A stretch of 64,000 bases of DNA, taken from contig NZ_CP016313.1 of the NCBI RefSeq assembly GCF_001880325.1, forward strand, positions 186,001 to 250,000, written 5' to 3'. Numbering within the stretch: position 1 is the stretch's first letter; the number at the start of each line of letters is the position of its first letter. Below, piece after piece: positions 1 through 64,000 of the stretch. The stretch is from Thermus brockianus. Lineage in GTDB: Bacteria; Deinococcota; Deinococci; Deinococcales; Thermaceae. The position numbers and the translations under genes were made by a program. The notes beneath the pieces were generated by a model. It worked only from the letters and a program-made list of their open reading frames with translations, was not told where the DNA came from and made no database searches.

Positions 1-1377
1 ACCGATGGCCTGGTGGAGGTCCAGATCACCGCCCAGCAAAGCCACCTGATCCTGGGCGGCAAGCCTGTCTGGCTGATGACCTACGGCGGCTTCCCCGGCC
101 CCACCCTGCGGGTGCGCGAGGGCGAGACGGTGCGGCTGAAATTCACCAACAACCTTCCCGAGCCTACCAACCTGCACCTGCACGGCTTGCACGTGCCCCC
201 TAGCGTGGACGACTCGATGGCCCTGGTCCAGCCTGGTGAGAGCCGCCTTTATGAGTTCAGGATCCCCAAGGGCTCGGCGGGGACTTACTGGTACCACCCC
301 CACGTCCATGGCCGGGTGGCCGCACAGCTCTACGCGGGGCTGGCCGGCCTGCTGGTGGTGGAGGGGCCGCTCGACGCCCTGCCCGAGTTGAAGGAGGCCG
401 AGGAATACCTCCTGGTGCTCAAGGACTGGGTTTTCTCCGGCGACCGGATCCCCGCCTGGACACAAATGGACTGGATGAACGGCCGGGAGGGCAGCCTGCT
501 CACCGTCAACGGTGCCGTGCGCCCGACCCTGCGTGCGCAGAAAGCCACCCTGCGCCTGCGGCTCCTAAACGCCAGTAACGCCCGCTACTACCGGCTGGCG
601 TTGGAAAATCAGCCCCTCTACCTCATCGCCACCGATGGCGGCTTCCTCGAGAAGCCCGTCGAGCTCACCGAGCTCCTGCTGGCCCCCGGTGAGCGGGCCG
701 AGGTGCTCGTGCGCCTGAGCCGGCCCGGCACCTACCGGCTGCAGGCCCTCCCCTACGACCGCGGGGCGATGAGGATGCACGGGGGCATGCACAGCGTGAT
801 GGGCGATCAGGGCATGGGCCAGGGGATGGGAACGATGGACCACGGCGGCATGGGGGGGATGGGCGACACGGGGACGATGGGCTCCCTGATGGGCATGGGA
901 GCCACCCGCCTCGAGACCCTCCTCACCATCGTGGCCCCAGCCAACCCCAAGCCCATGCCCCTGCCCACCTCGCTGGCCCCCATCGAACGCCTCGATCCCG
1001 CCAAGGCCGCTGCCACCCGCCGCCTGGTGCTGGGCGAGCGCATGATGCAGGCCGAGTTCTTCATCAACGGCCGGATGTTTGACCCCGGCCGGGTGGACAT
1101 CCAGGCCAAGCTGGGGACGATCGAGGTCTGGGAGCTCGTCAACGAGACCGAAATGGACCACCCCTTCCACCTACACACCTACCCCTTCCAGGTGCTCTCG
1201 CGGGACGGCCAGCCGGCACCCTACCGGGCCTGGAAGGACACCGTGAACCTGCGCCCGAACGAGACCGTACGAATCGCGGTGCCCCTACGCGACTTCGGTG
1301 GGATCACCGTCTACCATTGCCACATCGTCGAGCACGAGGACCGGGGGATGATGGGGGTGCTCGAGGTACGGCCCTAG
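1..1377 (+). CDS. Multicopper oxidase (laccase/CueO-like), 5' end outside window
   Basis: Periplasmic copper oxidase that oxidises Cu(I) or phenolic substrates and reduces oxygen to water. All copper-ligand clusters are visible: HLHGLH near residue 60, HPHVHG near residue 95, and the C-terminal HPFHLHTYPF and YHCHIVEHEDRGMMG motifs carrying the type-1 Cys/His/Met ligands. A methionine/glycine-rich loop at about residues 255-300 (many M, GM and HGGM units) resembles the Cu(I)-binding insert of copper-tolerance oxidases. The reading frame is open to base 1, and the first internal GTG at 13 lacks the expected Tat signal, so the true start lies upstream. About 454 residues are seen, close to the family length. 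It precedes a CopB-like copper ATPase, which fits a copper-detoxification pair. A general laccase role is the alternative. Confidence 0.93.
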   Translation, partial: TDGLVEVQITAQQSHLILGGKPVWLMTYGGFPGPTLRVREGETVRLKFTNNLPEPTNLHLHGLHVPPSVDDSMALVQPGESRLYEFRIPKGSAGTYWYHPHVHGRVAAQLYAGLAGLLVVEGPLDALPELKEAEEYLLVLKDWVFSGDRIPAWTQMDWMNGREGSLLTVNGAVRPTLRAQKATLRLRLLNASNARYYRLALENQPLYLIATDGGFLEKPVELTELLLAPGERAEVLVRLSRPGTYRLQALPYDRGAMRMHGGMHSVMGDQGMGQGMGTMDHGGMGGMGDTGTMGSLMGMGATRLETLLTIVAPANPKPMPLPTSLAPIERLDPAKAAATRRLVLGERMMQAEFFINGRMFDPGRVDIQAKLGTIEVWELVNETEMDHPFHLHTYPFQVLSRDGQPAPYRAWKDTVNLRPNETVRIAVPLRDFGGITVYHCHIVEHEDRGMMGVLEVRP

Positions 1378-1404
1378 CCCCCCTTCCCCGGTACCGGAGG
1401 GGAG

Positions 1405-1513
1405 CCATGGTATCCTCGAAAAGGCCCCGCACGTCCAGCGGCGCATCCTACTCCGCGCGGCGGTTGGGATCGGTGCCGGGGTGCCCCTGCGCCGGTACGC
1501 CCACGCCCGTTAG
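1405..1513 (+). pseudogene. Possible Tat-signal remnant between the copper genes
   Basis: One frame from 1405 to the TAG at 1511 reads like a twin-arginine signal (RRILLRAAVGIGAGV) but has no ATG and stops straight after the hydrophobic stretch. A second short open stretch in the next 80 bases ends at 1593. It may be the decayed start of an exported protein gene. The evidence is only the signal-like pattern. Confidence 0.22.
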
Positions 1514-1606
1514 TCCTTCTAGGAGGAGTTCCACCGGGGCCTCGAGGCCCGCCCCCTGCCCGAGCTCCCCGTGCCCACCAAGGCGCCGCTGTAGGAGGTG
1601 CAGGCT

Positions 1607-4003
1607 ATGTCGAAGGCAGTGACCCGCCACGGCGCTCACCCACACGGATCGGTCCTCGCGGTCGCCCTGAGGAATTGCTACGACGGTTCGGAGTACGCCG
1701 ACCTCGAGCGGCAGCTCGCCCGGCTGGAAGGCGTCCTGCAGGTCCACCTCGACCGCACCCGGGGCGTCGCCCACCTCGCCTACGACCCTGCGGTGACGAG
1801 CGCCCAGCGGCTCGAGGCCGAGATCAAGCAAAGGGGCTACGCCTGCGACTGCACCGACTGCGCCCCCTCCCAAGCCCAGCCCGGGCACCCCAGCGTGGGC
1901 TCGGAGGGCCACGCCCACGCCCACCACGGCCACGCCGCCCGTCCGTCCCCAGCCCACGACCACACCGCCGTGCAGCGCCGGGAGCACACGGGCTACGAGG
2001 GGCACGATACGCACACCGGGCATGGGGCCGCGATGGTGAACGACATGCTGCGGCGCTTTGTGGTGTCGCTGCTGCTGACCCTGCCCATCGTGGTCTTCTC
2101 GCCCATCGGCAGGGCGCTGGGCTTCCCCGACACGCCACCCTTCGGCCTTTCGCTGGGGTTGTGGGGCTTCCTGCTGGCGACCCCGGTGGTGTGGTGGGGA
2201 GGATGGCCCTTCATCCATGGAGCCTGGCGGGCTTTGCGGCAGGGCCAGGTCAACATGATGACCCTCATCGCCACGGGCATTTTGGTCTCCTACACCTACT
2301 CGCTGGGGGCCACTTTCCTCTTCGAGGGCGAGGTGTTTTACGAGGCGGCGGCCATGCTCACCACCTTCAGCCTCGCGGGGCATTGGCTGGAGATGCGCGC
2401 GCGCTTCGCCACTGGACGGGCGGTGGAGGCCTTGCTCAAGCTGGCCCCCGCGACGGCCCGGGTCCGGCGGAACGGGCAGGAGGTGGAGGTGCCCCTCGAG
2501 CAGGTGATGGTGGGCGATGAGGTCGTGGTCAAGCCCGGTGACCGGGTGCCGGTGGACGGGATAGTGATCTCGGGGCAGAGCTATGTGGATGAGAGCATGA
2601 TCACCGGAGAGCCTATCCCTGTCGCCAAGACTCCCGGTGCGAAGGTGATCGGGGGGACGGTGAACCTAACCGGGACCTTCATCTTCCGGGCCACCGCCGT
2701 GGGCGCCGACACCGCCCTCTCGCGCATCGTGCAGATGGTGCGCAACGCCCAGGCCTCCAAGGCCCCGGCGCAACGCCTGGCCGACCTGGCCGGGAAGTAC
2801 CTGGTGTTCATCGCGCTGGGCTCGGGCGTACTCACCTTCCTCTACTGGTACTTCCTGGCGGGGCAGGGGCTGGTCTTCGCCCTCACCGTGGCGGTCTCGG
2901 TGGTGGTGATCGCCTGCCCCGACGCGCTGGCCCTGGCGACGCCCACCGCGATCACTGTGGGGGTGGGGGTGGCGGCCCGGCAGGGCATCCTGTTCAAGGA
3001 CGCGGCCGCCCTCGAGGCCACCGCCACCATCGACACCGTGATCTTCGACAAGACCGGCACCCTCACGGAGGGCAAGCCCACGGTGACCGACCTCGAGCCC
3101 ATCGCCCCCTTCACCCCCGAAACGTTGCTCGCCCTCGCTGCCTCCGCCGACCAGCCCTCGCAGCACCCCCTGGCCGAGGCCATCGTGCGGGCGGCCAAGG
3201 AACGTGGCCTGGACGTGCAACCCCCCGCCGCCTTCGATTCTGTCCCCGGGCACGGTGTGGTGGCCCAGGTTAAGGGGCGCAGGGTGCTCATCGGCAACCG
3301 GAGGTTCATGGAGCGGGAAGGTATCGAGGTGGGCCAACTGGAAGAACTGGTGTCCCGGCTGGCCGCCGAGGGCAAGACGGCCATGTACGTGGCGGTGGAC
3401 GGCCAGCCCGCAGGGGTGATCGCGGTGGCCGACGTGGTCCGCGAATCCGCCCGCAAAGCGGTCGAGACCCTTCACGCGCTCGGTATCCAGACCGTGATGC
3501 TCACCGGCGACAACCGCCGCACCGCCGAGGCCGTAGCCCGTCAGATCGGCATAGATACGGTAATCGCCGAGGTCCTGCCCGAAGACAAAGCGGCCAAGGT
3601 GAGGGAACTCAAGGCCCAGGGGCGTAAGGTGGCGATGGTCGGGGACGGCGTGAACGATGCGCCCGCCCTGGCCGAGGCCGATGTGGGCTTCGCCATCGGG
3701 GCGGGCACCGACGTGGCCGTGGAGACCGCCGACGTGGTGCTGGTGAAGAACGACCCCGCCGACGTGGCCCGCAGCGTCATCCTGGCCCGCAAGGTACGGG
3801 GCAAGATCAAGCAGAACCTCTTTTGGGCGGTGATCTACAACCTGCTCGCCATACCCGTCGCCGCGGGGGCGCTCTACGACAACTATGGCATTTTGCTCCG
3901 GCCGGAGTGGGCGGCGCTGTTGATGAGCACCTCGACCGTGATCGTGACGGTGAACGCCCTGCTGCTTGGGATAGGGCCGCTCTGGCGCTTTACACGGACT
4001 TAG
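1607..4003 (+). CDS. CopB-like heavy-metal P1B-type ATPase with CPD motif
   Basis: Inner-membrane metal-export ATPase of 798 residues. Visible features in order: an HMA-like N-terminal domain without its CxxC (it keeps NCYDGS), a very His-rich linker (about residues 95-145), transmembrane segments, the actuator TGEP loop, a membrane metal motif reading Cys437-Pro-Asp439, the phosphorylation site [11 protein letters not shown] (Asp481), the hinge [10 protein letters not shown], and a last-helix [13 protein letters not shown] typical of CopB ATPases. CopB usually has CPH and CopA has CPC, so CPD is a variant. The start ATG at 1607 sits 6 bases after GGAGGTG; a GTG at 1598 in the same frame overlaps that ribosome site and is less likely. 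It pairs with the oxidase upstream for copper (possibly silver) resistance. Metal specificity is inferred. Confidence 0.95.
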
Positions 4004-4318
4004 CACAGGCCTCCCACCATCTGGCACGAATGCGAAGTATCGTGGCACGCACTTCGGCCCTGGGCCCAGCTCGGGCTCCGATCGATCGCGCCCAGCACGG
4101 TGGGATGCCCATGAAAAGTGGGGGAGCGCTCGAGAAGCTCTCCGGCAAGAGCGTCCGCGTCGCTTCCGTGTCGGTGGTGATCGAGCACCACCAGGGCGCG
4201 CCGGTCACGGAATCTGTTGGGTAGGCAATTGGATAGGGGGAAGAAAGCCCTTAAGAATCTTTTCCCTTTTTGCTTCACCCGGTATGCGGGTAAAATGGAA
4301 GGCGCCCAAGGAGGGCCC
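4004..4318. other. Intergenic, no supported gene
   Basis: About 315 bases between the copper ATPase and the nuclease gene. A minus-strand frame carries the coding-like string RALVVLDHHRHGSDADALAG but has no credible start and no family I recognise. A 40-codon plus-strand frame near 4110-4224 is also unsupported. The last 50 bases hold a promoter candidate. Confidence 0.5.
4270..4296 (+). promoter_or_regulatory. Candidate promoter for the nuclease gene
   Basis: TTGCTT at 4270-4275 and TAAAAT at 4291-4296 are separated by 15 bases in a locally A/T-rich stretch, followed by AAGGAGGG at 4308-4315 and ATG at 4319. The spacer is short, so the -35 assignment is weak while the -10 is good. Confidence 0.45.
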
Positions 4319-5056
4319 ATGTATCAAGACTGGCTGTTCAAGGACCATCCCAGCGGCTGGCGCCTGCGCTACAAGCGGGGTGGGGGCGGGTACGAGGCCT
4401 CCTTGGACGGGATGAACTGGCAACCCGTCCCCTCCGTTACCCAAATCACCGGCCTCCTTAACAAAAACCTCCAGGAGTGGGCGGTGCGCCAGGTGGTGGA
4501 GTACCTGCGGGAAGAGCTGGTTCCGGGCCTCGTTCTCACGGAGGAGGAGGCGGGGCGGATCTTGGACGGGGCGGCCAAGGCCCACCGCCAGGCGGCCCAG
4601 AGGGCGGCGGGCCGGGGCTCGGACTTCCACGCCTGGGCGGAGGCCTACCTGAAGGGCCTTTCGGCGCCCCTCCCTTCCGAGGAGCCCCTGCGGGTCATGG
4701 CCCAGGCCCTGGTGGAGTGGTGGGAAGGGAACGGGGGTAGGGCGGTGCGGGGGGAGGAGGCGGTCTTCCACCCCGAGCACTTCTACGCCGGGCGGGTGGA
4801 CCTGGTGGCCCACTTTGGGGGGCGGCTCATCGTGGTGGACCTGAAGACTTCCTCCCGGGTGTACCCGGAGCACCTCCTTCAGGTGGGGGCCTATGTCCTG
4901 GCCCTCCAGGCGGAGGGGGTGGCCGTGAAGGGGGGGATGGTCCTTTCCCTGGGGGACGGCCTTAAGCCGGTGGAGGTTCCCGTGGAGGAGGCGGCGGGGG
5001 CCTTCCTGGGGCTCCTCCAGGCCTGGCGGTTCGTGAGGGGCTTGGGCTTACCCTGA
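4319..5056 (+). CDS. PD-(D/E)XK nuclease (RecB/phage-exonuclease-like)
   Basis: Single-domain nuclease of 245 residues. The N-terminus has the PSVTQITGLLNK element common in RecB-like phage exonucleases. The catalytic core lies near residues 160-200: the acidic residue in AGRVDLVAH, then the D-x-K signature VDLKTS, followed by the motif with conserved Gln in LLQVGAYVLAL. These fit metal-dependent DNA cleavage. The start ATG at 4319 follows AAGGAGGG. Its G+C-rich Thermus codon use contrasts with the copper genes before it. It is a lone gene at the border of the accessory island, so a phage or defence origin is plausible. A Cas4-like role is less likely because no cluster of four cysteines is seen. 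Confidence 0.82.
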   Translation: MYQDWLFKDHPSGWRLRYKRGGGGYEASLDGMNWQPVPSVTQITGLLNKNLQEWAVRQVVEYLREELVPGLVLTEEEAGRILDGAAKAHRQAAQRAAGRGSDFHAWAEAYLKGLSAPLPSEEPLRVMAQALVEWWEGNGGRAVRGEEAVFHPEHFYAGRVDLVAHFGGRLIVVDLKTSSRVYPEHLLQVGAYVLALQAEGVAVKGGMVLSLGDGLKPVEVPVEEAAGAFLGLLQAWRFVRGLGLP

Positions 5057-5218
5057 ATTCTAAGCAATAACTTTTAACTGCGTAACTGCGAAACGATCTG
5101 GGTTTTGGGGGCAAGATTGAGGTACACTTAAGAACTCCGTGGAATGAATCTGACGGAAAACCCCTTGAAGAGGCTTCTAGCCTTGGGGGACTGGTTTAAG
5201 TTAAATAACTACAGGCAA

Positions 5219-5380
5219 CTATTTTTGGCAGTTCCCACTTTGTGCTTTGCTTCGACACTCGTTGCAAAGCTCTTCGCCATCGGGCTTTGTGTACCTCTCT
5301 TCGTAATCGCTAGTAGGCCACTTGCTACAATTCCTGCAGAAATGCCAAGTATCCGAGCCCCTTTTTTTACGGTAAGCCAT
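5219..5380 (-). CDS. Small zinc-ribbon protein (53 aa)
   Basis: A short gene read from the minus strand: ATG at 5380, TAG ending at 5219, 53 codons. It carries two cysteine knuckles, FCRNCSKWP near residue 15 and LCNECR near residue 39, 22 residues apart, which is a classic zinc-ribbon layout. The product is Lys/Arg-rich. A strong ribosome site (AGGGGGTGA) overlaps the stop codon of the upstream gene at 5386, so the two are translationally coupled. Function is unknown; nucleic-acid binding is a reasonable inference. Base composition is lower in G+C than its neighbours. The opposite-strand frame across this stretch has no ribosome site and no protein-like features. Confidence 0.72.
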   Translation of the reverse strand: MAYRKKRGSDTWHFCRNCSKWPTSDYEERYTKPDGEELCNECRSKAQSGNCQK

Positions 5381-5385
5381 GCTAT

Positions 5386-5931
5386 TCACCCCCTTAGTAT
5401 TCTTTTATACCACACCTTGAGGGCCTCGAGGTCGGCGCACACCACCGCCCGGCTCCCGTCGGGGTAAAAGCGCACCTCGTACCGCCGGGTGAGGAAGGGC
5501 AGGTTCCGCTCCACCCTTGGCCACCCCAGGTCCAGGGCCTGGGGCCTAAGCACCAGGTAGTAGGGCCCCTCCCCGACCAAGCCCATCACCTGCTTGGGGG
5601 GGAGAGGGGGCGGCAGGCCCAGGGTGGCGGGCTCCTCGGGCTCCTCCGGGGCCCGCCAGACCCGCACCGGGTCCCGCCTCGGGCGCTCTGGCTTGGGCTT
5701 GGGGGCCTTGGGCGGTTCTGGGGAGGGAGGCGGGGGCGCCTCGGCCCGTGGCCCTTCCTCGGTTTTCGGGGCCTTCCGCCCGGCCTCCTCCAGGTAGGGG
5801 TTTCTCTCCCCAGCGATGGGCTCGGGCTCGGGGCCTCCCTTTTTCCAGGCCACCCACTTCCCCAAGGGGAAGGCCCTTTCCGCCAGGAGCCTCCCCTCGT
5901 GGAGCCTCCCCTCAAAGCGGTAGGCCTTCAT
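5386..5931 (-). CDS. Hypothetical protein with proline-rich linker
   Basis: Unknown 181-residue protein. Residues 1-35 form a compact start (KAYRFEGRLHEGRLLAERAF). Residues 45-105 are a low-complexity Pro/Glu/Lys/Arg linker. The C-terminal 70 residues look folded and end in LEALKVWYKRILRG. GGAG lies 4 bases before the ATG at 5931. Its stop overlaps the ribosome site of the zinc-ribbon gene, so the two form an operon. No catalytic motif is visible. The two-domain layout with a flexible linker suggests a binding or adaptor protein, which is inference only. Confidence 0.7.
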   Translation of the reverse strand: MKAYRFEGRLHEGRLLAERAFPLGKWVAWKKGGPEPEPIAGERNPYLEEAGRKAPKTEEGPRAEAPPPPSPEPPKAPKPKPERPRRDPVRVWRAPEEPEEPATLGLPPPLPPKQVMGLVGEGPYYLVLRPQALDLGWPRVERNLPFLTRRYEVRFYPDGSRAVVCADLEALKVWYKRILRG

Positions 5932-6205
5932 GGGCTCCAGCCGGGCGGTGAACCCCCTGTCGTTACCCGCTTCGCTGGGGGACCAGGGCTTTCAGCTTTG
6001 GGTGTGCTCGTCAAGGTTTCACCGAATAGCCCAGTCAGGGTGGAGATGGGGGGGCGGGTAGACCGGCGTCCGGTGGCCCACAACCCCATTCAAGGCCAAG
6101 TGTTGTTGAAGGATGCGGGGTGGAGACTTGCGGACGAGCTAGCACACGCAGAAATCGGATGATGGCGGCTAGAGATCTCCCTGTGCACACCTTTGGGCCC
6201 TTGGG
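5932..6205. other. Intergenic, no supported gene
   Basis: The divergent gap between the proline-rich protein and the MNT gene. Short frames are present (for example the one ending TGA at 6160) but none has a ribosome site or recognisable protein. Confidence 0.45.
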
Positions 6206-6550
6206 ATGCCTTACGCTATGAGCATGGACGCTCCCCTGCAGGCGTACCTGGTCCAGGCCACGGAGCGGCTTAAGGGGGCTCTAGACCTGGAAGCCCTCTA
6301 CCTCTTCGGCTCCCACGCCCGGGGCACAGCGGACCGAAGGTCGGACCTGGACCTCCTGGTGGTGGCCCGCACCTCCCTCCCGCCCCTGGCCCGCCTGGAA
6401 CTGGTCCTCAACCTCTTGGCCGATGCTCCCCTCCCCGTGGAAGCCCTGGTCCTGACCCCCGAGGAGCTCGCCGAAAGGAGCGACCTCCCCTTCCTTAAGG
6501 GGGTGCTCCGGGAGGCCATACCCCTTTATGAGCGTGGAAAAGCGGCGTGA
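6206..6550 (+). CDS. MNT-type nucleotidyltransferase (antitoxin of HEPN-MNT pair)
   Basis: Minimal nucleotidyltransferase fold of 114 residues with the defining motif YLFGSHARGTADRRSDLDLLVV (GSxxxG plus DxD; written here with its positions about 32-53). In MntA/HepT systems this protein AMPylates and silences the HEPN RNase toxin. The start is uncertain: ATG at 6206 has no ribosome site; ATGs at 6218 and 6224 follow TACGCT (6212-6217), which could serve as the -10 of a leaderless message. It overlaps the downstream HEPN gene by 23 bases. The partner is frameshifted, so this antitoxin may now act alone or be in decay. Confidence 0.85.
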   Translation: MPYAMSMDAPLQAYLVQATERLKGALDLEALYLFGSHARGTADRRSDLDLLVVARTSLPPLARLELVLNLLADAPLPVEALVLTPEELAERSDLPFLKGVLREAIPLYERGKAA

Positions 6551-7016
6551 GGAAGGCCAGAGGTGGCTCGCCCAGGCCCAGGACGACTGGGAGACGGGGC
6601 AGGCCCTCCTGGAGGTGGGGAAGTTCGCCCAAGCGGCCTTCTTGGCCTATCAGGCAGGCAGGGGAAAGGGCCCTTAAAGGCCTCTGGATCGCCCAGGGCC
6701 TGGCCCCAGGGGCCACAGCCTAGCCCGGCTGGTTCGGGAGCTTCCCGGGGATATCGGAGAGGCTCTCCGGTCCTTGCTCCCTCAGGCCCTCGCTCTGGAC
6801 AAGCTCTACATCCCCACCCGTTACCCCGACGCCCTACCTGGCCTCACCCCCAAGGAGGCTTACACCCGGGAGGAGGCGGAAAAAGCCCTCCGGGACGGCC
6901 AGGCTATCCTGAAGGCCGTGGAAGCGCACTTTGGAAGGGAATGGGTCTTTGGGATGATGCTGCCTTGTTCTATCAACCGGTGGCCGCAAAGTTCTGGACT
7001 TGATGGGGCGCCCTAA
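6528..7016 (+). pseudogene. Frameshifted HEPN-domain gene (toxin partner of MNT)
   Basis: From ATG 6528 the frame reads MSVEKRREEGQRWLAQAQDD and continues to a premature TAA at 6675. The expected HEPN sequence resumes in a second frame (ERALKGLWIAQGL) after a short duplication around 6655-6662, then in a third frame (GHSLARLVRELP, then ALALDKLYIPTRYPDAL) after a one-base change near 6707. The third frame runs to 7016. At least two frame errors therefore separate recognisable pieces of one HEPN protein. The intact MNT gene beside it shows that this was a HEPN-MNT toxin-antitoxin pair. Confidence 0.8.
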
Positions 7017-8437
7017 CCCCCCATCGTCCGCCGGGGAAGCTTGTGGGCCACGGCTACCAGAGCTTTCCGTCCCGCTTCCCTGGCGCGAGCAAAACCTCGT
7101 ACGAGCCCCACATCTCCTCATCCCGCCGCGCCGCCAACAACGTTGCGTAGAGCACCCTGCGAAAAAAGGGACGGACTCTTCTTGGAAAGCCGGCTCCCCT
7201 CCACCCTCTTCCCCGAAACCGCCCACTCTGGAAGGAGGCCCGCACAGGAAGCGGCGGCCTTGGCTCGGCCTTAGAGATTGGGGGAGAAGGGGGCCGGGGG
7301 CGTCGCGCCCGCGGTGGGGCCCACCCGGGGAAGCCGGACCTGGGCTAGGAGGCCTTGGAGGTGGGCAAGCTCCTCGCGCGGTAGGAGAAGGACCCAAGGG
7401 GTTTACCGTGCCCTTGAGCGCTCCAAGCGAACAGCTCTGGTGGCTTTGGAGGTGGAAGTAGAGAAAAGTCTTCTAACCACTACAGAGTGCTTTGGGCTTT
7501 AAGGCCGAGGATTCGTTCGTGGTCCCGGTAGGAGCGCCATCCGCCTCGTTCACTGGAGAAAGCTAGGCTTTACCGACGTTCCGGACGCCCCTCCTGGCCG
7601 CACCCCTAGGTCCCATTCCCTAAGTCCAGAAGGGTACTTCGCCGCAGCGCGGGAGAAAGCGCGCGATTGGTGGCGTCATGGGTGGTGGAGGGCAGCCTCG
7701 TGCCGCACCTCCTCGCCCCATACCCCGAGCCCGTGGACCTGCCGCCCACGCTTCCCTATTGGAGGCGGAGGACTATGGCGTTGTCCTCCGTGCACGCCCG
7801 ATGCGCGAGGCACCGGGGGTGTACGTCCTGGAGGGACACTTCCCCCAGGGGAGTTAGGGAGGAAACCCCTTGCCTCTGCTTCCGCCAGGCCTTTTGCCCC
7901 TGGGAGGAGAAGACCCTTTGGGCCGCCTCCGACGCCCATCCAGAGAGCGAAGTGTCCTCTCCTACGCGGCGTTCGCCCAGGCTCGGGCAGAGCCGGTGAT
8001 CCCGGCGGTAAGGTGGCCCTGACCAGGGCGGAGCTTGTCGTGCCCGAAGCGCGAGCCCTCTTTCCTTGCGCGAACGCCCATCTCCCCGAATCAGACCGCC
8101 GGGAAAGCCGGTGAGGCGGGCGCACGGCCGGCGGTCCCCCGCGCGACGCTTCCCACAGGGAAGAAAGTTCCAAGGGGCCCCCTATCCGGACGTGCGTTTG
8201 CTTGACCTGGGCGGGAGAAGGAGCTACCCGATTCGCCAGGGGGGCAACGGGAAACCGCTGGTGACCGAGGCCTCCACACCCTTACCCCGTGCCTCACCAG
8301 GGAGGATGGACGTGAGGCGGCTTCCCGCGGCGCGGTCCACCCTTCCGTCTAGGTCCCCACGCAGAGGCCCCTCCGCATCCCCAAGGGGGCCTGCCTCCGT
8401 AGGAGCGCCTTCCCCTCCTCCAAGGGCAAAGGAGCGG
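7017..8437. other. Long stretch without a supported gene
   Basis: About 1.4 kb with Thermus-like G+C but no frame with a ribosome site plus protein-like content. Every open frame is Arg/Pro/Gly-rich, as expected for out-of-frame reading. A short minus-strand string near 7060-7140 (YATLLAARRDEEMWGSYEVL) looks coding-like but is isolated. I read this as decayed DNA. Confidence 0.5.
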
Positions 8438-8476
8438 TTTAAGGGATTTGTAAGGGGCGGTGGAGAAGCTTAGAGA
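8438..8476 (+). promoter_or_regulatory. Phased direct-repeat box with promoter, copy A
   Basis: TTTAAGG (8438-8444) and TGTAAGG (8449-8455) start 11 bases apart, the spacing used by OmpR/PhoB-family regulators. TTGTAA (8448-8453) could double as a -35 with TAGAGA (8471-8476) as -10, 17 bases apart. The same box occurs at 11966-11983 and 12232-12249. Confidence 0.55.
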
Positions 8477-8477
8477 T

Positions 8478-8495
8478 GGAGCGCTTAGGCGCTCC
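8478..8495 (+). other. Hairpin at the 5' end of the lipoprotein transcript
   Basis: GGAGCGC (8478-8484) and GCGCTCC (8489-8495) pair across a TTAG loop, immediately after the predicted -10. It would cap the start of a leader of roughly 180 bases before ATG 8664. Confidence 0.5.
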
Positions 8496-8663
8496 GACAG
8501 GAGGCAAACCATGGGCAAGCCTTGGATGCGGTCAGGCAAGGGTGCCCTTCCCCTCGAGGGCGCGAGGCCACAAGGGGATAGCGCCCGTTCCCACCAGGAG
8601 GTGTCCGCGGTTTCGCTAGGCGTGGCCACCGCGCTTGCGGGGCTGGGTTTGTAGGAGGGAACT

Positions 8664-9965
8664 ATGGGGAAGCGTGTCACCTTTTTGGCTTTCGTGGTTG
8701 GGTGCTTGGCTGTCCTCTCTGGTTGCGCTGGGCCCACGGGAAGCCCCCCAGAGGGCGGCAACGGTACCCATGGTGACCCTATGCGGTTCCAAGGAATCCT
8801 CGCCGCGGGAACCGACTTCGTTCTTCTCGTGAAGCCAGATGGCGTGTATGGCTGGGGCGATAACCGGTTTGGGCAGCTGGCGGAGGACCCGGATACCCTG
8901 CCTTTCCGGTCAACGCCCGCCAAGATACCGGGCTTGGACGAGGCTATCGCGGTGGCAGCCCAGTTCGGCATAGGCGAAAACCAAAGACATGCCTTGGCCC
9001 TAATGGGGGACGGCCGGCTGCAAAGCTGGGGTGTGAACCCCTATGGCCAGCTGGGCCGTCCGCAGGGATACCCCACCGGAACCCGTACCTTTGAACCCCC
9101 GGATTATGTGGTGGCCGAAGGCGGCAGCGAGCACCTCGCAAATGCGGTGGCTATAGAGGCAGGGCGCGACTTTAGTTTGGTCATCCACGTGCGCGATAAT
9201 GAACGCCGGGTCTTGGGCTTTGGGGATAATGTCAACCACTCCCATGTCCTCACCCAAAATGACGACTGGTACTACGACCCCAGGCCTCTTCTCCGGGCCG
9301 AAGGGCAACCCCTGGTGGGTGTGCAGAGCGTGGATGCTGGGGATGGCCATGCGCTCCTTCTTTTGGAGGACGGTACCGTGTGGACCACTGGCAGCAACTC
9401 GCATGGCCAAAGGGGAATAGCGAATGTGAGCGACCGGTACGCTCAACAGGTCCCCGGCCTCGCCGACGTGGTGCAAGTGGCTGGGGGTAGGGAACATTCC
9501 GTCGCCTTGAGGAGGGACGGGAGCGTGTGGGCCTTTGGGAGCAACGCCGAGGGCCAGCTGGGACAGGACTTGTCCTTGACAAGCACCTCCACACCCCAGC
9601 GCGTGCCCTTTCCCTCTGGGGTTCAGATCCGCTTCATCACGGCAGGGGGAACCCACAACCTGGCCCTTGACCAAAACGGCCGGGTGTGGGCCTGGGGGAG
9701 CAATGACCACGGCCAGTTGGGCCAGGGCAATTCTGGCAACTCCTCCCCTACCCCGGTGCAGGTCAAAGGCGAAGGGTGCACAGGTACTCTCAGCGGGGCC
9801 GTGCTGGTGAAAGCGGGGTACGATTTCTCCTTGGCTGTTGTCCAGGAGGGTGGCAACCTTGTCCTCTACGCATGGGGTCTCAACGACCGGGGTCAACTGG
9901 GTATAGGAGACACGGTGGACGCCCTTTGCCCGAGAAGGATCCTCGCCTGGGCGCCTTCTCCTTAA
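8664..9965 (+). CDS. RCC1-repeat lipoprotein
   Basis: Exported lipoprotein of 433 residues. The signal peptide ends in the lipobox LSGC near residue 20. The rest is built from RCC1/BLIP-II-type repeats of about 50 residues, each with a W-G-x-N-x-x-G-Q-L core (GWGDNRFGQL, SWGVNPYGQL, TTGSNSHGQR, AFGSNAEGQL, AWGSNDHGQL, AWGLNDRGQL), giving a likely seven-bladed propeller. Such propellers serve as protein-interaction platforms; the partner is unknown. AGGAGG lies 6 bases before ATG. The gene is preceded by the phased-repeat promoter box and a hairpin leader shared with the lipoprotein gene at 10602-11909, which faces it convergently. Confidence 0.88.
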   Translation: MGKRVTFLAFVVGCLAVLSGCAGPTGSPPEGGNGTHGDPMRFQGILAAGTDFVLLVKPDGVYGWGDNRFGQLAEDPDTLPFRSTPAKIPGLDEAIAVAAQFGIGENQRHALALMGDGRLQSWGVNPYGQLGRPQGYPTGTRTFEPPDYVVAEGGSEHLANAVAIEAGRDFSLVIHVRDNERRVLGFGDNVNHSHVLTQNDDWYYDPRPLLRAEGQPLVGVQSVDAGDGHALLLLEDGTVWTTGSNSHGQRGIANVSDRYAQQVPGLADVVQVAGGREHSVALRRDGSVWAFGSNAEGQLGQDLSLTSTSTPQRVPFPSGVQIRFITAGGTHNLALDQNGRVWAWGSNDHGQLGQGNSGNSSPTPVQVKGEGCTGTLSGAVLVKAGYDFSLAVVQEGGNLVLYAWGLNDRGQLGIGDTVDALCPRRILAWAPSP

Positions 9966-10601
9966 AGCAACCCCGCCGGGGGCAGGCGCGCAAGGCTTTG
10001 GTGCCTTCCTCCGTGAACCAACTTGAGAGCTCGGGGGGTCTTGTGCCTCCTTTACCTTAGGGTAGGCCTCCAAGGCGAGCCCCCTTGCCCCTTGGGGGGA
10101 CCTGAACCGGGCGGGATTCGCACCGGGGGGCGACAGGCCTCGCCAGTTTGAGAGCCTAAGCGGAGAAGGGGTACTGCGGGGGGCGTGTGGGAGGGCCACG
10201 CGTGCCACCACCACCAGGGCCGCCACATCCGGTCATCTCCGAAAAGGGGCTTTCCCCGCACTCCCGCCCAAGACCGCACTGCGGGCCCAAGGACGGCGCA
10301 GAAAGCCTCGGCCCTCCAAGCCTAGGAGGGTGGTAACCCTGCCGGTGCCCGCGCGGGGAAAAGAGGGCCTCGAGGACCTCCCCAACGGTTCAACTTGGGC
10401 TAGGAGGGCTACGAAAGGAGAGAAAACCCCTCTATCCCCCGCGGGGCAACGGGTTGAAGGCCCGCGCTCTAGGGAAATGCGCCTCGCCCGCACCCCGGAT
10501 GGGGCGAACCGGGAGGGTATGGGGGAACGCCGCTACGACCCGCACCCCGGGAAATCCTCCCTTTCGCCCAGGCTCGTCCCTCTTTCCCCGCGAGGTGACC
10601 T
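9966..10601. other. Intergenic between convergent lipoprotein genes
   Basis: About 640 bases with no supported gene. Open frames lack ribosome sites and read as Arg/Pro/Gly-rich noise. A segment near 10100-10160 contains a GATTCGCACC string reminiscent of a tRNA T-arm on the minus strand, but the stem does not pair. Confidence 0.5.
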
Positions 10602-11909
10602 TCAGTCTCCCTGGCCCACGAACAGGCTAGCAACGGCGAGATCTAGCCCCCGCAAGGTGGCCTCATCGGGCATAGCCCCTGGGGCAAAGAGGATTGAAGG
10701 CAAGCTGTTATTGTTGTTCCGGGTGAAGGCCAAAGCCTCTACCGAATACGTGTCCGAAGGCGCCACCCCATACCCGAGTTCCTCGCCAGCGTCCGGAGGT
10801 GTGTACACAACGGCCCCGCCCTCTGGGAAGAGGATGGCGAAAAGGGGGATTTCGGCCTGGGTTTCCCTATCCCGCAAGAAGCCGTTCGCTTGGAGGGCAT
10901 AGCTAAGCGCGCCTGGGTAGTTAAGGGTCAGCGTGGCGCCCGAAACGGTCAGGCCACCCTCGGGCCAGGGCGGGGGCATCTCCACCGTCCAGTCTTGCCC
11001 TCCGATATCCTTCAAGACAGCGAACTTTTGCCACCCAGTCCCGCTTTCGGAGAAGACATAATCCACAGCGATGCCAAGGTACACGCCCCCTTCCCGGGGT
11101 GGAAGGGTACCGTACTGGCAGGCCAAGGTACCGTCGGAAAAGCCAACACCGCCCAGGCTCCGCATGCCTTCCCTAAAGTAGGCAACGTAGATCGAAGGAA
11201 CGCCCGGGTTATTACGAGAAGACACGCTTAGCGAGGGCGTGGCGTGGAATGGCTGCCACCCCTCTTCCCCCACGGTGTAGCTTTGACTACCCCGAATATC
11301 CAGCTGCACCCGCTTCCACCCCATTGGCGCCAGGCAGTGTATAAGGCCCGTACCCGTAACGCCCGTATTCGCAACCGTCAGGACAACATCCTGCAGACCT
11401 ACAGGCAGGTAAGGCCTCGCCTGAGCCCGGCGGGATTGTACCGCCCCACCTTCCGGGATTAGAGCCCACCCCAGGAGGGGGAAAAACCTCACGTCAAGCT
11501 CGGCTGTTAAGCTGGTGCTTCCATCCTCAACCGGCCTCTGGCCGATGGTGGGGGGGAGCTGGGCGGTGAGGGTGACCTGCACCTGCGGGGCATCCACCGT
11601 AGAACAGGGGATCACCACGCGGTCCATCTGGGTGGGCGTGGCTTTGGTGTGGTAAACCCTGTCCGGTTCTCCCCGGCAACGCGCCACCACTTCGTACACC
11701 CCGCTCGCCTGGAAGGTGGCCTGCCCATCCGCGAAGCGGAGCTCCCGCCACTCCCCCGAACCCACCCGGTAGACGGCCCCCACCAGGGCACCCGCCGGGT
11801 CCACGAGGGACACGGTCACGTCGCTGGTGTCCCTGCCCCCCGTCCCGCCCCCACAGGCGGCGAGGAGCAAACCCAGGGCTAGCAGGGCCAAAGTCCATTT
11901 GTTCCGCAT
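10602..11909 (-). CDS. Lipoprotein of unknown function
   Basis: Exported lipoprotein of 435 residues with a hydrophobic signal ending in LLAAC and a GGGTGG linker. The N-terminal part (residues 30-105) resembles an Ig-like or carboxypeptidase-regulatory beta domain (VTVSLVDPAGALVGAVYRV). The remainder is beta-rich with an apparent helical tail (EATLRGLDLAVASLFVG). No enzyme motif was found. The start ATG at 11909 follows a GAGGTGGGACC leader. It shares the 11-bp-phased box and a leader hairpin with the RCC1 lipoprotein gene and with the cas6 operon, suggesting common control. It is probably surface-exposed; the role is unknown. Confidence 0.85.
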   Translation of the reverse strand: MRNKWTLALLALGLLLAACGGGTGGRDTSDVTVSLVDPAGALVGAVYRVGSGEWRELRFADGQATFQASGVYEVVARCRGEPDRVYHTKATPTQMDRVVIPCSTVDAPQVQVTLTAQLPPTIGQRPVEDGSTSLTAELDVRFFPLLGWALIPEGGAVQSRRAQARPYLPVGLQDVVLTVANTGVTGTGLIHCLAPMGWKRVQLDIRGSQSYTVGEEGWQPFHATPSLSVSSRNNPGVPSIYVAYFREGMRSLGGVGFSDGTLACQYGTLPPREGGVYLGIAVDYVFSESGTGWQKFAVLKDIGGQDWTVEMPPPWPEGGLTVSGATLTLNYPGALSYALQANGFLRDRETQAEIPLFAILFPEGGAVVYTPPDAGEELGYGVAPSDTYSVEALAFTRNNNNSLPSILFAPGAMPDEATLRGLDLAVASLFVGQGD

Positions 11910-11925
11910 GGTCCCACCTCGTTCC

Positions 11926-11942
11926 AGGACCTTTGGGGTCCT
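11926..11942 (-). other. Leader hairpin of the lipoprotein gene
   Basis: AGGACC and GGTCCT pair across a 5-base loop, 23 bases downstream of the phased box on the minus strand and 16 bases before the start codon. Distance and position resemble the hairpin after box copy A. Confidence 0.4.
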
Positions 11943-11947
11943 CGATG

Positions 11948-11983
11948 CCTATGCTCCACAGGGGGGCTTACAAATTCCTTAAA
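11948..11983 (-). promoter_or_regulatory. Phased direct-repeat box with promoter, copy B
   Basis: On the minus strand TTTAAGG and TGTAAGC start 11 bases apart (11983 to 11966). TTGTAA can serve as -35 with TAGGCA as -10 about 16 bases on. It matches copy A at all positions of the two half-sites except the last base. Confidence 0.55.
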
Positions 11984-12231
11984 CGCACCGCCCCACCCGC
12001 CACCCCAGGAACCAGAAAAGCGGGGCATTTGCGGGACCTTCGCTGCAACCTTCGGATGCCCTGAAACCAATGCCGGGACCCTCGCGAACCGCCTCCCCCA
12101 AGGAAACCCCCTAGGAGGTGCGGCGCGGGGCGCTCCCCCAACCCATCGGCGAGGGAGCTTGGGCTATCGCACCCACCTCATGGGGGCTCGTGGCGGCCCT
12201 GGGCAGTCTTCGCTATCCCGCCGAAAGCTCC

Positions 12232-12249
12232 TTTAAGGGAGGTGTAAGG
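12232..12249 (+). promoter_or_regulatory. Phased direct-repeat box, copy C (cas6 operon)
   Basis: TTTAAGG (12232-12238) and TGTAAGG (12243-12249), identical in both half-sites to copy A but with a different 4-base spacer. No clear -10 is seen at the expected distance here. It lies about 95 bases before the GTG at 12344. Confidence 0.5.
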
Positions 12250-12262
12250 CCAGGCCGGTGGC

Positions 12263-12290
12263 GACTCCTCGGACTAAGGTCCGAGGGGTC
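12263..12290 (+). other. Strong 12-bp hairpin in leader of the cas6 operon
   Basis: GACTCCTCGGAC (12263-12274) pairs with GTCCGAGGGGTC (12279-12290) across a TAAG loop, with one G-U pair. It lies 13 bases after box copy C. No T-run follows, so it is a leader structure rather than an obvious terminator. Confidence 0.6.
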
Positions 12291-12343
12291 GTCACGTTTA
12301 CGGCCTCGACCTGACCCAGGAGCCCCTTCACCGTAAGGGGTTC

Positions 12344-12834
12344 GTGGCCACCCGTAGCTGGACGCCCAGCGTGCGCCTGCGCAAAGGTGAGGACGAGGTG
12401 GAGGTCCCCATAGACCGCCTCGTGGGCCGGAAGGAGGAGCTCACCCCGACCCAGGTGGTGGAACGGGTCTGGGCCAACCGGGAAGAGGGGGGGCGGGGGT
12501 GGTACGAAACACCCCTCCGCTCCGGAGAGCTCTACGGGCGGGAGCTGGTGGTGGAATACCCCTTTGACTACGACCCCGAACTGGGCTTCGTAGAGTTACC
12601 CAAGGTCTTCCTACGCATTCGCCATCCAGACCCGCAGCGGGTCCAGCTGGTCTATCCGGGGGGGATTTCCGTAGGGACACCAGGGGAAGTCTTGGACTCC
12701 GACCAGCTCCCGGGCAAAACGCGTGCGGTCATCTCATCTGGTACCTGGCGGACTCGGCCTGGGCAGAGCCAATGGAAGAGGTTTCCCAAGACGAGGAAGA
12801 GGAAGCCGAAGAAAACGAGGAAGAGGAGTCCTGA
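12344..12834 (+). pseudogene. Cas6-operon partner, frameshifted near its 3' end
   Basis: From GTG 12344 (AAGGGG upstream) a protein of unknown family reads well for about 120 residues (RELVVEYPFDYDPELGFVEL, then PKVFLRIRHPDPQRVQLVYPGG). Past about 12715 this frame becomes Arg/Lys-rich noise and overruns cas6. In the adjacent frame from 12721 the text becomes protein-like (CGHLIWYLADSAWAEPMEE) and ends in a Glu/Asp-only tail whose TGA (12832-12834) overlaps the cas6 ATG. So one single-base frame error lies at about 12705-12725. Whether this is a real mutation, a sequencing error or a recoding site cannot be told here. The coupling to cas6 suggests a CRISPR-linked protein, but I do not recognise the family. 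Confidence 0.7.
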
Positions 12835-13607
12835 TGCCCTACGCCGTGGTCCTGGAGCTCTTGGGAGATAAGCCCCTCCTCTACCCCGCCAAGTACGCCC
12901 ATGGCCTCTTCTTCGCCCTGCTCTCCCGCTTGGACCCCCAGCTTGCGGCCCGGCTCCACGGGGCCCCACGTAAGCCCTTCACCCTAGCGCCCATCGGCGG
13001 GAGGAACGGGGTTCTCCTCCTACGCTTCACCACCCTGGACGATGCCCTGTTCGCCCCCCTATTGCGGACCCTGTTGGAGGCTGCCCCCGAGGGGCTTCTC
13101 CTAGGGGATAGCCCCTTTCGCTTGAGACGGGTTTTAGCAACCCCCGAGGCTCATCCCCTGGCCGGAGCAACCTCTTGGGAAGCGCTCAGGTTAGCTCCCC
13201 CAAGGAATAGATTGCACCTTCGGTTTCTCAGTCCCACGGTTTTCATCACCTCAAAGCCGGGCGGGCGCACCCGCTTTACGCCCCTTCCGGAACCACGGCT
13301 AATCCTCGGCTCCCTCTTGGACAAATGGCAAGCCCACAGCCCTTATCCCTTCAACCCCAAGGAGGAGGCGGCCCTCCGGGAGCTCTTTGAGCTAGACGCA
13401 GAACTCGCGGGTTTTCACGAGTTGCGGTTCCACAGGGTTCAGGCGGGGAAGGCATTTTTCCCGGGTTTCACAGGGGAGGTCCGAGTAAAACTCTGGAGCG
13501 AAAGCCTGGATGCCCAGGAAGCCCTGGGGCGTCTCCACGCGTTTTCCTTTTTCAGCGGGGTAGGGGCGAAAACCACCTACGGCATGGGCCTGGCCAAGCC
13601 GATCTAA
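12834..13607 (+). CDS. cas6: CRISPR-associated endoribonuclease Cas6
   Basis: Cas6-family pre-crRNA processing RNase of 257 residues. It begins PYAVVLELLGDKPLLYPAKY, close to the Thermus Cas6 proteins I know, and ends with the glycine-rich RNA-binding loop GVGAKTTYGMGLAKPI, the hallmark of the family. A ferredoxin-like domain pair is expected. A His near residue 23 (KYAHGLF) is a candidate catalytic residue by family position. The ATG at 12834 overlaps the TGA of the upstream gene. No CRISPR array, cas1/cas2 or effector genes lie in the window, so it would act on arrays elsewhere or be an orphan. An in-frame extension upstream to 12723 has no ribosome site. Confidence 0.9.
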   Translation: MPYAVVLELLGDKPLLYPAKYAHGLFFALLSRLDPQLAARLHGAPRKPFTLAPIGGRNGVLLLRFTTLDDALFAPLLRTLLEAAPEGLLLGDSPFRLRRVLATPEAHPLAGATSWEALRLAPPRNRLHLRFLSPTVFITSKPGGRTRFTPLPEPRLILGSLLDKWQAHSPYPFNPKEEAALRELFELDAELAGFHELRFHRVQAGKAFFPGFTGEVRVKLWSESLDAQEALGRLHAFSFFSGVGAKTTYGMGLAKPI

Positions 13608-13662
13608 GGAAAAGAGGAGGTGCGGGGGGCTCGTGGATCCCCCTGGACGCAAAAGCAAAGGA

Positions 13663-13953
13663 TTATAGCTCCCCCACACCCTCTCTTTTCCCTAAAAGCC
13701 CGGTCTGAATGGACAGAGTAACCCAGCCCAGGGCCCATGAGGAAGAGGGACAGAAGAAGGGCCTCCACGCCCACCTCCGAAGGGCCCGGGTTAGGGCGGC
13801 CTCGAGGCCGCCCCTCCCTACCCGCACCGCCTTCCCTCCAGGGCTCCGTGGCTCCAGAAGGGTCCGCCATCCTTGGCGCATCACCCTCACCTCGAGGCCC
13901 TTCCTTTTCGCCGCCATCTCCAAGGCCCAAAGCTTGCTTATGCCACCTCCCAA
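13663..13953 (-). CDS. Possible small hypothetical protein
   Basis: A 96-codon minus-strand frame whose first 60 residues look coding (MAAKRKGLEVRVMRQGW, then RTLLEPRSPGGKAVRVGRGG and a basic helix) while the end reads like noise, so the 3' part may be frameshifted. It follows the SWIM-finger gene by 39 bases on the same strand and could be its operon partner. GGAGG near the annotated ATG falls inside the frame, so the start is uncertain. Function unknown. Confidence 0.35.
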   Translation of the reverse strand: MGGGISKLWALEMAAKRKGLEVRVMRQGWRTLLEPRSPGGKAVRVGRGGLEAALTRALRRWAWRPFFCPSSSWALGWVTLSIQTGLLGKREGVGEL

Positions 13954-13992
13954 AAGCGTGGGGGGCTTTGACCCCCCGGGACCACGCTCGTA

Positions 13993-14274
13993 CTAGGCGA
14001 CCGGCCCTTCCCCCACCGCCCGCGTGGCATGTCCGGTCCTTCCTCCCTCCCTCCACAGGTGGAGCACCGCCGCCAAAGGGTGCTTGCATGGGCGGCTCTT
14101 GCCCTGGGTCCAGGCGGGGCACGTGCAAGTCTCCGCGCCCAGGTCCACCAGGTAGTGCCCCTTTCCCTCCTGGCCCTCCACCACAAAGAGGTCCTTGCAC
14201 CCCATCACGGGGAGCAGCTTCTCCTCCTTCAGGAGCGCCTCCGCCTTCTTAAGCTTGTCCAGAAAGGCCAGCAT
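13993..14274 (-). CDS. SWIM zinc-finger protein
   Basis: Small protein of 93 residues. After a helical start (LDKLKKAEALLKEEKLLPV) and a beta-rich segment it has the SWIM signature CxCx(n)CxH: Cys-Thr-Cys in ETCTCPAW, then CKH in RPCKHPLAAVLHL. SWIM fingers bind DNA or protein and occur in transposases, SNF2 proteins and recombination partners. AAGGAG precedes the ATG at 14274. It is the third gene of a minus-strand group starting at 14797. A role in nucleic-acid handling is inferred from the finger alone. Confidence 0.82.
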   Translation of the reverse strand: MLAFLDKLKKAEALLKEEKLLPVMGCKDLFVVEGQEGKGHYLVDLGAETCTCPAWTQGKSRPCKHPLAAVLHLWREGGRTGHATRAVGEGPVA

Positions 14275-14355
14275 CCGCTCCTTGGGGGTTGTCCGTTCCG
14301 TCCAGTGCCTCCTTTCTGCCCTACGCCGTGGGGGAGCAAGGCCCCCGGGCTGTTG

Positions 14356-14520
14356 TCAAGCCCGTGAGGCGGGCATGGGCCGAGCCTTCCAACTCCTTCC
14401 CCCTTCCCCTTTGAACCTCGGGTATTTGGGCAAAAGCTCTCCCAAGGCCCGCACCTCCGCCAAGAGGAAGGGGGCGGCGGCCTCGAGGCGCTCCGGTTCC
14501 TGGTCCACTTTTGCGCTCAC
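14356..14520 (-). CDS. Small hypothetical protein (54 aa)
   Basis: A short minus-strand gene: GTG at 14520, TGA ending at 14356. A full ribosome site GGAGGT lies 5 bases upstream. The product starts SAKVDQEPERLEAAAPFLL and contains a leucine-rich amphipathic helix (LLAEVRALGELLPKYPRF) followed by a basic tail. It sits between two co-oriented genes (31 bases after 14552, 81 before 14274). No family recognised. Confidence 0.5.
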   Translation of the reverse strand: MSAKVDQEPERLEAAAPFLLAEVRALGELLPKYPRFKGEGGRSWKARPMPASRA

Positions 14521-14551
14521 CAGCTACCTCCTATTCCCCCCCGTGGGGCCG

Positions 14552-14797
14552 TTAGGCCCCCAGGCCCTCTTCCCGGTACGCCACCCGCACCCGCTCCGGG
14601 CTCACCAGGACTATGCCGTCCCTCCCTGGGGCGAAAGCGTCCACCACCTCCTGGGCCGCCTCTTGGACCAGGGCGTGGTGGGCCCCCAAGAGGGGACCGG
14701 CTACCCGCTCCGCCTTACCCCGCACGAAGGCGACGGCGAGGGGACCAGAGAGCCGCGCCAAGGCCTTCAGGGCTTCCAGAACCTCAGGCGACGGCAT
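14552..14797 (-). CDS. Hypothetical protein, first gene of SWIM-finger group
   Basis: Protein of 81 residues with alternating helices and strands (EVLEALKALARLSGPLAVAF, then ALVQEAAQEVVDAF and DGIVLVSPERVRVAY). The length and the final two strands suggest a compact alpha/beta fold, but no family is recognised. It leads a minus-strand group with the 54-residue protein and the SWIM-finger protein. Codon use is Thermus-typical. Confidence 0.6.
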   Translation of the reverse strand: MPSPEVLEALKALARLSGPLAVAFVRGKAERVAGPLLGAHHALVQEAAQEVVDAFAPGRDGIVLVSPERVRVAYREEGLGA

Positions 14798-15169
14798 GGC
14801 CCCCTTGGCCGTGGGCGAAGCCCCGTGCCCTAGGGAACCCTCGAGGGCGCTCGGGGGCTATCCCCTGAGGGGGGAGGGCGGTCTAGGGGTAGGGGGCCTT
14901 GAGGGCATCTAAGCGGGAATGGTATTGGCAGCATCATGAGGATGGGGCCAGCAAGAGCAGATTCAGCCACGCTGCCAAATCCCACCAAGCGTCTGTCCAG
15001 TAGGGGCAAAGGAAACGCACCCACCAAGAAGCATGGAAACACGTTCAATGAAGGTGGCTTTGAAGTGCTTGCGGGGCCTTGGGCTTGAAGCGTTTTGAGA
15101 GTGAGGTCTACGATAGATACTGCGGTCAGTCGCAAGCTAGATAGTGGGTTTGTACGTCAAGATGATAAT
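14798..15169. other. Intergenic boundary, no supported gene
   Basis: G+C falls sharply from about 14930 onward, marking the edge of the AT-richer cassette that follows. One minus-strand frame (14830-15135) has no ribosome site and no recognisable product. Confidence 0.45.
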
Positions 15170-15562
15170 TCAGCCGCAGACTGAGTTCCGGGAATGCCCT
15201 AAAGAGCGTATTATATGTTCAGCAGTGGAAATCGCATTTGACACCATTGTATTGAGATCGCCGACCTCATCATCATAATCGCAATCGTTGCGCCATACAC
15301 GCAATTCCCTCAAACAGTCAACGATACTCCTCCAATCCTCACCGCGTTTTTTTAGGTATTCCCCAAGTTTTTGATGGTCTGAAGGTCCTTTTTTGCGCCG
15401 AAAGCCCAAATGTTTTTCCGCATAGTTTCGCAGACAACAAAAGGCTGCGTAGTATGCACGACTGACTGCCGATCGTTGCGCAGCTTCTAGTGAAAAAGAA
15501 GACGGGGGAGGATTTCTCAAAAAATTGGCAATTCGTAGGTATTCCTCCCAATCAAACGCCAC
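15170..15562 (-). CDS. HEPN-domain protein (UPF0332-like), third gene of cassette
   Basis: Protein of 130 residues with the all-helical HEPN pattern: SAVSRAYYAAFCCLRNYAEK (helix 2) and, in the last helix, LRVWRNDCDYDDEV, the place where HEPN RNases carry R-x4-6-H. Here the motif is of the RN-x-x-DY type seen in UPF0332 proteins, so the catalytic His is replaced and activity is uncertain. The start is GTG at 15562; its first G is the last base of the upstream TAG, so translation is coupled. It has lower G+C and more A/T-ending codons than the Thermus background, indicating transfer. By analogy, it would be the effector or toxin of the cassette. Confidence 0.8.
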   Translation of the reverse strand: MAFDWEEYLRIANFLRNPPPSSFSLEAAQRSAVSRAYYAAFCCLRNYAEKHLGFRRKKGPSDHQKLGEYLKKRGEDWRSIVDCLRELRVWRNDCDYDDEVGDLNTMVSNAISTAEHIIRSLGHSRNSVCG

Positions 15563-16122
15563 TACTCTACCTCCTGTGGGCTACGAAAGTCTGTTGTCAG
15601 CAATGGCCAATCTGGCTCATCACCCAGACGCGACAGAAACGCTTTCCGGGCTTTGCGAATCCTCGGCACAGTCTCTTGATCGTAGCGTGCAAATCGCGCA
15701 TAGAGCACAATGTGCTCTTCGTCCGTTTCGGGATCCAAATCAATCTCCAAATACAATTTGGCATCTGGGAGTTTCTCACGGGCAATTATTGCTAGATCGA
15801 GCGTTGTCTTAATAAGCCGTGGGTGTTTTACAAAATATCGCAATAGCGTGTCAGATGCAGCACGTATACGGACGCTCATATTCCTGAGCTGCTTCAACAT
15901 CTCTGTAACTTCCTCCGTGAAAGCAAGAGAACGCGTAATTTCTCTTTTGGGAGCAGAAAGATTAGATAGATAGACCGACAATTCTTGGCTCTTTACCGGT
16001 ATCACTTGTACAGGGAAAGAGGGCTCCTGAGAGCCAAACTGCAACGATTGCGACAAATGTATTCCACCCCACACACCACGCGCTTTGCTTTCCACTAGGT
16101 GAGTGCTGCCTCTGACTGGCAT
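15562..16122 (-). CDS. Unknown 186-aa protein, middle gene of TIGR04255/HEPN cassette
   Basis: ATG at 16122 lies one base after the TGA of the TIGR04255 gene. The protein begins PVRGSTHLVESKARGVW, has a Ser/Leu-rich strand region (SQELSVYLSNLSAPKREI), a helical middle (EVTEMLKQLRNMSVRIRAAS), then an acidic segment (LDPETDEEHIVLYARF) and ends DEPDWPLLTTDFRSP. No catalytic or binding motif is recognised. Its place between a TIGR04255 protein and a HEPN protein, with stop/start overlaps on both sides, argues that the three work together, for example as regulator or antitoxin to the HEPN protein. AT-richer than the flanks. Confidence 0.75.
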   Translation of the reverse strand: MPVRGSTHLVESKARGVWGGIHLSQSLQFGSQEPSFPVQVIPVKSQELSVYLSNLSAPKREITRSLAFTEEVTEMLKQLRNMSVRIRAASDTLLRYFVKHPRLIKTTLDLAIIAREKLPDAKLYLEIDLDPETDEEHIVLYARFARYDQETVPRIRKARKAFLSRLGDEPDWPLLTTDFRSPQEVE

Positions 16123-16123
16123 C

Positions 16124-16864
16124 TCACTCCACCTCCTCAAACAATTCCCTAAGGCGGTCCGTTATACAGCCTTCAAAAACATCCTCCACGTGTCGGTGTG
16201 CTTCTTCAATCCAATCTGGAACCTCAGAAACATTAACGCCTGAAGGCTGGGTTAAAAAGTAGTCGATATCCAGGATAAACGCTTTCTTAGCCTCGGAAGG
16301 TTCGGGCGAAGGCGCAAGCTGAACGCGACAGCAATCTCTACCCCCTGCGTAAGAGAACTCCCCACCTACGATAAAGGTGGACAAATTCTGCGGCAGCCGA
16401 GGTCCAACGAACGGGTAGAATTCAAAATAGTCCCACAGCCTGGCCTCTGAACTGGGCAATTCAACTTTGTTAATGTATCGCAAACCTATCCGTTGCAAGC
16501 CCCTTATCTCCAAAACTTGCCCTAAACTTTTCCAAGCCATTTCAATTAGCGCCTTAAACCTTTGCCACGCAGGATAGGGCCTTAGTGCGTTGATCACCAA
16601 GAGGTGAGGGCCGAGCTGGATAAGCATCTTCCTGTCTTGTGTAAACAGCAAAATCATCTCTTTGGTGCGAATCTGCTGCTGAATGCCGTGAGGCCCTTGT
16701 ATAAGTTCAACTTCCTGAACAACCCGTTGTTCTTTTACCGGAAACTCATGTTTTACCGTTTCGTAAAACAAACCGGGAATTGTCATATCCCACGGTGTAT
16801 CCGGCGTTAACCTGAATTCGCAAAGGGCTTCCACAAGAGGAGGGCTACGGTATTTCCTTCCCAT
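16124..16864 (-). CDS. TIGR04255 family protein, first gene of cassette
   Basis: Protein of 246 residues beginning GRKYRSPPLVEALCEFRL, which matches the sporadically distributed TIGR04255 family (N-terminal P-P-L-V-E-A-x-x-E-F-R). Later segments (LQRIGLRYINKVELP, then EEAHRHVEDVFEGCITDRLRELF) also fit. The biochemical function of the family is unknown; members are scattered across bacteria in accessory regions. AAGGAGG precedes the ATG at 16864. It opens a tightly coupled three-gene operon with A/T-richer codon use than the surroundings. A set of degenerate repeats lies upstream of its promoter. Confidence 0.85.
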   Translation of the reverse strand: MGRKYRSPPLVEALCEFRLTPDTPWDMTIPGLFYETVKHEFPVKEQRVVQEVELIQGPHGIQQQIRTKEMILLFTQDRKMLIQLGPHLLVINALRPYPAWQRFKALIEMAWKSLGQVLEIRGLQRIGLRYINKVELPSSEARLWDYFEFYPFVGPRLPQNLSTFIVGGEFSYAGGRDCCRVQLAPSPEPSEAKKAFILDIDYFLTQPSGVNVSEVPDWIEEAHRHVEDVFEGCITDRLRELFEEVE

Positions 16865-16919
16865 AACAAGTTCCTCCTTTTTTATTCCAAAAGGCTTCTA
16901 CCACTCCTATTCCCTCAGA

Positions 16920-16948
16920 AGTATATCACACCCTGGCATCACGTGGTA
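16920..16948 (-). promoter_or_regulatory. Candidate promoter of the TIGR04255 cassette
   Basis: On the minus strand TATACT (16925-16920) is a good -10 with a TG-rich upstream extension; the -35 at 16948-16943 (TACCAC) is poor. A leader of about 50 bases would lead to ATG 16864. The weak -35 hints at activator dependence. Confidence 0.45.
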
Positions 16949-17190
16949 TGACCGCGCACGCTCGCACCTGCTACCCGGGGCCGGACGGAAGATGCCTATT
17001 GGCAACATCTGTGATGACCGCACATGCCCGCCCCTGCTACCCCGGTGGTGCTCATTGGCAACATTTGGTATGACCGGGCATGCCCGCGCGTGCACGCCTA
17101 TCCGCTTGGGCGAGGTTGTGGAGGGGGGAAGGGGGGAGTGATTGGCAACATCTGAGGCGATCGCAAGTGCACGCGAGCGCGCGAGCGCCG
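16933..17190. repeat. Three to four imperfect tandem repeats upstream of the TIGR04255 cassette
   Basis: ATTGGCAACAT occurs at 16998, 17054 and 17141, each followed within about 5 bases by a longer degenerate block (TGACCGCxCATGCCCGC, then CTGCTACCC). The longer block alone also occurs at about 16946. Spacings of about 66, 56 and 87 bases are too irregular for a CRISPR array. The repeats lie upstream of the predicted cassette promoter and between it and vapC. They could be operator copies or decayed repeat RNA units. Confidence 0.65.
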
Positions 17191-17298
17191 GCGTACATCC
17201 CCAGGCAAAAGAAGAACCCCAGGAGGATACGGGCGTCCCCTAGGTTGCTGGGGCTCACACCCGGGGAGGTCCAATAACCTCGAAGGACCCGCTCCCCC

Positions 17299-17745
17299 TC
17301 ACACCCGCCTCACGGCCAAACCTTCCGCCTCGGCCGCTTTCGCCTGCTCCTCGTCCGCCGTCCAAAAAGGGAGTTCCTGGGGGTGCAACCCGCCTACCCG
17401 GGCCACCACCAGGGCGGTGGCCAGGTGTAGGGCGTCGTAGGCCCGGAGCTTGTGGCGCAAGAGAAGGCGCTTGGCCTCCCGCAGGACAGGAGGCCTCGGA
17501 GGCACGGAGCGGTACTGGAGGGCGGCGTGCGCCTCCAATGCCTCCACGGCCAGGTGTACTTCCTCGGGGGTGAAAACCCCTTGCCGCTCCTTGATCCGGA
17601 AGGCCGACACCGCCTCCACGATCGCCAAGGAACTGACCAAGACTGCTTTTGCCCCTTCCAAAAGCGCCCTTACCTCTGAACCGCCGGGCTCGTGCGGATC
17701 GTAGCGTTTCACCAGGGCCGAAGTGTCCAAAAAGGGGGGAATCAC
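17299..17745 (-). CDS. vapC: PIN-domain RNase toxin VapC
   Basis: PIN-fold RNase of 148 residues. Acidic active-site residues are visible: Asp in FLDTSALVKRY (residue about 6), Glu in IVEAVSAFR, Asp in LRAYDALHLATAL, and the final FWTADEEQ. The start is GTG at 17745, which overlaps the antitoxin TGA (17742-17744), the usual vapBC coupling. A longer open frame reaching 18036 is only read-through of the antitoxin region. It cleaves RNA when freed from VapB. Confidence 0.9.
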   Translation of the reverse strand: MIPPFLDTSALVKRYDPHEPGGSEVRALLEGAKAVLVSSLAIVEAVSAFRIKERQGVFTPEEVHLAVEALEAHAALQYRSVPPRPPVLREAKRLLLRHKLRAYDALHLATALVVARVGGLHPQELPFWTADEEQAKAAEAEGLAVRRV

Positions 17746-18032
17746 CGCCCCTCCCGATCCGCCAAGACGGCTTCCGAGAGCCCAAGCCTGCGCCCCGCCA
17801 ACCGCTCCAGGTAGCGGCGGTAGGCCTCCTCCATCCCCTTGGGGGTCACCACCCGTTCGGGAACCTCCAGCAGACCCTCTTCGGCTAGCGCCAAGAAGAG
17901 GGGGGCCTCGTCCTCCGGGAGGAGATCCAGGGCTAGGCGGAGGATCTCCGCCTCCGTGCGCCCCGTGGCGCGGGCCAAACGCTTCAGTTTGGCGTCCTCC
18001 GCGGGGGTGAGGTAGACCTGCTTGCGCAGCAT
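17742..18032 (-). CDS. vapB: VapB-type ribbon-helix-helix antitoxin
   Basis: Protein of 96 residues with an N-terminal DNA-binding ribbon-helix-helix (LRKQVYLTPAEDAKLKRLAR, then TGRTEAEILRLAL) and a C-terminal toxin-binding tail. ATG 18032 lies 8 bases after a TACAAT hexamer, the layout of a leaderless Thermus message. GATGTA occurs twice around the -10 and start, likely the autoregulatory site. Confidence 0.88.
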   Translation of the reverse strand: MLRKQVYLTPAEDAKLKRLARATGRTEAEILRLALDLLPEDEAPLFLALAEEGLLEVPERVVTPKGMEEAYRRYLERLAGRRLGLSEAVLADREGR

Positions 18033-18052
18033 ACATCGCTATTGTACATCAC
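18033..18052 (-). promoter_or_regulatory. Leaderless promoter and repeat operator of vapBC
   Basis: On the minus strand TACAAT (18046-18041) is followed by 8 bases and the vapB ATG. GATGTA overlaps the -10 (18049-18044) and recurs at 18037-18032, overlapping the start codon. Such short repeats over the promoter are typical VapB binding sites. Confidence 0.5.
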
Positions 18053-18664
18053 AACACCCTGGGAGGAGGGGGACTCGCCCTCCGGAAACCGCGTTTGGCG
18101 CGCGTATGGGGGGATGCGACGCCTTCTTTTTTGGCAAGCCATCGGCCTTGTTGTGCCTTTAGCACCCTATTTGTACCCCTCAACGGGGTCTCTCCCCAAT
18201 GGCCTCGAGGATGGCCCCCCTCGCAGGAGGGAGCCCAGGGAGTACGAGGAAGCCTACTGGGTCCCTTCCCGCCAAGAAATAGGGGCCCTCTAAGCCCACC
18301 CAGACCGCCTCCCGGTGGACCACCCATTCGGGGCCCATAGGATCGCCCGTGCTTGTGGGCAGAACACGCAATAACGCTACGCCTCCCATTCACCATAGCT
18401 TTCCCCCTTTCCTTCCGCACCCGAGTCCCAGAACACCTCTTCCTCCTCACGATGGCCGAGCAGGTGGAGGCGGAAGTGGGTGTGGGGCCAAAGCCTCGAC
18501 AGCCGCACCAGACGGGGCTCCTCTTGGGGCTCCGCAAAAGGGGTTTTCCCGTTTGTTGCCTGAGGAGATGGTGGAGGCGCTGGCGGTGATGCCGTGGGGC
18601 CTGCATGACCTCGAGGCCCCCCTCCTCCTTTGCGCCAGGCCAAGGGGGCGGGGAGCGGTGGAGG
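18053..18664. other. Stretch without a supported gene
   Basis: About 610 bases. The minus-strand frame 18377-18643 ends in a coding-like string (EPRLVRLSRLWPHTHFRLHL, then GHREEEEVFWDSGAEGKGE), but its first 30 residues are Gly/Pro noise and no start is evident. It may be the 3' part of a decayed gene downstream of the methyltransferase-like gene. Confidence 0.45.
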
Positions 18665-19612
18665 CTAGCCGGCTTCCCCCACGAACACGTGCCAGTCCTG
18701 ACGCCCATCCCGGCTCACCGCCAGGTGATAGCGGACGGGCCTGAGGGAAAGCGCCTCGGCCAGGGCGCGCTCAAAGGGGGAAAGGAAAAAGTCCCGCCCT
18801 TCCTGGGCCTCCTTGGGGGAGATCTCCTTCCTCGGGCTCACCACCAGGGCGAGCCTGCCCCCCTGCCGCAGGGCGGGGAGGCTGTACCCCACGAGGTCGG
18901 TGAGGTACTGGACATAGGCGGCGTACCGCTCCTCCGGATCCAGGTCCCGACCTCCTTCCTTTTGGAAGGCGGCGAAGGTGGGGGGGTGGAGCACGAGAAG
19001 GGCCGCCTCCCGGCGGAACCGCTCCCTTAAGTGCCGGATGTCCGCCCGCTCCACGGAGGGCCCCAGGGGTTGGATGTCCCCACCCCAGGCCCTGCGGCCC
19101 AGAGCGCGCGCGGCCTCCACCACGGTGCCGTACCCCGCCATGGGGTCCACCACCAGCTCCCCCCGCTGCGTGTACCGCAGGACGAGGGCCTTGGCCACGA
19201 CCGGGGAAAGGGCTTCCCTTCCCCTTGGATCCGGGGGGAAGAGCCAGATGGGGGCCTCGAGGGGAACCTCCAGGTCCGGGTAGGGCAAAGCCGCCAAAGC
19301 CTCGGGGGGCTTCCCTTCCAGGTCCTCAAGGGTCAGGAGGCCCCGGCGCACCAGGCGGTGGAGGCGGTGGGCTTCCCGCAAGGGCAACCCCTGGCGCAAG
19401 GCCTCCCGCAACACCTCCGGGAGATCCGCCACCGGCAGGAGATCGTGCCGGAGGTACTTGGGGCTGAGCCCAAGCCTCTGGGCGAAGGCCCGGAAGGCGC
19501 TCCGGCCCAGGCGGCGCAGGGCCCGCACGATCTCCCCCTCCCCTACGCCCAACCCTTCCCGCCGCGCCGCCTCCAGAACCCACTCGTACACTTCCCAAGC
19601 GCTCCGCCTCAC
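18665..19612 (-). CDS. SAM-dependent DNA-methyltransferase-like protein
   Basis: Protein of 315 residues. The N-terminal 115 residues are helical and basic (ALRRLGRSAFRAFAQRLGLS, then LREAHRLHRLVRRGLLTLED), probably a DNA-binding region. The methyltransferase domain shows the SAM-binding motif I VVDPMAGYGTVVEAARALGR and an acidic strand end (WGGDIQPLG). Motif IV, normally D/N/S-P-P-Y/F/W, reads LHPPTF, a noticeable variant. This is followed by an YVQYLTDLVGYSLPALRQGG helix typical of N4/N6 amino-methyltransferases. It is divergent from the 90-residue gene at 19696. It might protect DNA as part of a defence or restriction unit with its neighbours; no endonuclease is adjacent. Confidence 0.78.
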   Translation of the reverse strand: MRRSAWEVYEWVLEAARREGLGVGEGEIVRALRRLGRSAFRAFAQRLGLSPKYLRHDLLPVADLPEVLREALRQGLPLREAHRLHRLVRRGLLTLEDLEGKPPEALAALPYPDLEVPLEAPIWLFPPDPRGREALSPVVAKALVLRYTQRGELVVDPMAGYGTVVEAARALGRRAWGGDIQPLGPSVERADIRHLRERFRREAALLVLHPPTFAAFQKEGGRDLDPEERYAAYVQYLTDLVGYSLPALRQGGRLALVVSPRKEISPKEAQEGRDFFLSPFERALAEALSLRPVRYHLAVSRDGRQDWHVFVGEAG

Positions 19613-19695
19613 GGGATTACCCTACCCCAACCCCGCGATTTCCGTCCAACGGAAATTCTACCCCCCGTATCCTGAGGATGGAAAGGAGAGACGAT

Positions 19696-19968
19696 ATGGC
19701 ACCCGACAGGAAGGGCAAGGGAAGCGATGGGGCAAGGTGGCAAGGCGGCGTGAGGAAGGTGCGCCTCTCCGATCTCCAGGGCAACCTGCTCTACGAGGGG
19801 GACGTGGAGGGGCTTCCCCCGGGAGAGGCCCGGGAGTACTGGGAGGCCGTGAAGGCGCACTACGGGGACGGGTACGCTTGGGAATACCTCAAGGCCAAGG
19901 CTCCCCCCCTCGCCCTGGTCTACCGGGGCTACGCCTTGGAGGTGGTGGAGGAGGGCGATGACGCTTAA
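19696..19968 (+). CDS. Hypothetical protein, first of three co-oriented unknown genes
   Basis: Protein of 90 residues. A basic disordered start (APDRKGKGSDGARWQGGVRK) leads into a small beta domain (VRLSDLQGNLLYEGDVEGLP) and a helix (EAREYWEAVKAHYGDGYAWEYLKA). AAGGAGAG lies 5 bases before ATG 19696; an in-frame ATG at 19678 lacks a comparable site. It is followed after 34 bases by the 337-residue unknown. No family recognised. Confidence 0.65.
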   Translation: MAPDRKGKGSDGARWQGGVRKVRLSDLQGNLLYEGDVEGLPPGEAREYWEAVKAHYGDGYAWEYLKAKAPPLALVYRGYALEVVEEGDDA

Positions 19969-20002
19969 CCTAATCCCCCGTCCCTAGGAAAGGAGGCAGG
20001 GT

Positions 20003-21016
20003 ATGAATGCGGTGGACTGGTTCTTGCAGGAACTCAAGAAGCGTGAGTGGGGCGAGAAAGCCCTTTCCCTGGCGGAGAACCTGGATCGGCGTGGGCTGGA
20101 ACTCTGGGCCTCGGCAGAGCTCCGGATGAGGGAACGGGGTGGCCTCGAGGGGTGGGAGGCGCCCACGTGGCGCGAGGAGCCCGAAAAGGTGGCCGCTTGG
20201 GCTAAGGGCGGTTGGCTCCAGCGGTGGGTGGCGGCACTCCACCCCCAGGCCCCTCAAAGGGCGCTAAAGGACTTGGCCGCCGATTCCGTTCCCTTCATCG
20301 CCCGCTTGGCCCAGGCCCGGCTTTCCCCCTTCCCTCCCCCGCCACCCATCCCGGTGCGCATCGTGCTGGCGGAGCGGGATGCGGGCGAGATCATGATCCT
20401 GAGCCCCGAGTGCGAAAACTGGTGGTTGAGGGATCTGCGGGAGCTCCAAGAAGCGGTGCGGTTAGGGCGTATGCCTCTGCAACGGGCCCTGGACTTCGTG
20501 CGCCACCTGCCAAGGAGCTGGGTGGCCTCGCAGCTGGACAACCTCTTGGATTGCGCCGAAGGCCCCCAGGAGGAGGTCGGGGCTCGAGGCCAAGACCCGG
20601 CCCTCCTCATCGCTTACGCGCACGAGCTCCCCACGGATGGCATCTACGATACCAACGCCTCGCAGGCAGAGGACCTCCTAATTGAGCTCCTTTGGGAGCT
20701 TGACCTCGACCTCAAAGAGCCCGTCCACCAGGCCTTCTCGGAGGAGGAGCTCCTGGAGTGGTTGTCCATGGGGTACGTGGGGGGGATAGACGACCTTTTG
20801 CTCAAGGCCGTGGGCTTTTACCCCGAGTATGCCCATCTGGCTACCTTCCCGGGGGGCTCGCTCCTCATGGTGTACTTTGACGGGATGACGGGCGGTGAAG
20901 CGCCTTTTATCATGGGCACCCCCTTCCCCGAGGAACTCAAGGGGTGGCAGGGGCTTGGCAGGATCCTGGAAGCGGTACGCCCAGGGCACTACCTGCTGAC
21001 CTGGGACTGGAGGTAA
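20003..21016 (+). CDS. Hypothetical protein (337 aa)
   Basis: Largely helical and acidic protein with many Trp residues. Landmarks: VDWFLQELKKREWGEKALSL at the N-terminus, a Pro-rich turn at about residue 110 (SPFPPPPPIPVRIVLAERD), the middle ECENWWLRDLRELQEAV, and a C-terminal half with beta content (GGSLLMVYFDGMTGGEAPF). A SMI1/KNR4-like element is conceivable from the acidic DDLLLKAVGFYPEYAHLATF stretch, but I cannot confirm it. AAGGAGG precedes ATG 20003. It is in one operon with 19696 and 21024, between a methyltransferase-like gene and Argonaute. Confidence 0.7.
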   Translation: MNAVDWFLQELKKREWGEKALSLAENLDRRGLELWASAELRMRERGGLEGWEAPTWREEPEKVAAWAKGGWLQRWVAALHPQAPQRALKDLAADSVPFIARLAQARLSPFPPPPPIPVRIVLAERDAGEIMILSPECENWWLRDLRELQEAVRLGRMPLQRALDFVRHLPRSWVASQLDNLLDCAEGPQEEVGARGQDPALLIAYAHELPTDGIYDTNASQAEDLLIELLWELDLDLKEPVHQAFSEEELLEWLSMGYVGGIDDLLLKAVGFYPEYAHLATFPGGSLLMVYFDGMTGGEAPFIMGTPFPEELKGWQGLGRILEAVRPGHYLLTWDWR

Positions 21017-21023
21017 GCAAGCC

Positions 21024-21302
21024 ATGTCCGAGAAGCGCACCCTTACCCCGGAAGAGTGGGCAGAGATGCTGGCTTGGCTTCGGCCCCGGCTATCGGTGGG
21101 CGTGCGGGACAACCCCATGCTGTTGAGCCTCAAACCCCGTGAGGCGGCGGAGATCGTCCTGAAGCGCCTGAACGCCCAGCACCTCACCGAGTTTCAGGAG
21201 GAGTGGGTGATAAGGGAGCTGGTGAACCTGTCCCGCACGCCCCTCTCCTTCATGTTGAACCTGGAGGCGTTGGTCCGGTATCGGCTGGGCCTGCGGGATT
21301 AG
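21024..21302 (+). CDS. Hypothetical protein (92 aa)
   Basis: Small helical protein (TPEEWAEMLAWLRPRLSVGV, then LKPREAAEIVLKRLNAQHL, then EEWVIRELVNLSRTPLSFML). GGAGGT overlaps the end of the 337-residue gene and leads to ATG 21024, 7 bases after the upstream stop, so the two are coupled. It could be a small partner of that protein. No family recognised. A perfect 13-base inverted repeat follows it at 21326-21368. Confidence 0.7.
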   Translation: MSEKRTLTPEEWAEMLAWLRPRLSVGVRDNPMLLSLKPREAAEIVLKRLNAQHLTEFQEEWVIRELVNLSRTPLSFMLNLEALVRYRLGLRD

Positions 21303-21481
21303 CGGGCCTGGGGGATGGCGCACCAGGTGGGGCTCACCTCCAGGCGCACGCCGAGGGTGAGCCCCACCCACCAGGGCTCAGGGGCGAGGGCACAAAGCCC
21401 CAATCGTTCCCCCAAAGCCAGACACGCCCGGTCCCCAAAGGAAAGCCCTGCGGAGCGGGTCAAGGGCCGCAGGCAGGCCAC
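21299..21481 (-). pseudogene. C-terminal remnant of a PIN/VapC toxin gene
   Basis: The minus-strand frame reads GLSFGDRACLALGERLGL, the hallmark of the last PIN helix (L-S-x-G-D-R-A-C-L-A-L-A), then a degraded end where a TADRAW-like strand is expected (CALAPEPWWVGLTLGVRLEV). No N-terminal half with the first Asp is found upstream. It is a decayed toxin fragment overlapping the end of the 92-residue gene. Confidence 0.6.
21326..21368. repeat. Perfect 13-bp inverted repeat
   Basis: GGTGGGGCTCACC (21326-21338) and GGTGAGCCCCACC (21356-21368) are exact reverse complements around 17 bases. Located just after the three-gene operon, it may act as a terminator-like barrier, although no T-run follows; it also overlaps the vapC remnant. 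Confidence 0.6.
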
Positions 21482-22050
21482 CTCCAGATTAGGTGGTTTT
21501 CAACCCGTCTTCCCCCCACCGCTTTCGCCCTCGCCCCCTTGGCCCACCGCCACTCCCCCCTTGCCCTCCACCGCGCTATACCGGGGCCACGTGTGGAAAG
21601 CGCGCGGGCGGGACCAACGGGGAGGAAATCCCCACGGGGATATCCTCCGGCTTTCCCTCGAGGCCATCCACCCGAGCCCTATCCGGGCGCACCCCGCCGA
21701 GGACGAGGCGGTACCGGGCAGTCCAAGCCCTGGGGGTGTGCGCTACCAAGGCTCGGATCTAGCCGGTTCCATAAAGGGGACCCTATTTCTTTCCGCAGGG
21801 GAAACGTTGACAACCCCTGGGACCGAAGTCCCCGGCGTCTTCTCTGCGGATTCCAAAGCCCCAAGGGTAGGGTTGCCGCACCTATACCACAGGGAAACCG
21901 CCAAAGGTCGCAGGGGAGGCCTCGAGGCCCGCCCTACCGCCCCCAGGAGGCAGGGCTTTGGGAGTGGGCTTGGCTCCCCACCTGCCCAATCCCATGCCAT
22001 TTGCATCTTTCCCAAGCCCTAGCCTTGTCCACTAGAACGCCTTAGCCCCC
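21482..22050. other. Decayed DNA upstream of Argonaute
   Basis: No intact gene. A minus-strand string at about 21590-21740 (TARYRLVLGGVRPDRARVDG, then GKPEDIPVGISSPLVPPARF) is coding-like but ends at an in-frame stop and has no start. GGGAC-CGAA-GTCCC near 21820 is a minor hairpin. Confidence 0.45.
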
Positions 22051-22079
22051 TTGCTTGGATTCCATTGCTCGTTTAAACT
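22051..22079 (+). promoter_or_regulatory. Leaderless promoter of the Argonaute gene
   Basis: TTGCTT (22051-22056) and TAAACT (22074-22079) are exactly 17 bases apart, and the ATG at 22088 follows 8 bases later, where transcription should begin. No ribosome site precedes the ATG, so a leaderless message is predicted. Confidence 0.6.
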
Positions 22080-22087
22080 GCTACCGA

Positions 22088-24157
22088 ATGATGGGGGATT
22101 CCAGAAGCCTCGAGGTTCGTCTCAACCGCTTCCTCCTGCGGCCTCTCCGTCCAGAGGAGCGAGAGCCCTGGCTCTTGGTTAGCGAGCTCAACCCACCCCC
22201 TAGCAGGGAGGACGTGCATGCCCTCCTCGCCCTCCTGGCCAACCGGGCGGGAGGGCGAACGGCGCGCATGGGGGACTCGCTCCTCACCTGGTCGCCGCCG
22301 GAGTCCCTCCTGCTAGAGGGAACCCTTAGCTGGCGGGGCAACACCTACACCTACCGCCTCCGCCCCCTGGCGCGAAGGGTCTTGAACCCCCGCAACCCCT
22401 CCGAGCGGGATGCCCTTTCCGCTCTGGCCCGCAGGCTGCTTCGGGAGGTGCTAGAACAGTTCCGCCGGGAGGGCTTCTGGGTTGAGGGGTGGGCGTTCTA
22501 TCGGAAAGAACACGCCCGGGGCCCCGGGTGGCGGGTACTAAAAGGAGCGGCTCTAGACCTTTGGGTCTCCGCCGAAGGAGCGATGGTCCTGGAGGTTGAC
22601 CCCACCTACCGTATCCTCTGCGATATGACCCTCGAGGCCTGGCTCGCCCAAGGCCACCCCCCACCCAAGCGGGTTAAGAACGCCTACAATGACCGCACCT
22701 GGGAGCTCCTCGGGCTAGGGGAGGAAGACCCCCAAGGCATCCTGCTTCCAGGGGGCCTGAACCTTGTGGAGTACCACGCTTCCAAAGGACGGATTCGGGA
22801 TGGCGGGTGGGGCCGGGTGGCGTGGGTGGCAAACCCCAAGGACGCCAAGGAGAAAATTCCCCACCTGACGAGCCTGCTCATCCCGGTGCTTACCCTCGAG
22901 GACCTCCACGAAGAAGGGGGATCTAACCTAGCCTTGTCCATCCCTTGGAACCAACGCCAGGAAGAAACGCTCAAGGTTGCCCTCTCGGTGGCGCGAAGGC
23001 TCGGGGTGGAACACCCCAAGCCCGTGGAGGCAAAGGCGTGGCGTATGCGCATGCCCGAGCTTCGGGCCCGAAGGAGGGTCGGCAAGCCGGCGGATGCGCT
23101 ACGCGTGGGGCTTTACCGGGCTCAGGAAACCACCCTGGCCCTCCTCCGCCTGGATGGGGGGAGAGGATGGCCCGATTTCCTCCTTAAGGCCTTGGAAAAC
23201 GCTTTTAGGGCAAGCCAGGCCCGGCTCCATGTCCGGGAAATCCATGCGGACCCTTCCCAGCCCCTCGCCTTTCGCGAAGCCCTGGAAGAGGCGAAAGAGG
23301 CGGGCGTTCAAGCCGTACTGGTTCTCACCCCACCCCTTTCTTGGGAAGAGCGCCACCGCCTTAAGGCCCTCTTCCTAAAGGAGGGGCTCCCGAGCCAGCT
23401 CCTCAACGTCCCCATTCAAAGAGAAGAGCGCCATCGCTTAGAAAACGCCCTTCTTGGGCTTCTCGCCAAGGCGGGGTTACAGGTGGTAGCGCTGGAAGGG
23501 GCCTACCCCGCGGACCTAACCGTGGGGTTTGATGCGGGAGGCAGGAAGTCCTTCCGCTTTGGGGGCGCCGCCTGTGCCGTGGGGAGCGATGGCGGGCATC
23601 TCCTCTGGAGCCTTCCTGAGGCGCAGGCGGGTGAACGCATCCCTGGAGAAGTGGTCTGGGACCTCCTGGAGGAGGCCCTTCTGGTCTTTAAGCGCAAGCG
23701 TGGAAGGCTTCCTTCCCGGGTTCTCCTCCTTCGCGACGGTCGCCTGCCAAAAGACGAGTTCACCCTGGCTCTGGCGAAGCTTCGCCAGTTAGGGATCGGC
23801 TTTGACCTGGTATCCGTGCGGAAATCTGGGGGTGGCAGGATTTACCCCACCCGTGGCCGCCTCTTGGATGGCCTCCTCGTGCCAGTAGAGGAGAGGACGT
23901 TTTTGCTCCTCACCGTACACCGGGAGTTCCGGGGCACGCCGAGGCCTCTCAAGCTGGTGCACGAGGAAGGGGAGACGCCCCTAGAGGCCTTGGCGGAACA
24001 GATCTACCACCTGACCCGACTTTACCCGGCAAGCGGTTTCGCCTTCCCTCGGCTCCCCGCACCCCTGCACCTGGCGGACCGCTTGGTTAAAGAAGTGGGC
24101 CGGCTCGGCGTGCGCCACCTAAAGGAGGTGGACCGGGAAAAGCTCTTCTTCGTGTAG
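22088..24157 (+). CDS. ago: Prokaryotic Argonaute (TtAgo-like, catalytically intact)
   Basis: Long-type prokaryotic Argonaute of 689 residues; TtAgo is 685. Using DNA guides, TtAgo cleaves DNA, defends against plasmids and helps separate replicated chromosomes. The N-terminal domain (RLNRFLLRPL), PAZ region (GPGWRVLKGAALDLWVS), MID (RVGKPADALRVGLYRAQETT) and PIWI domains follow in order. The DEDD tetrad is present: Asp482 in VGFDAGG, Glu516 in AQAGERIP, Asp550 in LLLRDGR and Asp664 in LHLADRLVKEV. The C-terminus HLKEVDREKLFFV matches TtAgo as remembered. The start at 22088 (or the adjacent ATG 22091) is chosen from the leaderless promoter; an upstream TTG at 22055 falls inside that promoter. 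It is transcribed alone and ends at a hairpin terminator. Confidence 0.97.
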   Translation: MMGDSRSLEVRLNRFLLRPLRPEEREPWLLVSELNPPPSREDVHALLALLANRAGGRTARMGDSLLTWSPPESLLLEGTLSWRGNTYTYRLRPLARRVLNPRNPSERDALSALARRLLREVLEQFRREGFWVEGWAFYRKEHARGPGWRVLKGAALDLWVSAEGAMVLEVDPTYRILCDMTLEAWLAQGHPPPKRVKNAYNDRTWELLGLGEEDPQGILLPGGLNLVEYHASKGRIRDGGWGRVAWVANPKDAKEKIPHLTSLLIPVLTLEDLHEEGGSNLALSIPWNQRQEETLKVALSVARRLGVEHPKPVEAKAWRMRMPELRARRRVGKPADALRVGLYRAQETTLALLRLDGGRGWPDFLLKALENAFRASQARLHVREIHADPSQPLAFREALEEAKEAGVQAVLVLTPPLSWEERHRLKALFLKEGLPSQLLNVPIQREERHRLENALLGLLAKAGLQVVALEGAYPADLTVGFDAGGRKSFRFGGAACAVGSDGGHLLWSLPEAQAGERIPGEVVWDLLEEALLVFKRKRGRLPSRVLLLRDGRLPKDEFTLALAKLRQLGIGFDLVSVRKSGGGRIYPTRGRLLDGLLVPVEERTFLLLTVHREFRGTPRPLKLVHEEGETPLEALAEQIYHLTRLYPASGFAFPRLPAPLHLADRLVKEVGRLGVRHLKEVDREKLFFV

Positions 24158-24208
24158 GCCACACCCTGGCGGGCATACGGGGAGTGGGATCCTCCCCAAC
24201 GAACAGGG

Positions 24209-24239
24209 AACCCCCACCGCTGGTCCCGGTGGGGGGGTT
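24209..24239 (+). terminator. Hairpin terminator after ago
   Basis: CCCCCACCG (24211-24219) pairs with CGGTGGGGG (24227-24235) across a short loop, flanked by AA on the left and TT on the right, 50 bases after the ago stop. It can serve both strands, since the next gene is convergent. Confidence 0.75.
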
Positions 24240-24275
24240 GTGCTCTACGGCGGGCTTAGGAAAACCGGATGACCT

Positions 24276-24701
24276 CTAGGGCTTCTTAGGGAGAGCGGCC
24301 TTAGAGGAAGTAAGGGCTTTCACCATTCCCAAGTTCCCATCCTTTCCAATGGCCACGTGCCTATTCTTGAGCAGGACACTAAGGGCGTAAACGTTCTTGC
24401 CCACCCGCACCCTTACCGAGGCAAGGCTGGTGGCCTTTCCCACCACGGGGTAGCGGTAAGTCTCCCCCGAAGGCAAGGAAAACACTACGTAAGCCGCCTT
24501 GCCCACCTCCTCCGCGCTCGGGAGCGTGCCCTTACCCGTCTGCCACAGCGCCATCCCCTTGGCGTCCTCCAGGACCAAGACCGTACCCGGAGGCAAGCTC
24601 CTGGGCGGGAAGACGCTCGCCACCTTAAGCCCGTTATGCCCACCCACCGAGGCCGCCATGGCCATGGCCGAAGCGAGAAGCAACCCCATTACCCTTTTCA
24701 T
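24276..24701 (-). CDS. Secreted protein of unknown function
   Basis: Exported protein of 141 residues: signal peptide KRVMGLLLASAMAMAASV, then a beta-rich domain (LPPGTVLVLEDAKGMALWQT, then AAYVVFSLPSGETYRYPVVG and VRVRVGKNVYALSVLLK). No family recognised. It overlaps the kinase gene by 4 bases and is last in the cytochrome/regulator/kinase operon, so it may be a periplasmic sensor accessory or a target of the two-component system. Confidence 0.75.
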   Translation of the reverse strand: MKRVMGLLLASAMAMAASVGGHNGLKVASVFPPRSLPPGTVLVLEDAKGMALWQTGKGTLPSAEEVGKAAYVVFSLPSGETYRYPVVGKATSLASVRVRVGKNVYALSVLLKNRHVAIGKDGNLGMVKALTSSKAALPKKP

Positions 24702-25969
24702 CCTTTCACCTCCGGAGCATCCGCTCCAGGGACCATTAAAGGGGAGGACCCTGAAACAGCCCTGAAGCGCAGGCGCACGGCAAACCCCTGCTCGCGGCGC
24801 AAAAGAACCTCTGCGCCAAGCGCCTCCGCCACCTGGCGCACCACCCGTATCCCTAAACCCTCCGCCCTCCCAGGGGCAGGCCCCTGTCCCTCGTCCCCCA
24901 CCTCCACGAAGGGCCTGCCCCCTTCTACCCCCACCCGCAGACGCACCGCCCCTTGGCCGTGGACCAGGGCGTTGTGCACCAGGTTGTTGAGGGCGCGCTC
25001 TAGGAGGCGCGGATCGGCTTGAACAGCGACGGGCTCCGTTTCCAGGAGAATTTCCCGGCCCCGGGCCACCGCTAGAGGTTGGAAGCGGTCAAACACCTCC
25101 CCGGCCAGGACCACCAGGTCCACCTCCTCCCACCTTAGGTCCTGCGCTTGGGCGCGCGAGAGGGCGAGGAGGTTCTCCGCCAGGGCCTCGAGGCGCTCCG
25201 CTTGGAGCTTAAGCCGCTTAAGGGTTTCCCGGTCCACCTCCCGCGCCCGCAATAGGGTCTCTAGCCCCACGCGGAAGGCAGCGATGGGCGTCTTCAGCTC
25301 GTGGCTTGCCAAAGCGAGAAAACGCGCCTCCCGCTCCCGTTCCGCCTTGAGGGCGGCGAGGAGGCGGGCAAAGCTTCGGGCGAGCCGGGCCACCTCGTCG
25401 TTCCCTGGGGGAGGGTCCACCACGGTAAACCGCTCGGCCCCCTGGGCCAGGCGGCGCAAGGGCCAAAGGGCTTGGCCCACAGAGAGGTAGGCGAGGATGC
25501 CCGTAAGGACGCCCAAGCCTAGCCAGATGGGGAGGCTTAGGCGAAGGAAAAGGGCGGATAGCCGGTCCACCACTCCCAGGGGTTGGGCCACCACCACCCG
25601 GTATCCTCCCTTCGCCAAGGCGTACACCCGCCATCCGGTCACAGTGGCCGGGCGGTCCCCCCCATAGGCGCGCAATAGGTCGGGGGCCGAGCCCAGCCCA
25701 CCCTCCCAGCGGAGTTCCTCCCGCTCGTAAAGCCAAGCAACCCCGGGGAAATCCCCTCCTAGGGTCTCAGCCTCCATCTCCGGGGGAACCCGGCGGTCCG
25801 GTTCCGCCAAGGCAGCCTCCAGGAGAAGGCTTGCCTGGAGGCGTAGGGTCTGGTCCACCTCCCCCAGGGCCAGGCGGGAGAGGAGAAGTGCGGAGAGGAG
25901 AAGGCCCAACCCCAAACCCACCAGGGCCACGAGGGAAGCGGCAAGGGCGAGGCGAAGCCTGAGGCTCAT
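24698..25969 (-). CDS. Sensor histidine kinase
   Basis: Membrane kinase of 423 residues. An N-terminal transmembrane helix, a periplasmic sensor of about 130 residues, a second helix near residue 150 (LPIWLGLGVLTGILAYLSVG) and a HAMP linker precede the H-box SHELKTPIAAFRVGLETLL (His near residue 225), N-box ALNNLVHNALVHG and a reduced G-box (VEVGDEGQGPAPGRAEGLGI). It phosphorylates the OmpR-family regulator whose gene overlaps it by 4 bases. The signal is unknown. Co-location with cytochrome c-552 and opposite an Nramp metal transporter hints at metal or redox sensing, by inference. Confidence 0.93.
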   Translation of the reverse strand: MSLRLRLALAASLVALVGLGLGLLLSALLLSRLALGEVDQTLRLQASLLLEAALAEPDRRVPPEMEAETLGGDFPGVAWLYEREELRWEGGLGSAPDLLRAYGGDRPATVTGWRVYALAKGGYRVVVAQPLGVVDRLSALFLRLSLPIWLGLGVLTGILAYLSVGQALWPLRRLAQGAERFTVVDPPPGNDEVARLARSFARLLAALKAEREREARFLALASHELKTPIAAFRVGLETLLRAREVDRETLKRLKLQAERLEALAENLLALSRAQAQDLRWEEVDLVVLAGEVFDRFQPLAVARGREILLETEPVAVQADPRLLERALNNLVHNALVHGQGAVRLRVGVEGGRPFVEVGDEGQGPAPGRAEGLGIRVVRQVAEALGAEVLLRREQGFAVRLRFRAVSGSSPLMVPGADAPEVKG

Positions 25970-26628
25970 CCTGGGGCGCGGTAGCCAAGGCCCCGCACGG
26001 TTTCCACGATCCCCTCTCCCAGCTTCTTGCGCAGGTTTTTCACGTAGACCTCCACCAGGTTGGAGTTGCTCTCGTACCCCGGACCCCAGATGCGCTCCAG
26101 GATCTCCTCCTTGGAGAAGATGCGGCCGGGGTTAAGGAAGAGGAGCTCGAGCACCTGGTACTCCTTGGCGGTGAGGCCCACGGGGGTACCGCCTTTCAGA
26201 ACCCGCCTCGCCTCCACCTCCAAGACCACGTCGCCAACCTCCACCCTCCGCGGCCGGAGCTCCCCCCGGCGGAGAAGGGCACGGACCCGGGCCACAAGCT
26301 CGGGGAGGGCAAAAGGCTTGGTGAGGTAGTCCTCCCCCACCTCTAGGCCCGCGAGGCGGTCCTCGAGGGCGTCCTTGGCGGTGAGGAAGAGGATGGGGAG
26401 GGCGAAGCCGGACTCCCTCAAGGCGCGGGCCAGAGCGAAACCCGCCTCCTCGCCCTCAGGTAGGCGCACGTCCAAGACCAAGAGGTCAAAGGGCTCTTCC
26501 CAGACGAAAACCCAGGCTTCCTCCTGGTCCTTGGCCCAGCGCACGGGAAACCCCTGGGCCTCCAAGGCCCGGACCACGAGTTGGCCTAGGGTAAGGTCAT
26601 CCTCCACGAGGAGAAGCCTGGGTCCCAT
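25966..26628 (-). CDS. OmpR-family response regulator
   Basis: Regulator of 220 residues. The receiver domain shows the acidic pair in LLLVEDDLTLG, phospho-acceptor Asp in LLVLDVRLPEG, Thr in LFLTAK and Lys in YLTKPF. The usual G-A-D-D-Y loop reads G-E-D-Y, one residue shorter. The C-terminal winged helix ends ETVRGLGYRAPG. Such regulators bind direct repeats spaced 11 bases, the same geometry as the three boxes at 8438, 11966 and 12232 and the CTGAA pair at 27109. Its start overlaps the stop of the cytochrome gene. Confidence 0.95.
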   Translation of the reverse strand: MGPRLLLVEDDLTLGQLVVRALEAQGFPVRWAKDQEEAWVFVWEEPFDLLVLDVRLPEGEEAGFALARALRESGFALPILFLTAKDALEDRLAGLEVGEDYLTKPFALPELVARVRALLRRGELRPRRVEVGDVVLEVEARRVLKGGTPVGLTAKEYQVLELLFLNPGRIFSKEEILERIWGPGYESNSNLVEVYVKNLRKKLGEGIVETVRGLGYRAPG

Positions 26629-27074
26629 CAGAGCTTCAGGGCCTGGCGGAGGGCGTAGACCTTAGCCGGGGTGAGGTTCTTGGCCCGCTCCGCCTTGACC
26701 TCCGCCGGGGTGTAGGGCTTAAAGCCCGCAGGGGGCTTGTTGCCGAAGCTACTAGCCACGTAATTCAGGATGGCGGCGACCTGGTCGTCCTTGAGCTGGG
26801 GCCCCCAGGCGGGCATGGCCCCGTTGTAGGCCTGCCCCTTGACCCGGATCTGGCCCTGGAGGCCAAAGAGGACCAGGTCCACCAGGTAGGTACGGCCATC
26901 CTTCTTGGCCAGGATCTCCTGTACGTGCCCCGCCAGCGGGGGGAAGGCGCCGGGCACCCCTTGGCCGTTCGCCTGGTGGCAGGTGGCGCAGTACTGGCCG
27001 TATAGGGCCTGGCCGCTTTGGGCGGCGGCGAGCCCAAGGGAAAGGCCCAGGGCGAGCATAAGAACCTTGCGCAT
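26628..27074 (-). CDS. cycA: Cytochrome c-552
   Basis: Periplasmic class I cytochrome c of 148 residues with a signal peptide (RKVLMLALGLSLGLAAAQ), haem site CATCH near residue 30, and the axial Met in the segment AYNGAMPAWGPQLKDDQVAAIL. The long C-terminal extension (PAEVKAERAKNLTPAKVYAL) is characteristic of the Thermus cytochrome c-552 that feeds electrons to the ba3 oxidase. GGAGGAGGTG precedes the ATG. It leads an operon with a two-component system, so its expression may be under that system's control. This appears to be an accessory copy rather than the chromosomal one, by context only. Confidence 0.93.
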   Translation of the reverse strand: MRKVLMLALGLSLGLAAAQSGQALYGQYCATCHQANGQGVPGAFPPLAGHVQEILAKKDGRTYLVDLVLFGLQGQIRVKGQAYNGAMPAWGPQLKDDQVAAILNYVASSFGNKPPAGFKPYTPAEVKAERAKNLTPAKVYALRQALKL

Positions 27075-27108
27075 GTTTCACCTCCTCCCCACCAGGCTAC
27101 ACCCAGAC

Positions 27109-27125
27109 CTGAAGCCTGGCTGAAC
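27109..27125. promoter_or_regulatory. 11-bp-phased direct repeat between cycA and the Nramp gene
   Basis: CTGAAG at 27109 and CTGAAC at 27120 start 11 bases apart in the divergent 88-base promoter gap. The spacing suits an OmpR-type regulator, and the operon on one side encodes one. The sequence differs from the TTTAAGG/TGTAAGG boxes. Confidence 0.35.
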
Positions 27126-27162
27126 TGTAGCCCTCCAGGGGAAGGCGTGTTAGCCTAAGGGT

Positions 27163-28392
27163 GTGGCGCTTTTAGGCACACCTAAAAACCGCCCCTGGTG
27201 GTGGTATTTGGGCCCGGGGTTCCTGGTATCCGTGGGCTACATGGACCCGGGAAACTGGGCGACGAGCCTCGAGGCGGGTAGCCGCTACGGTTACCGCCTC
27301 CTCTTCGTGGTGACCCTGGCGAGCGCCGTGGCCTTCCTATTCCAGAGCTTGGCCGCCCGCTTAGGGGTGGCCACGGGAAAGGACCTGGCGGAGCACCTGA
27401 GGGAGCGGTACCCCGGAGGGTTCGGGCGCATCCTCTTTCTCACCGCCTTTGTGGCCATGGTGGCCACGGACCTAGCGGAGTTCATGGGCATGGCGGTGGC
27501 CCTGAACCTCCTCCTAGGGCTTCCCTTGGTCCTGGCCGCTTGGATCACGGTGCTGGACGTCTTCCTTATCCTTTACCTGGAGCGGTATGGCTTTCGGGCG
27601 GTGGAGCTTGCGGTGTCTGCCCTGGTGGGGGTTATCGGCCTGGCGTACATGGTGGAGCTCGGCCTCGCCCGGCCGGATCTGAGGGAACTCGTGCACAACC
27701 TTTTCTTGCCCAACCCTACCCTCCTGGAACCCGGGGCCCTCTACGTGGCCTTGGGCATCCTGGGGGCCACGGTCATGCCCCACAACCTCTTCCTGCACTC
27801 GGCCCAGGTGAAAACACGGATTGGGGAGCATGACCACAAGGTGTACCGGTATCTCCTGCTGGACACCGGCCTGGCCCTGGGAGGCGCCTGGCTGGTGAAC
27901 GCGGCCATCCTGGTGCTTTCCGCGGCGGTGTTCCACGGGCGGGGCCTCGTCATCACCGATCTAGCCCAGGCCTACCACACCCTCACCCCCCTCCTGGGTT
28001 CCCTGGCGGCCACAGCCTTTGGGGTGGGGCTTTTGGCGAGCGGGCTTTCCAGCACCACCACCGGCACCCTGGCCGCCCAGGTGGTGGTGGAGGGCTTTTT
28101 ACATAGCCGGAGTAACCCCGCCCGGCTCCGCCTCCTCGTGAGGCTCCTAGCGGTGCTCCCCGCCTCCCTCGCCCTCACCCTCCACGCTTCCCCCATGGGC
28201 CTCATCGTCCTCTCCCAGGTGATCCTCTCCCTGCAACTTCCCTTCACCCTTTTCCCCCTCCTCACCCTGGTGGGAAACCCCCGGCTGATGGGCCCCCTAA
28301 AGGTACCCGGGTGGGTCGGCCTCCTGGCCTGGGGGAGCGCCCTCTTGATCCTGGCCATGAACCTTTTCCTCCTGGCTCAGGCCCTAGCCTAG
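27163..28392 (+). CDS. Nramp-family divalent metal transporter (MntH-like)
   Basis: Proton-coupled Mn(II)/Fe(II) importer of 409 residues with about 11 membrane helices. The metal-site motif DPGN is in helix 1 (YMDPGNWATSLEAG) and the helix 6 motif reads GATVMPHNLFLHSA. The start is GTG at 27163 with AAGGG just upstream. It is divergent from the cycA/two-component operon across 88 bases. It ends in a Leu-rich helix and has normal family length. Confidence 0.93.
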   Translation: MALLGTPKNRPWWWYLGPGFLVSVGYMDPGNWATSLEAGSRYGYRLLFVVTLASAVAFLFQSLAARLGVATGKDLAEHLRERYPGGFGRILFLTAFVAMVATDLAEFMGMAVALNLLLGLPLVLAAWITVLDVFLILYLERYGFRAVELAVSALVGVIGLAYMVELGLARPDLRELVHNLFLPNPTLLEPGALYVALGILGATVMPHNLFLHSAQVKTRIGEHDHKVYRYLLLDTGLALGGAWLVNAAILVLSAAVFHGRGLVITDLAQAYHTLTPLLGSLAATAFGVGLLASGLSSTTTGTLAAQVVVEGFLHSRSNPARLRLLVRLLAVLPASLALTLHASPMGLIVLSQVILSLQLPFTLFPLLTLVGNPRLMGPLKVPGWVGLLAWGSALLILAMNLFLLAQALA

Positions 28393-28435
28393 GCGCTTTC
28401 AGACGCCCTTCAGGTAGGGGTTAAAGCGTTTACGC

Positions 28436-29346
28436 ATGCAACGATGGCTTCCCCTCGTGCTGGCGCTCTCCTTAGGACTGGCGGCACCCTTGGGGAAGGG
28501 TTTGGTCATAGCCGACGCAGGCAACCACCGCCTGGTGGAGCTCTCGCCGGAAGGAAAGCTGGTGCGCACCGTGCCCCTCCCGTCGTCATTTCGCTACACG
28601 GACGATGTCTTCTTGGCCCCTGGTGGGAAGGTGGCTTACATCACCGACCCCGAGGTGCACGCCGTGGCTGCCGTGCGCTACCCCGGGGGCGAGCTCCTTT
28701 GGGCCTACGGCAAGCCAGGGCGTCCAGGGCCGGGGCCTGGCCAGTTGGACAACCCCGATGACCTGGTCCTCCTGCCCTCGGGCCTCTTGGCGGCGGCCGA
28801 CATCCGCAACTGCCGTGCCCTCCTCCTTACCGCTCAGGGAAAACTTTTCCGCACCTTTGGCCGAACCCGTGTCTCCCGCAACGGGGACGGGTACTTCATC
28901 AAACCCAACGGCGCTTTCCCCTTGGCAAGGACCGGCTCGTGGTCACGGAAATCCTGGGGCACGACGTGACCATCGTGGACCTTTACGGCCACCGCCTTCG
29001 CACCCTGCCCCTCCCTCTCCACTACCCCTCGGACGCCAACCTTACCCCCTAGGGTACCCTCTTCGTGGTGGACTGGTGGTCTCCTGGGGCGGTCCTGGAA
29101 GTGGACCTTAAGGGACGGGTCCTCTGGCGGTATGCGCCCACCGGTAAGGCCGAACGCTTGGACCACCCCTCCGTGGCGATTGGGCTTGCTAGCGGCCTCG
29201 TGGTCCTCACCGACGACCGGCGCCACCGGGTCCTGGTAGTGGACCCCAAGACCAACCGGGTGGTCTTCCAGTACGGCAAAACGGACACTCCTGGCTCTGG
29301 GCCCGGGGAGCGGCGCTTCCCCGACGGCCTAGACCTCGCGCATTAA
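28436..29346 (+). pseudogene. Broken NHL/beta-propeller exported protein gene
   Basis: ATG 28436 opens a signal peptide (RWLPLVLALSLGLAAPL) and NHL-type repeats (GLVIADAGNHRLVELSPEGK). The frame is lost at a C/T run near 28917-28922; the correct continuation (KDRLVVTEILGHDVTIVDLY) runs in the next frame, meets an in-frame TAG at about 29050, then continues (GTLFVVDWWSPGAVLEVDLK) to TAA at 29344. One frameshift plus one nonsense codon make this a pseudogene. An intact copy would be a 300-residue propeller. Confidence 0.85.
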
Positions 29347-29356
29347 GATTGGGCCT

Positions 29357-30475
29357 ATGTGGCCCCTTGTTCTCCTCCTAGCCCCACTCCCGTGGGGGGA
29401 AAAGGACACCCCAGCCAAGCCCCTCCCTCACCAAGACCTGCGTGCCCTCCACCTAACCCTACCCGGGGTGGTGCGGGCCGTGTACCTGGATAACGGCTAC
29501 GTGGAGGCCGCCCACGTGGTGCTGGAGGCCGAAACGAGAAGCCCCGAACGCCTCCTACGCCTGGCCCAACGGGGAGCGGAGGAGGCCTGGAGGGCGAGGC
29601 CCTCCCTGGACGAGGTGGACCTCTCCGTCTACGGGGCCCCCTACCGGGGACCCGAGGACCTTCCCCTCTTCACCGCCAGCGTACCCAAGCCCCTCGCCCC
29701 CGCCTTTTTCGCCCTGAAGGCGCCCGAGGGGTACGAGCGCCTCTGGCTGAACCCAGGAAAGACAACCCGCTATCCCTCCGAGCCCGTCCTGGAGGACCAC
29801 CCCGCCTTGGACGGTCCCGAGGCCTTCCGCGCCAGGGAAAGGGCCAACCAGATCCTGCAAAGCCGCGTGGGCGTCAAGGGATCCCTCCTGTACCACGGGG
29901 ACCCAACCCGGCCCTTCACTGCCCTCACCTTTGATGACGCCCCCCATCCCCTCTTCACCCCCCTCCTCCTGGACCTCCTGAAGCGGCTGGGGCTGAAGGC
30001 CACCTTCTTCGTCATCGGGCGCAACGCCGAGGCCTACCCCTACTTTGTGCGGGACATGGTAGCGGCAGGCCACGAACTCGGCAACCACACCTATCACCAC
30101 GTGCGCCTGCCCAAGCTTCCCACGCAGGAGATCCGGCGGGAACTCCTGCTCTGCAACGAGGTCCTAAGGGCCATCACGGGCCAGGTGCCCAAATACTTCC
30201 GCCCGCCCGGGGGAAGGTACAGCCCGGCCGTGCTAAAGGTGGCGGAGGAGCTTGGCCTCACCACGGTGTTCTGGACGGATGACCCTGGGGACTATGCGGG
30301 TCTTCCCACAAGCATCCTGGAGCGCCGCCTCGAGGCCCACCTTCGACCTGGAGGGATCGTCCTCCTGCATGACAACGTGGTGGGAACCCTGGAGGTCCTG
30401 CCCCTCTTCGCCCGCAAGGCGAAGGCCCGGGGGCTCGCCCTGGGCACCGTGGGGGGCCTCCTTGCCAAGCGATGA
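29357..30475 (+). CDS. Polysaccharide deacetylase family protein
   Basis: Exported protein of 372 residues. A short signal-like start precedes an N-terminal domain of about 175 residues. The NodB/CE4 domain follows: motif 1 TFDDAPHP (Ala in place of the usual Gly after DD), motif 2 HELGNHTYHHVRLP with both metal histidines, motif 3 RPPGGRYSP, motif 4 FWTDDPGDY, motif 5 IVLLHDN. It would remove acetyl groups from peptidoglycan or another glycan in the cell envelope. It overlaps the next gene by 4 bases. Confidence 0.9.
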   Translation: MWPLVLLLAPLPWGEKDTPAKPLPHQDLRALHLTLPGVVRAVYLDNGYVEAAHVVLEAETRSPERLLRLAQRGAEEAWRARPSLDEVDLSVYGAPYRGPEDLPLFTASVPKPLAPAFFALKAPEGYERLWLNPGKTTRYPSEPVLEDHPALDGPEAFRARERANQILQSRVGVKGSLLYHGDPTRPFTALTFDDAPHPLFTPLLLDLLKRLGLKATFFVIGRNAEAYPYFVRDMVAAGHELGNHTYHHVRLPKLPTQEIRRELLLCNEVLRAITGQVPKYFRPPGGRYSPAVLKVAEELGLTTVFWTDDPGDYAGLPTSILERRLEAHLRPGGIVLLHDNVVGTLEVLPLFARKAKARGLALGTVGGLLAKR

Positions 30476-31464
30476 TGCGGGACATCCGCTTGGACGCCTT
30501 CCGGGGGCTCACCGTCCTCCTCATGCTCTTCGTGAACAACCTTCCCTCCGGAGCGCCCCCCTGGCTCGGCCACGGTCCCTTCGGCCGGAGCTACTTCGCG
30601 GCGGATCTGGTCTTCCCCTGGTACCTCCTCGCCATGGGGGCGGCCATACCCTTCAGCCGGGAGGGGGCCTTACGCCGAGGGGTTTCCCCCCTGGCCTATG
30701 AGCTCCGCCTCCTGCGCCGGGTAGCTCTCCTCTTCCTCCTCGGCCTAGGCCTCACGAGCCTTCAGGCCAAGCGGCCCGTTTTCGCCCTGGACGTGCTCCA
30801 GCTCCTCGCCCTCGCCTACTGGGTCGGGGCCTGGCTCTACGACCTCCCTCCCTTGCGGCGTACCCTCCTGGCCCTCCTCCTCCTCGGCATGTACGAGGCG
30901 GCCCTCCTCTTGGTGCCGGTGCCCGGGGTGGGTAAGGGGGTCTTTCGGGAAGACGCCAACCTCCTCCTCCACCTCAACCGCACGTACCTGGCCCCCTTGG
31001 GCCTCCGGGGCCTCCTTTCCGCCGTACCCACGGGGGCCTTCGTCCTTTTGGCCACCGGCCTCGGCGAGGCCTTACGCCAGGGGAAACCCCTCTGGCCCTG
31101 GGGCCTTTTGGGCTTGGTGGGGGGAGCCCTGACCGGAGTCCTCCTCCCCCCGGACAAGACGTACTGGACCCCTGCGTATCTCCTCTTGGCCCTGTTCCTG
31201 GGGGTAGCGGTGTTCGCGGTTCTAACCCGCCTGCCAAGGCTGCAGGCGGCCCTTCGTCCCTTTGGGACCAATCCCTTGTTGGCCTACGCCGTCCCCGTAG
31301 GCCTCAAGCTCACCTTCCTGGGCGGGCCCATGGCCGCCGCCCTCGGGTATTTGGGGTCCCGGTTCGGCGCCTGGGGCGGGTACGGGTTCACCTTGGGGTA
31401 CGTCCTCCTTTGGGCCGTGGTCCTGTGGCTCTTGGACCGCAAAGGGGTCTATCTCCGCCTTTAG
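30472..31464 (+). CDS. Membrane acyltransferase, HGSNAT/DUF1624-like
   Basis: Membrane protein of 330 residues with about ten helices. The opening RDIRLDAFRGLTVLLMLFVN is the signature of the heparan-alpha-glucosaminide N-acetyltransferase/DUF5009 group (R-x-x-x-L-D-A-x-R-G), and ADLVFPWYLLAMGAAIPFS supplies the F-P-x-F-L-F-like second motif. It starts within the end of the deacetylase gene, so the two probably act on the same envelope glycan: one removes acetyl groups, one transfers acyl groups. This is inference. Confidence 0.8.
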   Translation: MMRDIRLDAFRGLTVLLMLFVNNLPSGAPPWLGHGPFGRSYFAADLVFPWYLLAMGAAIPFSREGALRRGVSPLAYELRLLRRVALLFLLGLGLTSLQAKRPVFALDVLQLLALAYWVGAWLYDLPPLRRTLLALLLLGMYEAALLLVPVPGVGKGVFREDANLLLHLNRTYLAPLGLRGLLSAVPTGAFVLLATGLGEALRQGKPLWPWGLLGLVGGALTGVLLPPDKTYWTPAYLLLALFLGVAVFAVLTRLPRLQAALRPFGTNPLLAYAVPVGLKLTFLGGPMAAALGYLGSRFGAWGGYGFTLGYVLLWAVVLWLLDRKGVYLRL

Positions 31465-31555
31465 GCCGGGCGGGACGGGAGGTCTACATCCACCACCTTT
31501 ACCCCTGCCTCCGTCCGCAGAGGGCTAGGAGTGGGGAGCAAATCAATTGCTAATA

Positions 31556-32498
31556 CCTTCGTGTGCTACCTCATAGCTCCCCCCTAGCCATTTTCAAGAG
31601 CACCCGGCTACGGATGAGGTTGTGGACCAGCAGGATGAGGTTCACCCGGGCCACTAGACCCCAGTAGGACCGAACCTCTATCCGGTGAAGCCCCAAAGAG
31701 CGTACCATCACGCTAAACCGGGTCTCGATCCAGTTGCGTACCCTCCCCATCCACTCTCTCCACCCCGTCTCCACCACCTTTCCTCCCCTAAGCCGGTAGG
31801 AAGGTGTCTTGACCCCCTGGACCCAGCGAAAACCCCGGTCACCAAGGACCGCGGGCAAACCCTCCAGAAGCTCCCCTGCCCAGGTCTCCCGGGCATTCCC
31901 GGGAAGAAGAGTCCAACGAAAGAAGAGGCCCCGCTCGTTCATCACCGGCACAAGGACGTACCCGCCAAAGGCTCCCAGGGGACCCACCCCCACCGCGGCC
32001 TCAGGAAGAGAGAGGCCGTGGATACGGTGGCCGTGGGCCAGGGGGATGGGCTTGAGGTCTACCACCTGGAGCAGGCCTTGTCCCCCGGAGAGCTTTAAGG
32101 CGAGGTGGGCCAGCAGCCCATGAGCCTTCTGGATGCTTCCCCGTCTAGGGGAACATCTTGCGGATCCGGTAGAAACGGGAGAGGTGGGGGAGGGAGGGGA
32201 AGTAAGCCTTCAGGGTAGTCTTGGCCGCGAGGTAGCCTTTGGCGAGGTCCTGGCCCTGAAGGAGGAGGAAGATGGCGAGGGCCAGGAGTTCGGCCAGGGT
32301 GGCCTTTTGGTGCTTTTGCTTTTTGGGGAGCTTGAAACCTTGAGCGACGAGGGCTTTGAGTTCGTCATCCACCCAAATGTAGGTAGCCACGATGAGGGTC
32401 TCTGCGTCAAGATGGTAGAGGAGGTGCTCACGGTCTTGTGGCATAGCACCCCCTCTTTTTTCACACCCTGGGGGGACAGATCAAGTAGCACACGAAGG
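31556..32498. mobile_element. Complete IS982-like insertion sequence
   Basis: Bounded by perfect 14-base inverted repeats, CCTTCGTGTGCTAC at 31556-31569 and its complement at 32485-32498, flanked on both sides by AATA, a likely 4-base target duplication. Length is 943 bases. The only gene is a transposase on the minus strand, broken by a single frame error. It inserted just upstream of the VIT1-like gene, ending 47 bases before its ATG. Confidence 0.88.
31571..32444 (-). pseudogene. IS982-family-like transposase, single frameshift
   Basis: The first part (ATG 32444) reads PQDREHLLYHLDAETLIVAT to SRFYRIRKMFP and hits TAG at 32145-32147. Skipping one base restores the expected text (RGSIQKAHGLLAHLALKLSG, then VVDLKPIPLAHGHRIHG) to the TGA at 31571. 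DDE residues are Asp in VVDLKP, Asp in LGDRGFRW and Glu in NWIETRFSVM; the I-E-T-x-F-S pattern is that of IS982. About 290 residues when repaired. A recoding site is possible but CCC-TAG is not a known slippery motif. Confidence 0.85.
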
Positions 32499-32545
32499 AA
32501 TAAGACCTACTCGCAGTAAGTGCGAGCCCACGATGACCTAAGGTC

Positions 32546-33040
32546 ATGGACCCCCGCACCCTGCCCAAAGACGAACACCGGCTCGTCCTCCAGGTGGTCC
32601 AACCGGGCCTCCTTGGGCTCATGGACGGGTCCGTCTCCACACTCGCTCCCCTCTTCGCCGCCGCGGGGCTCACAGGCAACCCCCATAGCACCTTCCTGGT
32701 GGGGATGGCTGCCGCCCTGGGTGCGGCCCTCTCCATGGGCCTCGCCGAAGCCCTTTCGGACGATGGGAAGCTTTCGGGCCGCGGGCACCCCGTGTTCCGG
32801 GGAAGCGTCACCGGAGCGGGAACTTTTTTAGGAGGAACCTTCCACACCTTGCCCTTCCTCATACCCCACATGGGGGTGGCCTTGGCCCTGGCCTCCGCCG
32901 TGGTGGTTTTGGAGCTCCTGGCCATCGCCTGGATCCGCTACCGCTACATGGGTAGCCCCCTGGGGGCCACGGTGGTCCAGGTGCTGGTGGGTGGAACCCT
33001 GGTCTTCCTGGTGGGCCTCACCCTGGGGCGGCTAGGCTGA
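32546..33040 (+). CDS. VIT1/CCC1-family iron/manganese transporter-like protein
   Basis: Membrane protein of 164 residues with four to five helices. The start [20 protein letters not shown] and the glycine-rich helix with acidic end ([20 protein letters not shown]) match the vacuolar-iron-transporter family (D-G-x-x-S near the N-terminus; A-x-x-M-x-x-x-E helix). It would move Fe(II)/Mn(II). It is shorter than the usual 220-240 residues. The IS element ends 47 bases before the ATG and may have replaced the native promoter. Confidence 0.78.
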
Positions 33041-33058
33041 GGGTAAGCTCGGCGGGGA

Positions 33059-33079
33059 GGCGCCCCATGGCGGGGCGCC
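33059..33079 (+). terminator. GC-rich hairpin after the VIT1-like gene
   Basis: GGCGCCCC (33059-33066) and GGGGCGCC (33072-33079) pair across ATGGC, 18 bases after the stop codon. No T-run follows, so it is a terminator candidate by position and stability only. Confidence 0.5.
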
Positions 33080-33175
33080 CTGGGCCCACCCCTCACGGGG
33101 AGGCTCGCCTGGGGGTCCCTATTCCAATCATTCGCCCAAACCCGCTTTGCCGCCCCCTTGCCGCATCATGGGAGT

Positions 33176-33694
33176 ATGCACAATCCCTGGTTAGAAGCCC
33201 TAGGCGACCCTGTGACCGTGCTCTTCACCCTCATCCGCGTAGGGGTCGTCTACCTCACCCTTCTCCTCTTCCTTCGGTTGAGCGGGAAAAAGGTGCTGGG
33301 ACAGATGACCCCCTTGGACCTCCTCACCCTGCTCCTCCTCTCCAACGTGGTGCAAAACGCCATGATCGGCCCCGACAATAGCCTGGTGGGCGGCCTCTTG
33401 GGGGCTGGCCTTCTCCTCCTCCTGGACCGGGCCCTTTCCCGTAGCCGCCTGCGGCGCTCCCTCATGGGGGAGCCCGTTCTCCTGGTCCACGAGGGAAAGC
33501 CCGTGTGGGCGCACCTCCGGCGCGAGGGGGTGGAGCTTGAGGAGCTCATGGCCGCCTTGAGGGAGCATGGGGTGGCCCGCCTCGAGGACGTCCTGGAAGC
33601 CGTCCTGGAGGTGGACGGCACCATCAGCGTGGTGCCCAAGGACCACCTCGAGCCCAAGCGGGTGCGGAAGGTACGTTCTAGCCGGAACCGCTAG
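33176..33694 (+). CDS. DUF421 (YetF-like) membrane protein
   Basis: Protein of 172 residues: three N-terminal helices (LFTLIRVGVVYLTLLLFLRL, then MTPLDLLTLLLLSNVVQNAM with the conserved G-K-K-x-x-x-Q-M-T-x-D-L core), followed by the cytoplasmic DUF421 domain (RSLMGEPVLLVHEGK, then LMAALREHGVARLEDVLEAV). The family is found in spore and envelope stress contexts; its exact role is unknown. ATG 33176 is preferred over the upstream frame extension because of GGGAG just before it. It converges with the PIG-L gene, with 4 bases of overlap. Confidence 0.88.
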   Translation: MHNPWLEALGDPVTVLFTLIRVGVVYLTLLLFLRLSGKKVLGQMTPLDLLTLLLLSNVVQNAMIGPDNSLVGGLLGAGLLLLLDRALSRSRLRRSLMGEPVLLVHEGKPVWAHLRREGVELEELMAALREHGVARLEDVLEAVLEVDGTISVVPKDHLEPKRVRKVRSSRNR

Positions 33695-34629
33695 GGGCTT
33701 TCGGGCCGGGAAAAGAGCTCGTTCCTGCGCACAAAGGCCTCCATAAAGCGCCCCAGGATCTCCATCTGGCTCCGGTGCGCCCTTAGGGCCTGGAACTTCC
33801 GCTCCGCTTCCTCGGTAGACAGGTCCAGGCGCCACCAGGGGAGGTGCCGGCCCCGGGGTGGGGGCTCCAGGTAAAGGCCAGGGTGGAGGCCCTTGGGGAG
33901 GGGCCACTCCAGACCGCCGTGGACGATGTAAAAGCGAAGGCGATCCAACGCGCTCCTTTCCCCCATGAGGCGGAGGGCCATGTAGGCCGTGGCCCGGTGG
34001 TCCACGTGGGCGTCCTCGGGGGCGGGGACGAGGACCAGGTCTGGCTTCGCCCGGAGCCACACCCGCTTGAGGTCCTCCTCCCAGGCCTCTCCCGTGTAGG
34101 GTGCTCCTGGACTCAACGTTCCCGGATAGGCCACGTGGTCCAGGCGGGTGGCGGGGGACCGGTAGGGTGCGTAGAAATTCTCCAGAAACAAGTGGAGAAG
34201 GCCGCGGTCAGGATAGCCGAGGAAGAAGAGGTGGTCCTCGGGCACCCCTAAGGTGCGGGCTGCCGCCTTGGCCTCCCCCATGCGCACGAGGGCGAGGCGC
34301 CGCAGGTCCTCGGGCGTGGGACGAAACCGCCGGTCCAGGAGGGCGGCGTCCCACTGGAACCCGTCTCCCAAGGTCATCCAGGCGATGTAGACCTCTCCCC
34401 CAGCCCGCAAGACCTTCTGCATCAACCCAGCCGCGGCCAGGCTCTCGTCGTCCGGGTGAGGGGCCAGCACCAGGAGCCTCACCTTGAGGGGATCAGGGTA
34501 AGGGGGAAGCCCCCCCACCTTGCCCCGGTAGTACCAGGCGTAGGCCTGTTGTAGGAGCCAAGGGGCGTTGATGAAGAGGGCAGCTAGTCCCGCAAGCACT
34601 AAAAGCCACCAGAGCCATTTAGATCCCAT
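33691..34629 (-). CDS. PIG-L/LmbE-family deacetylase
   Basis: Zinc-dependent N-acetylglucosaminyl deacetylase family, 312 residues. A membrane anchor (WLWWLLVLAGLAALFINAPW) is followed by the metal motif LAPHPDDESLAAAGLMQKVL (H-P-D-D) and the later H-x-x-H pair in PAPEDAHVDHRATAYMAL. This suggests a membrane-attached enzyme acting on a GlcNAc-containing envelope sugar. The ATG at 34629 is preceded by AAGGAGGTGGGG; an upstream extension to 34833 reads as noise. Confidence 0.88.
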   Translation of the reverse strand: MGSKWLWWLLVLAGLAALFINAPWLLQQAYAWYYRGKVGGLPPYPDPLKVRLLVLAPHPDDESLAAAGLMQKVLRAGGEVYIAWMTLGDGFQWDAALLDRRFRPTPEDLRRLALVRMGEAKAAARTLGVPEDHLFFLGYPDRGLLHLFLENFYAPYRSPATRLDHVAYPGTLSPGAPYTGEAWEEDLKRVWLRAKPDLVLVPAPEDAHVDHRATAYMALRLMGERSALDRLRFYIVHGGLEWPLPKGLHPGLYLEPPPRGRHLPWWRLDLSTEEAERKFQALRAHRSQMEILGRFMEAFVRRNELFSRPESP

Positions 34630-34918
34630 CCCCACCTCCTTGCGGGGAGAGGCAGATGCGGAACCTGGCCCCGCCCCAAGGACCCGCTTCCGCGCGGGCG
34701 GACCTCGGCCACCCGGCGGACCAGGGTGAGGCCAAGCCCGCTCCCACCCCCTGGCCCCAGACGGAAGAAGGGGCGGAACACCGCCTCCCGCATTCCCTCG
34801 GGGATACTGGGGCGATCGTCCACGAGGAGGCATGGCCCCGGGAGAAGGCGTACGGCGATGCAGGTGCGGGCGTGGCGCAGGGCGTTGGCGACGGGATGGC
34901 CCACCATGGCCTGGAACA
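34619..34918 (-). pseudogene. Histidine-kinase ATPase-domain remnant
   Basis: The minus strand reads HPVANALRHARTCIAVRL (N-box), LLVDDRPSIPEGMREAVFRP and GGGSGLGLTLVRRVAE (G-box), then shifts frame to RAEAGPWGGARFRICLSPQ, the usual kinase C-terminus. No dimerisation domain or start remains upstream. It is a decayed tail of a kinase gene; its end overlaps the PIG-L ATG region. Confidence 0.75.
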
Positions 34919-35181
34919 GCGCAGCACGTCTGGAGTAAGGAAAGGGGGACGTGAAGCCCGGATGCCCACGCCTCCCGCCCAAGGGCATGCCCTCCATGGC
35001 CCTAAAGATAACCTTAGAGGGAGGGGACCTTGGCGTCCCCTCTTGTGGAAACAAGTCCCCACCCCCGTGTCGGCGGTCCCTTTTGGCCTTGGGGCCTTTT
35101 GGGATTTCTTTGAAAGGGCCTTGCGGGCGTAGAATGCGCCAGGGTGCCGTCAACCCCGGCCTGGCACTTGGGGGAAGCGCC
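34919..35181. other. Intergenic with promoter candidates for the ABC operon
   Basis: TAGAAT at 35130-35135 is a good -10; TTGAAA lies 14 bases upstream (short), and TCTTTG at 35107 gives a 17-base spacer. GGGGAC-CTTGGC-GTCCCC near 35025-35042 is a hairpin. No gene seen. Confidence 0.4.
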
Positions 35182-36855
35182 ATGGTACCCATCCTTCGCG
35201 AGCGGCCCAACCGCTACGACCTCCTGGCCCTGGCCCTCACCCTGGGCCTTCTCGCCTTCTTCCTGAAGGCCTCCCAGGAGGCGGCGGCCCCCTTTGCCCC
35301 AACGCCCATCGACCTAGACCCCATCCATCTACCGGAGTACGCCCTGCGCACGGCCTTCCGCATGGGGCTCGCTCTCATCCTCTCCACCCTCTTCACCTTT
35401 CTCTATGCTCCCCTGGCGGCCAAGACCCGCCTCGAGCCCTTCCTGGTGGCCCTTTTGGACATCTTGCAATCGGTGCCCATCCTGGGCTTCCTGGCGGCGT
35501 CCGTGGGAGCCCTGGCCGGCCTTTTCCCGGGGCGGGCCCTGGGGTACGAGCTGGCGGCCGTGTTCGCCGTCTTCACCTCCCAAGCCTGGAACATGGCCTT
35601 CAGCTTTTACCAGGCCCTGAAGACGGTGCCGCGCGAGCTGGACGAGGCCGCCAGGCTTTTCCGCCTCACCCCTTGGCAGCGGTTTTGGCGGCTAGAGCTT
35701 CCCTTCGCCCTACCCGGTCTGGTGTGGAACGCCATGATGTCCATGTCCGGGGGCTGGTTCTTCGTGGTGGCCTCGGAGGCCATCGCCGTGGGCAAGACGG
35801 AGGTGGACCTGCCTGGGATCGGTTCCTATATGGCCTCCGCCCTGGCCCAGGGGAACCTGCAAGCCTTGGCCCTCGCCGCCGTGGCCATGCTCTGCGTCAT
35901 CGTCCTCTACGACCAACTCCTCTTCCGCCCCCTCGTGGCCTGGAGCCAGCGCTTCAAGTACGAGGAAAGGGCCGGGCAGGAACCGGCGCGGAGCTGGGTG
36001 CTGGACTTTTTGCGGCGCACCCGAACCGTGCGGGTCCTTTTGGAAAGAGGAGCAAACTGGGCTCTGGAGGCCCTCCTCCGCTACGAGCGCCGCCTCCGTC
36101 CCTCCCGCCCCCTTCGCCTCCCCACGTGGCCCCTTTACCCAGCCCTGGCCCTGTTGGCCCTCTGGGGCCTATTCGCCCTTTTCGCCACCCTGCGCCCCTT
36201 GAGCCTTGCCGAGGTCGCCCACGCCTTCGCCTTGGGGTTTTTTACCCTGTTGCGGGTACTGGGTGTCATGCTCCTCGCCAGCCTGGTCTGGGTTCCCGTG
36301 GGCATTCTCCTCGGCCAGAAGCCACGGCTCGCCGTGCGGGTCCAGGCCCTGTTGCAGTTTTTGGCCGCCTTCCCCGCCAACCTCCTCTACCCCTTCTTCG
36401 CCTATCTCCTTCTAAGGTTCCACCTCTCCTTAGAGGTCTTCTCCGCCTTCCTCATGGCCTTGGGCACCCAGTGGTATATCCTCTTCAACGTCATGGCCGG
36501 AAGCATGGCGGTCCCCGGGGACCTCAAGGAGGCCGCCCGGGGGTTTGGCCTACGGGGATGGGCGCTCTGGCGGCGCCTCCTCCTCCCCGCAAGCTTCCCC
36601 TACCTGGTCACGGGCCTCATCACGGCGAGCGGGGGCACGTGGAACGCCTCCATCGTGGCCGAGGTGGTCACGTGGCATGGGAAGACCCTCGAGGCCACGG
36701 GCCTAGGGAGCTACATCGCCCGCTGGACCCTGGCGGAGGGCCAAGGCCCGCACCTCCTCCTCGGCATCGCCGTCATGAGCCTCTACGTGGTGGCCCTGAA
36801 CCGCTTCCTCTGGCGGCGGCTATACCGGCTGGCGGAGGAACGGTACCGCTTATAG
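35182..36855 (+). CDS. ABC permease, two fused membrane domains (nitrate/sulfonate type)
   Basis: Inner-membrane permease of 557 residues made of two complete binding-protein-dependent permease domains in tandem. Each has the EAA loop: PRELDEAARLFRLTPWQRFW at about residue 152 and PGDLKEAARGFGLRGWALWR near residue 450. The domains are joined by a cytoplasmic linker of about 50 residues (RTRTVRVLLERGANWALEAL). A single fused subunit replaces the usual homodimer. GGGGGAAG precedes ATG 35182. It is co-transcribed with the ATPase 4 bases downstream. No substrate-binding protein gene is adjacent, so the substrate (anion, taurine or metal) is unknown. Confidence 0.88.
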   Translation: MVPILRERPNRYDLLALALTLGLLAFFLKASQEAAAPFAPTPIDLDPIHLPEYALRTAFRMGLALILSTLFTFLYAPLAAKTRLEPFLVALLDILQSVPILGFLAASVGALAGLFPGRALGYELAAVFAVFTSQAWNMAFSFYQALKTVPRELDEAARLFRLTPWQRFWRLELPFALPGLVWNAMMSMSGGWFFVVASEAIAVGKTEVDLPGIGSYMASALAQGNLQALALAAVAMLCVIVLYDQLLFRPLVAWSQRFKYEERAGQEPARSWVLDFLRRTRTVRVLLERGANWALEALLRYERRLRPSRPLRLPTWPLYPALALLALWGLFALFATLRPLSLAEVAHAFALGFFTLLRVLGVMLLASLVWVPVGILLGQKPRLAVRVQALLQFLAAFPANLLYPFFAYLLLRFHLSLEVFSAFLMALGTQWYILFNVMAGSMAVPGDLKEAARGFGLRGWALWRRLLLPASFPYLVTGLITASGGTWNASIVAEVVTWHGKTLEATGLGSYIARWTLAEGQGPHLLLGIAVMSLYVVALNRFLWRRLYRLAEERYRL

Positions 36856-36859
36856 GGGG

Positions 36860-38137
36860 ATGGGGATGCTACTGGAAGCCCGGGACATAACCAAGGCCTT
36901 CAGCACGGGGGGAAAGCCCTTCCCCGTTTTGGAAGGGGTAAACCTCGCCGTGGGGGAAGGGGAGATCGTGGCCCTTTTGGGGCGATCGGGCGGGGGCAAG
37001 AGCACCCTCCTCCGCATCCTGGCTGGGCTCATCCCCCCAGACCGGGGAGAGGTGCGCTTCCAAGGCAAGAGGGTGGAGGGGCCAGCGGAGGGCATGGCCA
37101 TGGTCTTCCAGTCCTTCGCCCTCTTCCCCTGGCTCTCGGTCCTGGAGAACGTGGCCTTGGGCCTCGAGGCCCGTGGGGTGCCCAAGGAGGCGAGGTTGCG
37201 GCGGGCCCGGGAAGCCATTGCCCTCGTGGGCTTACAGGGGTTTGAGGAGGCCCTGCCCAAGGAGCTTTCCGGGGGGATGAAGCAACGGGTAGGCCTGGCC
37301 CGGGCCCTGGTGGTGGAACCCTTGGTCCTCCTCCTGGACGAGGCCTTTTCCGCCCTGGACCCCCTCACCGCAGAGGGCCTACGGGGAGACCTCCTGGACC
37401 TATGGCAGGCGGGGCGGCTTCCCGCCCGGGCCATCCTCTTGGTCACCCACAACCTCGAGGAAGCGGTGGCCCTGGCGGACCGGGCCCTGGTCCTCCAGGG
37501 AAGCCCGGCAAGGATCGGCCGGGAAATCGCCATCCCCTTAGCCCACCCCCGGGACCCCCACCATCCCCGCTTCCGGGCGGTGGTGGAGGAGATCTACCAG
37601 GCCCTCACCCTGCGGGAGGAGGTGGAAAGGCGCCTGGAGGAAGAGATGGTGCGCCTGCCCTCGGCCTCCGTGGAGGCCCTGGCGAGCCTGGCGGAGGCCT
37701 TGGCCCGGCACGGGGGGCGGGCGGACCTGCCCGTGCTGGCGACGGAGGAGGGGCTGGAGGTGGACGACCTCTTCCCCCTCCTCGAGGCCTTGGAGCTTCT
37801 GGGCTTCGCCCGGGTGGAGCGGGGGGACGCCGAATTGACACCGGCGGGCACGGCCTGGGCCTCGGCCACCCCCGAGGAGCGGAAAATCATGTTTGGCGAG
37901 CACCTCCTGCGCCAGGTACCCCTTTTCGCCCGCCTCCACCAAGCCGTCTTGGAAAGGCACCGGGTTCCCGAGGAGCGGGTTTTGGCCCGGCTCCGCCAGC
38001 ACCTGCCCGAGCCCGAGGCCAAGCGCGTCCTCGCCGTGGTGCGGGAATGGGGGCGGTACGCTGGGCTCCTCGGCTACGATGACCGGGCCAGGGTCTTTTT
38101 CGTTCCCGAGCAGATGGAGGAAGCCCCCGAACTCTAG
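36860..38137 (+). CDS. ABC ATPase with C-terminal AAA-associated domain
   Basis: Nitrate/sulfonate-type ABC ATPase of 425 residues. Walker A LLGRSGGGKST, Q-loop MVFQSFALFPWL, signature LSGGMKQRVGLARAL, Walker B LVLLLDEAFSALD and switch His LVTHNLEEAV are all present. Residues 270-425 form the extra AAA-associated domain (VEALASLAEALARHGGRADL to the end) found in a group of ATPases paired with fused double permeases. ATG 36860 or 36866 are both usable; a GGGGG run lies just upstream. It forms an operon with the permease. Confidence 0.9.
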   Translation: MGMLLEARDITKAFSTGGKPFPVLEGVNLAVGEGEIVALLGRSGGGKSTLLRILAGLIPPDRGEVRFQGKRVEGPAEGMAMVFQSFALFPWLSVLENVALGLEARGVPKEARLRRAREAIALVGLQGFEEALPKELSGGMKQRVGLARALVVEPLVLLLDEAFSALDPLTAEGLRGDLLDLWQAGRLPARAILLVTHNLEEAVALADRALVLQGSPARIGREIAIPLAHPRDPHHPRFRAVVEEIYQALTLREEVERRLEEEMVRLPSASVEALASLAEALARHGGRADLPVLATEEGLEVDDLFPLLEALELLGFARVERGDAELTPAGTAWASATPEERKIMFGEHLLRQVPLFARLHQAVLERHRVPEERVLARLRQHLPEPEAKRVLAVVREWGRYAGLLGYDDRARVFFVPEQMEEAPEL

Positions 38138-38173
38138 CCCCATACCTCTGGGCGCTCGCCAGGTGTATAGTTC

Positions 38174-39070
38174 GTGTCTGTGATACCCATCCTTCGGGTT
38201 TTGCTCTACCTCCCCAGCGTCTCCGCAACCCTGGTGCGGGGCTCGCACCGCGAGGTAGCGGGGGCCCCGCCCTTCCTCCCCTGGTGGGAGGAGGCCTTCC
38301 GGCGGGCTTTCCCCGAGGATGTTCGGAGCGCCCTCAACCGCCAAGCCCATGCCCCGCCCCTGGAGTCCGCCCCGTGGGCCCTCCGGGTCATCAAGCGCCT
38401 CCTCCCCCGCTTCCGCCTCGAGGAGGGCTACGAGTTCGCCTACGCCGCCCTCAAAGGGGAAAGGCGGTGCCTGCTCCCGGCGGTCCTGGTGCAGGGCATG
38501 CTCTCCTCCATGGGGCTCACCTCGGGGGTCTACACGGTGTACGAGAGCCCTGAGGGGAAGCGGAGCAACCTGGGCCATGCGGTGGCGGTTCTGCGCCTGG
38601 GAAAAGGGGACTACCTGATGGACCCTTCCGAGCCCACCCCTTTCCCGAAGCACCGGGGCCCCTTCGTGGCCACCCCTAAGGGACTGCGCTTCGCCGAACC
38701 CCAGCACGCCCCGGATGGGGCCATCGTGGGCTACCGGACCAGGGAGGGCACCCTTACCCCAGATCCGGTAGCACCTCTCTCCTTCCCCTACCTCCGGAGC
38801 CAGTTCTACTACTACCGGGGCGAGCAGGCCAAGGGCGGGGTCTTCCGGGGGCCCAGCACCCCCGAAGGCCTCCCCCGTTCCGAAGCCATGCTCCGCAAAG
38901 CCGTGGCCCTGGCCCCGGAAAACCCCTTGGCCCAGTACGTCCTTGGCCCCACCCTGCGCAAGGAGGGGCGCCTCGAGGAGGCGAGGGTGACCCTTGAACG
39001 GGCACGCCGCCTTTACGAAACAGCCGGCTTCGTGCCCCCAGGGGTGGAGGCCGCTTTGAAAAGGTTATGA
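38174..39070 (+). CDS. Transglutaminase-like/TPR hypothetical protein
   Basis: Unknown protein of 298 residues. The middle resembles a transglutaminase-like fold: an alanine-cysteine region (ERRCLLPAVLVQGMLSSMGL), His in NLGHAVAVLRLG and Asp in DYLMDPSEPTPF, giving a possible Cys-His-Asp triad. The C-terminus has one tetratricopeptide-like repeat (AVALAPENPLAQYVLGPTLR, then EARVTLERARRLYETAG). The start is GTG 38174 or GTG 38180; TATAGT at 38166-38171 lies 8 bases before the latter, favouring a leaderless start there. It overlaps the next gene by 4 bases. Confidence 0.72.
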   Translation: MSVIPILRVLLYLPSVSATLVRGSHREVAGAPPFLPWWEEAFRRAFPEDVRSALNRQAHAPPLESAPWALRVIKRLLPRFRLEEGYEFAYAALKGERRCLLPAVLVQGMLSSMGLTSGVYTVYESPEGKRSNLGHAVAVLRLGKGDYLMDPSEPTPFPKHRGPFVATPKGLRFAEPQHAPDGAIVGYRTREGTLTPDPVAPLSFPYLRSQFYYYRGEQAKGGVFRGPSTPEGLPRSEAMLRKAVALAPENPLAQYVLGPTLRKEGRLEEARVTLERARRLYETAGFVPPGVEAALKRL

Positions 39071-40929
39071 ATATGAGCGCTCAAAGACACACGGACGAAG
39101 GCCGATACTCCTGGTGGCAGGTGCTCTGCCTCACCGGGGTGGACCTCTTCTCCTCCTTGGGCTACCAGCCCGGCATCGCCCTCCTGGCGGCGGGGTTCCT
39201 TTCCCCCCTCGCCAACATCGCCTTGGGCCTTTTCGCCCTCCTGGCGGTCTATCCGGTGTACCGGCGCCTGGCGAAGGAAAGCCCCCACGGGGAAGGTTCC
39301 GTGGGCCTTCTCACCCGGCTTCTACCCGGCTGGCGGGGCAAGATCTTGGTCCTGGTGGTTCTCGGCTTTATGGCCACGGACTTCGTCATCACCATCACCC
39401 TCTCCGCCGCCGACGCCGCCGTGCACCTCATCGGGAACCCCTTGGCCCCCACCTGGCTCCAAGGGAACCAGGTGGGCCTCACCCTCCTCCTCATCGCCCT
39501 CTTGGGTTTCGTCTTCTACCTGGGTTTCCGGGAAGCCATCGGCCTGGCGGTGCCCATCGCCTTGGGCTACCTGACCCTGAACGCCATCACCCTCGGGGTG
39601 GCCCTCAGCCACGTGGGTCCCGAGCACCTGGCCCACTGGTGGCAAGGGCTCCTCCAAGCGCACGCAGACCCCCTAAGCCTCGTCCTCGCCACTGCCCTCG
39701 CCTTCCCCAAGTTGGCCTTAGGCCTATCCGGCTACGAAACCGGCGTAGCGGTGATGCCCCTTATCCGGGGGGGACCCCAGGACACCCCGGAAAGTCCTTG
39801 GGGCCGGATCCGGGGGGCCCGGCACCTCCTCCTGGCGGCCGCCCTCGTGATGGCCTCCTTCCTGGTGGCAGCAGGCTTCGCCACGGCCCTCCTCATCCCC
39901 CCCGAGCTTTGGGGAAGCGAGGAGGTTTCCGGAAGGGCCATCAGCTTCTTGGCCCACCGTTACTTGGGCGAGGGATTCGGTAGCCTATACGACCTCTTCT
40001 CCATCGTGATCCTCTGGTTCGCCGGGGCCAGCGCCATGGCGGGCCTCCTCACCCTGGTGCCCCGCTACCTTCCCCGGTTCGGCATGGCCCCGGAATGGGC
40101 CCGCCAACGCCGTATCCTGGTCCTCTTTTTCACCGGGGTGGCCTTCGCCATCACCCTTCTCTTTCGCGCCCAGGTGGAGGCCCAGGCGGCGGCCTACGCC
40201 ACCGGGGTCTTGGTGGTGATGACCTCCGCCGCCTTGGGGGTAGCCCTATCCGCCCAGAGGGAAGGGCGGCGAGAGGCCCGCTACTTCCAGGCCCTCCTCC
40301 CCGTTTTCGCCTATGTCCTGGTGGCCAACGTGGTGGAACGGCCCGATGGGGTGCGCATCGCCTCGTTCTTCATCGCCGCAACGCTTCTCCTCTCCTTTCT
40401 TTCCCGCGCCCTACGCTCCTTTGAGCTTCGGGTGGAAGCCTTCCAGCTGGACGAGATGGCGGAGCGCCTGGTGGCAAGCCTCGTGGAGCAGGAGGCGCCC
40501 CTCCGCCTGGTGGCCCACCGGCCCGAGCGGGGAGGGAGGTCCGTGTACTGGGACAAGGAGCGCCGCATCCGGGAGGCCACCCACATCCCCCCCCACGATC
40601 CCATTGTCTTCGTGGAGGTCTACGTGCAGGACCCCTCGGAGTTCAGCGCCGTGGCCCAGGTCTGGGGGGTGGACCACCGGGACGCCAAGGTCTTCCGCAT
40701 CCTGGGTACCGCCGCCCCCAACACCCTAGCCGCCTTTCTCCTTTACCTAAGGGAAAGGACGGGAAAGCGCCCCCACATCTACTTTGAGTGGTCGGAGGAG
40801 AGCCCCTGGCAGGCCGCCTTGGACTTCCTCCTCTTTGGGGAAGGGGATGTGCCCACCCTCACCCACGAGGTCCTGCGCCGGGTGGAGGCCGACCCCCGGC
40901 GGCGGCCCGTGGTCCACGTGGGGGGCTAG
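39067..40929 (+). CDS. APC-superfamily permease
   Basis: Integral membrane protein of 620 residues. About 12 helices occupy residues 1-440, with the APC-type glycine-rich first helix (LTGVDLFSSLGYQPGIALLA) and a conserved FPKLALGLSGYETGVAVMPL segment. The final 180 residues are soluble and alpha/beta (LRLVAHRPERGGRSVYWDKE), a cytosolic regulatory domain. Amino acids are the commonest substrates of the superfamily; K+ cannot be excluded. It converges with the AI-2E-type gene, overlapping it by 4 bases. Confidence 0.85.
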   Translation: MNMSAQRHTDEGRYSWWQVLCLTGVDLFSSLGYQPGIALLAAGFLSPLANIALGLFALLAVYPVYRRLAKESPHGEGSVGLLTRLLPGWRGKILVLVVLGFMATDFVITITLSAADAAVHLIGNPLAPTWLQGNQVGLTLLLIALLGFVFYLGFREAIGLAVPIALGYLTLNAITLGVALSHVGPEHLAHWWQGLLQAHADPLSLVLATALAFPKLALGLSGYETGVAVMPLIRGGPQDTPESPWGRIRGARHLLLAAALVMASFLVAAGFATALLIPPELWGSEEVSGRAISFLAHRYLGEGFGSLYDLFSIVILWFAGASAMAGLLTLVPRYLPRFGMAPEWARQRRILVLFFTGVAFAITLLFRAQVEAQAAAYATGVLVVMTSAALGVALSAQREGRREARYFQALLPVFAYVLVANVVERPDGVRIASFFIAATLLLSFLSRALRSFELRVEAFQLDEMAERLVASLVEQEAPLRLVAHRPERGGRSVYWDKERRIREATHIPPHDPIVFVEVYVQDPSEFSAVAQVWGVDHRDAKVFRILGTAAPNTLAAFLLYLRERTGKRPHIYFEWSEESPWQAALDFLLFGEGDVPTLTHEVLRRVEADPRRRPVVHVGG

Positions 40930-41852
40930 CGGCGCCAGCGGGAAAGAAGCCCCGAGGCGAGGATGGTCATGGGCACGGCGAGGAAGATGCCCAGAAGGCC
41001 AAAGAGCTTGCCGAAGGCGAAGATGGCGAGGAGGACCAGGGCCGGGTGAAACCCCACGGCCCGCCCGTAGATAAGGGGGATGAGGACCTTCCCCTCGAGG
41101 AGGGCGATGCCCCCATAGCCCGCAAGGACGAGAAGGGCGCTTAGGGACCCCAAGGAGGAAAGGGCCACCAGACTTGCCAGGGACGCCGCCGTGATCCCCC
41201 CCACAAAGGGGATCACCTCCAGCACCCCTCCTAGGAACCCTAGGGCGAAGGGGCTAGGTACCCCCAGGGCGAAGAGCCAGCCCCCGAAAAGGAGGGCGAA
41301 GCTGAGGGCGATGAGGAACTGGGCGCGGGCCCAGTACCCTAGGCGGCGCCAGGTGTCCTCCAGCACCGCAGACCACCCGTCCCCCGGGAGGTAAGGGGCC
41401 GCCCGGGCCACCAGGTGGGGCTCGAGGCTAATCATCACCGCCAAAACCAAGGCCAAGACCAGGCCGGACACGGTTTCCCCTATCCGCAGGAGGAGGTCCC
41501 CGGCGAGGTGGAAGGAAGGAACCAGGGAGGAAAGGAGCCCGGAACCGGAAAGCCCAAGGTTCTCCTGGAGAAGGGCGAAGGCCTGGGGCAGGACCTCGCT
41601 AAGGTTGCGAAACTGCTGGGCCAAAAGGGGAGCTACCTGGTAAAGCCCGAAGGCTAAAATGCCCAAGACCCCTAAGTAGGTCAGCATCACCGCCGTGGGG
41701 TGGGGTAGGAAACGCCGGAAAACGCTCACCAGAGGGTCTAAAGCAGCCGCCAAGGTGAAGGCCAGGAAGACCCAAAGAAAAAGGGTGTAAAGCTTGGCCA
41801 AAGCCCAAAGGGCGAGGATGAGGAGGAAAAGGCCAAAGAGGAAACGGCCCAC
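40926..41852 (-). CDS. AI-2E family transporter (PerM/UPF0118)
   Basis: Membrane protein of 308 residues with the family's layout: N-terminal helices (LFLLILALWALAKLYTLFLW), a large soluble loop, and C-terminal helices with FVGGITAASLASLVALSSLG and HPALVLLAIFAFGKLFGLLG. Family members export small molecules (AI-2, Na+/H+ exchange in some). The specific role here is unknown. Confidence 0.9.
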   Translation of the reverse strand: MGRFLFGLFLLILALWALAKLYTLFLWVFLAFTLAAALDPLVSVFRRFLPHPTAVMLTYLGVLGILAFGLYQVAPLLAQQFRNLSEVLPQAFALLQENLGLSGSGLLSSLVPSFHLAGDLLLRIGETVSGLVLALVLAVMISLEPHLVARAAPYLPGDGWSAVLEDTWRRLGYWARAQFLIALSFALLFGGWLFALGVPSPFALGFLGGVLEVIPFVGGITAASLASLVALSSLGSLSALLVLAGYGGIALLEGKVLIPLIYGRAVGFHPALVLLAIFAFGKLFGLLGIFLAVPMTILASGLLSRWRR

Positions 41853-41916
41853 GGCCCAATCTTAACCAAGCTTGGTGTGACAGCTCTTCGGGCTCAAGAC
41901 CGATGCTGTGACGACT

Positions 41917-42260
41917 CCCCGCTCTTCAGAGCGGGGCTACAAGCTAGGCTTCGCCTGACCTCGGTTCAGGACGCGAGCGCATCCCTCCCCGAAGGCCCCG
42001 TCCAGGCCTTCGCCAGGATGTTCCGCGCGGCGGCCACATCCCGGTGCAGGGAAGCCCCACAAGCAGGACAGGTGAACTCCCTGACCCACAAGGGTCGCCT
42101 CTCCCTATGGCCGCACACCGGGCTGTCCTGGCTGGTGTACTTAGGGTCTACCGTTATCACCCGCCTACCAGCCCCCTCCGCTTTTTAGGCGAGGATCCGC
42201 AAAAACTGAGCCCAACCGCCGTCATGTACGCCCTTGGCGCGTCTTTTGGCTCCCTTGGAG
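41917..42260 (-). mobile_element. TnpB (IS605/IS1341-type) 3' remnant with right-end hairpin
   Basis: The minus strand carries the C-terminus of TnpB: RRVITVDPKYTSQDSPVCGH, then REFTCPACGASLHRDVAAAR, to the TGA at 41966. The zinc ribbon has lost its first Cys (DSPVCG instead of TCPVCG), and an in-frame TAA (42187-42185) interrupts FLRILA/KAEGAG. Downstream, CCCCGCTCT and AGAGCGGGG (41917-41936) form the element-end hairpin that belongs to the guide RNA scaffold in active relatives. The N-terminal RuvC part is missing. Dead element. Confidence 0.8.
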
Positions 42261-42314
42261 CGCGGAGAAGGCCCATCTAACCTGGCCGCTTCCCATTAAG
42301 TGGGCCTAGCCCTT

Positions 42315-42728
42315 TCAGGGCACGAGAAGCTTAAGGGGTACCCCGGGAAAACGCAGGAAGTCCCGGTCAAAACTCACCAAGCGGTACCCGCCCGCCAGGG
42401 CAAAGGCGGCCAGGTAAGCATCCGTCCAGAGCCTTGGCGTAACCCCCGAAAGGAACCCCTCGAGGACTTTCTCCAACTCTGGGGGTTCCTCCCTGAGGGG
42501 CACCCCGGAGGCCACCCGCAGCTCCCGGTAAACCCGCCACGCCTCCGCCACGGTCAAAGGCTTCCCGTCCATGGCCGTGGGGTTGGTGAGGAGCCGCAGT
42601 AGACCCAAGGCTGTGACCCGCACAAGGGCAGGGTCCTCCGCCTCCTCCCAGTAGCGGAGGGCCTGGGAATGGAAGGGATGCTCGGGAACGAGGAGCGCAA
42701 ACCAGACATTGAGGTCAGGTATCTCCAT
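42315..42728 (-). CDS. vapC: PIN-domain RNase toxin VapC (second module)
   Basis: PIN RNase of 137 residues, of the group starting IPDLNVWFALLVPEHPFH, with Asp/Asn in DLNVW, Glu in the middle helix region, Asp in LWTDAYLAAFALAGGY and the final SFDRDF acid. It overlaps the antitoxin gene by 14 bases. It is probably a tRNA- or rRNA-cleaving toxin restrained by VapB. Confidence 0.9.
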   Translation of the reverse strand: MEIPDLNVWFALLVPEHPFHSQALRYWEEAEDPALVRVTALGLLRLLTNPTAMDGKPLTVAEAWRVYRELRVASGVPLREEPPELEKVLEGFLSGVTPRLWTDAYLAAFALAGGYRLVSFDRDFLRFPGVPLKLLVP

Positions 42729-42945
42729 AGCCCTCCAGGAGTTCCCAGAGCTCCGCGTGGCTCCTTACGGGTAGGCGCCTCCCCGCCTCGGCCACCTTTG
42801 GGAGGGGCCTGGGGCCTTTGGGGGCGCGGCCTAGCCCCTCCTCCAAAAGGTGAATGACCACCTCACGCAGGGTTTTGCCCTCCTGCGCAGCCTTAAGCTT
42901 GAGGCGGCGGTAGAGAGGTTCGGGGAGGTCCAGGGTGGTGCGCAT
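42715..42945 (-). CDS. vapB: VapB-type ribbon-helix-helix antitoxin (second module)
   Basis: Protein of 76 residues: RHH domain RTTLDLPEPLYRRLKLKAAQ, then GKTLREVVIHLLEEGLGR, and a toxin-binding tail. TAATAT on the minus strand ends 6 bases before ATG 42945, so the message is probably leaderless. GGATGTATGC around the start resembles the vapB at 18032. Confidence 0.88.
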   Translation of the reverse strand: MRTTLDLPEPLYRRLKLKAAQEGKTLREVVIHLLEEGLGRAPKGPRPLPKVAEAGRRLPVRSHAELWELLEGYGDT

Positions 42946-43071
42946 ACATCCATATTAGCACAATCCCCTACCCGCACGGGACTCGCCACCACCCCGCCGA
43001 GGGAACGTTCCCGCGCGGGCCATTTGCGCCCACCAGTCGGAGGACGCCCGGGGGGAAACCCGGCTCCCCCA

Positions 43072-43089
43072 CTTGCAAGCGCTTTCAAG
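43072..43089. promoter_or_regulatory. LacI-family operator upstream of the regulator gene
   Basis: CTTGCAAGCGCTTTCAAG is palindromic apart from one mismatched pair and has the central GCGC step typical of LacI/GalR operators. It lies 24 bases before the LacI-family ATG, suitable for autorepression. A matching core recurs at 44189. Confidence 0.75.
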
Positions 43090-43113
43090 ACGTGCTACCC
43101 TGGGTTCCAAACC

Positions 43114-44106
43114 ATGACCCGCACCCACCCTACCATCGCCGAGGTGGCCCGCCGCGCTGGGGTTTCCCCCGCCACCGTTTCCCGCGTCCTCAACGGCACC
43201 GCCCGGGTGTCCCGGGAAAAGGTCCGGGCGGTACTCCAGGCCATAGAGGAACTGGGCTACACGCCAAGCCCCCTAGCCCAAAGCTTGGCCAAGGGGCGTT
43301 CGTACGCCGTGGGCATCCTCTTGCCCGATTTCGGGAGCCCCTTCTATGGGCCCATCCTCGAGGCCATCACCCTGGAGCTGGAGGCCACCCCCTTCCGCCC
43401 CATCGCCGTACCCGGGCACTGGAGCCTGGTGCGGGAGCTGGAAGCCCTGGACTTCCTCCGGGGCCACCGGGTGGAGGCGGTGGTCCTCCTCGGTACCTCC
43501 TTGGAGGAGTCCGCCCTCAAGCCCCTGGGCGTCCCCGTCCTGGCCTTCGGCCAGGCCCTCACGGGGCCCCAGACCTGGTCCCTGGTCCTGGACAACCGGG
43601 AAGCCGCCCACCGGGCCACCCGGTACCTCCTGGAGAAGGGGCACCGCCACATTGCCCACATCTCCAGCCACCGCGGCGGCGCCGACGTGCGCGAGCGCCT
43701 CCAAGGCTACCGTAGGGCCATGCGGGAGGCGGGGCTTGCGCCCCGTGTGGTCTTTGGCAACCTCCAGGAGGATGGGGGCTACGAGGCGACCAAGGAGCTT
43801 TTCGCCCGTTTTCCGGACACCACCGCCATCTTCGCCGCCAACGACCAGACGGCTATCGGGGCCCGCCTCTACCTTTACGAAAAGGGGCTTCGGGTTCCCG
43901 AGGACGTCTCCCTGGTGGGCTTTGACGATATCCCCCTGGCCGCCTACCAGATCCCGCCCCTGACCACGGTGCGCCAGCCCGCACGGGAGATAGGCCACGC
44001 CCTGGCGCAAGCCCTCAAAGCCCTGCTGGAAGGGGAAGTGCCTACCCTCTTCCCCATCCCCCTCCAGCTGGTGGAAAGGTATTCGGTAAGGGAGGTGGGA
44101 ACCTGA
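43114..44106 (+). CDS. LacI-family sugar-responsive repressor
   Basis: Regulator of 330 residues. The helix-turn-helix PTIAEVARRAGVSPATVSRV and hinge YTPSPLAQSLA are standard, followed by a periplasmic-binding-protein-like sugar domain with AVGILLPDFGSPFYGPILEA and DVSLVGFDDIPLAAYQIPPL. ATG 43114 is chosen because the HTH begins 5 residues later and the operator lies directly upstream; the longer frame from 42850 is read-through. It governs the adjacent sugar ABC/GH1 operon, given the shared palindromes at 43072 and 44189. Confidence 0.94.
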   Translation: MTRTHPTIAEVARRAGVSPATVSRVLNGTARVSREKVRAVLQAIEELGYTPSPLAQSLAKGRSYAVGILLPDFGSPFYGPILEAITLELEATPFRPIAVPGHWSLVRELEALDFLRGHRVEAVVLLGTSLEESALKPLGVPVLAFGQALTGPQTWSLVLDNREAAHRATRYLLEKGHRHIAHISSHRGGADVRERLQGYRRAMREAGLAPRVVFGNLQEDGGYEATKELFARFPDTTAIFAANDQTAIGARLYLYEKGLRVPEDVSLVGFDDIPLAAYQIPPLTTVRQPAREIGHALAQALKALLEGEVPTLFPIPLQLVERYSVREVGT

Positions 44107-44141
44107 AGGAAAAGCCGGCCCTGCGGCCTTAGGCCTTCGGA

Positions 44142-44163
44142 CCGTCCCAAGGGACGGGTTTTC
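44142..44163 (+). terminator. Terminator between the regulator and sugar operon
   Basis: CCGTCCC (44142-44148) and GGGACGG (44151-44157) form a hairpin followed by GTTTT. It separates the LacI-type gene from the binding-protein gene and may leave the latter dependent on its own promoter. Confidence 0.65.
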
Positions 44164-44180
44164 CCAAAGAGGAGGTTTTT

Positions 44181-45485
44181 ATGTGGAAGAAAGCGCTTTC
44201 AACCCTTCTCTTCGCCCTTTCCCTCGGTCTTGCCCAACGGACCCTCGAGGTCTGGATCATGCCCAACAGCGCCCAACCGGCAGAGGACTTCAAGGCCCTG
44301 GTGGCCCCCTTTGAGCGGGCCAACAACGTGCAGGTTAAGGTCACGGTCCTGGACTGGGGCGTGGCCTGGACCCGCATCACCGCCGCGGCCACGAGCGGCG
44401 TGGGCCCCGACATCACCCAGCTCGGCACCACCTGGGTGGGGGCCATCAGCGCCATGGGGGTACTGGAGCCCCTGGACGACGTCCTCCAGGCCCTGGGCGG
44501 CCAGGGCGCCTACCTGCCCGCCGTCTGGAACACCACCCGGTTGGCAGGAAGCCCAAGGGCCACGGCCCTGCCCTGGTTCTCCGAACTCAGGGCCTTCTAC
44601 TACCGGACGGACGCCCTCAGGGCGGCTGGGATAAACCCCTCCCAGATGTTCGCCGACTGGCAGAGCTTTGAGGCGGGGCTCGCCCGGCTCACCGCTTCCA
44701 CCTTCACCGACCCCGAAACCAAGCAGCGCCTCGCTCCTTTCTGCACTCCAGGCAAAAACTCCTGGGACGTGCTCCACAACGCCGCCCCCTGGATCTGGGG
44801 CGCGGGGGGCGAGGTGGTGCGCCAGGTGCAGGGGAGGTGGCAGAGCGCCCTCAACACCCCCGAAAGCCTCCAGGGCCTCTTCTTCTTCCTATCCCTGGCC
44901 CAGAAAGGCTATGTCCCTGCCGAAAGCCTGGAGAAAAACACGGCCCAGATTGAGGCCGACTTCCAGGCGGGCAAATGCGCCGTTTTCGCCAGCGGCCCCT
45001 GGATGATCCAGCGGGCCCAGGTGCCCGAGGCCCAAGGGGGGTTCGCCGAGCGGGTAGCCGCCAGGAACCTGGGGGTAGCCCCCTATCCCATAGGCCCCAG
45101 GGGGCGGTACACCTTCTTCGGCGGCTCCAACCTGGCCCTCTTCAGCTTCTCCAAGAACAAGGAGCTGGCCAAGGAGCTCCTGAAGTACCTGGGCAGCCCG
45201 GAGGCCCAGGTGACCTACGCCCGCATGAGCGGCTTGCTCCCCGCCCTGCGGACCGCCTGGAACGCCCCCGAGATCCACGGGAATCCCCTCATGCGGGTCT
45301 TCGTCCAGGCGGCCCAGTTTGGGCGCACCTATCCCAGCCTGGCGGGCTGGGGCGGGGTGGAGAACCTGGCGGTGCAACACCTGGGCATGGCCTGGGACCT
45401 GGTGGCGCAGAAGCGCCTTACCCAGGAGGCCCTCAAGGACCTGATGGACAAGGCTTCCGCCGCCATCAATAGCGCCTTGAGGTAG
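44181..45485 (+). CDS. Sugar ABC transporter substrate-binding protein
   Basis: Periplasmic sugar-binding protein of 434 residues (MalE/UgpB-type, cluster 1). The signal peptide KKALSTLLFALSLGLAQ is followed by the domain start RTLEVWIMPNSAQPAEDFKA. Trp-rich segments typical of sugar stacking are present (NSWDVLHNAAPWIWGAGGEV). AGGAGG precedes ATG 44181. The first codons contain a perfect GAAAGCGCTTTC palindrome, so the repressor may bind over the start. It heads binding protein, permease, permease, beta-glycosidase; the substrate is probably a glucose-type oligosaccharide such as cellobiose. Confidence 0.93.
   Translation: MWKKALSTLLFALSLGLAQRTLEVWIMPNSAQPAEDFKALVAPFERANNVQVKVTVLDWGVAWTRITAAATSGVGPDITQLGTTWVGAISAMGVLEPLDDVLQALGGQGAYLPAVWNTTRLAGSPRATALPWFSELRAFYYRTDALRAAGINPSQMFADWQSFEAGLARLTASTFTDPETKQRLAPFCTPGKNSWDVLHNAAPWIWGAGGEVVRQVQGRWQSALNTPESLQGLFFFLSLAQKGYVPAESLEKNTAQIEADFQAGKCAVFASGPWMIQRAQVPEAQGGFAERVAARNLGVAPYPIGPRGRYTFFGGSNLALFSFSKNKELAKELLKYLGSPEAQVTYARMSGLLPALRTAWNAPEIHGNPLMRVFVQAAQFGRTYPSLAGWGGVENLAVQHLGMAWDLVAQKRLTQEALKDLMDKASAAINSALR
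44189..44200. promoter_or_regulatory. LacI-type palindrome inside the binding-protein start codons
   Basis: GAAAGCGCTTTC is a perfect 12-base palindrome within codons 3-7 of the binding-protein gene. It shares AAGCGCTT with the operator at 43072. A repressor here would block elongation, or loop with the upstream site. Confidence 0.65.
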
Positions 45486-45492
45486 CGCAGAA

Positions 45493-45512
45493 GGGGGGGC
45501 TAACGCCCCCCC
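45493..45512 (+). terminator. Hairpin between binding-protein and permease genes
   Basis: GGGGGGGC (45493-45500), loop TAAC, GCCCCCCC (45505-45512), 8 bases after the stop. A stem at this position commonly protects or partly terminates the abundant binding-protein message so that permeases are made in smaller amount. Confidence 0.65.
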
Positions 45513-45526
45513 CTTACCCCAATACC

Positions 45527-46453
45527 ATGGCCCTTTTCCGATTCTGGCAACGGTACGGCCTCGCTTACCTCTTCGTGGCCCCTGCCCTCTTAGGCATGCT
45601 CCTGGTGCACTATGGCCCCATGCTCCAGGGCATCTACATGGGTTTTTTAGACCTAAAACTGAGCACCCTGCGGCTTTACCTCGGCGCCCCCTTCGTGGGC
45701 CTGGCGAACTACCGGGAGATCCTCTTTGACCCCCAGTCCACCTTCCGCACGGGCTTCCTCTATGCCGTGCGCACCACCTTGCTCTACGCCCTGGTGGTGA
45801 ATGCCCTGACCCTTTCCCTCGGACTCCTCTTTGCCCACGTCCTCAACCGACCCCTCTTCCTGCGGGGGCTTGGGCGAACGCTTTTCCTCCTACCCTGGGT
45901 GGTGCCCAGCTACGTGGTGGGGCTCCTGTGGGGGTTCATGTGGCTCAAAAACGGGGTGATCAACACCCTCCTCGTGGACGTGCTCCACCTCCTGCCCGAG
46001 AAGCCCCACTGGCTCATCGGCCCCCTCACCTTCCTCGCCATCGTCCTACCCACGGTGTGGCGGGGCTGGCCCTTCGTCATGGTCACCTACCTGGCGGCCC
46101 TCCAGGCCATCCCCCAGGAGCTCTACGAGGCGGCCAAGGTGGACGGAGCTACCCCGTGGCAACGCTTCCGGTACATTACCTGGCCCTCCCTTCGCCCCGT
46201 GACGGCCATCCTCCTCCTCTATGGCCTCCTGGGGACGCTTTACAGCTTCAACATCGTCTACATGATGTTCGGCCACGGGGCCGGGTACCCCGGGGAGTGG
46301 GGGGACCTCCTCATGACCAACCTCTTCCGGAACACCTTCGGCATGTGGAACTTCGGCCTGGGGGCCGCCGCTAGCACCCTGTACATGCTCCTGACCCTGG
46401 TCCTCATCCTCTTCTGGTACCGGGCCTTCCGGGAAGACCTGAAAGCGAGGTGA
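45527..46453 (+). CDS. Sugar ABC permease, MalF-type
   Basis: Membrane protein of 308 residues with six helices, starting FWQRYGLAYLFVAPALLGML. The EAA loop QELYEAAKVDGATPWQRFRY (near residue 200) contacts the ATPase. It is the first permease of the beta-glucoside importer; its partner gene starts 3 bases after its stop. The ATPase is not encoded here and is probably a shared MsmK-type subunit elsewhere. Confidence 0.93.
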   Translation: MALFRFWQRYGLAYLFVAPALLGMLLVHYGPMLQGIYMGFLDLKLSTLRLYLGAPFVGLANYREILFDPQSTFRTGFLYAVRTTLLYALVVNALTLSLGLLFAHVLNRPLFLRGLGRTLFLLPWVVPSYVVGLLWGFMWLKNGVINTLLVDVLHLLPEKPHWLIGPLTFLAIVLPTVWRGWPFVMVTYLAALQAIPQELYEAAKVDGATPWQRFRYITWPSLRPVTAILLLYGLLGTLYSFNIVYMMFGHGAGYPGEWGDLLMTNLFRNTFGMWNFGLGAAASTLYMLLTLVLILFWYRAFREDLKAR

Positions 46454-46456
46454 CGA

Positions 46457-47314
46457 ATGCGCGAGGAACGTTGGCTGGCGTGGGGCGCCGGGGGCGTCCT
46501 GGTGTTGGGCCTTTTAGGGCAACTCTTCCCCATCCTCTGGATGGTGAACACCTCCCTGATGACCCAGCTGGAGGCGGCCACGGGAAGCCTCTTCCCTAAG
46601 GCGCCCCAGTGGGGAAACTACCTGGAGATCTGGCGGGCCCTGCCCTTCTTCCAGTACCTAAAGAACTCCCTTCTGGTCTGCACCCTCACCACCCTCTTCG
46701 CCTTAGGGGTGGCCACCCTGGCGGGGTACGCCCTGGCCCGGTTCCGCTTCCCGGGAGCCGAGCTTTTCGGGGGGAGTGTCCTCCTCACCCAGGTCATCCC
46801 GGGCATCCTGTTTCTCATCCCCATCTACATCATGTACATTGCCTTTCAGAACTGGGCTAGGGAGGCGTTGGGCCTCGAGGTGCGGCTCGTGGGGAGCTAC
46901 ACGGGCCTGGTCCTCACCTACACGGCTTTCTTCGTGCCCATAAGCATCTGGATCCTGCGGGGCTTTTTCGCCTCCATCCCCAAGGAGCTGGAGGAGGCGG
47001 CCCTGGTGGACGGGGCCACCCCTTTCCAGGCCTTTTACCGGGTGATCCTGCCCCTGGCCCTGCCGGGCATCGCCGCCACCGCCGTCTACATCTTCCTCAC
47101 CGCCTGGGACGAGCTCCTCTTCGCCCAGATCCTCACCACCGAGGCCACCGCCACCATCCCCGTGGGCATCCGCAACTTCGTGGGTAACTTCCAGAACCGC
47201 TACGACCTGGTCATGGCCGCCGCCACCGTGGCCACGCTGCCCGTCCTCCTCCTCTTTTTCCTAGTGCAACGCTGGCTCATCCAGGGCCTCACGGCAGGGG
47301 CGGTCAAGGGATAG
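46457..47314 (+). CDS. Sugar ABC permease, MalG-type
   Basis: Membrane protein of 285 residues. The N-terminal helix LAWGAGGVLVLGLLGQLFPI, the region SLFPKAPQWGNYLEIWRALP usual in MalG proteins, and the EAA loop KELEEAALVDGATPFQAFYR (near residue 180) identify it. It forms the heterodimer with the preceding permease. Confidence 0.93.
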   Translation: MREERWLAWGAGGVLVLGLLGQLFPILWMVNTSLMTQLEAATGSLFPKAPQWGNYLEIWRALPFFQYLKNSLLVCTLTTLFALGVATLAGYALARFRFPGAELFGGSVLLTQVIPGILFLIPIYIMYIAFQNWAREALGLEVRLVGSYTGLVLTYTAFFVPISIWILRGFFASIPKELEEAALVDGATPFQAFYRVILPLALPGIAATAVYIFLTAWDELLFAQILTTEATATIPVGIRNFVGNFQNRYDLVMAAATVATLPVLLLFFLVQRWLIQGLTAGAVKG

Positions 47315-47324
47315 GAGGTGCCTT

Positions 47325-48614
47325 GTGGAAAAGGAAGGCTTTCTCTTTGGCGCGGCCACCAGCGCCTACCAGATCGAAGGGGCCACGGGGGAGGATGGGC
47401 GAGGGCCTTCCATCTGGGACGTTTTCTGCCAACGCCCCGGGGCCATCCGGGATGGGAGCTCGGGCGAACCCGCCTGCGACCATTACCGCCGTTGGCGCGA
47501 GGACCTGCAGTGGATGCGTTGGCTGGGCCTAAAGGCCTACCGTTTCTCCGTGGCCTGGCCCCGCATCCTCCCCGGGGGAAAGGGGCGCATCAACCCGAAG
47601 GGCCTCGCCTTCTACGACCGCCTCGTGGACGCCCTCCTGGAAGCGGGGATCACCCCCTTCCTCACCCTCTACCACTGGGACCTCCCCTGGGCCTTGGAGG
47701 AACGGGGCGGGTGGCGGAGCCGGGAGACCGCCTACGCCTTCGCCGAGTACACCGCCTTGGTGGCCCGGGCCCTGGCCGACCGCGTCCCCTACTTCGCCAC
47801 CCTCAACGAGCCCTGGTGCAGCGCCTTCCTGGGCCACTTCACGGGCGAGCATGCCCCCGGGCTCCGGAACCTCGAGGCCGCCCTCCGCGCCGCCCACCAC
47901 CTCCTCCTGGGCCACGGCCTGGCCGTGGAGGCCTTGCGGGCCGCCGGGGCCAAGCGGGTGGGCATCGTCCTGAACTTCACCTGGGTGGAGGGGGAGGACG
48001 AGGAAGCGGTGGAGCGGGCGGACCGCTACCACAACCGTTTCTTCCTGGACCCCCTCTTGGGCCGGGGTTACCCCGAAAGCCCCTTCGCCAACCCACCCAG
48101 CGTCCCCATCTATCCCAAGGACCTGGAGCGCATGGCAAGGCCCCTGGACTTCCTCGGGGTGAACTACTACACCCGGGCCCGGGTGGCCCGGGGGGAAGGC
48201 CTCTTGCCGGTGCGCTACCTGCCCCCGGAAAGGCCCACCACGGCCATGGGCTGGGAGGTCTACCCCGAGGGGCTCTACCGCCTCCTGAGGCGCCTGGCCC
48301 GGGAAACCCCTTGGCCCCTCTTCGTCACGGAAAACGGGGCCGCCTACCCGGACCTTTGGCGAGGGGAAGAGGTGGTGGAGGACCCCGAGCGGGTGGCTTA
48401 CCTGGAAAGCCACCTGGAAGCGGTGGGTAGGGCGCGGAGCGAAGGCGTAGACGTCAGGGGGTACTTCGCCTGGAGCCTTCTGGACAACTTTGAGTGGGCC
48501 CACGGCTACACCAAGCGCTTCGGGCTCCTCTACGTGGACTATCCCACGGGACGGCGCATCCCCAAGCGGAGCGCCCTCTGGTACCGGGAGCGGATCCTGC
48601 GGGGGGGAGGTTAG
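47325..48614 (+). CDS. GH1 beta-glycosidase
   Basis: Cytoplasmic retaining beta-glucosidase of 429 residues, (beta/alpha)8 barrel. It starts KEGFLFGAATSAYQIEGATG. The acid/base Glu162 is in ATLNEPW and the nucleophile Glu336 in FVTENGA; these agree with positions 164 and 338 I recall for the T. thermophilus enzyme. Sugar-contact residues include YHWDLPWALEERGG and NFEWAHGYTKRFGL. The GTG start at 47325 follows GGAGGTG. Last in the sugar operon, it hydrolyses the imported disaccharide to monosaccharides. It overlaps the convergent response-regulator gene by 4 bases. Confidence 0.96.
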   Translation: MEKEGFLFGAATSAYQIEGATGEDGRGPSIWDVFCQRPGAIRDGSSGEPACDHYRRWREDLQWMRWLGLKAYRFSVAWPRILPGGKGRINPKGLAFYDRLVDALLEAGITPFLTLYHWDLPWALEERGGWRSRETAYAFAEYTALVARALADRVPYFATLNEPWCSAFLGHFTGEHAPGLRNLEAALRAAHHLLLGHGLAVEALRAAGAKRVGIVLNFTWVEGEDEEAVERADRYHNRFFLDPLLGRGYPESPFANPPSVPIYPKDLERMARPLDFLGVNYYTRARVARGEGLLPVRYLPPERPTTAMGWEVYPEGLYRLLRRLARETPWPLFVTENGAAYPDLWRGEEVVEDPERVAYLESHLEAVGRARSEGVDVRGYFAWSLLDNFEWAHGYTKRFGLLYVDYPTGRRIPKRSALWYRERILRGGG

Positions 48615-49243
48615 CTCCCCGCCAAGCGGTAACGCCGCAAGGGCCGCCCCTGGCCCTTTGGGTCAGTCTCCCCTTCCAAAAGCCCTTCCCTCCGCATCCC
48701 CTCCAGGTAGCGCCAGGCGGTGACCCGGGAAAGGCCCAAGGCCAGGGCCACCTCCTCCACGGTGAGGGCCTCCCGTCCCCCGAAGAGGGAAAGGACCCGT
48801 TCCAGGGTGAGGGGGTCCAGGCCCTTGGGCGTCCGCCTGCGGGCGAGGAGGCGGTCCAAGTCGGCTTGGGAAACCTCGCCCTTCCGCCTGAGGGCGCGGA
48901 AGGCCCGGTAGCGGCTTAGGGCCTCCCTCAGGCGGCTTTGCCCAAAGGGCTTCACCAGGTAGTCCATGGCCCCGCCCAAGAGGGCCCGTTCCACCGTGGG
49001 CACGTCCTTGGCGGCGGTGATGACGATGACGTACGTGCCCACCAAGGCGGGTAGGAGGTCCAGCCCGTGGCCATCGGGAAGGTAGAGGTCCAGGAGGACC
49101 AGATCGGGCTCCAGCGCTAGGGCGGAAAGGGCCGCCTCGAGGCCCGCCACCACCCCCACCACCTGGACCCCTTCCGCCTCCAAAAAGGCCCGGTGCAAGG
49201 AGGCCACCCGGGGATCGTCCTCTACGATGAGCGCGCGGTCCAT
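48611..49243 (-). CDS. CitB/DcuR-family response regulator
   Basis: Regulator of 210 residues. The receiver has the acidic pair in ALIVEDDPRVA, phospho-Asp in VLLDLYLPDGHG, Thr in VITAAKD and Lys in YLVKPFG. The C-terminal part has a HTH (TVEEVALALGLSRVTAWRYL), the pattern of CitB-type regulators for carboxylate or transport signals. It is the last gene after ABC importer and kinase genes on the minus strand, so it likely regulates that importer. Confidence 0.92.
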   Translation of the reverse strand: MDRALIVEDDPRVASLHRAFLEAEGVQVVGVVAGLEAALSALALEPDLVLLDLYLPDGHGLDLLPALVGTYVIVITAAKDVPTVERALLGGAMDYLVKPFGQSRLREALSRYRAFRALRRKGEVSQADLDRLLARRRTPKGLDPLTLERVLSLFGGREALTVEEVALALGLSRVTAWRYLEGMRREGLLEGETDPKGQGRPLRRYRLAGS

Positions 49244-49295
49244 GGTTTACCGAAGGCTACCCAGAACACGGTCCAGCCCTCCTGCCGCCGGTACC

Positions 49296-50117
49296 CTAGC
49301 CTCCCCCCGCCGCCTGGACCAGGGTGCGGGCCAAGGCCAGGCCATAGCCCCGGCCCGCCCCCCGGCTGCTGGCTTCGGGCTGGAAGAGGGCTTCCCCTTG
49401 GGGCCCCGGGCCGTTGTCCCACACCTCCACGGAAAGACCCTCCTCCCCCGCCCTAAAGCGGAGCCGTACCTGTCCCCCAGGGTTTTGGGCCGCCGCCTCG
49501 AGGGCGTTTTCCAAAAGCTGGCCCAGAACGGAGGCGAGCAGGTCCCCCAAGGGAGCGTATTGGGCAGGAAGTTGTCCTTCCAGGTCCATTTCCACGCCAA
49601 GTTCCTGGGCCCGACGCCACTTGCCCAAAAGGAGGGCCGCCAAGAGGGGAAGCTCCACCCGGGCCAACACCGCTTCCAGCCGGGCCTCCGCCTCGCCCTC
49701 CCTCCGCAAAAGCCGCAGGGCTTCCTCCACCCGCCCAAGCTCCAGGAGACCCCCGAGGAGGTGCAAAAAGTTCTGGAACTCATGGGCCTGGGCCCGCAAC
49801 AGGTCCAGGTGGCGGCGGCTTTGCGTGAGGCTTTCCGCAAGCCGCCTGACTTCCGCCTGGTCCTGGAAGACGATCACCCGGTAGCCGGCGGACACGCTTT
49901 CCCGCACCCTCGCAGGCCGGCCCCCGGGGAGGGGCAAGGGGCTAGGGGGGTTTTCCGTGCGCCGGCCACCCAGGCGTTCCAGCACCGCCCCCGCCTCGGC
50001 CACCCGCCGGGTTTCCGCCAGGAGCGCCTCGGACAGGAGCGCATTTCCCCGGAAGGCCTCCAGGACCCAAAGCCCAAGGCAAAGGGCCAGAAGGGGCACC
50101 GCTAAGGGGCGCACCAC
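49296..50117 (-). CDS. Histidine kinase of the CitA/DcuS type, C-terminus frameshifted
   Basis: Kinase of 273 residues as read. One N-terminal helix (PLAVPLLALCLGLWVLEAF), a short linker, then H-box AQAHEFQNFLHLLGGLLELG, N-box LGQLLENALEAAAQ and G-boxes WDNGPGPQGEALFQ and RGYGLALARTLVQA. H-E-F-x-N is the CitA-family pattern; the periplasmic sensor is very short. At a run of six C (49303-49308) the frame ends early in GGG-stop; the next frame continues GYRRQEGWTVFWVAF to 49222, overlapping the regulator start. So about 20 residues are lost, or the run is a sequencing or length-variation site. GTG start at 50117. Confidence 0.85.
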   Translation of the reverse strand: MVRPLAVPLLALCLGLWVLEAFRGNALLSEALLAETRRVAEAGAVLERLGGRRTENPPSPLPLPGGRPARVRESVSAGYRVIVFQDQAEVRRLAESLTQSRRHLDLLRAQAHEFQNFLHLLGGLLELGRVEEALRLLRREGEAEARLEAVLARVELPLLAALLLGKWRRAQELGVEMDLEGQLPAQYAPLGDLLASVLGQLLENALEAAAQNPGGQVRLRFRAGEEGLSVEVWDNGPGPQGEALFQPEASSRGAGRGYGLALARTLVQAAGGG

Positions 50118-50124
50118 AAGGCCA

Positions 50125-51243
50125 TTATCCCCCCTCGGCGGGGTAGGCCAAGGCGGCCTCCGGATCGAAGGCCAGGCGCAACCTGGGCCCAGGAAGGGGG
50201 AGGGGGCTATAGAAGCGGAGAAGCGCCTCCCCTACCCCCACCCAGTGCTCGTGGTGCATCCCGAGGTAGAGGGAATGGGCGAGCTCCCCTTCCAGGACAT
50301 TCACCTCCCCTGGCCCCGCCAGGCGCAAGGCCTCGGGGCGGAGGACGAGCTTGGCGAGCCGCCCCGGCACCAAAGGCCCCATGGCCCGTGCCCGCACGGG
50401 GAAGCCAGAGAGCTCTAGCCTCGCCCAAGGCTCCTCCAAGGCCACCACCAGGGCCTCCACCACGTTGGGGTTACCCAGGAAGTCGGCCACGAAGAGGGTC
50501 CGGGGGTTGCGGTAAAGCTCCTCCGGCGTCCCCACCTGCTCCACGCGGCCCTCGTTCAAAAGGGCGATGCGGTCGGCGATGGCCATGGCCTCCGCCTGGT
50601 CGTGGGTGACAAAAAGGGCGGCCTTGCCCGTGGCCTTAAGGGTCTCCCGGAGCCAGACCCTGGCCTGGTCCCTGAGCTTGGCGTCCAGGTTGGAAAGGGG
50701 CTCGTCCAGGAGGAGGAGCCTGGGATTGTAAGCCAGGGCGCGGGCCAGGGAAACCCGCTGTTGCTGCCCCCCGGAAAGGGCCCCGGGATAGCGCCCCTCA
50801 AGACCCGTCAGCCCCAAACGGTCCAGGAGGTGGAGCACCCGCTCCCGTACCTCCTTCTCTGGCACCCGCCGGAGCCGAAGCCCGTAGGCCACGTTCTCAA
50901 ACACCGTGCGGTGGGGCCAGAGGGCGTAGGACTGGAAGACGAGGCCCAGGTCCCGCCGCTCGGGGGGCAAGAAGACCCCCCTTTTCCCATCAAAGAAGAC
51001 CGTGGCCCCAAGGGCGATCCGGCCCCCGCTGGGGCGCACCAGGCCCGCCACCGCCCGGAGGAGGGTGGTCTTGCCCGAACCCGAGGGGCCCAACAGCGCC
51101 ACCACCTCCCCGGGCGCCACGGTGAGATCCACCCCCTTGAGGACAGGGTTCTCCCCGAGCCGCACCTCCAAGGCCTCCACCACCAAGGGGGCCTCCTCCC
51201 CCGTCACCCCAGAAAACAAGCTCGCAGCGCGCTTCTCGGTCAT
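50125..51243 (-). CDS. ABC ATPase, FbpC/PotA type
   Basis: Importer ATPase of 372 residues: Walker A LLGPSGSGKTT, Q-loop LVFQSYALWPH, signature LSGGQQQRVSLARAL, Walker B RLLLLDEPLSNLD, switch His FVTHDQAEAM, and a C-terminal TOBE regulatory domain (LRPEALRLAGPGEVNVLEGE). It powers the double permease encoded 9 bases upstream. Iron(III), polyamine or phosphonate/organic phosphate uptake are all possible for this group. Confidence 0.93.
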   Translation of the reverse strand: MTEKRAASLFSGVTGEEAPLVVEALEVRLGENPVLKGVDLTVAPGEVVALLGPSGSGKTTLLRAVAGLVRPSGGRIALGATVFFDGKRGVFLPPERRDLGLVFQSYALWPHRTVFENVAYGLRLRRVPEKEVRERVLHLLDRLGLTGLEGRYPGALSGGQQQRVSLARALAYNPRLLLLDEPLSNLDAKLRDQARVWLRETLKATGKAALFVTHDQAEAMAIADRIALLNEGRVEQVGTPEELYRNPRTLFVADFLGNPNVVEALVVALEEPWARLELSGFPVRARAMGPLVPGRLAKLVLRPEALRLAGPGEVNVLEGELAHSLYLGMHHEHWVGVGEALLRFYSPLPLPGPRLRLAFDPEAALAYPAEGG

Positions 51244-51252
51244 GGCCGCACC

Positions 51253-52950
51253 TCAAAGCCCCTGGGGCCGCACCCCAAGGCGGTTCGCCAGCAGGAAGAC
51301 CGCACTCACGATGACCACCTGCAGGGTGGCCAGGGCGGCGATCACGTCCACCGCCCCCGTCCCCCAGAGGGCCACGATCTGGGCCCCCAGCACCTCCGTA
51401 CCCGCCGTGAGCAGGTAGACCCCCGTGGAGTACTCCCGCACGAACTGGATGAAGAGGAGGAACCAGGCGGTGAGAACTCCCCCCTTGAGGAGGGGAAGGG
51501 TACCGTGCACAAAGGCCTTCACCGGAGAGGCCCCAGCGATGCGCGCCGCCTCCTCCACCTCCCGCCCCACCTGGAGGAGGGCGGCGGTGAGGAGGCGGAC
51601 CCCGTAGGGCATCCAGACCACGGTGTAGGCCAGGATGAGGGCGAAGAGGGTGTTGCGGAGGGGGGCGATGGGCTTGAGGAAGAGAAAGAGCCAGAGGAAG
51701 GCTAGGCCCATGACGATCCCCGGCACCGCTCGGGGCAGGCCCGCCAGATAGTCCAAGACCCGGCCGTAGCCCCCACCCCGCTGGATCCCCAAGGCGATAA
51801 GAAGGTAGAAGGCCAGGGCCAGGGCCCCTCCTAAAGCGGCCACCACCAGGGTGTTGGTCACCGCCCGGCTCAGGTTCGGGAGCTTGAAGACCTCCAGGTA
51901 GTGGCCTAGGGTGAGGACCTCGCGAAGGTCCACCCCTGGCCCCCAGCTGATGACCAGGCTCCGGAAGACCACGCCCAATACCGGGAGGACCACCGCCACC
52001 AAGAGGTAGAGGGCGAGAAGGAGAGCCCACACGTGGCGGAGCTTGCCCAGGGGAAGCCTCTCCGTGCGGTAACCCCGGGCCCCGATGGCCACGTACCGCC
52101 CCTCCATCCGCCCCACCAGATAGCGCTGAAGAAGCACCAGGGCCAGGGCGATGACCACGATGGCCACGCCCACCGCCGCCATGAGGTGGTAGGCGGAGGT
52201 GCCGGTGATGGCGGTGAGGCGGTAGAGGTAGGTGGTGATGACCATGATGCCCTTAGCGTCCCCCAGGACCAGGGGTAGGCCGAAAAGCTCAAACCCCAAG
52301 AGGAGCATGAGGGCGGCGCTATAGACCAGGGCGGGCCGCACCAAGGGGAAGGTGACGCTTACCGCCACCCAGAAGGGCCGCGCCCCGGCCACCCGGGCCG
52401 CCTCCTCCAGGGAGGCGTCCACGTTTTGGATGGTGCTAGCCACGTAAAGGTAGACGTAGGGCACGTGGGTGAGGCCGGCGATGACCGCGATGGCGGGAAG
52501 CGTGTAAATGGTCCAAGGGACTCGGCCGAAGGCCGTTTCCACCAGGCCGGACACCAGACCCGAAGGGCCGAAGACCACGATGAACCCAATGCCCAGGATG
52601 ATGGGGGAGATAAAGATGGGGGCGAGGAGGAGGAGCTCAAAGAACCGGGCGAAGGGAAGATCCGTCCTGGTCACCAAGAAGGCGAAGAGGCCCCCTAAGG
52701 GGACCGCTACCCCCACCATGCCGAGGCCGATGACGAAGGAGTTCCTCAGGGCCTCAAAGAAGTAGGGGTCGTGGAGGAGGTAGCGGTAGGCCTCGAGGGC
52801 AAGGCGCTTCACCGGCGCGAAGAAGGGGGCGCTGAGAAGGCTTTGGTAGAGGAGGATCCCCAAGGGAGCCAGCACCAGGACCGCCACCAGCCCCAGGAGG
52901 AGGGAAAGGGCCAGGTTCGGCGAAGGGGCGCTCCGGCCGGGCACGCCCAA
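51253..52950 (-). CDS. ABC permease, fused two-domain FbpB type
   Basis: Permease of 565 residues containing two permease domains, about 12 helices. EAA-like loops: ASLEEAARVAGARPFWVAVS near residue 185 and REVEEAARIAGASPVKAFVH near residue 465. This is the FbpB/ThiP-type fused arrangement. The start is TTG 52950 or GTG 52944, just after the binding-protein stop; no classical ribosome site is clear. Middle gene of the importer operon. Confidence 0.9.
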   Translation of the reverse strand: MGVPGRSAPSPNLALSLLLGLVAVLVLAPLGILLYQSLLSAPFFAPVKRLALEAYRYLLHDPYFFEALRNSFVIGLGMVGVAVPLGGLFAFLVTRTDLPFARFFELLLLAPIFISPIILGIGFIVVFGPSGLVSGLVETAFGRVPWTIYTLPAIAVIAGLTHVPYVYLYVASTIQNVDASLEEAARVAGARPFWVAVSVTFPLVRPALVYSAALMLLLGFELFGLPLVLGDAKGIMVITTYLYRLTAITGTSAYHLMAAVGVAIVVIALALVLLQRYLVGRMEGRYVAIGARGYRTERLPLGKLRHVWALLLALYLLVAVVLPVLGVVFRSLVISWGPGVDLREVLTLGHYLEVFKLPNLSRAVTNTLVVAALGGALALAFYLLIALGIQRGGGYGRVLDYLAGLPRAVPGIVMGLAFLWLFLFLKPIAPLRNTLFALILAYTVVWMPYGVRLLTAALLQVGREVEEAARIAGASPVKAFVHGTLPLLKGGVLTAWFLLFIQFVREYSTGVYLLTAGTEVLGAQIVALWGTGAVDVIAALATLQVVIVSAVFLLANRLGVRPQGL

Positions 52951-52954
52951 CCCC

Positions 52955-54028
52955 CTACTGGCCGCGGATGGCCTGCCGCCAGAAGGTGAGGAAGCGCAAG
53001 CGCTCCTGCGGGTCCAGGTTCTTCAGGATCTCCGGGGATACGGGGATGGCGTAGACCTTGTCCTTGCCCCCTACCGCCTTGTACAGGGCCTGGGGCGTGG
53101 CCTCGCCCACCACCGTCTCCCGCCGGGCGAAGATGAGGGCGGTGTAGGCCATGAGGTTCTGGCCCCGGAGGGAAAGGAGGTAGTCCAGGAAGAGCTTGGC
53201 GGCGTTGGGGTTCGCCGCCCGCCGGTTGATGAAGGCCACCCGCTGGATGGCCACCGTCCCGTCGGTGAGGTAGACGATGCCCAGATCCTTCACCGTGCGC
53301 TGGCGCAGAAGGGCGTAGGACCCGAAGAAGCCGTAGGCCAGGTAGTGCTCACCGGAGATGATCTTTTCAAAGGCCGCCCCGGTGGAGGAGTAGAGGGAGG
53401 CTTGGGCCCTGCCGAACGCCCGCACCAGGTCCTGAAAAGCCGGGTAGCGGTCGTAATCCGCCTTGAGGATGGTGAAGCCCACGGCGCTCCGCTCGGGGTC
53501 CCAGGTGGCCACGCGTCCCCGCATCCTGGGCTCCTGCAGGAAGCGCACCAGACCCTCCCGGGTGGTGGGCACCTCCTCGGGCTTGAGGAAGCGGCGGTTG
53601 TAGACCACCACCGCCGGCTCGAGGGTGGTGCCGTAGGCCAGGTTCTGCAGGCGGGCATTGGCGGGCCAGTTCCTGGCCTCCGGGGAATCGTAGGGCAGGG
53701 CATAGCCCTGGCTCGCCAGCTTCACCTGGAGCTCCATGGCGCTGGACCAGAGGAGGTCAGCGCTCCGCGCCCCCGCCGCGGTTTCGCTCACAAACCGGTC
53801 GTAGATGGCCTGGGTACCAAGGTCATTGTACTCTATCTGGATAAAGGGGTAAAGGCGGCGGAAATCGTCCAAAAGCGCTTGGGCGCTCGCTTGGTCCGTG
53901 GAAGAGTAGATGATGAGACGGCCTTCCCTGCGGGCCGCTTCCACCACCTGGGGATCGGAAGCGGGGCGGGACTGTTGCCCTAAAGCCCCCACACCCAACA
54001 ACGCCAAAAGCCACACCGTCCACTTCAT
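52955..54028 (-). CDS. ABC substrate-binding protein, FbpA/AfuA-like
   Basis: Periplasmic binding protein of 357 residues with a signal peptide (KWTVWLLALLGVGALGQ) and the class II start EGRLIIYSSTDQASAQALLD. Central features SADLLWSSAMELQVKLASQG and PAVVVYNRRFLKPEEVPTT are shared by Fe(III), phosphoglycerate and hexose-phosphate binding proteins. No paired tyrosines of the classical iron site can be assigned with confidence, so the ligand is open. ATG 54028 has GGAGGT about 10 bases upstream; ATG 54037 overlaps that site. Confidence 0.9.
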   Translation of the reverse strand: MKWTVWLLALLGVGALGQQSRPASDPQVVEAARREGRLIIYSSTDQASAQALLDDFRRLYPFIQIEYNDLGTQAIYDRFVSETAAGARSADLLWSSAMELQVKLASQGYALPYDSPEARNWPANARLQNLAYGTTLEPAVVVYNRRFLKPEEVPTTREGLVRFLQEPRMRGRVATWDPERSAVGFTILKADYDRYPAFQDLVRAFGRAQASLYSSTGAAFEKIISGEHYLAYGFFGSYALLRQRTVKDLGIVYLTDGTVAIQRVAFINRRAANPNAAKLFLDYLLSLRGQNLMAYTALIFARRETVVGEATPQALYKAVGGKDKVYAIPVSPEILKNLDPQERLRFLTFWRQAIRGQ

Positions 54029-54062
54029 GGCCTCCACCTCCTTGCTAATGCCTACAAGGGGG

Positions 54063-54091
54063 ACTATACGCCACCGCCCTCACCCGGACAA
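54063..54091 (-). promoter_or_regulatory. Promoter of the ABC importer/two-component operon
   Basis: On the minus strand TTGTCC (54091-54086) and TATAGT (54068-54063) are 17 bases apart, 35 bases before the ATG at 54028. Both hexamers are close to the vegetative consensus. Confidence 0.75.
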
Positions 54092-54214
54092 GGTCTTTTT
54101 CATTATTTTCCCGCTCGTTCTCTCCGGCGCAAAGCCCTTGGGGAAGCCCCTTTAACGGAAGGCCCCCATCCCGGAGCTTGCCGGGTAGGCCCTCCTAGGG
54201 GTATACCCAAGGGC

Positions 54215-54703
54215 ATGGAACTCCTCCGCCCTCTCCTCCTTGGGCTCCTTCTGGGGCTCGCCTTCCACCGCCTGGGCCTCCCCGGGGGGGCGGTGGTGGG
54301 GGCCATGCTGGGGGCGGGCCTCTCCCAAGCCCTCTCCCCTACCCCCTCGCCGGCGCCGGCGGGGCTGGACCTCCTGGCCCAGCTCCTCGCCGGGGTCGTG
54401 GTGGGCCTGGCCTTTCGCAGGGACCTCCTCCAGGGGTGGCTCCTGCCCTGGGCCGCCCTGGCCGCCCTCGGCTTCCTGGCCCTCGCCCTTCTCTTGGCCT
54501 TCGCCTACGCCCGGCTCCTCGGCCTCAGCCCGCACGCCCTCTTCTTCGCTCTCTCCCCCGGCGGCATCACCGGCATGGGCCCCTTGAGCCGGGTGGAAGG
54601 GGGGGACGCCGGGCTGGTGGGCCTTTTCCACACGGTGCGGGTTTTCCTGGTATTCCTCCTGGTGCCCCTCCTCGCCCGGCTCCTGCCCGGGAGCCCCCGT
54701 TGA
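54215..54703 (+). CDS. AbrB-family membrane protein, half-length
   Basis: Membrane protein of 162 residues with about five helices, of the family annotated AbrB/ammonia-monooxygenase-regulator-like. The core LGLPGGAVVGAMLGAGLSQA and HALFFALSPGGITGMGPLSR is the family duplication unit. Usual members have two such units (about 350 residues); this has one, so it may dimerise. Function is unknown. It stands alone between two minus-strand operons. Confidence 0.78.
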   Translation: MELLRPLLLGLLLGLAFHRLGLPGGAVVGAMLGAGLSQALSPTPSPAPAGLDLLAQLLAGVVVGLAFRRDLLQGWLLPWAALAALGFLALALLLAFAYARLLGLSPHALFFALSPGGITGMGPLSRVEGGDAGLVGLFHTVRVFLVFLLVPLLARLLPGSPR

Positions 54704-54716
54704 GCCAAGCCGGGGA

Positions 54717-55403
54717 CTAAAGGGAGAGGAGGGCCACCACCTGGTCGCTTTGGAGCAGGTCCTCCATGGGGCCCTCCAGGCGCACCTCTCCCGTTTCCAG
54801 AACGTAGGCCCTGTCCGCCACCCTCCCCGTGAAGCGGAGGTTCTGCTCCGCCAGGAGGATGGGCATGCCCTCCGCCTTCAGGGCCAGGACCAGGCGGGCG
54901 ATCTCCTCCACGATCAGGGGGGCGAGGCCCTCCGTGGGCTCGTCCAGGAGCAGGAGGGTGGGGTTGGTGAGGAGGGTGCGGGCGATGGTGAGCATCTGCT
55001 GTTCGCCGCCAGACAGGAGCCCGCCCCGGCGGTTTTGGATCTCCGCCAACCGCGGCAGGATTTGGAAGACCCGCTCCAGGTTCCAGGGGCCAGGCCGGGC
55101 GGCCACCAGGAGATTTTCCCGTACGGTGAGCTCGGGAAAGATGCGGCGGTCGTCGGGCACATAGCCCAGGCCCAGCCGGGCCCGGCGGTAAGGGGGCCAG
55201 TCGCTGATATCGTGGTGGCGGTAGGATAGGCGCCCGGAAAAGCGGCGCACCAGGCCCATGACCGCCTTGATCAGGGTGGTCTTGCCTGCCCCGTTCCGGC
55301 CAAGCAGGGCCACCACCTCCCCCTCTTCCACCCGCAAGCTCACCCCGTGAAGGACCGGGATCTCCCCGTAGCCCGCCCGCAAGTCCTCCACCACCAGGCT
55401 CAT
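54717..55403 (-). CDS. livF: Branched-chain-amino-acid-type ABC ATPase LivF
   Basis: ATPase of 228 residues: Walker A LLGRNGAGKTT, signature LSGGEQQMLTIARTL, Walker B LLLLDEPTEGLAP, switch residue region ILLAEQNLRF (Gln in place of His, normal for LivF). Last gene of the acyl-CoA-ligase/Liv operon. It overlaps livG by 4 bases. Confidence 0.94.
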   Translation of the reverse strand: MSLVVEDLRAGYGEIPVLHGVSLRVEEGEVVALLGRNGAGKTTLIKAVMGLVRRFSGRLSYRHHDISDWPPYRRARLGLGYVPDDRRIFPELTVRENLLVAARPGPWNLERVFQILPRLAEIQNRRGGLLSGGEQQMLTIARTLLTNPTLLLLDEPTEGLAPLIVEEIARLVLALKAEGMPILLAEQNLRFTGRVADRAYVLETGEVRLEGPMEDLLQSDQVVALLSL

Positions 55404-56146
55404 GCGCTCCCTCCCAGGAAGGCCGCCCGCACCGCCGGGTCGCCCCGGATCTCCTCGGGCGCGCCTTCCGCCAGCACCTGGCCCTGGTGAAGCACGGTGA
55501 CCCGGTCCGCCAGGGCCAGCACCGCCTCGGTGTCGTGCTCGGTGAAAAGAAGCGTCACGCCTTCCCGCCGCAATAGCTCGCCGATAAAGTCCACCATGCG
55601 CCGGCGTTCCGCCCGGGAAAGCCCGGCCAAGGGCTCGTCCAAAAGGAGAAGCCTGGGCTCGGCCACGAGGGCCATGGCCACGTCCAGACGCTTGAGGTCC
55701 CCCAAGGGCAACTCCGCCACCCGGCGCCCCGCGTGGGCCTCGAGGCCCACCTTGCCCAGGGCCTCCTCCGCCTTGGCCCGGGCCTCGGGGAAGCGGACCA
55801 GGGGCTTAAGGAGCTTTAGGGTGTTCCCGGTGTAGCCGAGCCGGGCCAGGACCACCGCCTCCAGGACGGTCATGGAGGCGAAGGGCTGGGCCCTTTGGAA
55901 GGCGATGGCGACGCCCAGCCGGGCCACCTTGGGGGTGGGCCAGCCCGTGATCTCGCGCCCCCGGAAGTACACCCTCCCCCGGTCCGGGACCAGGCGCCCG
56001 GTGATGACGTTAAAGAGGGTGGTCTTCCCGGCCCCGTTGGGCCCCACCAGGGCGTGGAAGGTCCCCTCCCGCACCTCCAGGGAAACCCCGCCCAGGGCCA
56101 AAAAGCCCTGGAAGGACTTGTACACCCCTTCCACCTTAAGCGCCAC
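55400..56146 (-). CDS. livG: Branched-chain-amino-acid-type ABC ATPase LivG
   Basis: ATPase of 248 residues: Walker A LVGPNGAGKTTLFNVITG, a divergent signature (ELPLGDLKRLDVAMALVAEP instead of LSYG), Walker B LLLLDEPLAGLS and switch FTEHDTEAV. Partner of LivF; overlaps livM by 11 bases. Confidence 0.94.
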   Translation of the reverse strand: MALKVEGVYKSFQGFLALGGVSLEVREGTFHALVGPNGAGKTTLFNVITGRLVPDRGRVYFRGREITGWPTPKVARLGVAIAFQRAQPFASMTVLEAVVLARLGYTGNTLKLLKPLVRFPEARAKAEEALGKVGLEAHAGRRVAELPLGDLKRLDVAMALVAEPRLLLLDEPLAGLSRAERRRMVDFIGELLRREGVTLLFTEHDTEAVLALADRVTVLHQGQVLAEGAPEEIRGDPAVRAAFLGGSA

Positions 56147-57056
56147 CCTGCACCCTCCTTAACCTCCGGGCCACCCCCTCCCCCACCCCGGCGATCCCTT
56201 TGGGGAAGAAAAGCACGGTGAGGAGGAGGATAACCCCCAGGAAAAAGGGCCAGTACTCCGTCTGCGCCTGGACCAAGACCCTAAGGAAGAGGAAGGCGGC
56301 GGCCCCCACGGCGGGCCCCAGGAAGACCCCGCTCCCCCCCAGGATGGTGGCCAGGATGGCCTCGGCCGAGCGGGTCCAGAAGAGGTAGTCCGGGAAAACG
56401 GAGCGCTGCAGCGCCCCTTGGAGGGCCCCCGCCAAGCCCGAGAGGGCGCCGGAGATCACGAAGGCCAGGAGGAGGTGCCTCAACCCCCCAATCCCCACCG
56501 CCTCGGCCCGGGCCCGGTTGTCCCGTAGCCCCCGGAGGGCGTAGCCGAAGGGCGACCGATCCAGAAGGGCGAGGAAGCCCACCCCCAGGGCGAAGGCGAA
56601 GAGGGCCAGGTAGTAGAAGGGCAGGCTCTCCCCCAGGATGCCCTGGGGCCTCAGGTCCGTGATCCCGTTGTCCCCCCCGGTGAAGGCGTACCACTTGTGG
56701 GCCACGGCGTAGAAGAGCTGGGCGAAGGCCAGGGTGAGCATGGTGAAGTAGATGCGGGTGAGGCGCAGGCTCAGGAACCCGATGAGGGCCGCCGCTAAGC
56801 CTGCGGTGAGGAGGGCGAAGGGCAGGGTGAGGAGGAAGGGCCACCCCGCACGGCTCACCAGGAGGGCCATGGTGTAGGCCCCGATGCCGAAAAAGGCCGC
56901 CTGGCCAAAGGAGAGGAGGCCCGCCTGGTGGAAGAGGAGGTTAAAGGCCATGGCGTAGAGCCCTAGGACCAAGGCCTCGCTGGCCAGCTTGAGCCCATAC
57001 TCCGAGAGGGCTGGACCCAAACCCGCCAGGATGAGGAAGAGGAGAAGAAGCCTCAT
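56136..57056 (-). CDS. livM: Liv-type ABC permease LivM
   Basis: Membrane protein of 306 residues with about nine helices. The LivM hallmark YALRGLRDNRARAEAVGIGG (residues about 170-190) and GGSGVFLGPAVGAAAFLFLR are present, as is the N-terminal AMAFNLLFHQAGLLSFGQAA. It overlaps livH by 4 bases. Confidence 0.94.
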   Translation of the reverse strand: MRLLLLFLILAGLGPALSEYGLKLASEALVLGLYAMAFNLLFHQAGLLSFGQAAFFGIGAYTMALLVSRAGWPFLLTLPFALLTAGLAAALIGFLSLRLTRIYFTMLTLAFAQLFYAVAHKWYAFTGGDNGITDLRPQGILGESLPFYYLALFAFALGVGFLALLDRSPFGYALRGLRDNRARAEAVGIGGLRHLLLAFVISGALSGLAGALQGALQRSVFPDYLFWTRSAEAILATILGGSGVFLGPAVGAAAFLFLRVLVQAQTEYWPFFLGVILLLTVLFFPKGIAGVGEGVARRLRRVQGGA

Positions 57057-57934
57057 GTCCGCACCGCCGGTGGACGCCCCAGGAGGCCCCAGGGACGGAG
57101 GAGCAGGACCAGGGCCATCAGGGCGAAGGGGAAGACCATGGCCATCTCCGGGAACAGGAGGATCCCAAAAGCCTGGATTAACCCCATGAGCACCGCCCCC
57201 AAGAGGGCGCCCCAGACGCTACCCAAACCCCCGATCACCACCACGATGAAGGCCTGGATCACGGCGTCCACCGCCATGCCGGGGGTAGCGGCCTGGAGGG
57301 GAAGGAGGGCCGCCCCGCCCAGGGCGGCCAGGGCGATTCCCCCGGAGAAGACGGCGGTGTAGAGCAGGGGAACGTTGACCCCCAAGGCCTCCAGCATCTC
57401 CCGGTCCTGGGTGGCCGCCCGGACCCACACGCCGAGCCGCGTGCGCTGGAGAAAGGCCCAAAGGAGGAGGGCCACCAATGCGGCCAAGCCCACCAGGAAG
57501 AGGTAGTAGCTGGGAAACGGGGTACCCAAGACGAAAAGGGGATGGGCGAAGGCGGGGGGCATGGGGAAGGAGCGGTAGGCGGCGCCGAAGGCGAAGCGCA
57601 CGAGGTCCTCGAGGATGAGGAGGAGGGCGTAGGTGAGGAGGATCTGGTACTCCTCCGGCCTTCGGTAGATGGGCCGGATGAAGAGGCGTTCCACCAGCGC
57701 CCCGATCACCACCCCCGCCGCCGCCACCAGCAAGAGCCCCTGCCAAAAGCCCTCCGCCTGGCCCCGGGCGAAGGCGTAGAGCAAGTAGGCCCCCAGCATG
57801 TAAAAGGAGCCGTGGGCGAAGTTCACGATGCCCATGGCCCCAAAGATGAGGGAAAGCCCCACGGCGAGGAGGAAGAGGGTACTGGCGTAGGCCAAACCGG
57901 TGAGGAGTTGCAGGAGGTAAAAGCCCAGCTCCAT
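57053..57934 (-). CDS. livH: Liv-type ABC permease LivH
   Basis: Membrane protein of 293 residues. The start LAYASTLFLLAVGLSLIFGA with GIVNFAHGSFYMLGAYL is the LivH signature; VWVRAATQDREMLEALGVNV and VIGGLGSVWGALLGAVLMGL follow. It lies 3 bases after the binding-protein stop. Confidence 0.95.
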   Translation of the reverse strand: MELGFYLLQLLTGLAYASTLFLLAVGLSLIFGAMGIVNFAHGSFYMLGAYLLYAFARGQAEGFWQGLLLVAAAGVVIGALVERLFIRPIYRRPEEYQILLTYALLLILEDLVRFAFGAAYRSFPMPPAFAHPLFVLGTPFPSYYLFLVGLAALVALLLWAFLQRTRLGVWVRAATQDREMLEALGVNVPLLYTAVFSGGIALAALGGAALLPLQAATPGMAVDAVIQAFIVVVIGGLGSVWGALLGAVLMGLIQAFGILLFPEMAMVFPFALMALVLLLRPWGLLGRPPAVRT

Positions 57935-57937
57935 GGC

Positions 57938-59134
57938 CTACCGCTTGCACTGCGTGGGGTACACCGTGTCCGTGGCCGGGATGATGCGCATGCGGTCCAG
58001 GATGGCGAAGGGGTACTCGGATGCGTGCTTGGTGTAGCCCCAGACGAGCCCTTCAAACACCTGGTGGTCCTCGGGGCGCATGCGTTTCCGCCCCTCCGGC
58101 GCCTCGTAGGTGAGCCCGCCGTCGGCCTCAAAGGCCCGGCGCACCGCCTCCGCCTGGGTGGAGCGGGCCTTCTGGATGGCCAGGGCGAGCATGTGCATCC
58201 CGGCGTAGGCCTCCTGGGCGTTGTAGCTGGGGTATTCGTTAAAGCGCCTCCGGTAGGCCTCCACAAAGGCCCGGTTCCGCTCGGTGTTGGGGTAGAGGAA
58301 CCAGTAGCGGGCCGAGACGAGGAGCCCCTCCGGGGCCTCCTTACCCAAGGGAGCGAGGACCTCGAGGGCGGCCCCCACGGGGTTCACGAAGTAGCGCACC
58401 TGGTTGAAGAAGCCAAAGGCCTTGGCCTGGCGGGCGAAGATGACCATATCCCCCGCCCACAGGGTGGAGAAGACCCCTTCCGGCCGCGCCCGCATCAGGG
58501 CGGTGATGAAGCTGGCGTAGTCCGTGGAGCCAAAGCGGGGCCACTGCTCGCTTACCACCTCCACATCGGGACGCAACTGCTTCAGCCGGGTGATGAAGTC
58601 CTGCCAGGAAACCCGGCCAAACTCGTAGTCGGGGCCAATGTTGGCCCATCGCTTCACGGGCAGGGTGGCCGCCAGGGCCGCCGCCGCCCACGCGTCCATG
58701 CGGGCGTTGTTGGAGGTGCGGAAGACGAAGGGCCGGCACTGTTCCGTTAGGGTCGGGGTCGCCGCATGGGTGACCACCAGGGGGATCTTGTACTCGTCGG
58801 TGAGGGGCGCCACCGCCAGGGAGACCGAGCTGGAGTCAATGCCGAAGAGGAAGTCCACTTTTTCCTGGAGGATAAGCCTGCGGGCCTCCCTCACCCCCAC
58901 CTCCGGGTTCCCCTGGTCGTCCACCACGATGAGCTGCAAGGGACGGCCCAGGACACCTCCCCGGGCGTTGATCTCGTCCACCGCCAGCTGGGCCCCTTGC
59001 GAGCCCGACTTGCCGTAGCCGGCGAAGTTGCCGCTCAGGATAAAAAGCGCCCCGATCTTGATGGGCTGCTGTCCCTGGGCCCACGCCAAGCCAGCCGCCA
59101 ACGCCAAGACCGCAATCCACCTCAAGACCTTCAT
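57938..59134 (-). CDS. livK: Liv-type substrate-binding protein
   Basis: Periplasmic type I binding protein of 398 residues: signal peptide KVLRWIAVLALAAGLAWAQG, then QPIKIGALFILSGNFAGYGK and the NDGGI-like INARGGVLGRPLQLIVVDDQ. Its place between an SDR gene and permease genes in an acyl-CoA-ligase operon suggests an aromatic or short/branched carboxylic acid ligand rather than leucine. Confidence 0.92.
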   Translation of the reverse strand: MKVLRWIAVLALAAGLAWAQGQQPIKIGALFILSGNFAGYGKSGSQGAQLAVDEINARGGVLGRPLQLIVVDDQGNPEVGVREARRLILQEKVDFLFGIDSSSVSLAVAPLTDEYKIPLVVTHAATPTLTEQCRPFVFRTSNNARMDAWAAAALAATLPVKRWANIGPDYEFGRVSWQDFITRLKQLRPDVEVVSEQWPRFGSTDYASFITALMRARPEGVFSTLWAGDMVIFARQAKAFGFFNQVRYFVNPVGAALEVLAPLGKEAPEGLLVSARYWFLYPNTERNRAFVEAYRRRFNEYPSYNAQEAYAGMHMLALAIQKARSTQAEAVRRAFEADGGLTYEAPEGRKRMRPEDHQVFEGLVWGYTKHASEYPFAILDRMRIIPATDTVYPTQCKR

Positions 59135-59144
59135 AGACCACCTC

Positions 59145-59876
59145 CTATCTCGCTCCCACGCCGCCGTCCACGGCGTAGACGCCCCCCGTCAGGTAAGCGT
59201 TCTCCGGCTCCAGGAGGAAGGCCACCACCCTCGCCACCTCCTCGGGCCGGGCCATCCGCCCCAAGGGGATCTCCCGCAGGATGGCGGGGCCAAGCCTGGG
59301 GTGGTTCCGCAAGCCCTCCGTCATATCCGTCGCCGTCCAGCCCGGGGCCACGAGGTTCACCCGGATGCCCCGTTCCCCCCAGTCCAAGGCCAAGGAGCGG
59401 GCAAGCCCCCAAAGCCCCGCCTTGGACGCCGTGTAAGCGGCCAGCCGGGCGCCCCCCCGGAAGCCCAGGACCGAGCCCACCAGGACCAGGCTCCCTGGCC
59501 CCTCCAGCGCCTGGGCGAAGGCCCGGGCCGCCACGAAGGCCCCGGTAAGGTTCACGGCGAGGACCTCGTCCCAAACCTCCAGGGGCAAGCGGTCGGCCCG
59601 GGTGAAGGCGGGGCTGGTGCCGGCGTTGTAGACCAGGCCATAGAGCCCCACCTCCCGGGCGAAGCGAGCCACCGCCTCCTCCAGGCGCCCCCGGTCCCGC
59701 GCGTCCACGGCCATGCCCCAGAGGCCAAGCCGCTCGGCCACGTCCCGCACCCGGTCCGGATCCCGGCCCGTGACGCCCACCCTCGCCCCCTGGCGGACGA
59801 GCTCCTCCACCACCGCCAGGCCGATCCCCCGCGTGGCCCCCACCACCAGGACCGGAAGCCCCTCAAGCCCCGGCAT
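59145..59876 (-). CDS. Short-chain dehydrogenase/reductase (FabG-like)
   Basis: NAD(P)-dependent oxidoreductase of 243 residues: nucleotide motif VVGATRGIGLAVVEEL (Gly-rich), NAG motif VYNAGTSP, catalytic Ser in LVLVGSVLGF and Tyr-x-x-x-Lys in AAYTASKAGLWGL. C-terminal PEEVARVVAFLLEPENAYLT is typical. It overlaps the ligase gene by 14 bases. Probably a 3-hydroxyacyl-type dehydrogenase for the imported acid. Confidence 0.92.
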   Translation of the reverse strand: MPGLEGLPVLVVGATRGIGLAVVEELVRQGARVGVTGRDPDRVRDVAERLGLWGMAVDARDRGRLEEAVARFAREVGLYGLVYNAGTSPAFTRADRLPLEVWDEVLAVNLTGAFVAARAFAQALEGPGSLVLVGSVLGFRGGARLAAYTASKAGLWGLARSLALDWGERGIRVNLVAPGWTATDMTEGLRNHPRLGPAILREIPLGRMARPEEVARVVAFLLEPENAYLTGGVYAVDGGVGAR

Positions 59877-61158
59877 GCCGCACCACCCGTTTGGCCTTAA
59901 AGGCGGTCCGCTCCAGGGTGCCGGGGGCTTCGAGGCGGACCCCAGGCGTCACCCCCAGGGCCTCCTTGAGGCGTTGCCGGAGCCTTTCCACCATCCCTTC
60001 TCCCCCCTCCCCGGGCCGCGCCAGCTCCACCACCACCGTCACGTCCCTCACCACTCCGCCCGCCTCGCGGACCTCTATCCGGTACTCGCTGGACAGCTCG
60101 GGGAAGCGCCGCACCACCTCCTCCACCTGGGTGGGATAGAACTTGGCCCCGCGGTAGACCACGAGATCGTCCACGCGGCCCAGGATGCCCCCCACGGCCC
60201 GCAGGTGCGTGCGGCCGCACGGGCAAGGCTCCTTGGTGATCCGGGCCAGATCCCCCGTGTAGTAGCGCACCAAGGGCGTGGCCTCCCGGGTGAGGTGGGT
60301 GAGCACCAGGACGCCCACCTCCCCCTCCGGAAGGGGCTCTTGGGTTTCGGGATCCACCACCTCCACCAGGTAATGGTCCTCGGCGAAGTGGAGCCCCTGT
60401 TGGTAGGCGCACTCCCCCGCAAAGGTGGGTCCCATCTCCGCCAAGCCGTAGTAGTCGTAGGCACGCCAGACCAAACCCCCCTCCAACCGGCTCCGGGTAG
60501 CGGGGTTTTCCGTCCCCGCCTCCCCACCGAAGGCCCCTATGCGCAAGGGGCTCTCCAGACCCCTCTCCTTAAGGGCCTCGGCCAGGTAGAGCCCAAAGGA
60601 GGGGGTAGCGGTGAGGGCCTTGGGCCGAAAGCGGGAGAGGAGCTCCAGGTGGCGTTCCGTTTGCCCAGCCCCCACCGGCAGGACGAAGAGGCCTAGGGCA
60701 CGGGCGGCGTGGTGCACCGCCATCCCCGCAACCCAGAGACCGTAGCTGAAACCGTTGAGGAGGATGTCCCCGGGCCGTAGCCCGTAGGCGAAAAGGGTCC
60801 TGGCGGTCACTTGGGTGATGTGCTCCACATCCCTTTCGCTCCACACCGTGCCCACCGGGAAGCCGGTGGTGCCGCTACTTGGGTGGTACTCCCGCCAAGC
60901 CGCCTCCGGGGCCACCGCATAGCGCCCCAAGGGGGGGTGGAGGCGCTGCTCCTCCCTAAGCTCCTCTTTGGTTACCGGGGGGAAACGGGCGAGGTCCTCC
61001 AGGTGGCGGATCTCTAGGGAAATGCCGGCCCACTTCTCGCGGAAGAAGGGGCTTTCCCGGTAAAGGCGCTCCACCTGTTCCCGAAGGCGCTTAAGCTGCA
61101 ACGCCTCCAGCTCCCGCCGCGGCATGGTCTCCAGCTCCGGCTGCCAATAGGCCGCCAT
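59863..61158 (-). CDS. Phenylacetate-CoA-ligase-like AMP-forming enzyme
   Basis: Acyl-CoA ligase of 431 residues, PaaK family. P-loop YHPSSGTTGFPVGTVWSERD, the A5-like motif AYDYYGLAEMGPTF (Y-x-x-x-E), hinge GRVDDLVVYRGAKFYPTQVE and C-terminal LKEALGVTPGVRLEAPGTLE are present. It activates an aromatic or other carboxylic acid to its CoA thioester. First gene of a seven-gene operon with SDR and Liv importer, behind a strong promoter. True phenylacetate specificity is not established; no paa ring-epoxidase genes are present. Confidence 0.9.
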   Translation of the reverse strand: MAAYWQPELETMPRRELEALQLKRLREQVERLYRESPFFREKWAGISLEIRHLEDLARFPPVTKEELREEQRLHPPLGRYAVAPEAAWREYHPSSGTTGFPVGTVWSERDVEHITQVTARTLFAYGLRPGDILLNGFSYGLWVAGMAVHHAARALGLFVLPVGAGQTERHLELLSRFRPKALTATPSFGLYLAEALKERGLESPLRIGAFGGEAGTENPATRSRLEGGLVWRAYDYYGLAEMGPTFAGECAYQQGLHFAEDHYLVEVVDPETQEPLPEGEVGVLVLTHLTREATPLVRYYTGDLARITKEPCPCGRTHLRAVGGILGRVDDLVVYRGAKFYPTQVEEVVRRFPELSSEYRIEVREAGGVVRDVTVVVELARPGEGGEGMVERLRQRLKEALGVTPGVRLEAPGTLERTAFKAKRVVRHAGA

Positions 61159-61181
61159 TTTGCCCTCCGCGCTTTGCGCCC

Positions 61182-61210
61182 ACTATAGGGATTACGACAA
61201 GGTATGTCAA
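61182..61210 (-). promoter_or_regulatory. Consensus promoter of the ligase/Liv operon
   Basis: On the minus strand TTGACA (61210-61205) and TATAGT (61187-61182) are exactly 17 bases apart, about 25 bases before ATG 61158. This is the best vegetative promoter match in the window. Confidence 0.85.
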
Positions 61211-61213
61211 GAG

Positions 61214-61223
61214 TGAACATTCA
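61214..61223. promoter_or_regulatory. Palindromic operator candidate in the divergent gap
   Basis: TGAACATTCA lies 4 bases upstream of the ligase -35 and about 40 bases before the regulator ATG at 61260. It could bind the adjacent MerR-type regulator and control both directions. Confidence 0.5.
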
Positions 61224-61259
61224 TGTCTTTTTTGCCATCCCTTGTGCTAAACTAGCACC

Positions 61260-61796
61260 ATGCCGTCAACGCTCCCCTCCCTCTACACCCTGAGCGACCT
61301 CGCCCGGGCAAGCGGCGTCTCGCGGCGCATCCTGCAACACTACGCCCAGCTCGGGCTTCTGGAACCCGGCGCCCTCACCCAGGGAGGGCGCAAGCTGTAC
61401 ACCGACTTTGCCCTCTACCTGGTCCAGGACATCCAAGACCTCAACCAACTGGGCTTCACCTTGGAAGAGATTCGCAAGATCATGGCCCTCAAGAAGGCCA
61501 TCTTCTATCCCGACGGCACCTACCGGCAGGACTGGCGCCGGGAGGAAATTCCCCTTTCGGACGAGGAGCTTTGGGATATGTGGCGGAAAACGGGGGAGGT
61601 GCTCTCCAGCATAGAGCGGCAGGAACGGATGATCCGCCGCTTCCACCGCTTCCTCACCAAGCACTTCGCCCCGAAGGAGGTGCAGGATGGACTTCTCGGT
61701 GGACCGGGAAACGGAGGCGTTAAGGGAGCGGGTGCGGACCTTCCTGGAGGAGCGGGTCATCCCCCGGGAGCGGGAAGCGACCCCGGCGAACCTTGA
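61260..61796 (+). CDS. MerR-family transcriptional regulator
   Basis: Regulator with an N-terminal winged HTH (YTLSDLARASGVSRRILQHY AQLGLLEPG, residues about 9-37) and the MerR wing GGRKLYTDFALYLVQDIQDL, then a helical segment to about residue 140. The frame runs on to residue 178 through Gly/Pro-rich text that overlaps the next gene by 110 bases; that tail looks non-natural, so a late frame error may have removed the native stop. The ATG lies 6 bases after TAAACT, indicating a leaderless message. It probably controls both the ligase operon and its own. Confidence 0.85.
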   Translation: MPSTLPSLYTLSDLARASGVSRRILQHYAQLGLLEPGALTQGGRKLYTDFALYLVQDIQDLNQLGFTLEEIRKIMALKKAIFYPDGTYRQDWRREEIPLSDEELWDMWRKTGEVLSSIERQERMIRRFHRFLTKHFAPKEVQDGLLGGPGNGGVKGAGADLPGGAGHPPGAGSDPGEP

Positions 61797-62841
61797 GGCC
61801 CTCACCCGAACGCTCCAAGAGGAGGCGCGGGCCTGGGGGATCTTCCTGCCCCACATGCCCAAGGCGCTAGGGGGGCTAGGCCTTTCCTGGACCCAGCTGG
61901 CGGTGGTCCTGGAGGAGGCGGGAAGGAGCCTCCTGGGCCCCAGGGCGCTCAACGCCGCCGCGCCCGACGAGGGCAACATGCACCTCCTGCACAAGGTGGC
62001 GAGCCCCGAACAGAAAAAGCGCTACCTGGAGCCCCTGGTGGCTGGGGAGGTGCGCTCCGGCTTCGCCATGACCGAGCCCATGGGCGCCGGGGCCGATCCC
62101 ACCCTCCTCAAGGCCACGGCGAAGCGGCGGGGTCGTAAGTACGTCCTCAATGGACGGAAGTGGTTCACCACGGGGGCGGAGGGGGCGGCCTTCTTCCTCG
62201 TCCTGGCCCGGGCGGAGGAGGGCCCCACCCTCTTCCTCGTGGAGCGGGACAGCCCGGGCCTCAAGCTGGTGCGCACCATTCCCACCATGGACCACTGGTC
62301 CATAGGGGGGCACGGGGAGCTGGTCCTGGAAGAGTGCGAGGTGGGGGAGGACGCCGTCTTGGGCGAGGTGGGCAAGGGCTTCGCCTACGCCGAGCTACGC
62401 CTGGACCCCGCCCGGCTCACCCACTGCATGCGCTGGCTCGGCGTGGGGGTCCGGGCCACGGAACTCGCCCAGGACTACGCCCTGCGGCGGGATTCCTTTG
62501 GAAAGAAGCTGGCCGAACACCAGGGCGTCCAGTTCATGATCGCCGACAGCCACATGGAGCTCCACGCCGCCCGGCTCATGGTCTGGCACGCCGCCTGGAA
62601 GCTGGACCGTGGGGAGAGGATCCGGCACGAGGCCTCCATGGCCAAGGTCTTCGTCTCGGAAGCGGTGAACCGGGCCGTGGACCGGGCGGTGCAGATCACC
62701 GGGGCCCTGGGGATCAGCGAGGACATACCCCTCTCCATCTTCTACCGGGAGGTGCGCCCCTTCCGCATCTACGATGGGCCTAGCGAAGTCCACCGGGCCT
62801 CCGTGGGGAAGCGGGCCCTCTTTAAGGGGCTTAGGCCATGA
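61687..62841 (+). CDS. Acyl-CoA dehydrogenase
   Basis: FAD-dependent dehydrogenase of 384 residues, the ACAD10/11-type group. The substrate/FAD loop GFAMTEPMGAGADPTLLKAT, VLNGRKWFTTGAEGAAFFLV, and the C-terminal RAVDRAVQITGALGISEDIP with YDGPSEVHRASVGKRAL are family landmarks. AAGGAGG precedes ATG 61687. It introduces a double bond into an acyl-CoA; the partner APH-like protein is encoded directly downstream with 4 bases of overlap. Confidence 0.94.
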   Translation: MDFSVDRETEALRERVRTFLEERVIPREREATPANLEALTRTLQEEARAWGIFLPHMPKALGGLGLSWTQLAVVLEEAGRSLLGPRALNAAAPDEGNMHLLHKVASPEQKKRYLEPLVAGEVRSGFAMTEPMGAGADPTLLKATAKRRGRKYVLNGRKWFTTGAEGAAFFLVLARAEEGPTLFLVERDSPGLKLVRTIPTMDHWSIGGHGELVLEECEVGEDAVLGEVGKGFAYAELRLDPARLTHCMRWLGVGVRATELAQDYALRRDSFGKKLAEHQGVQFMIADSHMELHAARLMVWHAAWKLDRGERIRHEASMAKVFVSEAVNRAVDRAVQITGALGISEDIPLSIFYREVRPFRIYDGPSEVHRASVGKRALFKGLRP

Positions 62842-63815
62842 AGGAAGCGCTGGAGGCCACCCTGAGGGAGCTCCTGGGCCAAGGGGAGGTGGTCCGGCTC
62901 CAGCGCCTCCCCGGAGGGGCCTCCAAGGAGGCCTGGGCGGTGGACTACCGCACGGGGGACATCCTCCACCCCCTCTTCCTGCGCCGGGTGGCGGGGGGGG
63001 TTATCTACCGGGGCACCCTCAGCCTGGCCACGGAGTTCCGCATCCTGACGCTGGCCCAGGCCCAAGGGGTGCGGGTGCCGGAACCCCTGGTGTACCTTCC
63101 GGACCTCGAGGGCAAGGAGGCCTTCCTCATGCGCCGCCTCGAGGGGGAGTCCATCGGTGCCCGGGTGGTGCGGCGGCCGGAGTACCAAAGGGCCCGGGAG
63201 CGGCTTCCCGAGGCCATGGCGGAGGAGCTCGCCAAGATCCACGCCATCCCCCTGGAAAAGGTGCTCTTCCTCCCCGCCCCCACATCGCCCCCGTGGCGCG
63301 CCGCCCTGGAAACGGCGTACCAGGACCTGGACGCCCTGGAGGAACCCCACCCCGCCCTGGAGTGGGGTCTCCGCTGGCTCCTGGACCATCCACCCCGGGA
63401 ACGCCCCTTGGTCTTGGTCCACGGGGACTTCCGCATCGGCAACCTGCTGGTAAACGAGGAGGGGCTGGTGGCTGTCCTGGACTGGGAGTTCGCCCATCTG
63501 GGGGATCCCCGGGAGGACCTGGCCTGGCCCCTGGTGCGGGCCTGGCGCTTCGGCGAGGACCGCAAGCGCCTTGGGGGCGTGGGCGAGGTGGGGCCCTTCC
63601 TTGAGCGCTACAACGCCCGGTCGGGCCAGGACATCGGGGAGGAAGAGCTTTTCTGGTGGGAAGTCCTAGGCAACGCGCGCTGGGGCCTGGGAGCGCTAAA
63701 GCAGGCCCGGAGGCACCTTCGGGGGGAAGAGCGGAGCGTGGAGCTCGCTGTCTTGGGCAGGCTGGCGGCGGAGATGGAGTACGAGATCCTCCACCTTTTG
63801 GAGCGGTATGGATAG
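62838..63815 (+). CDS. APH-family phosphotransferase, ACAD10-associated type
   Basis: Kinase-fold protein of 325 residues. Catalytic loop LVLVHGDFRIGNLLVNEEG and metal-binding VLDWEFAHLGDPREDLAW are intact; RLPGGASKEAWAVDY forms the N-lobe start. In eukaryotic ACAD10/11 the same domain is fused to an acyl-CoA dehydrogenase and phosphorylates 4-hydroxyacyl-CoA, so this pair may catabolise hydroxy-acids. It overlaps both neighbours by a few bases. Confidence 0.92.
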   Translation: MKEALEATLRELLGQGEVVRLQRLPGGASKEAWAVDYRTGDILHPLFLRRVAGGVIYRGTLSLATEFRILTLAQAQGVRVPEPLVYLPDLEGKEAFLMRRLEGESIGARVVRRPEYQRARERLPEAMAEELAKIHAIPLEKVLFLPAPTSPPWRAALETAYQDLDALEEPHPALEWGLRWLLDHPPRERPLVLVHGDFRIGNLLVNEEGLVAVLDWEFAHLGDPREDLAWPLVRAWRFGEDRKRLGGVGEVGPFLERYNARSGQDIGEEELFWWEVLGNARWGLGALKQARRHLRGEERSVELAVLGRLAAEMEYEILHLLERYG

Positions 63816-64000
63816 GCCCACGTTGGACGAGTTGCTGGAAGCGGTGGCGGAGTTCTTAGAAGGGGAAATCCTCCCCGCCCTCACGGACCCCAGGCTTCGC
63901 TTCCAGACCCTGGTGGCCTTGAACGCCCTGGGGATAGCCCGGAGGGAGCTGGCCCTGGGGGAGGTTCTCCTCCGAGAGGAGCGGGAGGCCTTGGGAAAGC
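63808..64000 (+). CDS. DUF6285-like protein, 3' end outside window
   Basis: ATG 63808 overlaps the end of the APH gene by 8 bases. The 64 residues seen (DRPTLDELLEAVAEFLEGEI, then PRLRFQTLVALNALGIARRE) resemble DUF6285 proteins, which often follow the acyl-CoA-dehydrogenase/APH pair. Function unknown; probably part of the same hydroxy-acid pathway. Confidence 0.75.
   Translation, partial: MDRPTLDELLEAVAEFLEGEILPALTDPRLRFQTLVALNALGIARRELALGEVLLREEREALGK

Follow-up and report, generated by a model that had tools for sequence, protein, structure and literature searches.

Whether the Argonaute gene (ago) carried by a strain of Thermus brockianus encodes a catalytic protein, and from which signals it could be transcribed and translated when no ribosome-binding site precedes its start codon, are the questions raised by the locus described here. 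The window, i.e., the whole stretch of 64,000 nucleotides that was analyzed, belongs to a contig of 342,792 bases (positions 186001-250000); the genome as a whole totals 2.39 Mb in three contigs. Given that its Argonaute is 99.9% identical to that on plasmid pTbrSNM4-1b of T. brockianus SNM4-1, the window is taken, by this match, to represent the T. brockianus megaplasmid. No prior statement on a T. brockianus Argonaute, or on a leaderless prokaryotic or Thermus Argonaute, was found in the open-access literature, most subscription papers lying outside this scope. The reading that is considered quite probable is that the gene specifies a catalytic ortholog of the Thermus thermophilus Argonaute (TtAgo), possesses its own core promoter (TAAACT), and would be expressed as a single-gene unit from a leaderless or nearly leaderless mRNA.

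The coding sequence (Table 1) ends with a stop codon at 24155-24157 and contains no internal stop or frameshift, and the public annotation of SNM4-1 starts the gene at the same ATG. The protein is 73% identical to TtAgo, and all four Argonaute domains (N, PAZ, MID, and PIWI) are found in a single chain, with the Pfam models Ago_N_2, PAZ_3, Ago_Mid, and Piwi each scoring above cut-off. Among solved proteins, TtAgo entries are the nearest (best chain match 1085.7 bits, aligned over residues 8-689), and the PADLOC pAgo model is matched with an E value of 1.4e-258. The NCBIfam equivalog NF048006 (protein argonaute) yielded 20.2 bits against a curated cut-off of 700 bits, and we take it to be a model of another Argonaute subgroup. 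Since an AlphaFold model of the protein was too poor for use (mean pLDDT 60.9, pTM 0.38), the fold is assigned from the identity to TtAgo, for which solved structures exist.

The DEDD tetrad D482/E516/D550/D664 aligns with that of TtAgo and is invariant in all 10 aligned sequences, a set that includes the window protein and one N-terminally truncated sequence. The same alignment leaves R422, K426, Q437, K461, and the C-terminal V689 unchanged, residues which correspond to those forming the 5'-phosphate guide pocket in the MID domain of TtAgo. Ka/Ks ratios from Nei-Gojobori counts are low for the five relatives compared (about 0.17-0.41). The ratio is about 0.17 for G011, whose gene survives in part and was compared at 566 codons, 0.21 for T. 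parvatiensis, and 0.34-0.41 for three more distant relatives, for which synonymous sites are near saturation. The initial annotation had proposed an intact catalytic Argonaute with all four DEDD residues; the identity, the domains, the conserved tetrad, and the low Ka/Ks bear this out, and the residue numbers are correct when counted from ATG 22088. At the level of sequence, the assignment as a catalytic long-A Argonaute orthologous to TtAgo is well supported. TtAgo itself, from the pTT27 megaplasmids of T. thermophilus HB27 and HB8, has the same domains, tetrad, and megaplasmid location, with 685 residues against 689 here. Plasmid Argonautes of haloarchaea, Pontibacillus, and Hydrogenophilus resemble the window protein in its MID/PIWI part, the 12 listed from other taxa showing 24-34% identity over 27-40% of the protein, and a search of phage records returned one distant match (24% identity).

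Table 1. Positions of the ago gene, its catalytic codons, and its putative expression signals within the window
Feature	Positions	Strand	Remarks
Weak -35-like TTGCTT	22051..22056	+	3/6 to consensus; not conserved
-10 box TAAACT	22074..22079	+	8 bases before ATG 22088
Predicted transcription start	22086..22088	+	7-9 bases downstream of the -10 box; from promoter geometry
ago coding sequence, TtAgo ortholog	22088..24157	+	689 aa; N, PAZ, MID, PIWI domains
Second in-frame ATG, alternative start	22091..22093	+	aligns with annotated HB27 TtAgo start
Catalytic Asp482 codon	23531..23533	+	numbered from ATG 22088
Catalytic Glu516 codon	23633..23635	+	numbered from ATG 22088
Catalytic Asp550 codon	23735..23737	+	numbered from ATG 22088
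Catalytic Asp664 codon	24077..24079	+	numbered from ATG 22088
Stable hairpin, -22.6 kcal/mol	24209..24239	+	probable transcript end, perhaps shared with convergent gene; no T-run
Convergent hypothetical gene	24276..24701	-	downstream of ago; SNM4-1 annotation shorter, to equivalent of 24623

The gene opens with tandem ATGs (22088 and 22091), and none of the Shine-Dalgarno cores of the list used occurs before any of three in-frame starts, in agreement with the initial annotation, which had noted that a ribosome site was missing. It had also described a TTGCTT/TAAACT promoter with a 17-base spacer, followed by 8 bases to ATG 22088. Both hexamers are present at this spacing, but a -35 function beyond chance could not be upheld for the first of them: it matches TTGACA at three of six positions, 38% of shuffles contain an equally good match at spacing 16-18 (4% contain a TTG triplet there), and the promoter was not among the results of a stricter consensus scan. 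A conserved -35 element was likewise rejected, the other four lineages with a box (described below) reaching no more than 3, 2, 2, and 1 of 6. This hexamer is no better than chance, and the argument for a leaderless transcript does not depend on it. When a box-to-start spacing of six bases (N6) is taken to correspond to initiation on the A of the start codon, the N8 spacing found here would place the RNA start at ATG 22088 or within two bases upstream, leaving a leader of 0-2 bases.

The TAAACT box was compared across orthologs. In each, every in-frame ATG, GTG, or TTG lying between the last stop codon and the conserved LNRF motif, at most 90 bases ahead of the latter, was considered as a candidate start, and a box was scored when TANNNT ended 5-9 bases before one of them. 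Such a box lies 7-8 bases before a start codon in five of six ortholog lineages, or in five of seven when a remnant in G059 is counted. TAAACT-N8-ATG is found in the window (shuffle chance 0.18) and in G071, from another genus of the family and with a 59% identical protein (0.08); TATGAT-N7-GTG in G019 (0.09), where the GTG start is our own reading; and TATAAT-N7-ATG in T. arciformis (0.05) and T. scotoductus (0.20). In the T. thermophilus lineage (five sequences: HB27, HB8, T. parvatiensis, Thermus sp. 2.9, and G026), no TANNNT occurs at N5-9 at three candidate starts (shuffle chance 0.14-0.16), so that its start lacks an adjoining box whereas the window combines TAAACT with two tandem ATGs. 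The annotated starts within this lineage also differ, HB8 being annotated from an inner GTG (L014:7929) and HB27 from a farther-upstream ATG (L013:9905), with both codons present in both sequences. The G059 remnant, the 48-residue N-terminal piece of a broken gene from yet another genus, offers a single candidate start, which no box precedes, and G011 was left out of the lineage count because the 5' end of its gene is gone. If the lineages are treated as independent, the chance of at least five boxed among six is 1.2e-4, and that of at least five among seven, with G059, is 3.0e-4; considering that the lineages are related, the box counts as evidence of a retained element and not of independent origins.

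Base-by-base conservation beyond the box is limited to the comparison with G071. Since a MAFFT alignment of the promoter regions left the starts out of line, a start-anchored comparison was used. Over the 17 bases from the window box through the ATG, 14 are identical and in register, a score that 2 of 2000 shuffles reach anywhere in the region, and when identities are counted in successive blocks of 10 bases between -50 and -1, the blocks agree at 5, 3, 1, 4, and 7 positions. The other lineages match the same 17 bases at 10-11 positions, mostly out of register, which is chance level, and the two T. brockianus records, which do not differ within the upstream 1200 bases, add no comparative information. 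Through the box beside the start in five of six lineages, the leaderless prediction of the initial annotation gains comparative support.

To place this arrangement in a genomic background, 59 of the 61 CDS in two annotated Thermus plasmid stretches were examined, with two cut CDS dropped and both ago genes included. A start-adjacent box is present at 11 of the 59 genes; the corresponding rates are 2.0% in upstream control bins (7/354) and 2.8% in shuffled sequences. Ten of these 11 genes lack a Shine-Dalgarno core, which is present in 30 of the 59 overall. The box is about as frequent at the first genes of transcription units (6/29) as at inner ones (5/30). The box-to-start spacing is N6 in seven boxed genes, N7 in two, and N8 in two, so that the N8 of the window stands at the long end of the 6-8 range in this sample. 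In two published studies, leaderless genes average 39.4% in five Deinococcus-Thermus genomes (PMC3160421), and open reading frames (ORFs) with a -10 box account for about 30% in the phylum, a classical -35 being absent from most such genes of Deinococcus radiodurans (PMC12340547). With such genes ago shares a TANNNT near the start, no ribosome site, and no good -35 (PMC12340547, PMC3160421), with no essential difference apart from the long spacing of 8. The window gene thus fits the known leaderless pattern of Deinococcus-Thermus.

An improbable alternative is that ago is carried on a transcript starting farther upstream, for example by read-through from the plus-strand ORFs at 20003-21016 and 21024-21302, with translation proceeding in some other way that needs no Shine-Dalgarno sequence. 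The absence of a clear box from the T. thermophilus lineage speaks for it, as does a study of HB27, where deletion of ago cut nearby same-strand RNA 3- to 6-fold, so that transcripts may be linked there; its authors take polar effects as most likely (PMC4406477). Against it stand the retention of the box beside the start in five of six lineages despite differing neighbors and a gap of 785 bases that separates ago from the closest same-strand gene on its upstream side in the SNM4-1 annotation (end at 21302); an ORF annotated on the opposite strand at 21299-21481 (SNM4-1 coordinates carried over) falls inside this gap. A mechanically called plus-strand ORF in the gap (21203-22045) is unannotated in SNM4-1 and has no Pfam match.

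The initial annotation had placed the end of the transcript at a hairpin, and a strong hairpin does follow the stop codon, only 2 of 2080 35-base windows of the surroundings folding as stably, its own windows included. A canonical intrinsic terminator was rejected at this hairpin, which has no T-run and is absent from the terminator scan. Because of the lacking T-run, and because the 126-base context is no more stable than shuffles (z +0.44), the hairpin is called a probable, non-canonical end. G011 keeps the downstream neighbors and a counterpart of the hairpin with one C-G to T-A double change. We infer a single-gene transcript, which fits the convergent ORF and the upstream gap.

The flanks of ago were compared using ORFs of 100 codons or longer, up to 6 kb away from the gene, at seven loci of six lineages, with the HB27/G026 pair, which forms one lineage, excluded. 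No immediate neighbor is common to different lineages, and a conserved operon partner was rejected; only scattered matches farther off were found (nagA, for instance, recurs between HB27 and T. arciformis), and a 94-residue flank match between G026 and T. brockianus falls inside ago itself. The T. thermophilus gene is surrounded by surE, a DsrE-like gene, alkaline phosphatase, and cobalamin genes, from which the neighbors in the window differ. Two uncharacterised same-strand ORFs lie upstream of ago, of which 20003-21016 has no Pfam, NCBIfam, or PADLOC match and 21024-21302 no NCBIfam or PADLOC match; G011 contains the latter and part of the former. A defense partner was looked for beside ago, but the ORFs at 19750-19965, 20003-21013, 21024-21299, 21299-21481, and 24276-24701 matched no model of PADLOC or NCBIfam. 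Farther upstream, the ORF at 18665-19612 shows a local likeness to N4/N6 DNA methylases just below the Pfam cut-off.

It is very unlikely that the protein, although folded and guide-binding, is inactive or silent in this strain. What lends this some weight is the frequency of broken ago genes in Thermus and the state of the near relative G011, in which the promoter and roughly 84 N-terminal residues are missing and the ~25 residues that follow are degraded (L017:6401-8700). The window gene itself has neither stop nor frameshift, and its intact tetrad and low Ka/Ks point the other way. Matches were found in 8 of 27 genomes of the genus and in 10 of 111 of the phylum, the window's own genome being counted in both; these 10 include G011, without the N-terminal part, and the G059 fragment. 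A contig scan that used the protein alone returned no relative, and one that used the alignment returned four Thermus loci. Among 33 Thermus plasmid records with an ago match, 21 show an uninterrupted match spanning at least residues 34-689 and 11 do not, with AA1-1 set apart, since its match runs to the end of the circular record. Two laboratory-strain records have a transposase gene inside ago, as seen from the annotation for one (an HB27 derivative) and from the match listing for the other; HB5018 has ago in three pieces; the match in AK1 ends at residue 651 beside transposase genes, with the fourth catalytic position lost; six records (one of them inspected) hold only 58 residues; and one T. 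aquaticus record holds only residues 593-689. Such broken and partial records mark ago as an accessory gene, often damaged or lost, and laboratory lines with a transposase-broken gene may be silent ago mutants. In the HB27 derivative the transposase gene interrupts ago at L016:4905-8000, and in AK1 transposase genes follow the truncated ago at L028:2905-6808. In G011, nearly 5 kb with other ORFs separates ago from the upstream ORFs, and one of the intervening ORFs is similar to an RCC1-repeat protein.

Translation from TTG 22055, which would give a 700-residue protein, is hardly credible, for although the reading frame is open from this codon, no Shine-Dalgarno core precedes it, the N-terminal extension would overlap the -10 box, the public SNM4-1 annotation uses the ATG, and the HB27 start aligns with ATG 22091.

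Under the leaderless reading, ago would be transcribed from its own core promoter, with the TAAACT box setting a start point on or within two bases of ATG 22088, and the ribosome would begin at the 5'-terminal AUG without a Shine-Dalgarno sequence; the resulting one-gene unit would be bounded by the hairpin and the convergent neighbor. TtAgo is reported to cut DNA with DNA guides and to lower plasmid content (PMC4406477), and to help complete replication under gyrase inhibition (PMC10269773). By orthology, the T. brockianus protein is most likely guided by short 5'-phosphorylated DNAs to cleave matching DNA, which would lower plasmid load and perhaps help to finish replication.

In kind, the gene is ordinary: it adds a member to the TtAgo group, and its likely mode of expression is common in Deinococcus-Thermus. 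The less ordinary feature, judged from sequence comparison, appears to be a start-fused promoter kept across changing neighborhoods and missing in T. thermophilus. Considering that ago is found at changing sites and that the box is fused to its start, the gene would keep its own expression signal anywhere. A tentative generalization, put forward as a possibility and with more doubt than confidence, is that Thermaceae ago is a portable stand-alone gene that brings a start-fused core promoter to each new site, and that in the T. thermophilus lineage, from which the TtAgo work cited here comes, this box was lost and expression of ago may be atypical and neighbor-dependent. The low ago RNA of HB27 (FPKM below 150) and the lowering of same-strand neighbors upon ago deletion, as reported in PMC4406477, agree with a possibly different expression mode in that lineage. 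If a start-fused promoter is general in Thermaceae and was lost in T. thermophilus, the expression level and regulation seen in HB27 need not hold genus-wide. The locus provides another intact thermophilic Argonaute for tools and physiology, together with a testable expression model.

Elsewhere in the window, a cas6-like gene at 12834-13604 is 97% identical to its annotated SNM4-1 counterpart, and no direct-repeat family of at least 26 bases was found within the window. The segment 16932-17174 contains five imperfect, partly overlapping, and unevenly spaced copies of a 34-base unit.
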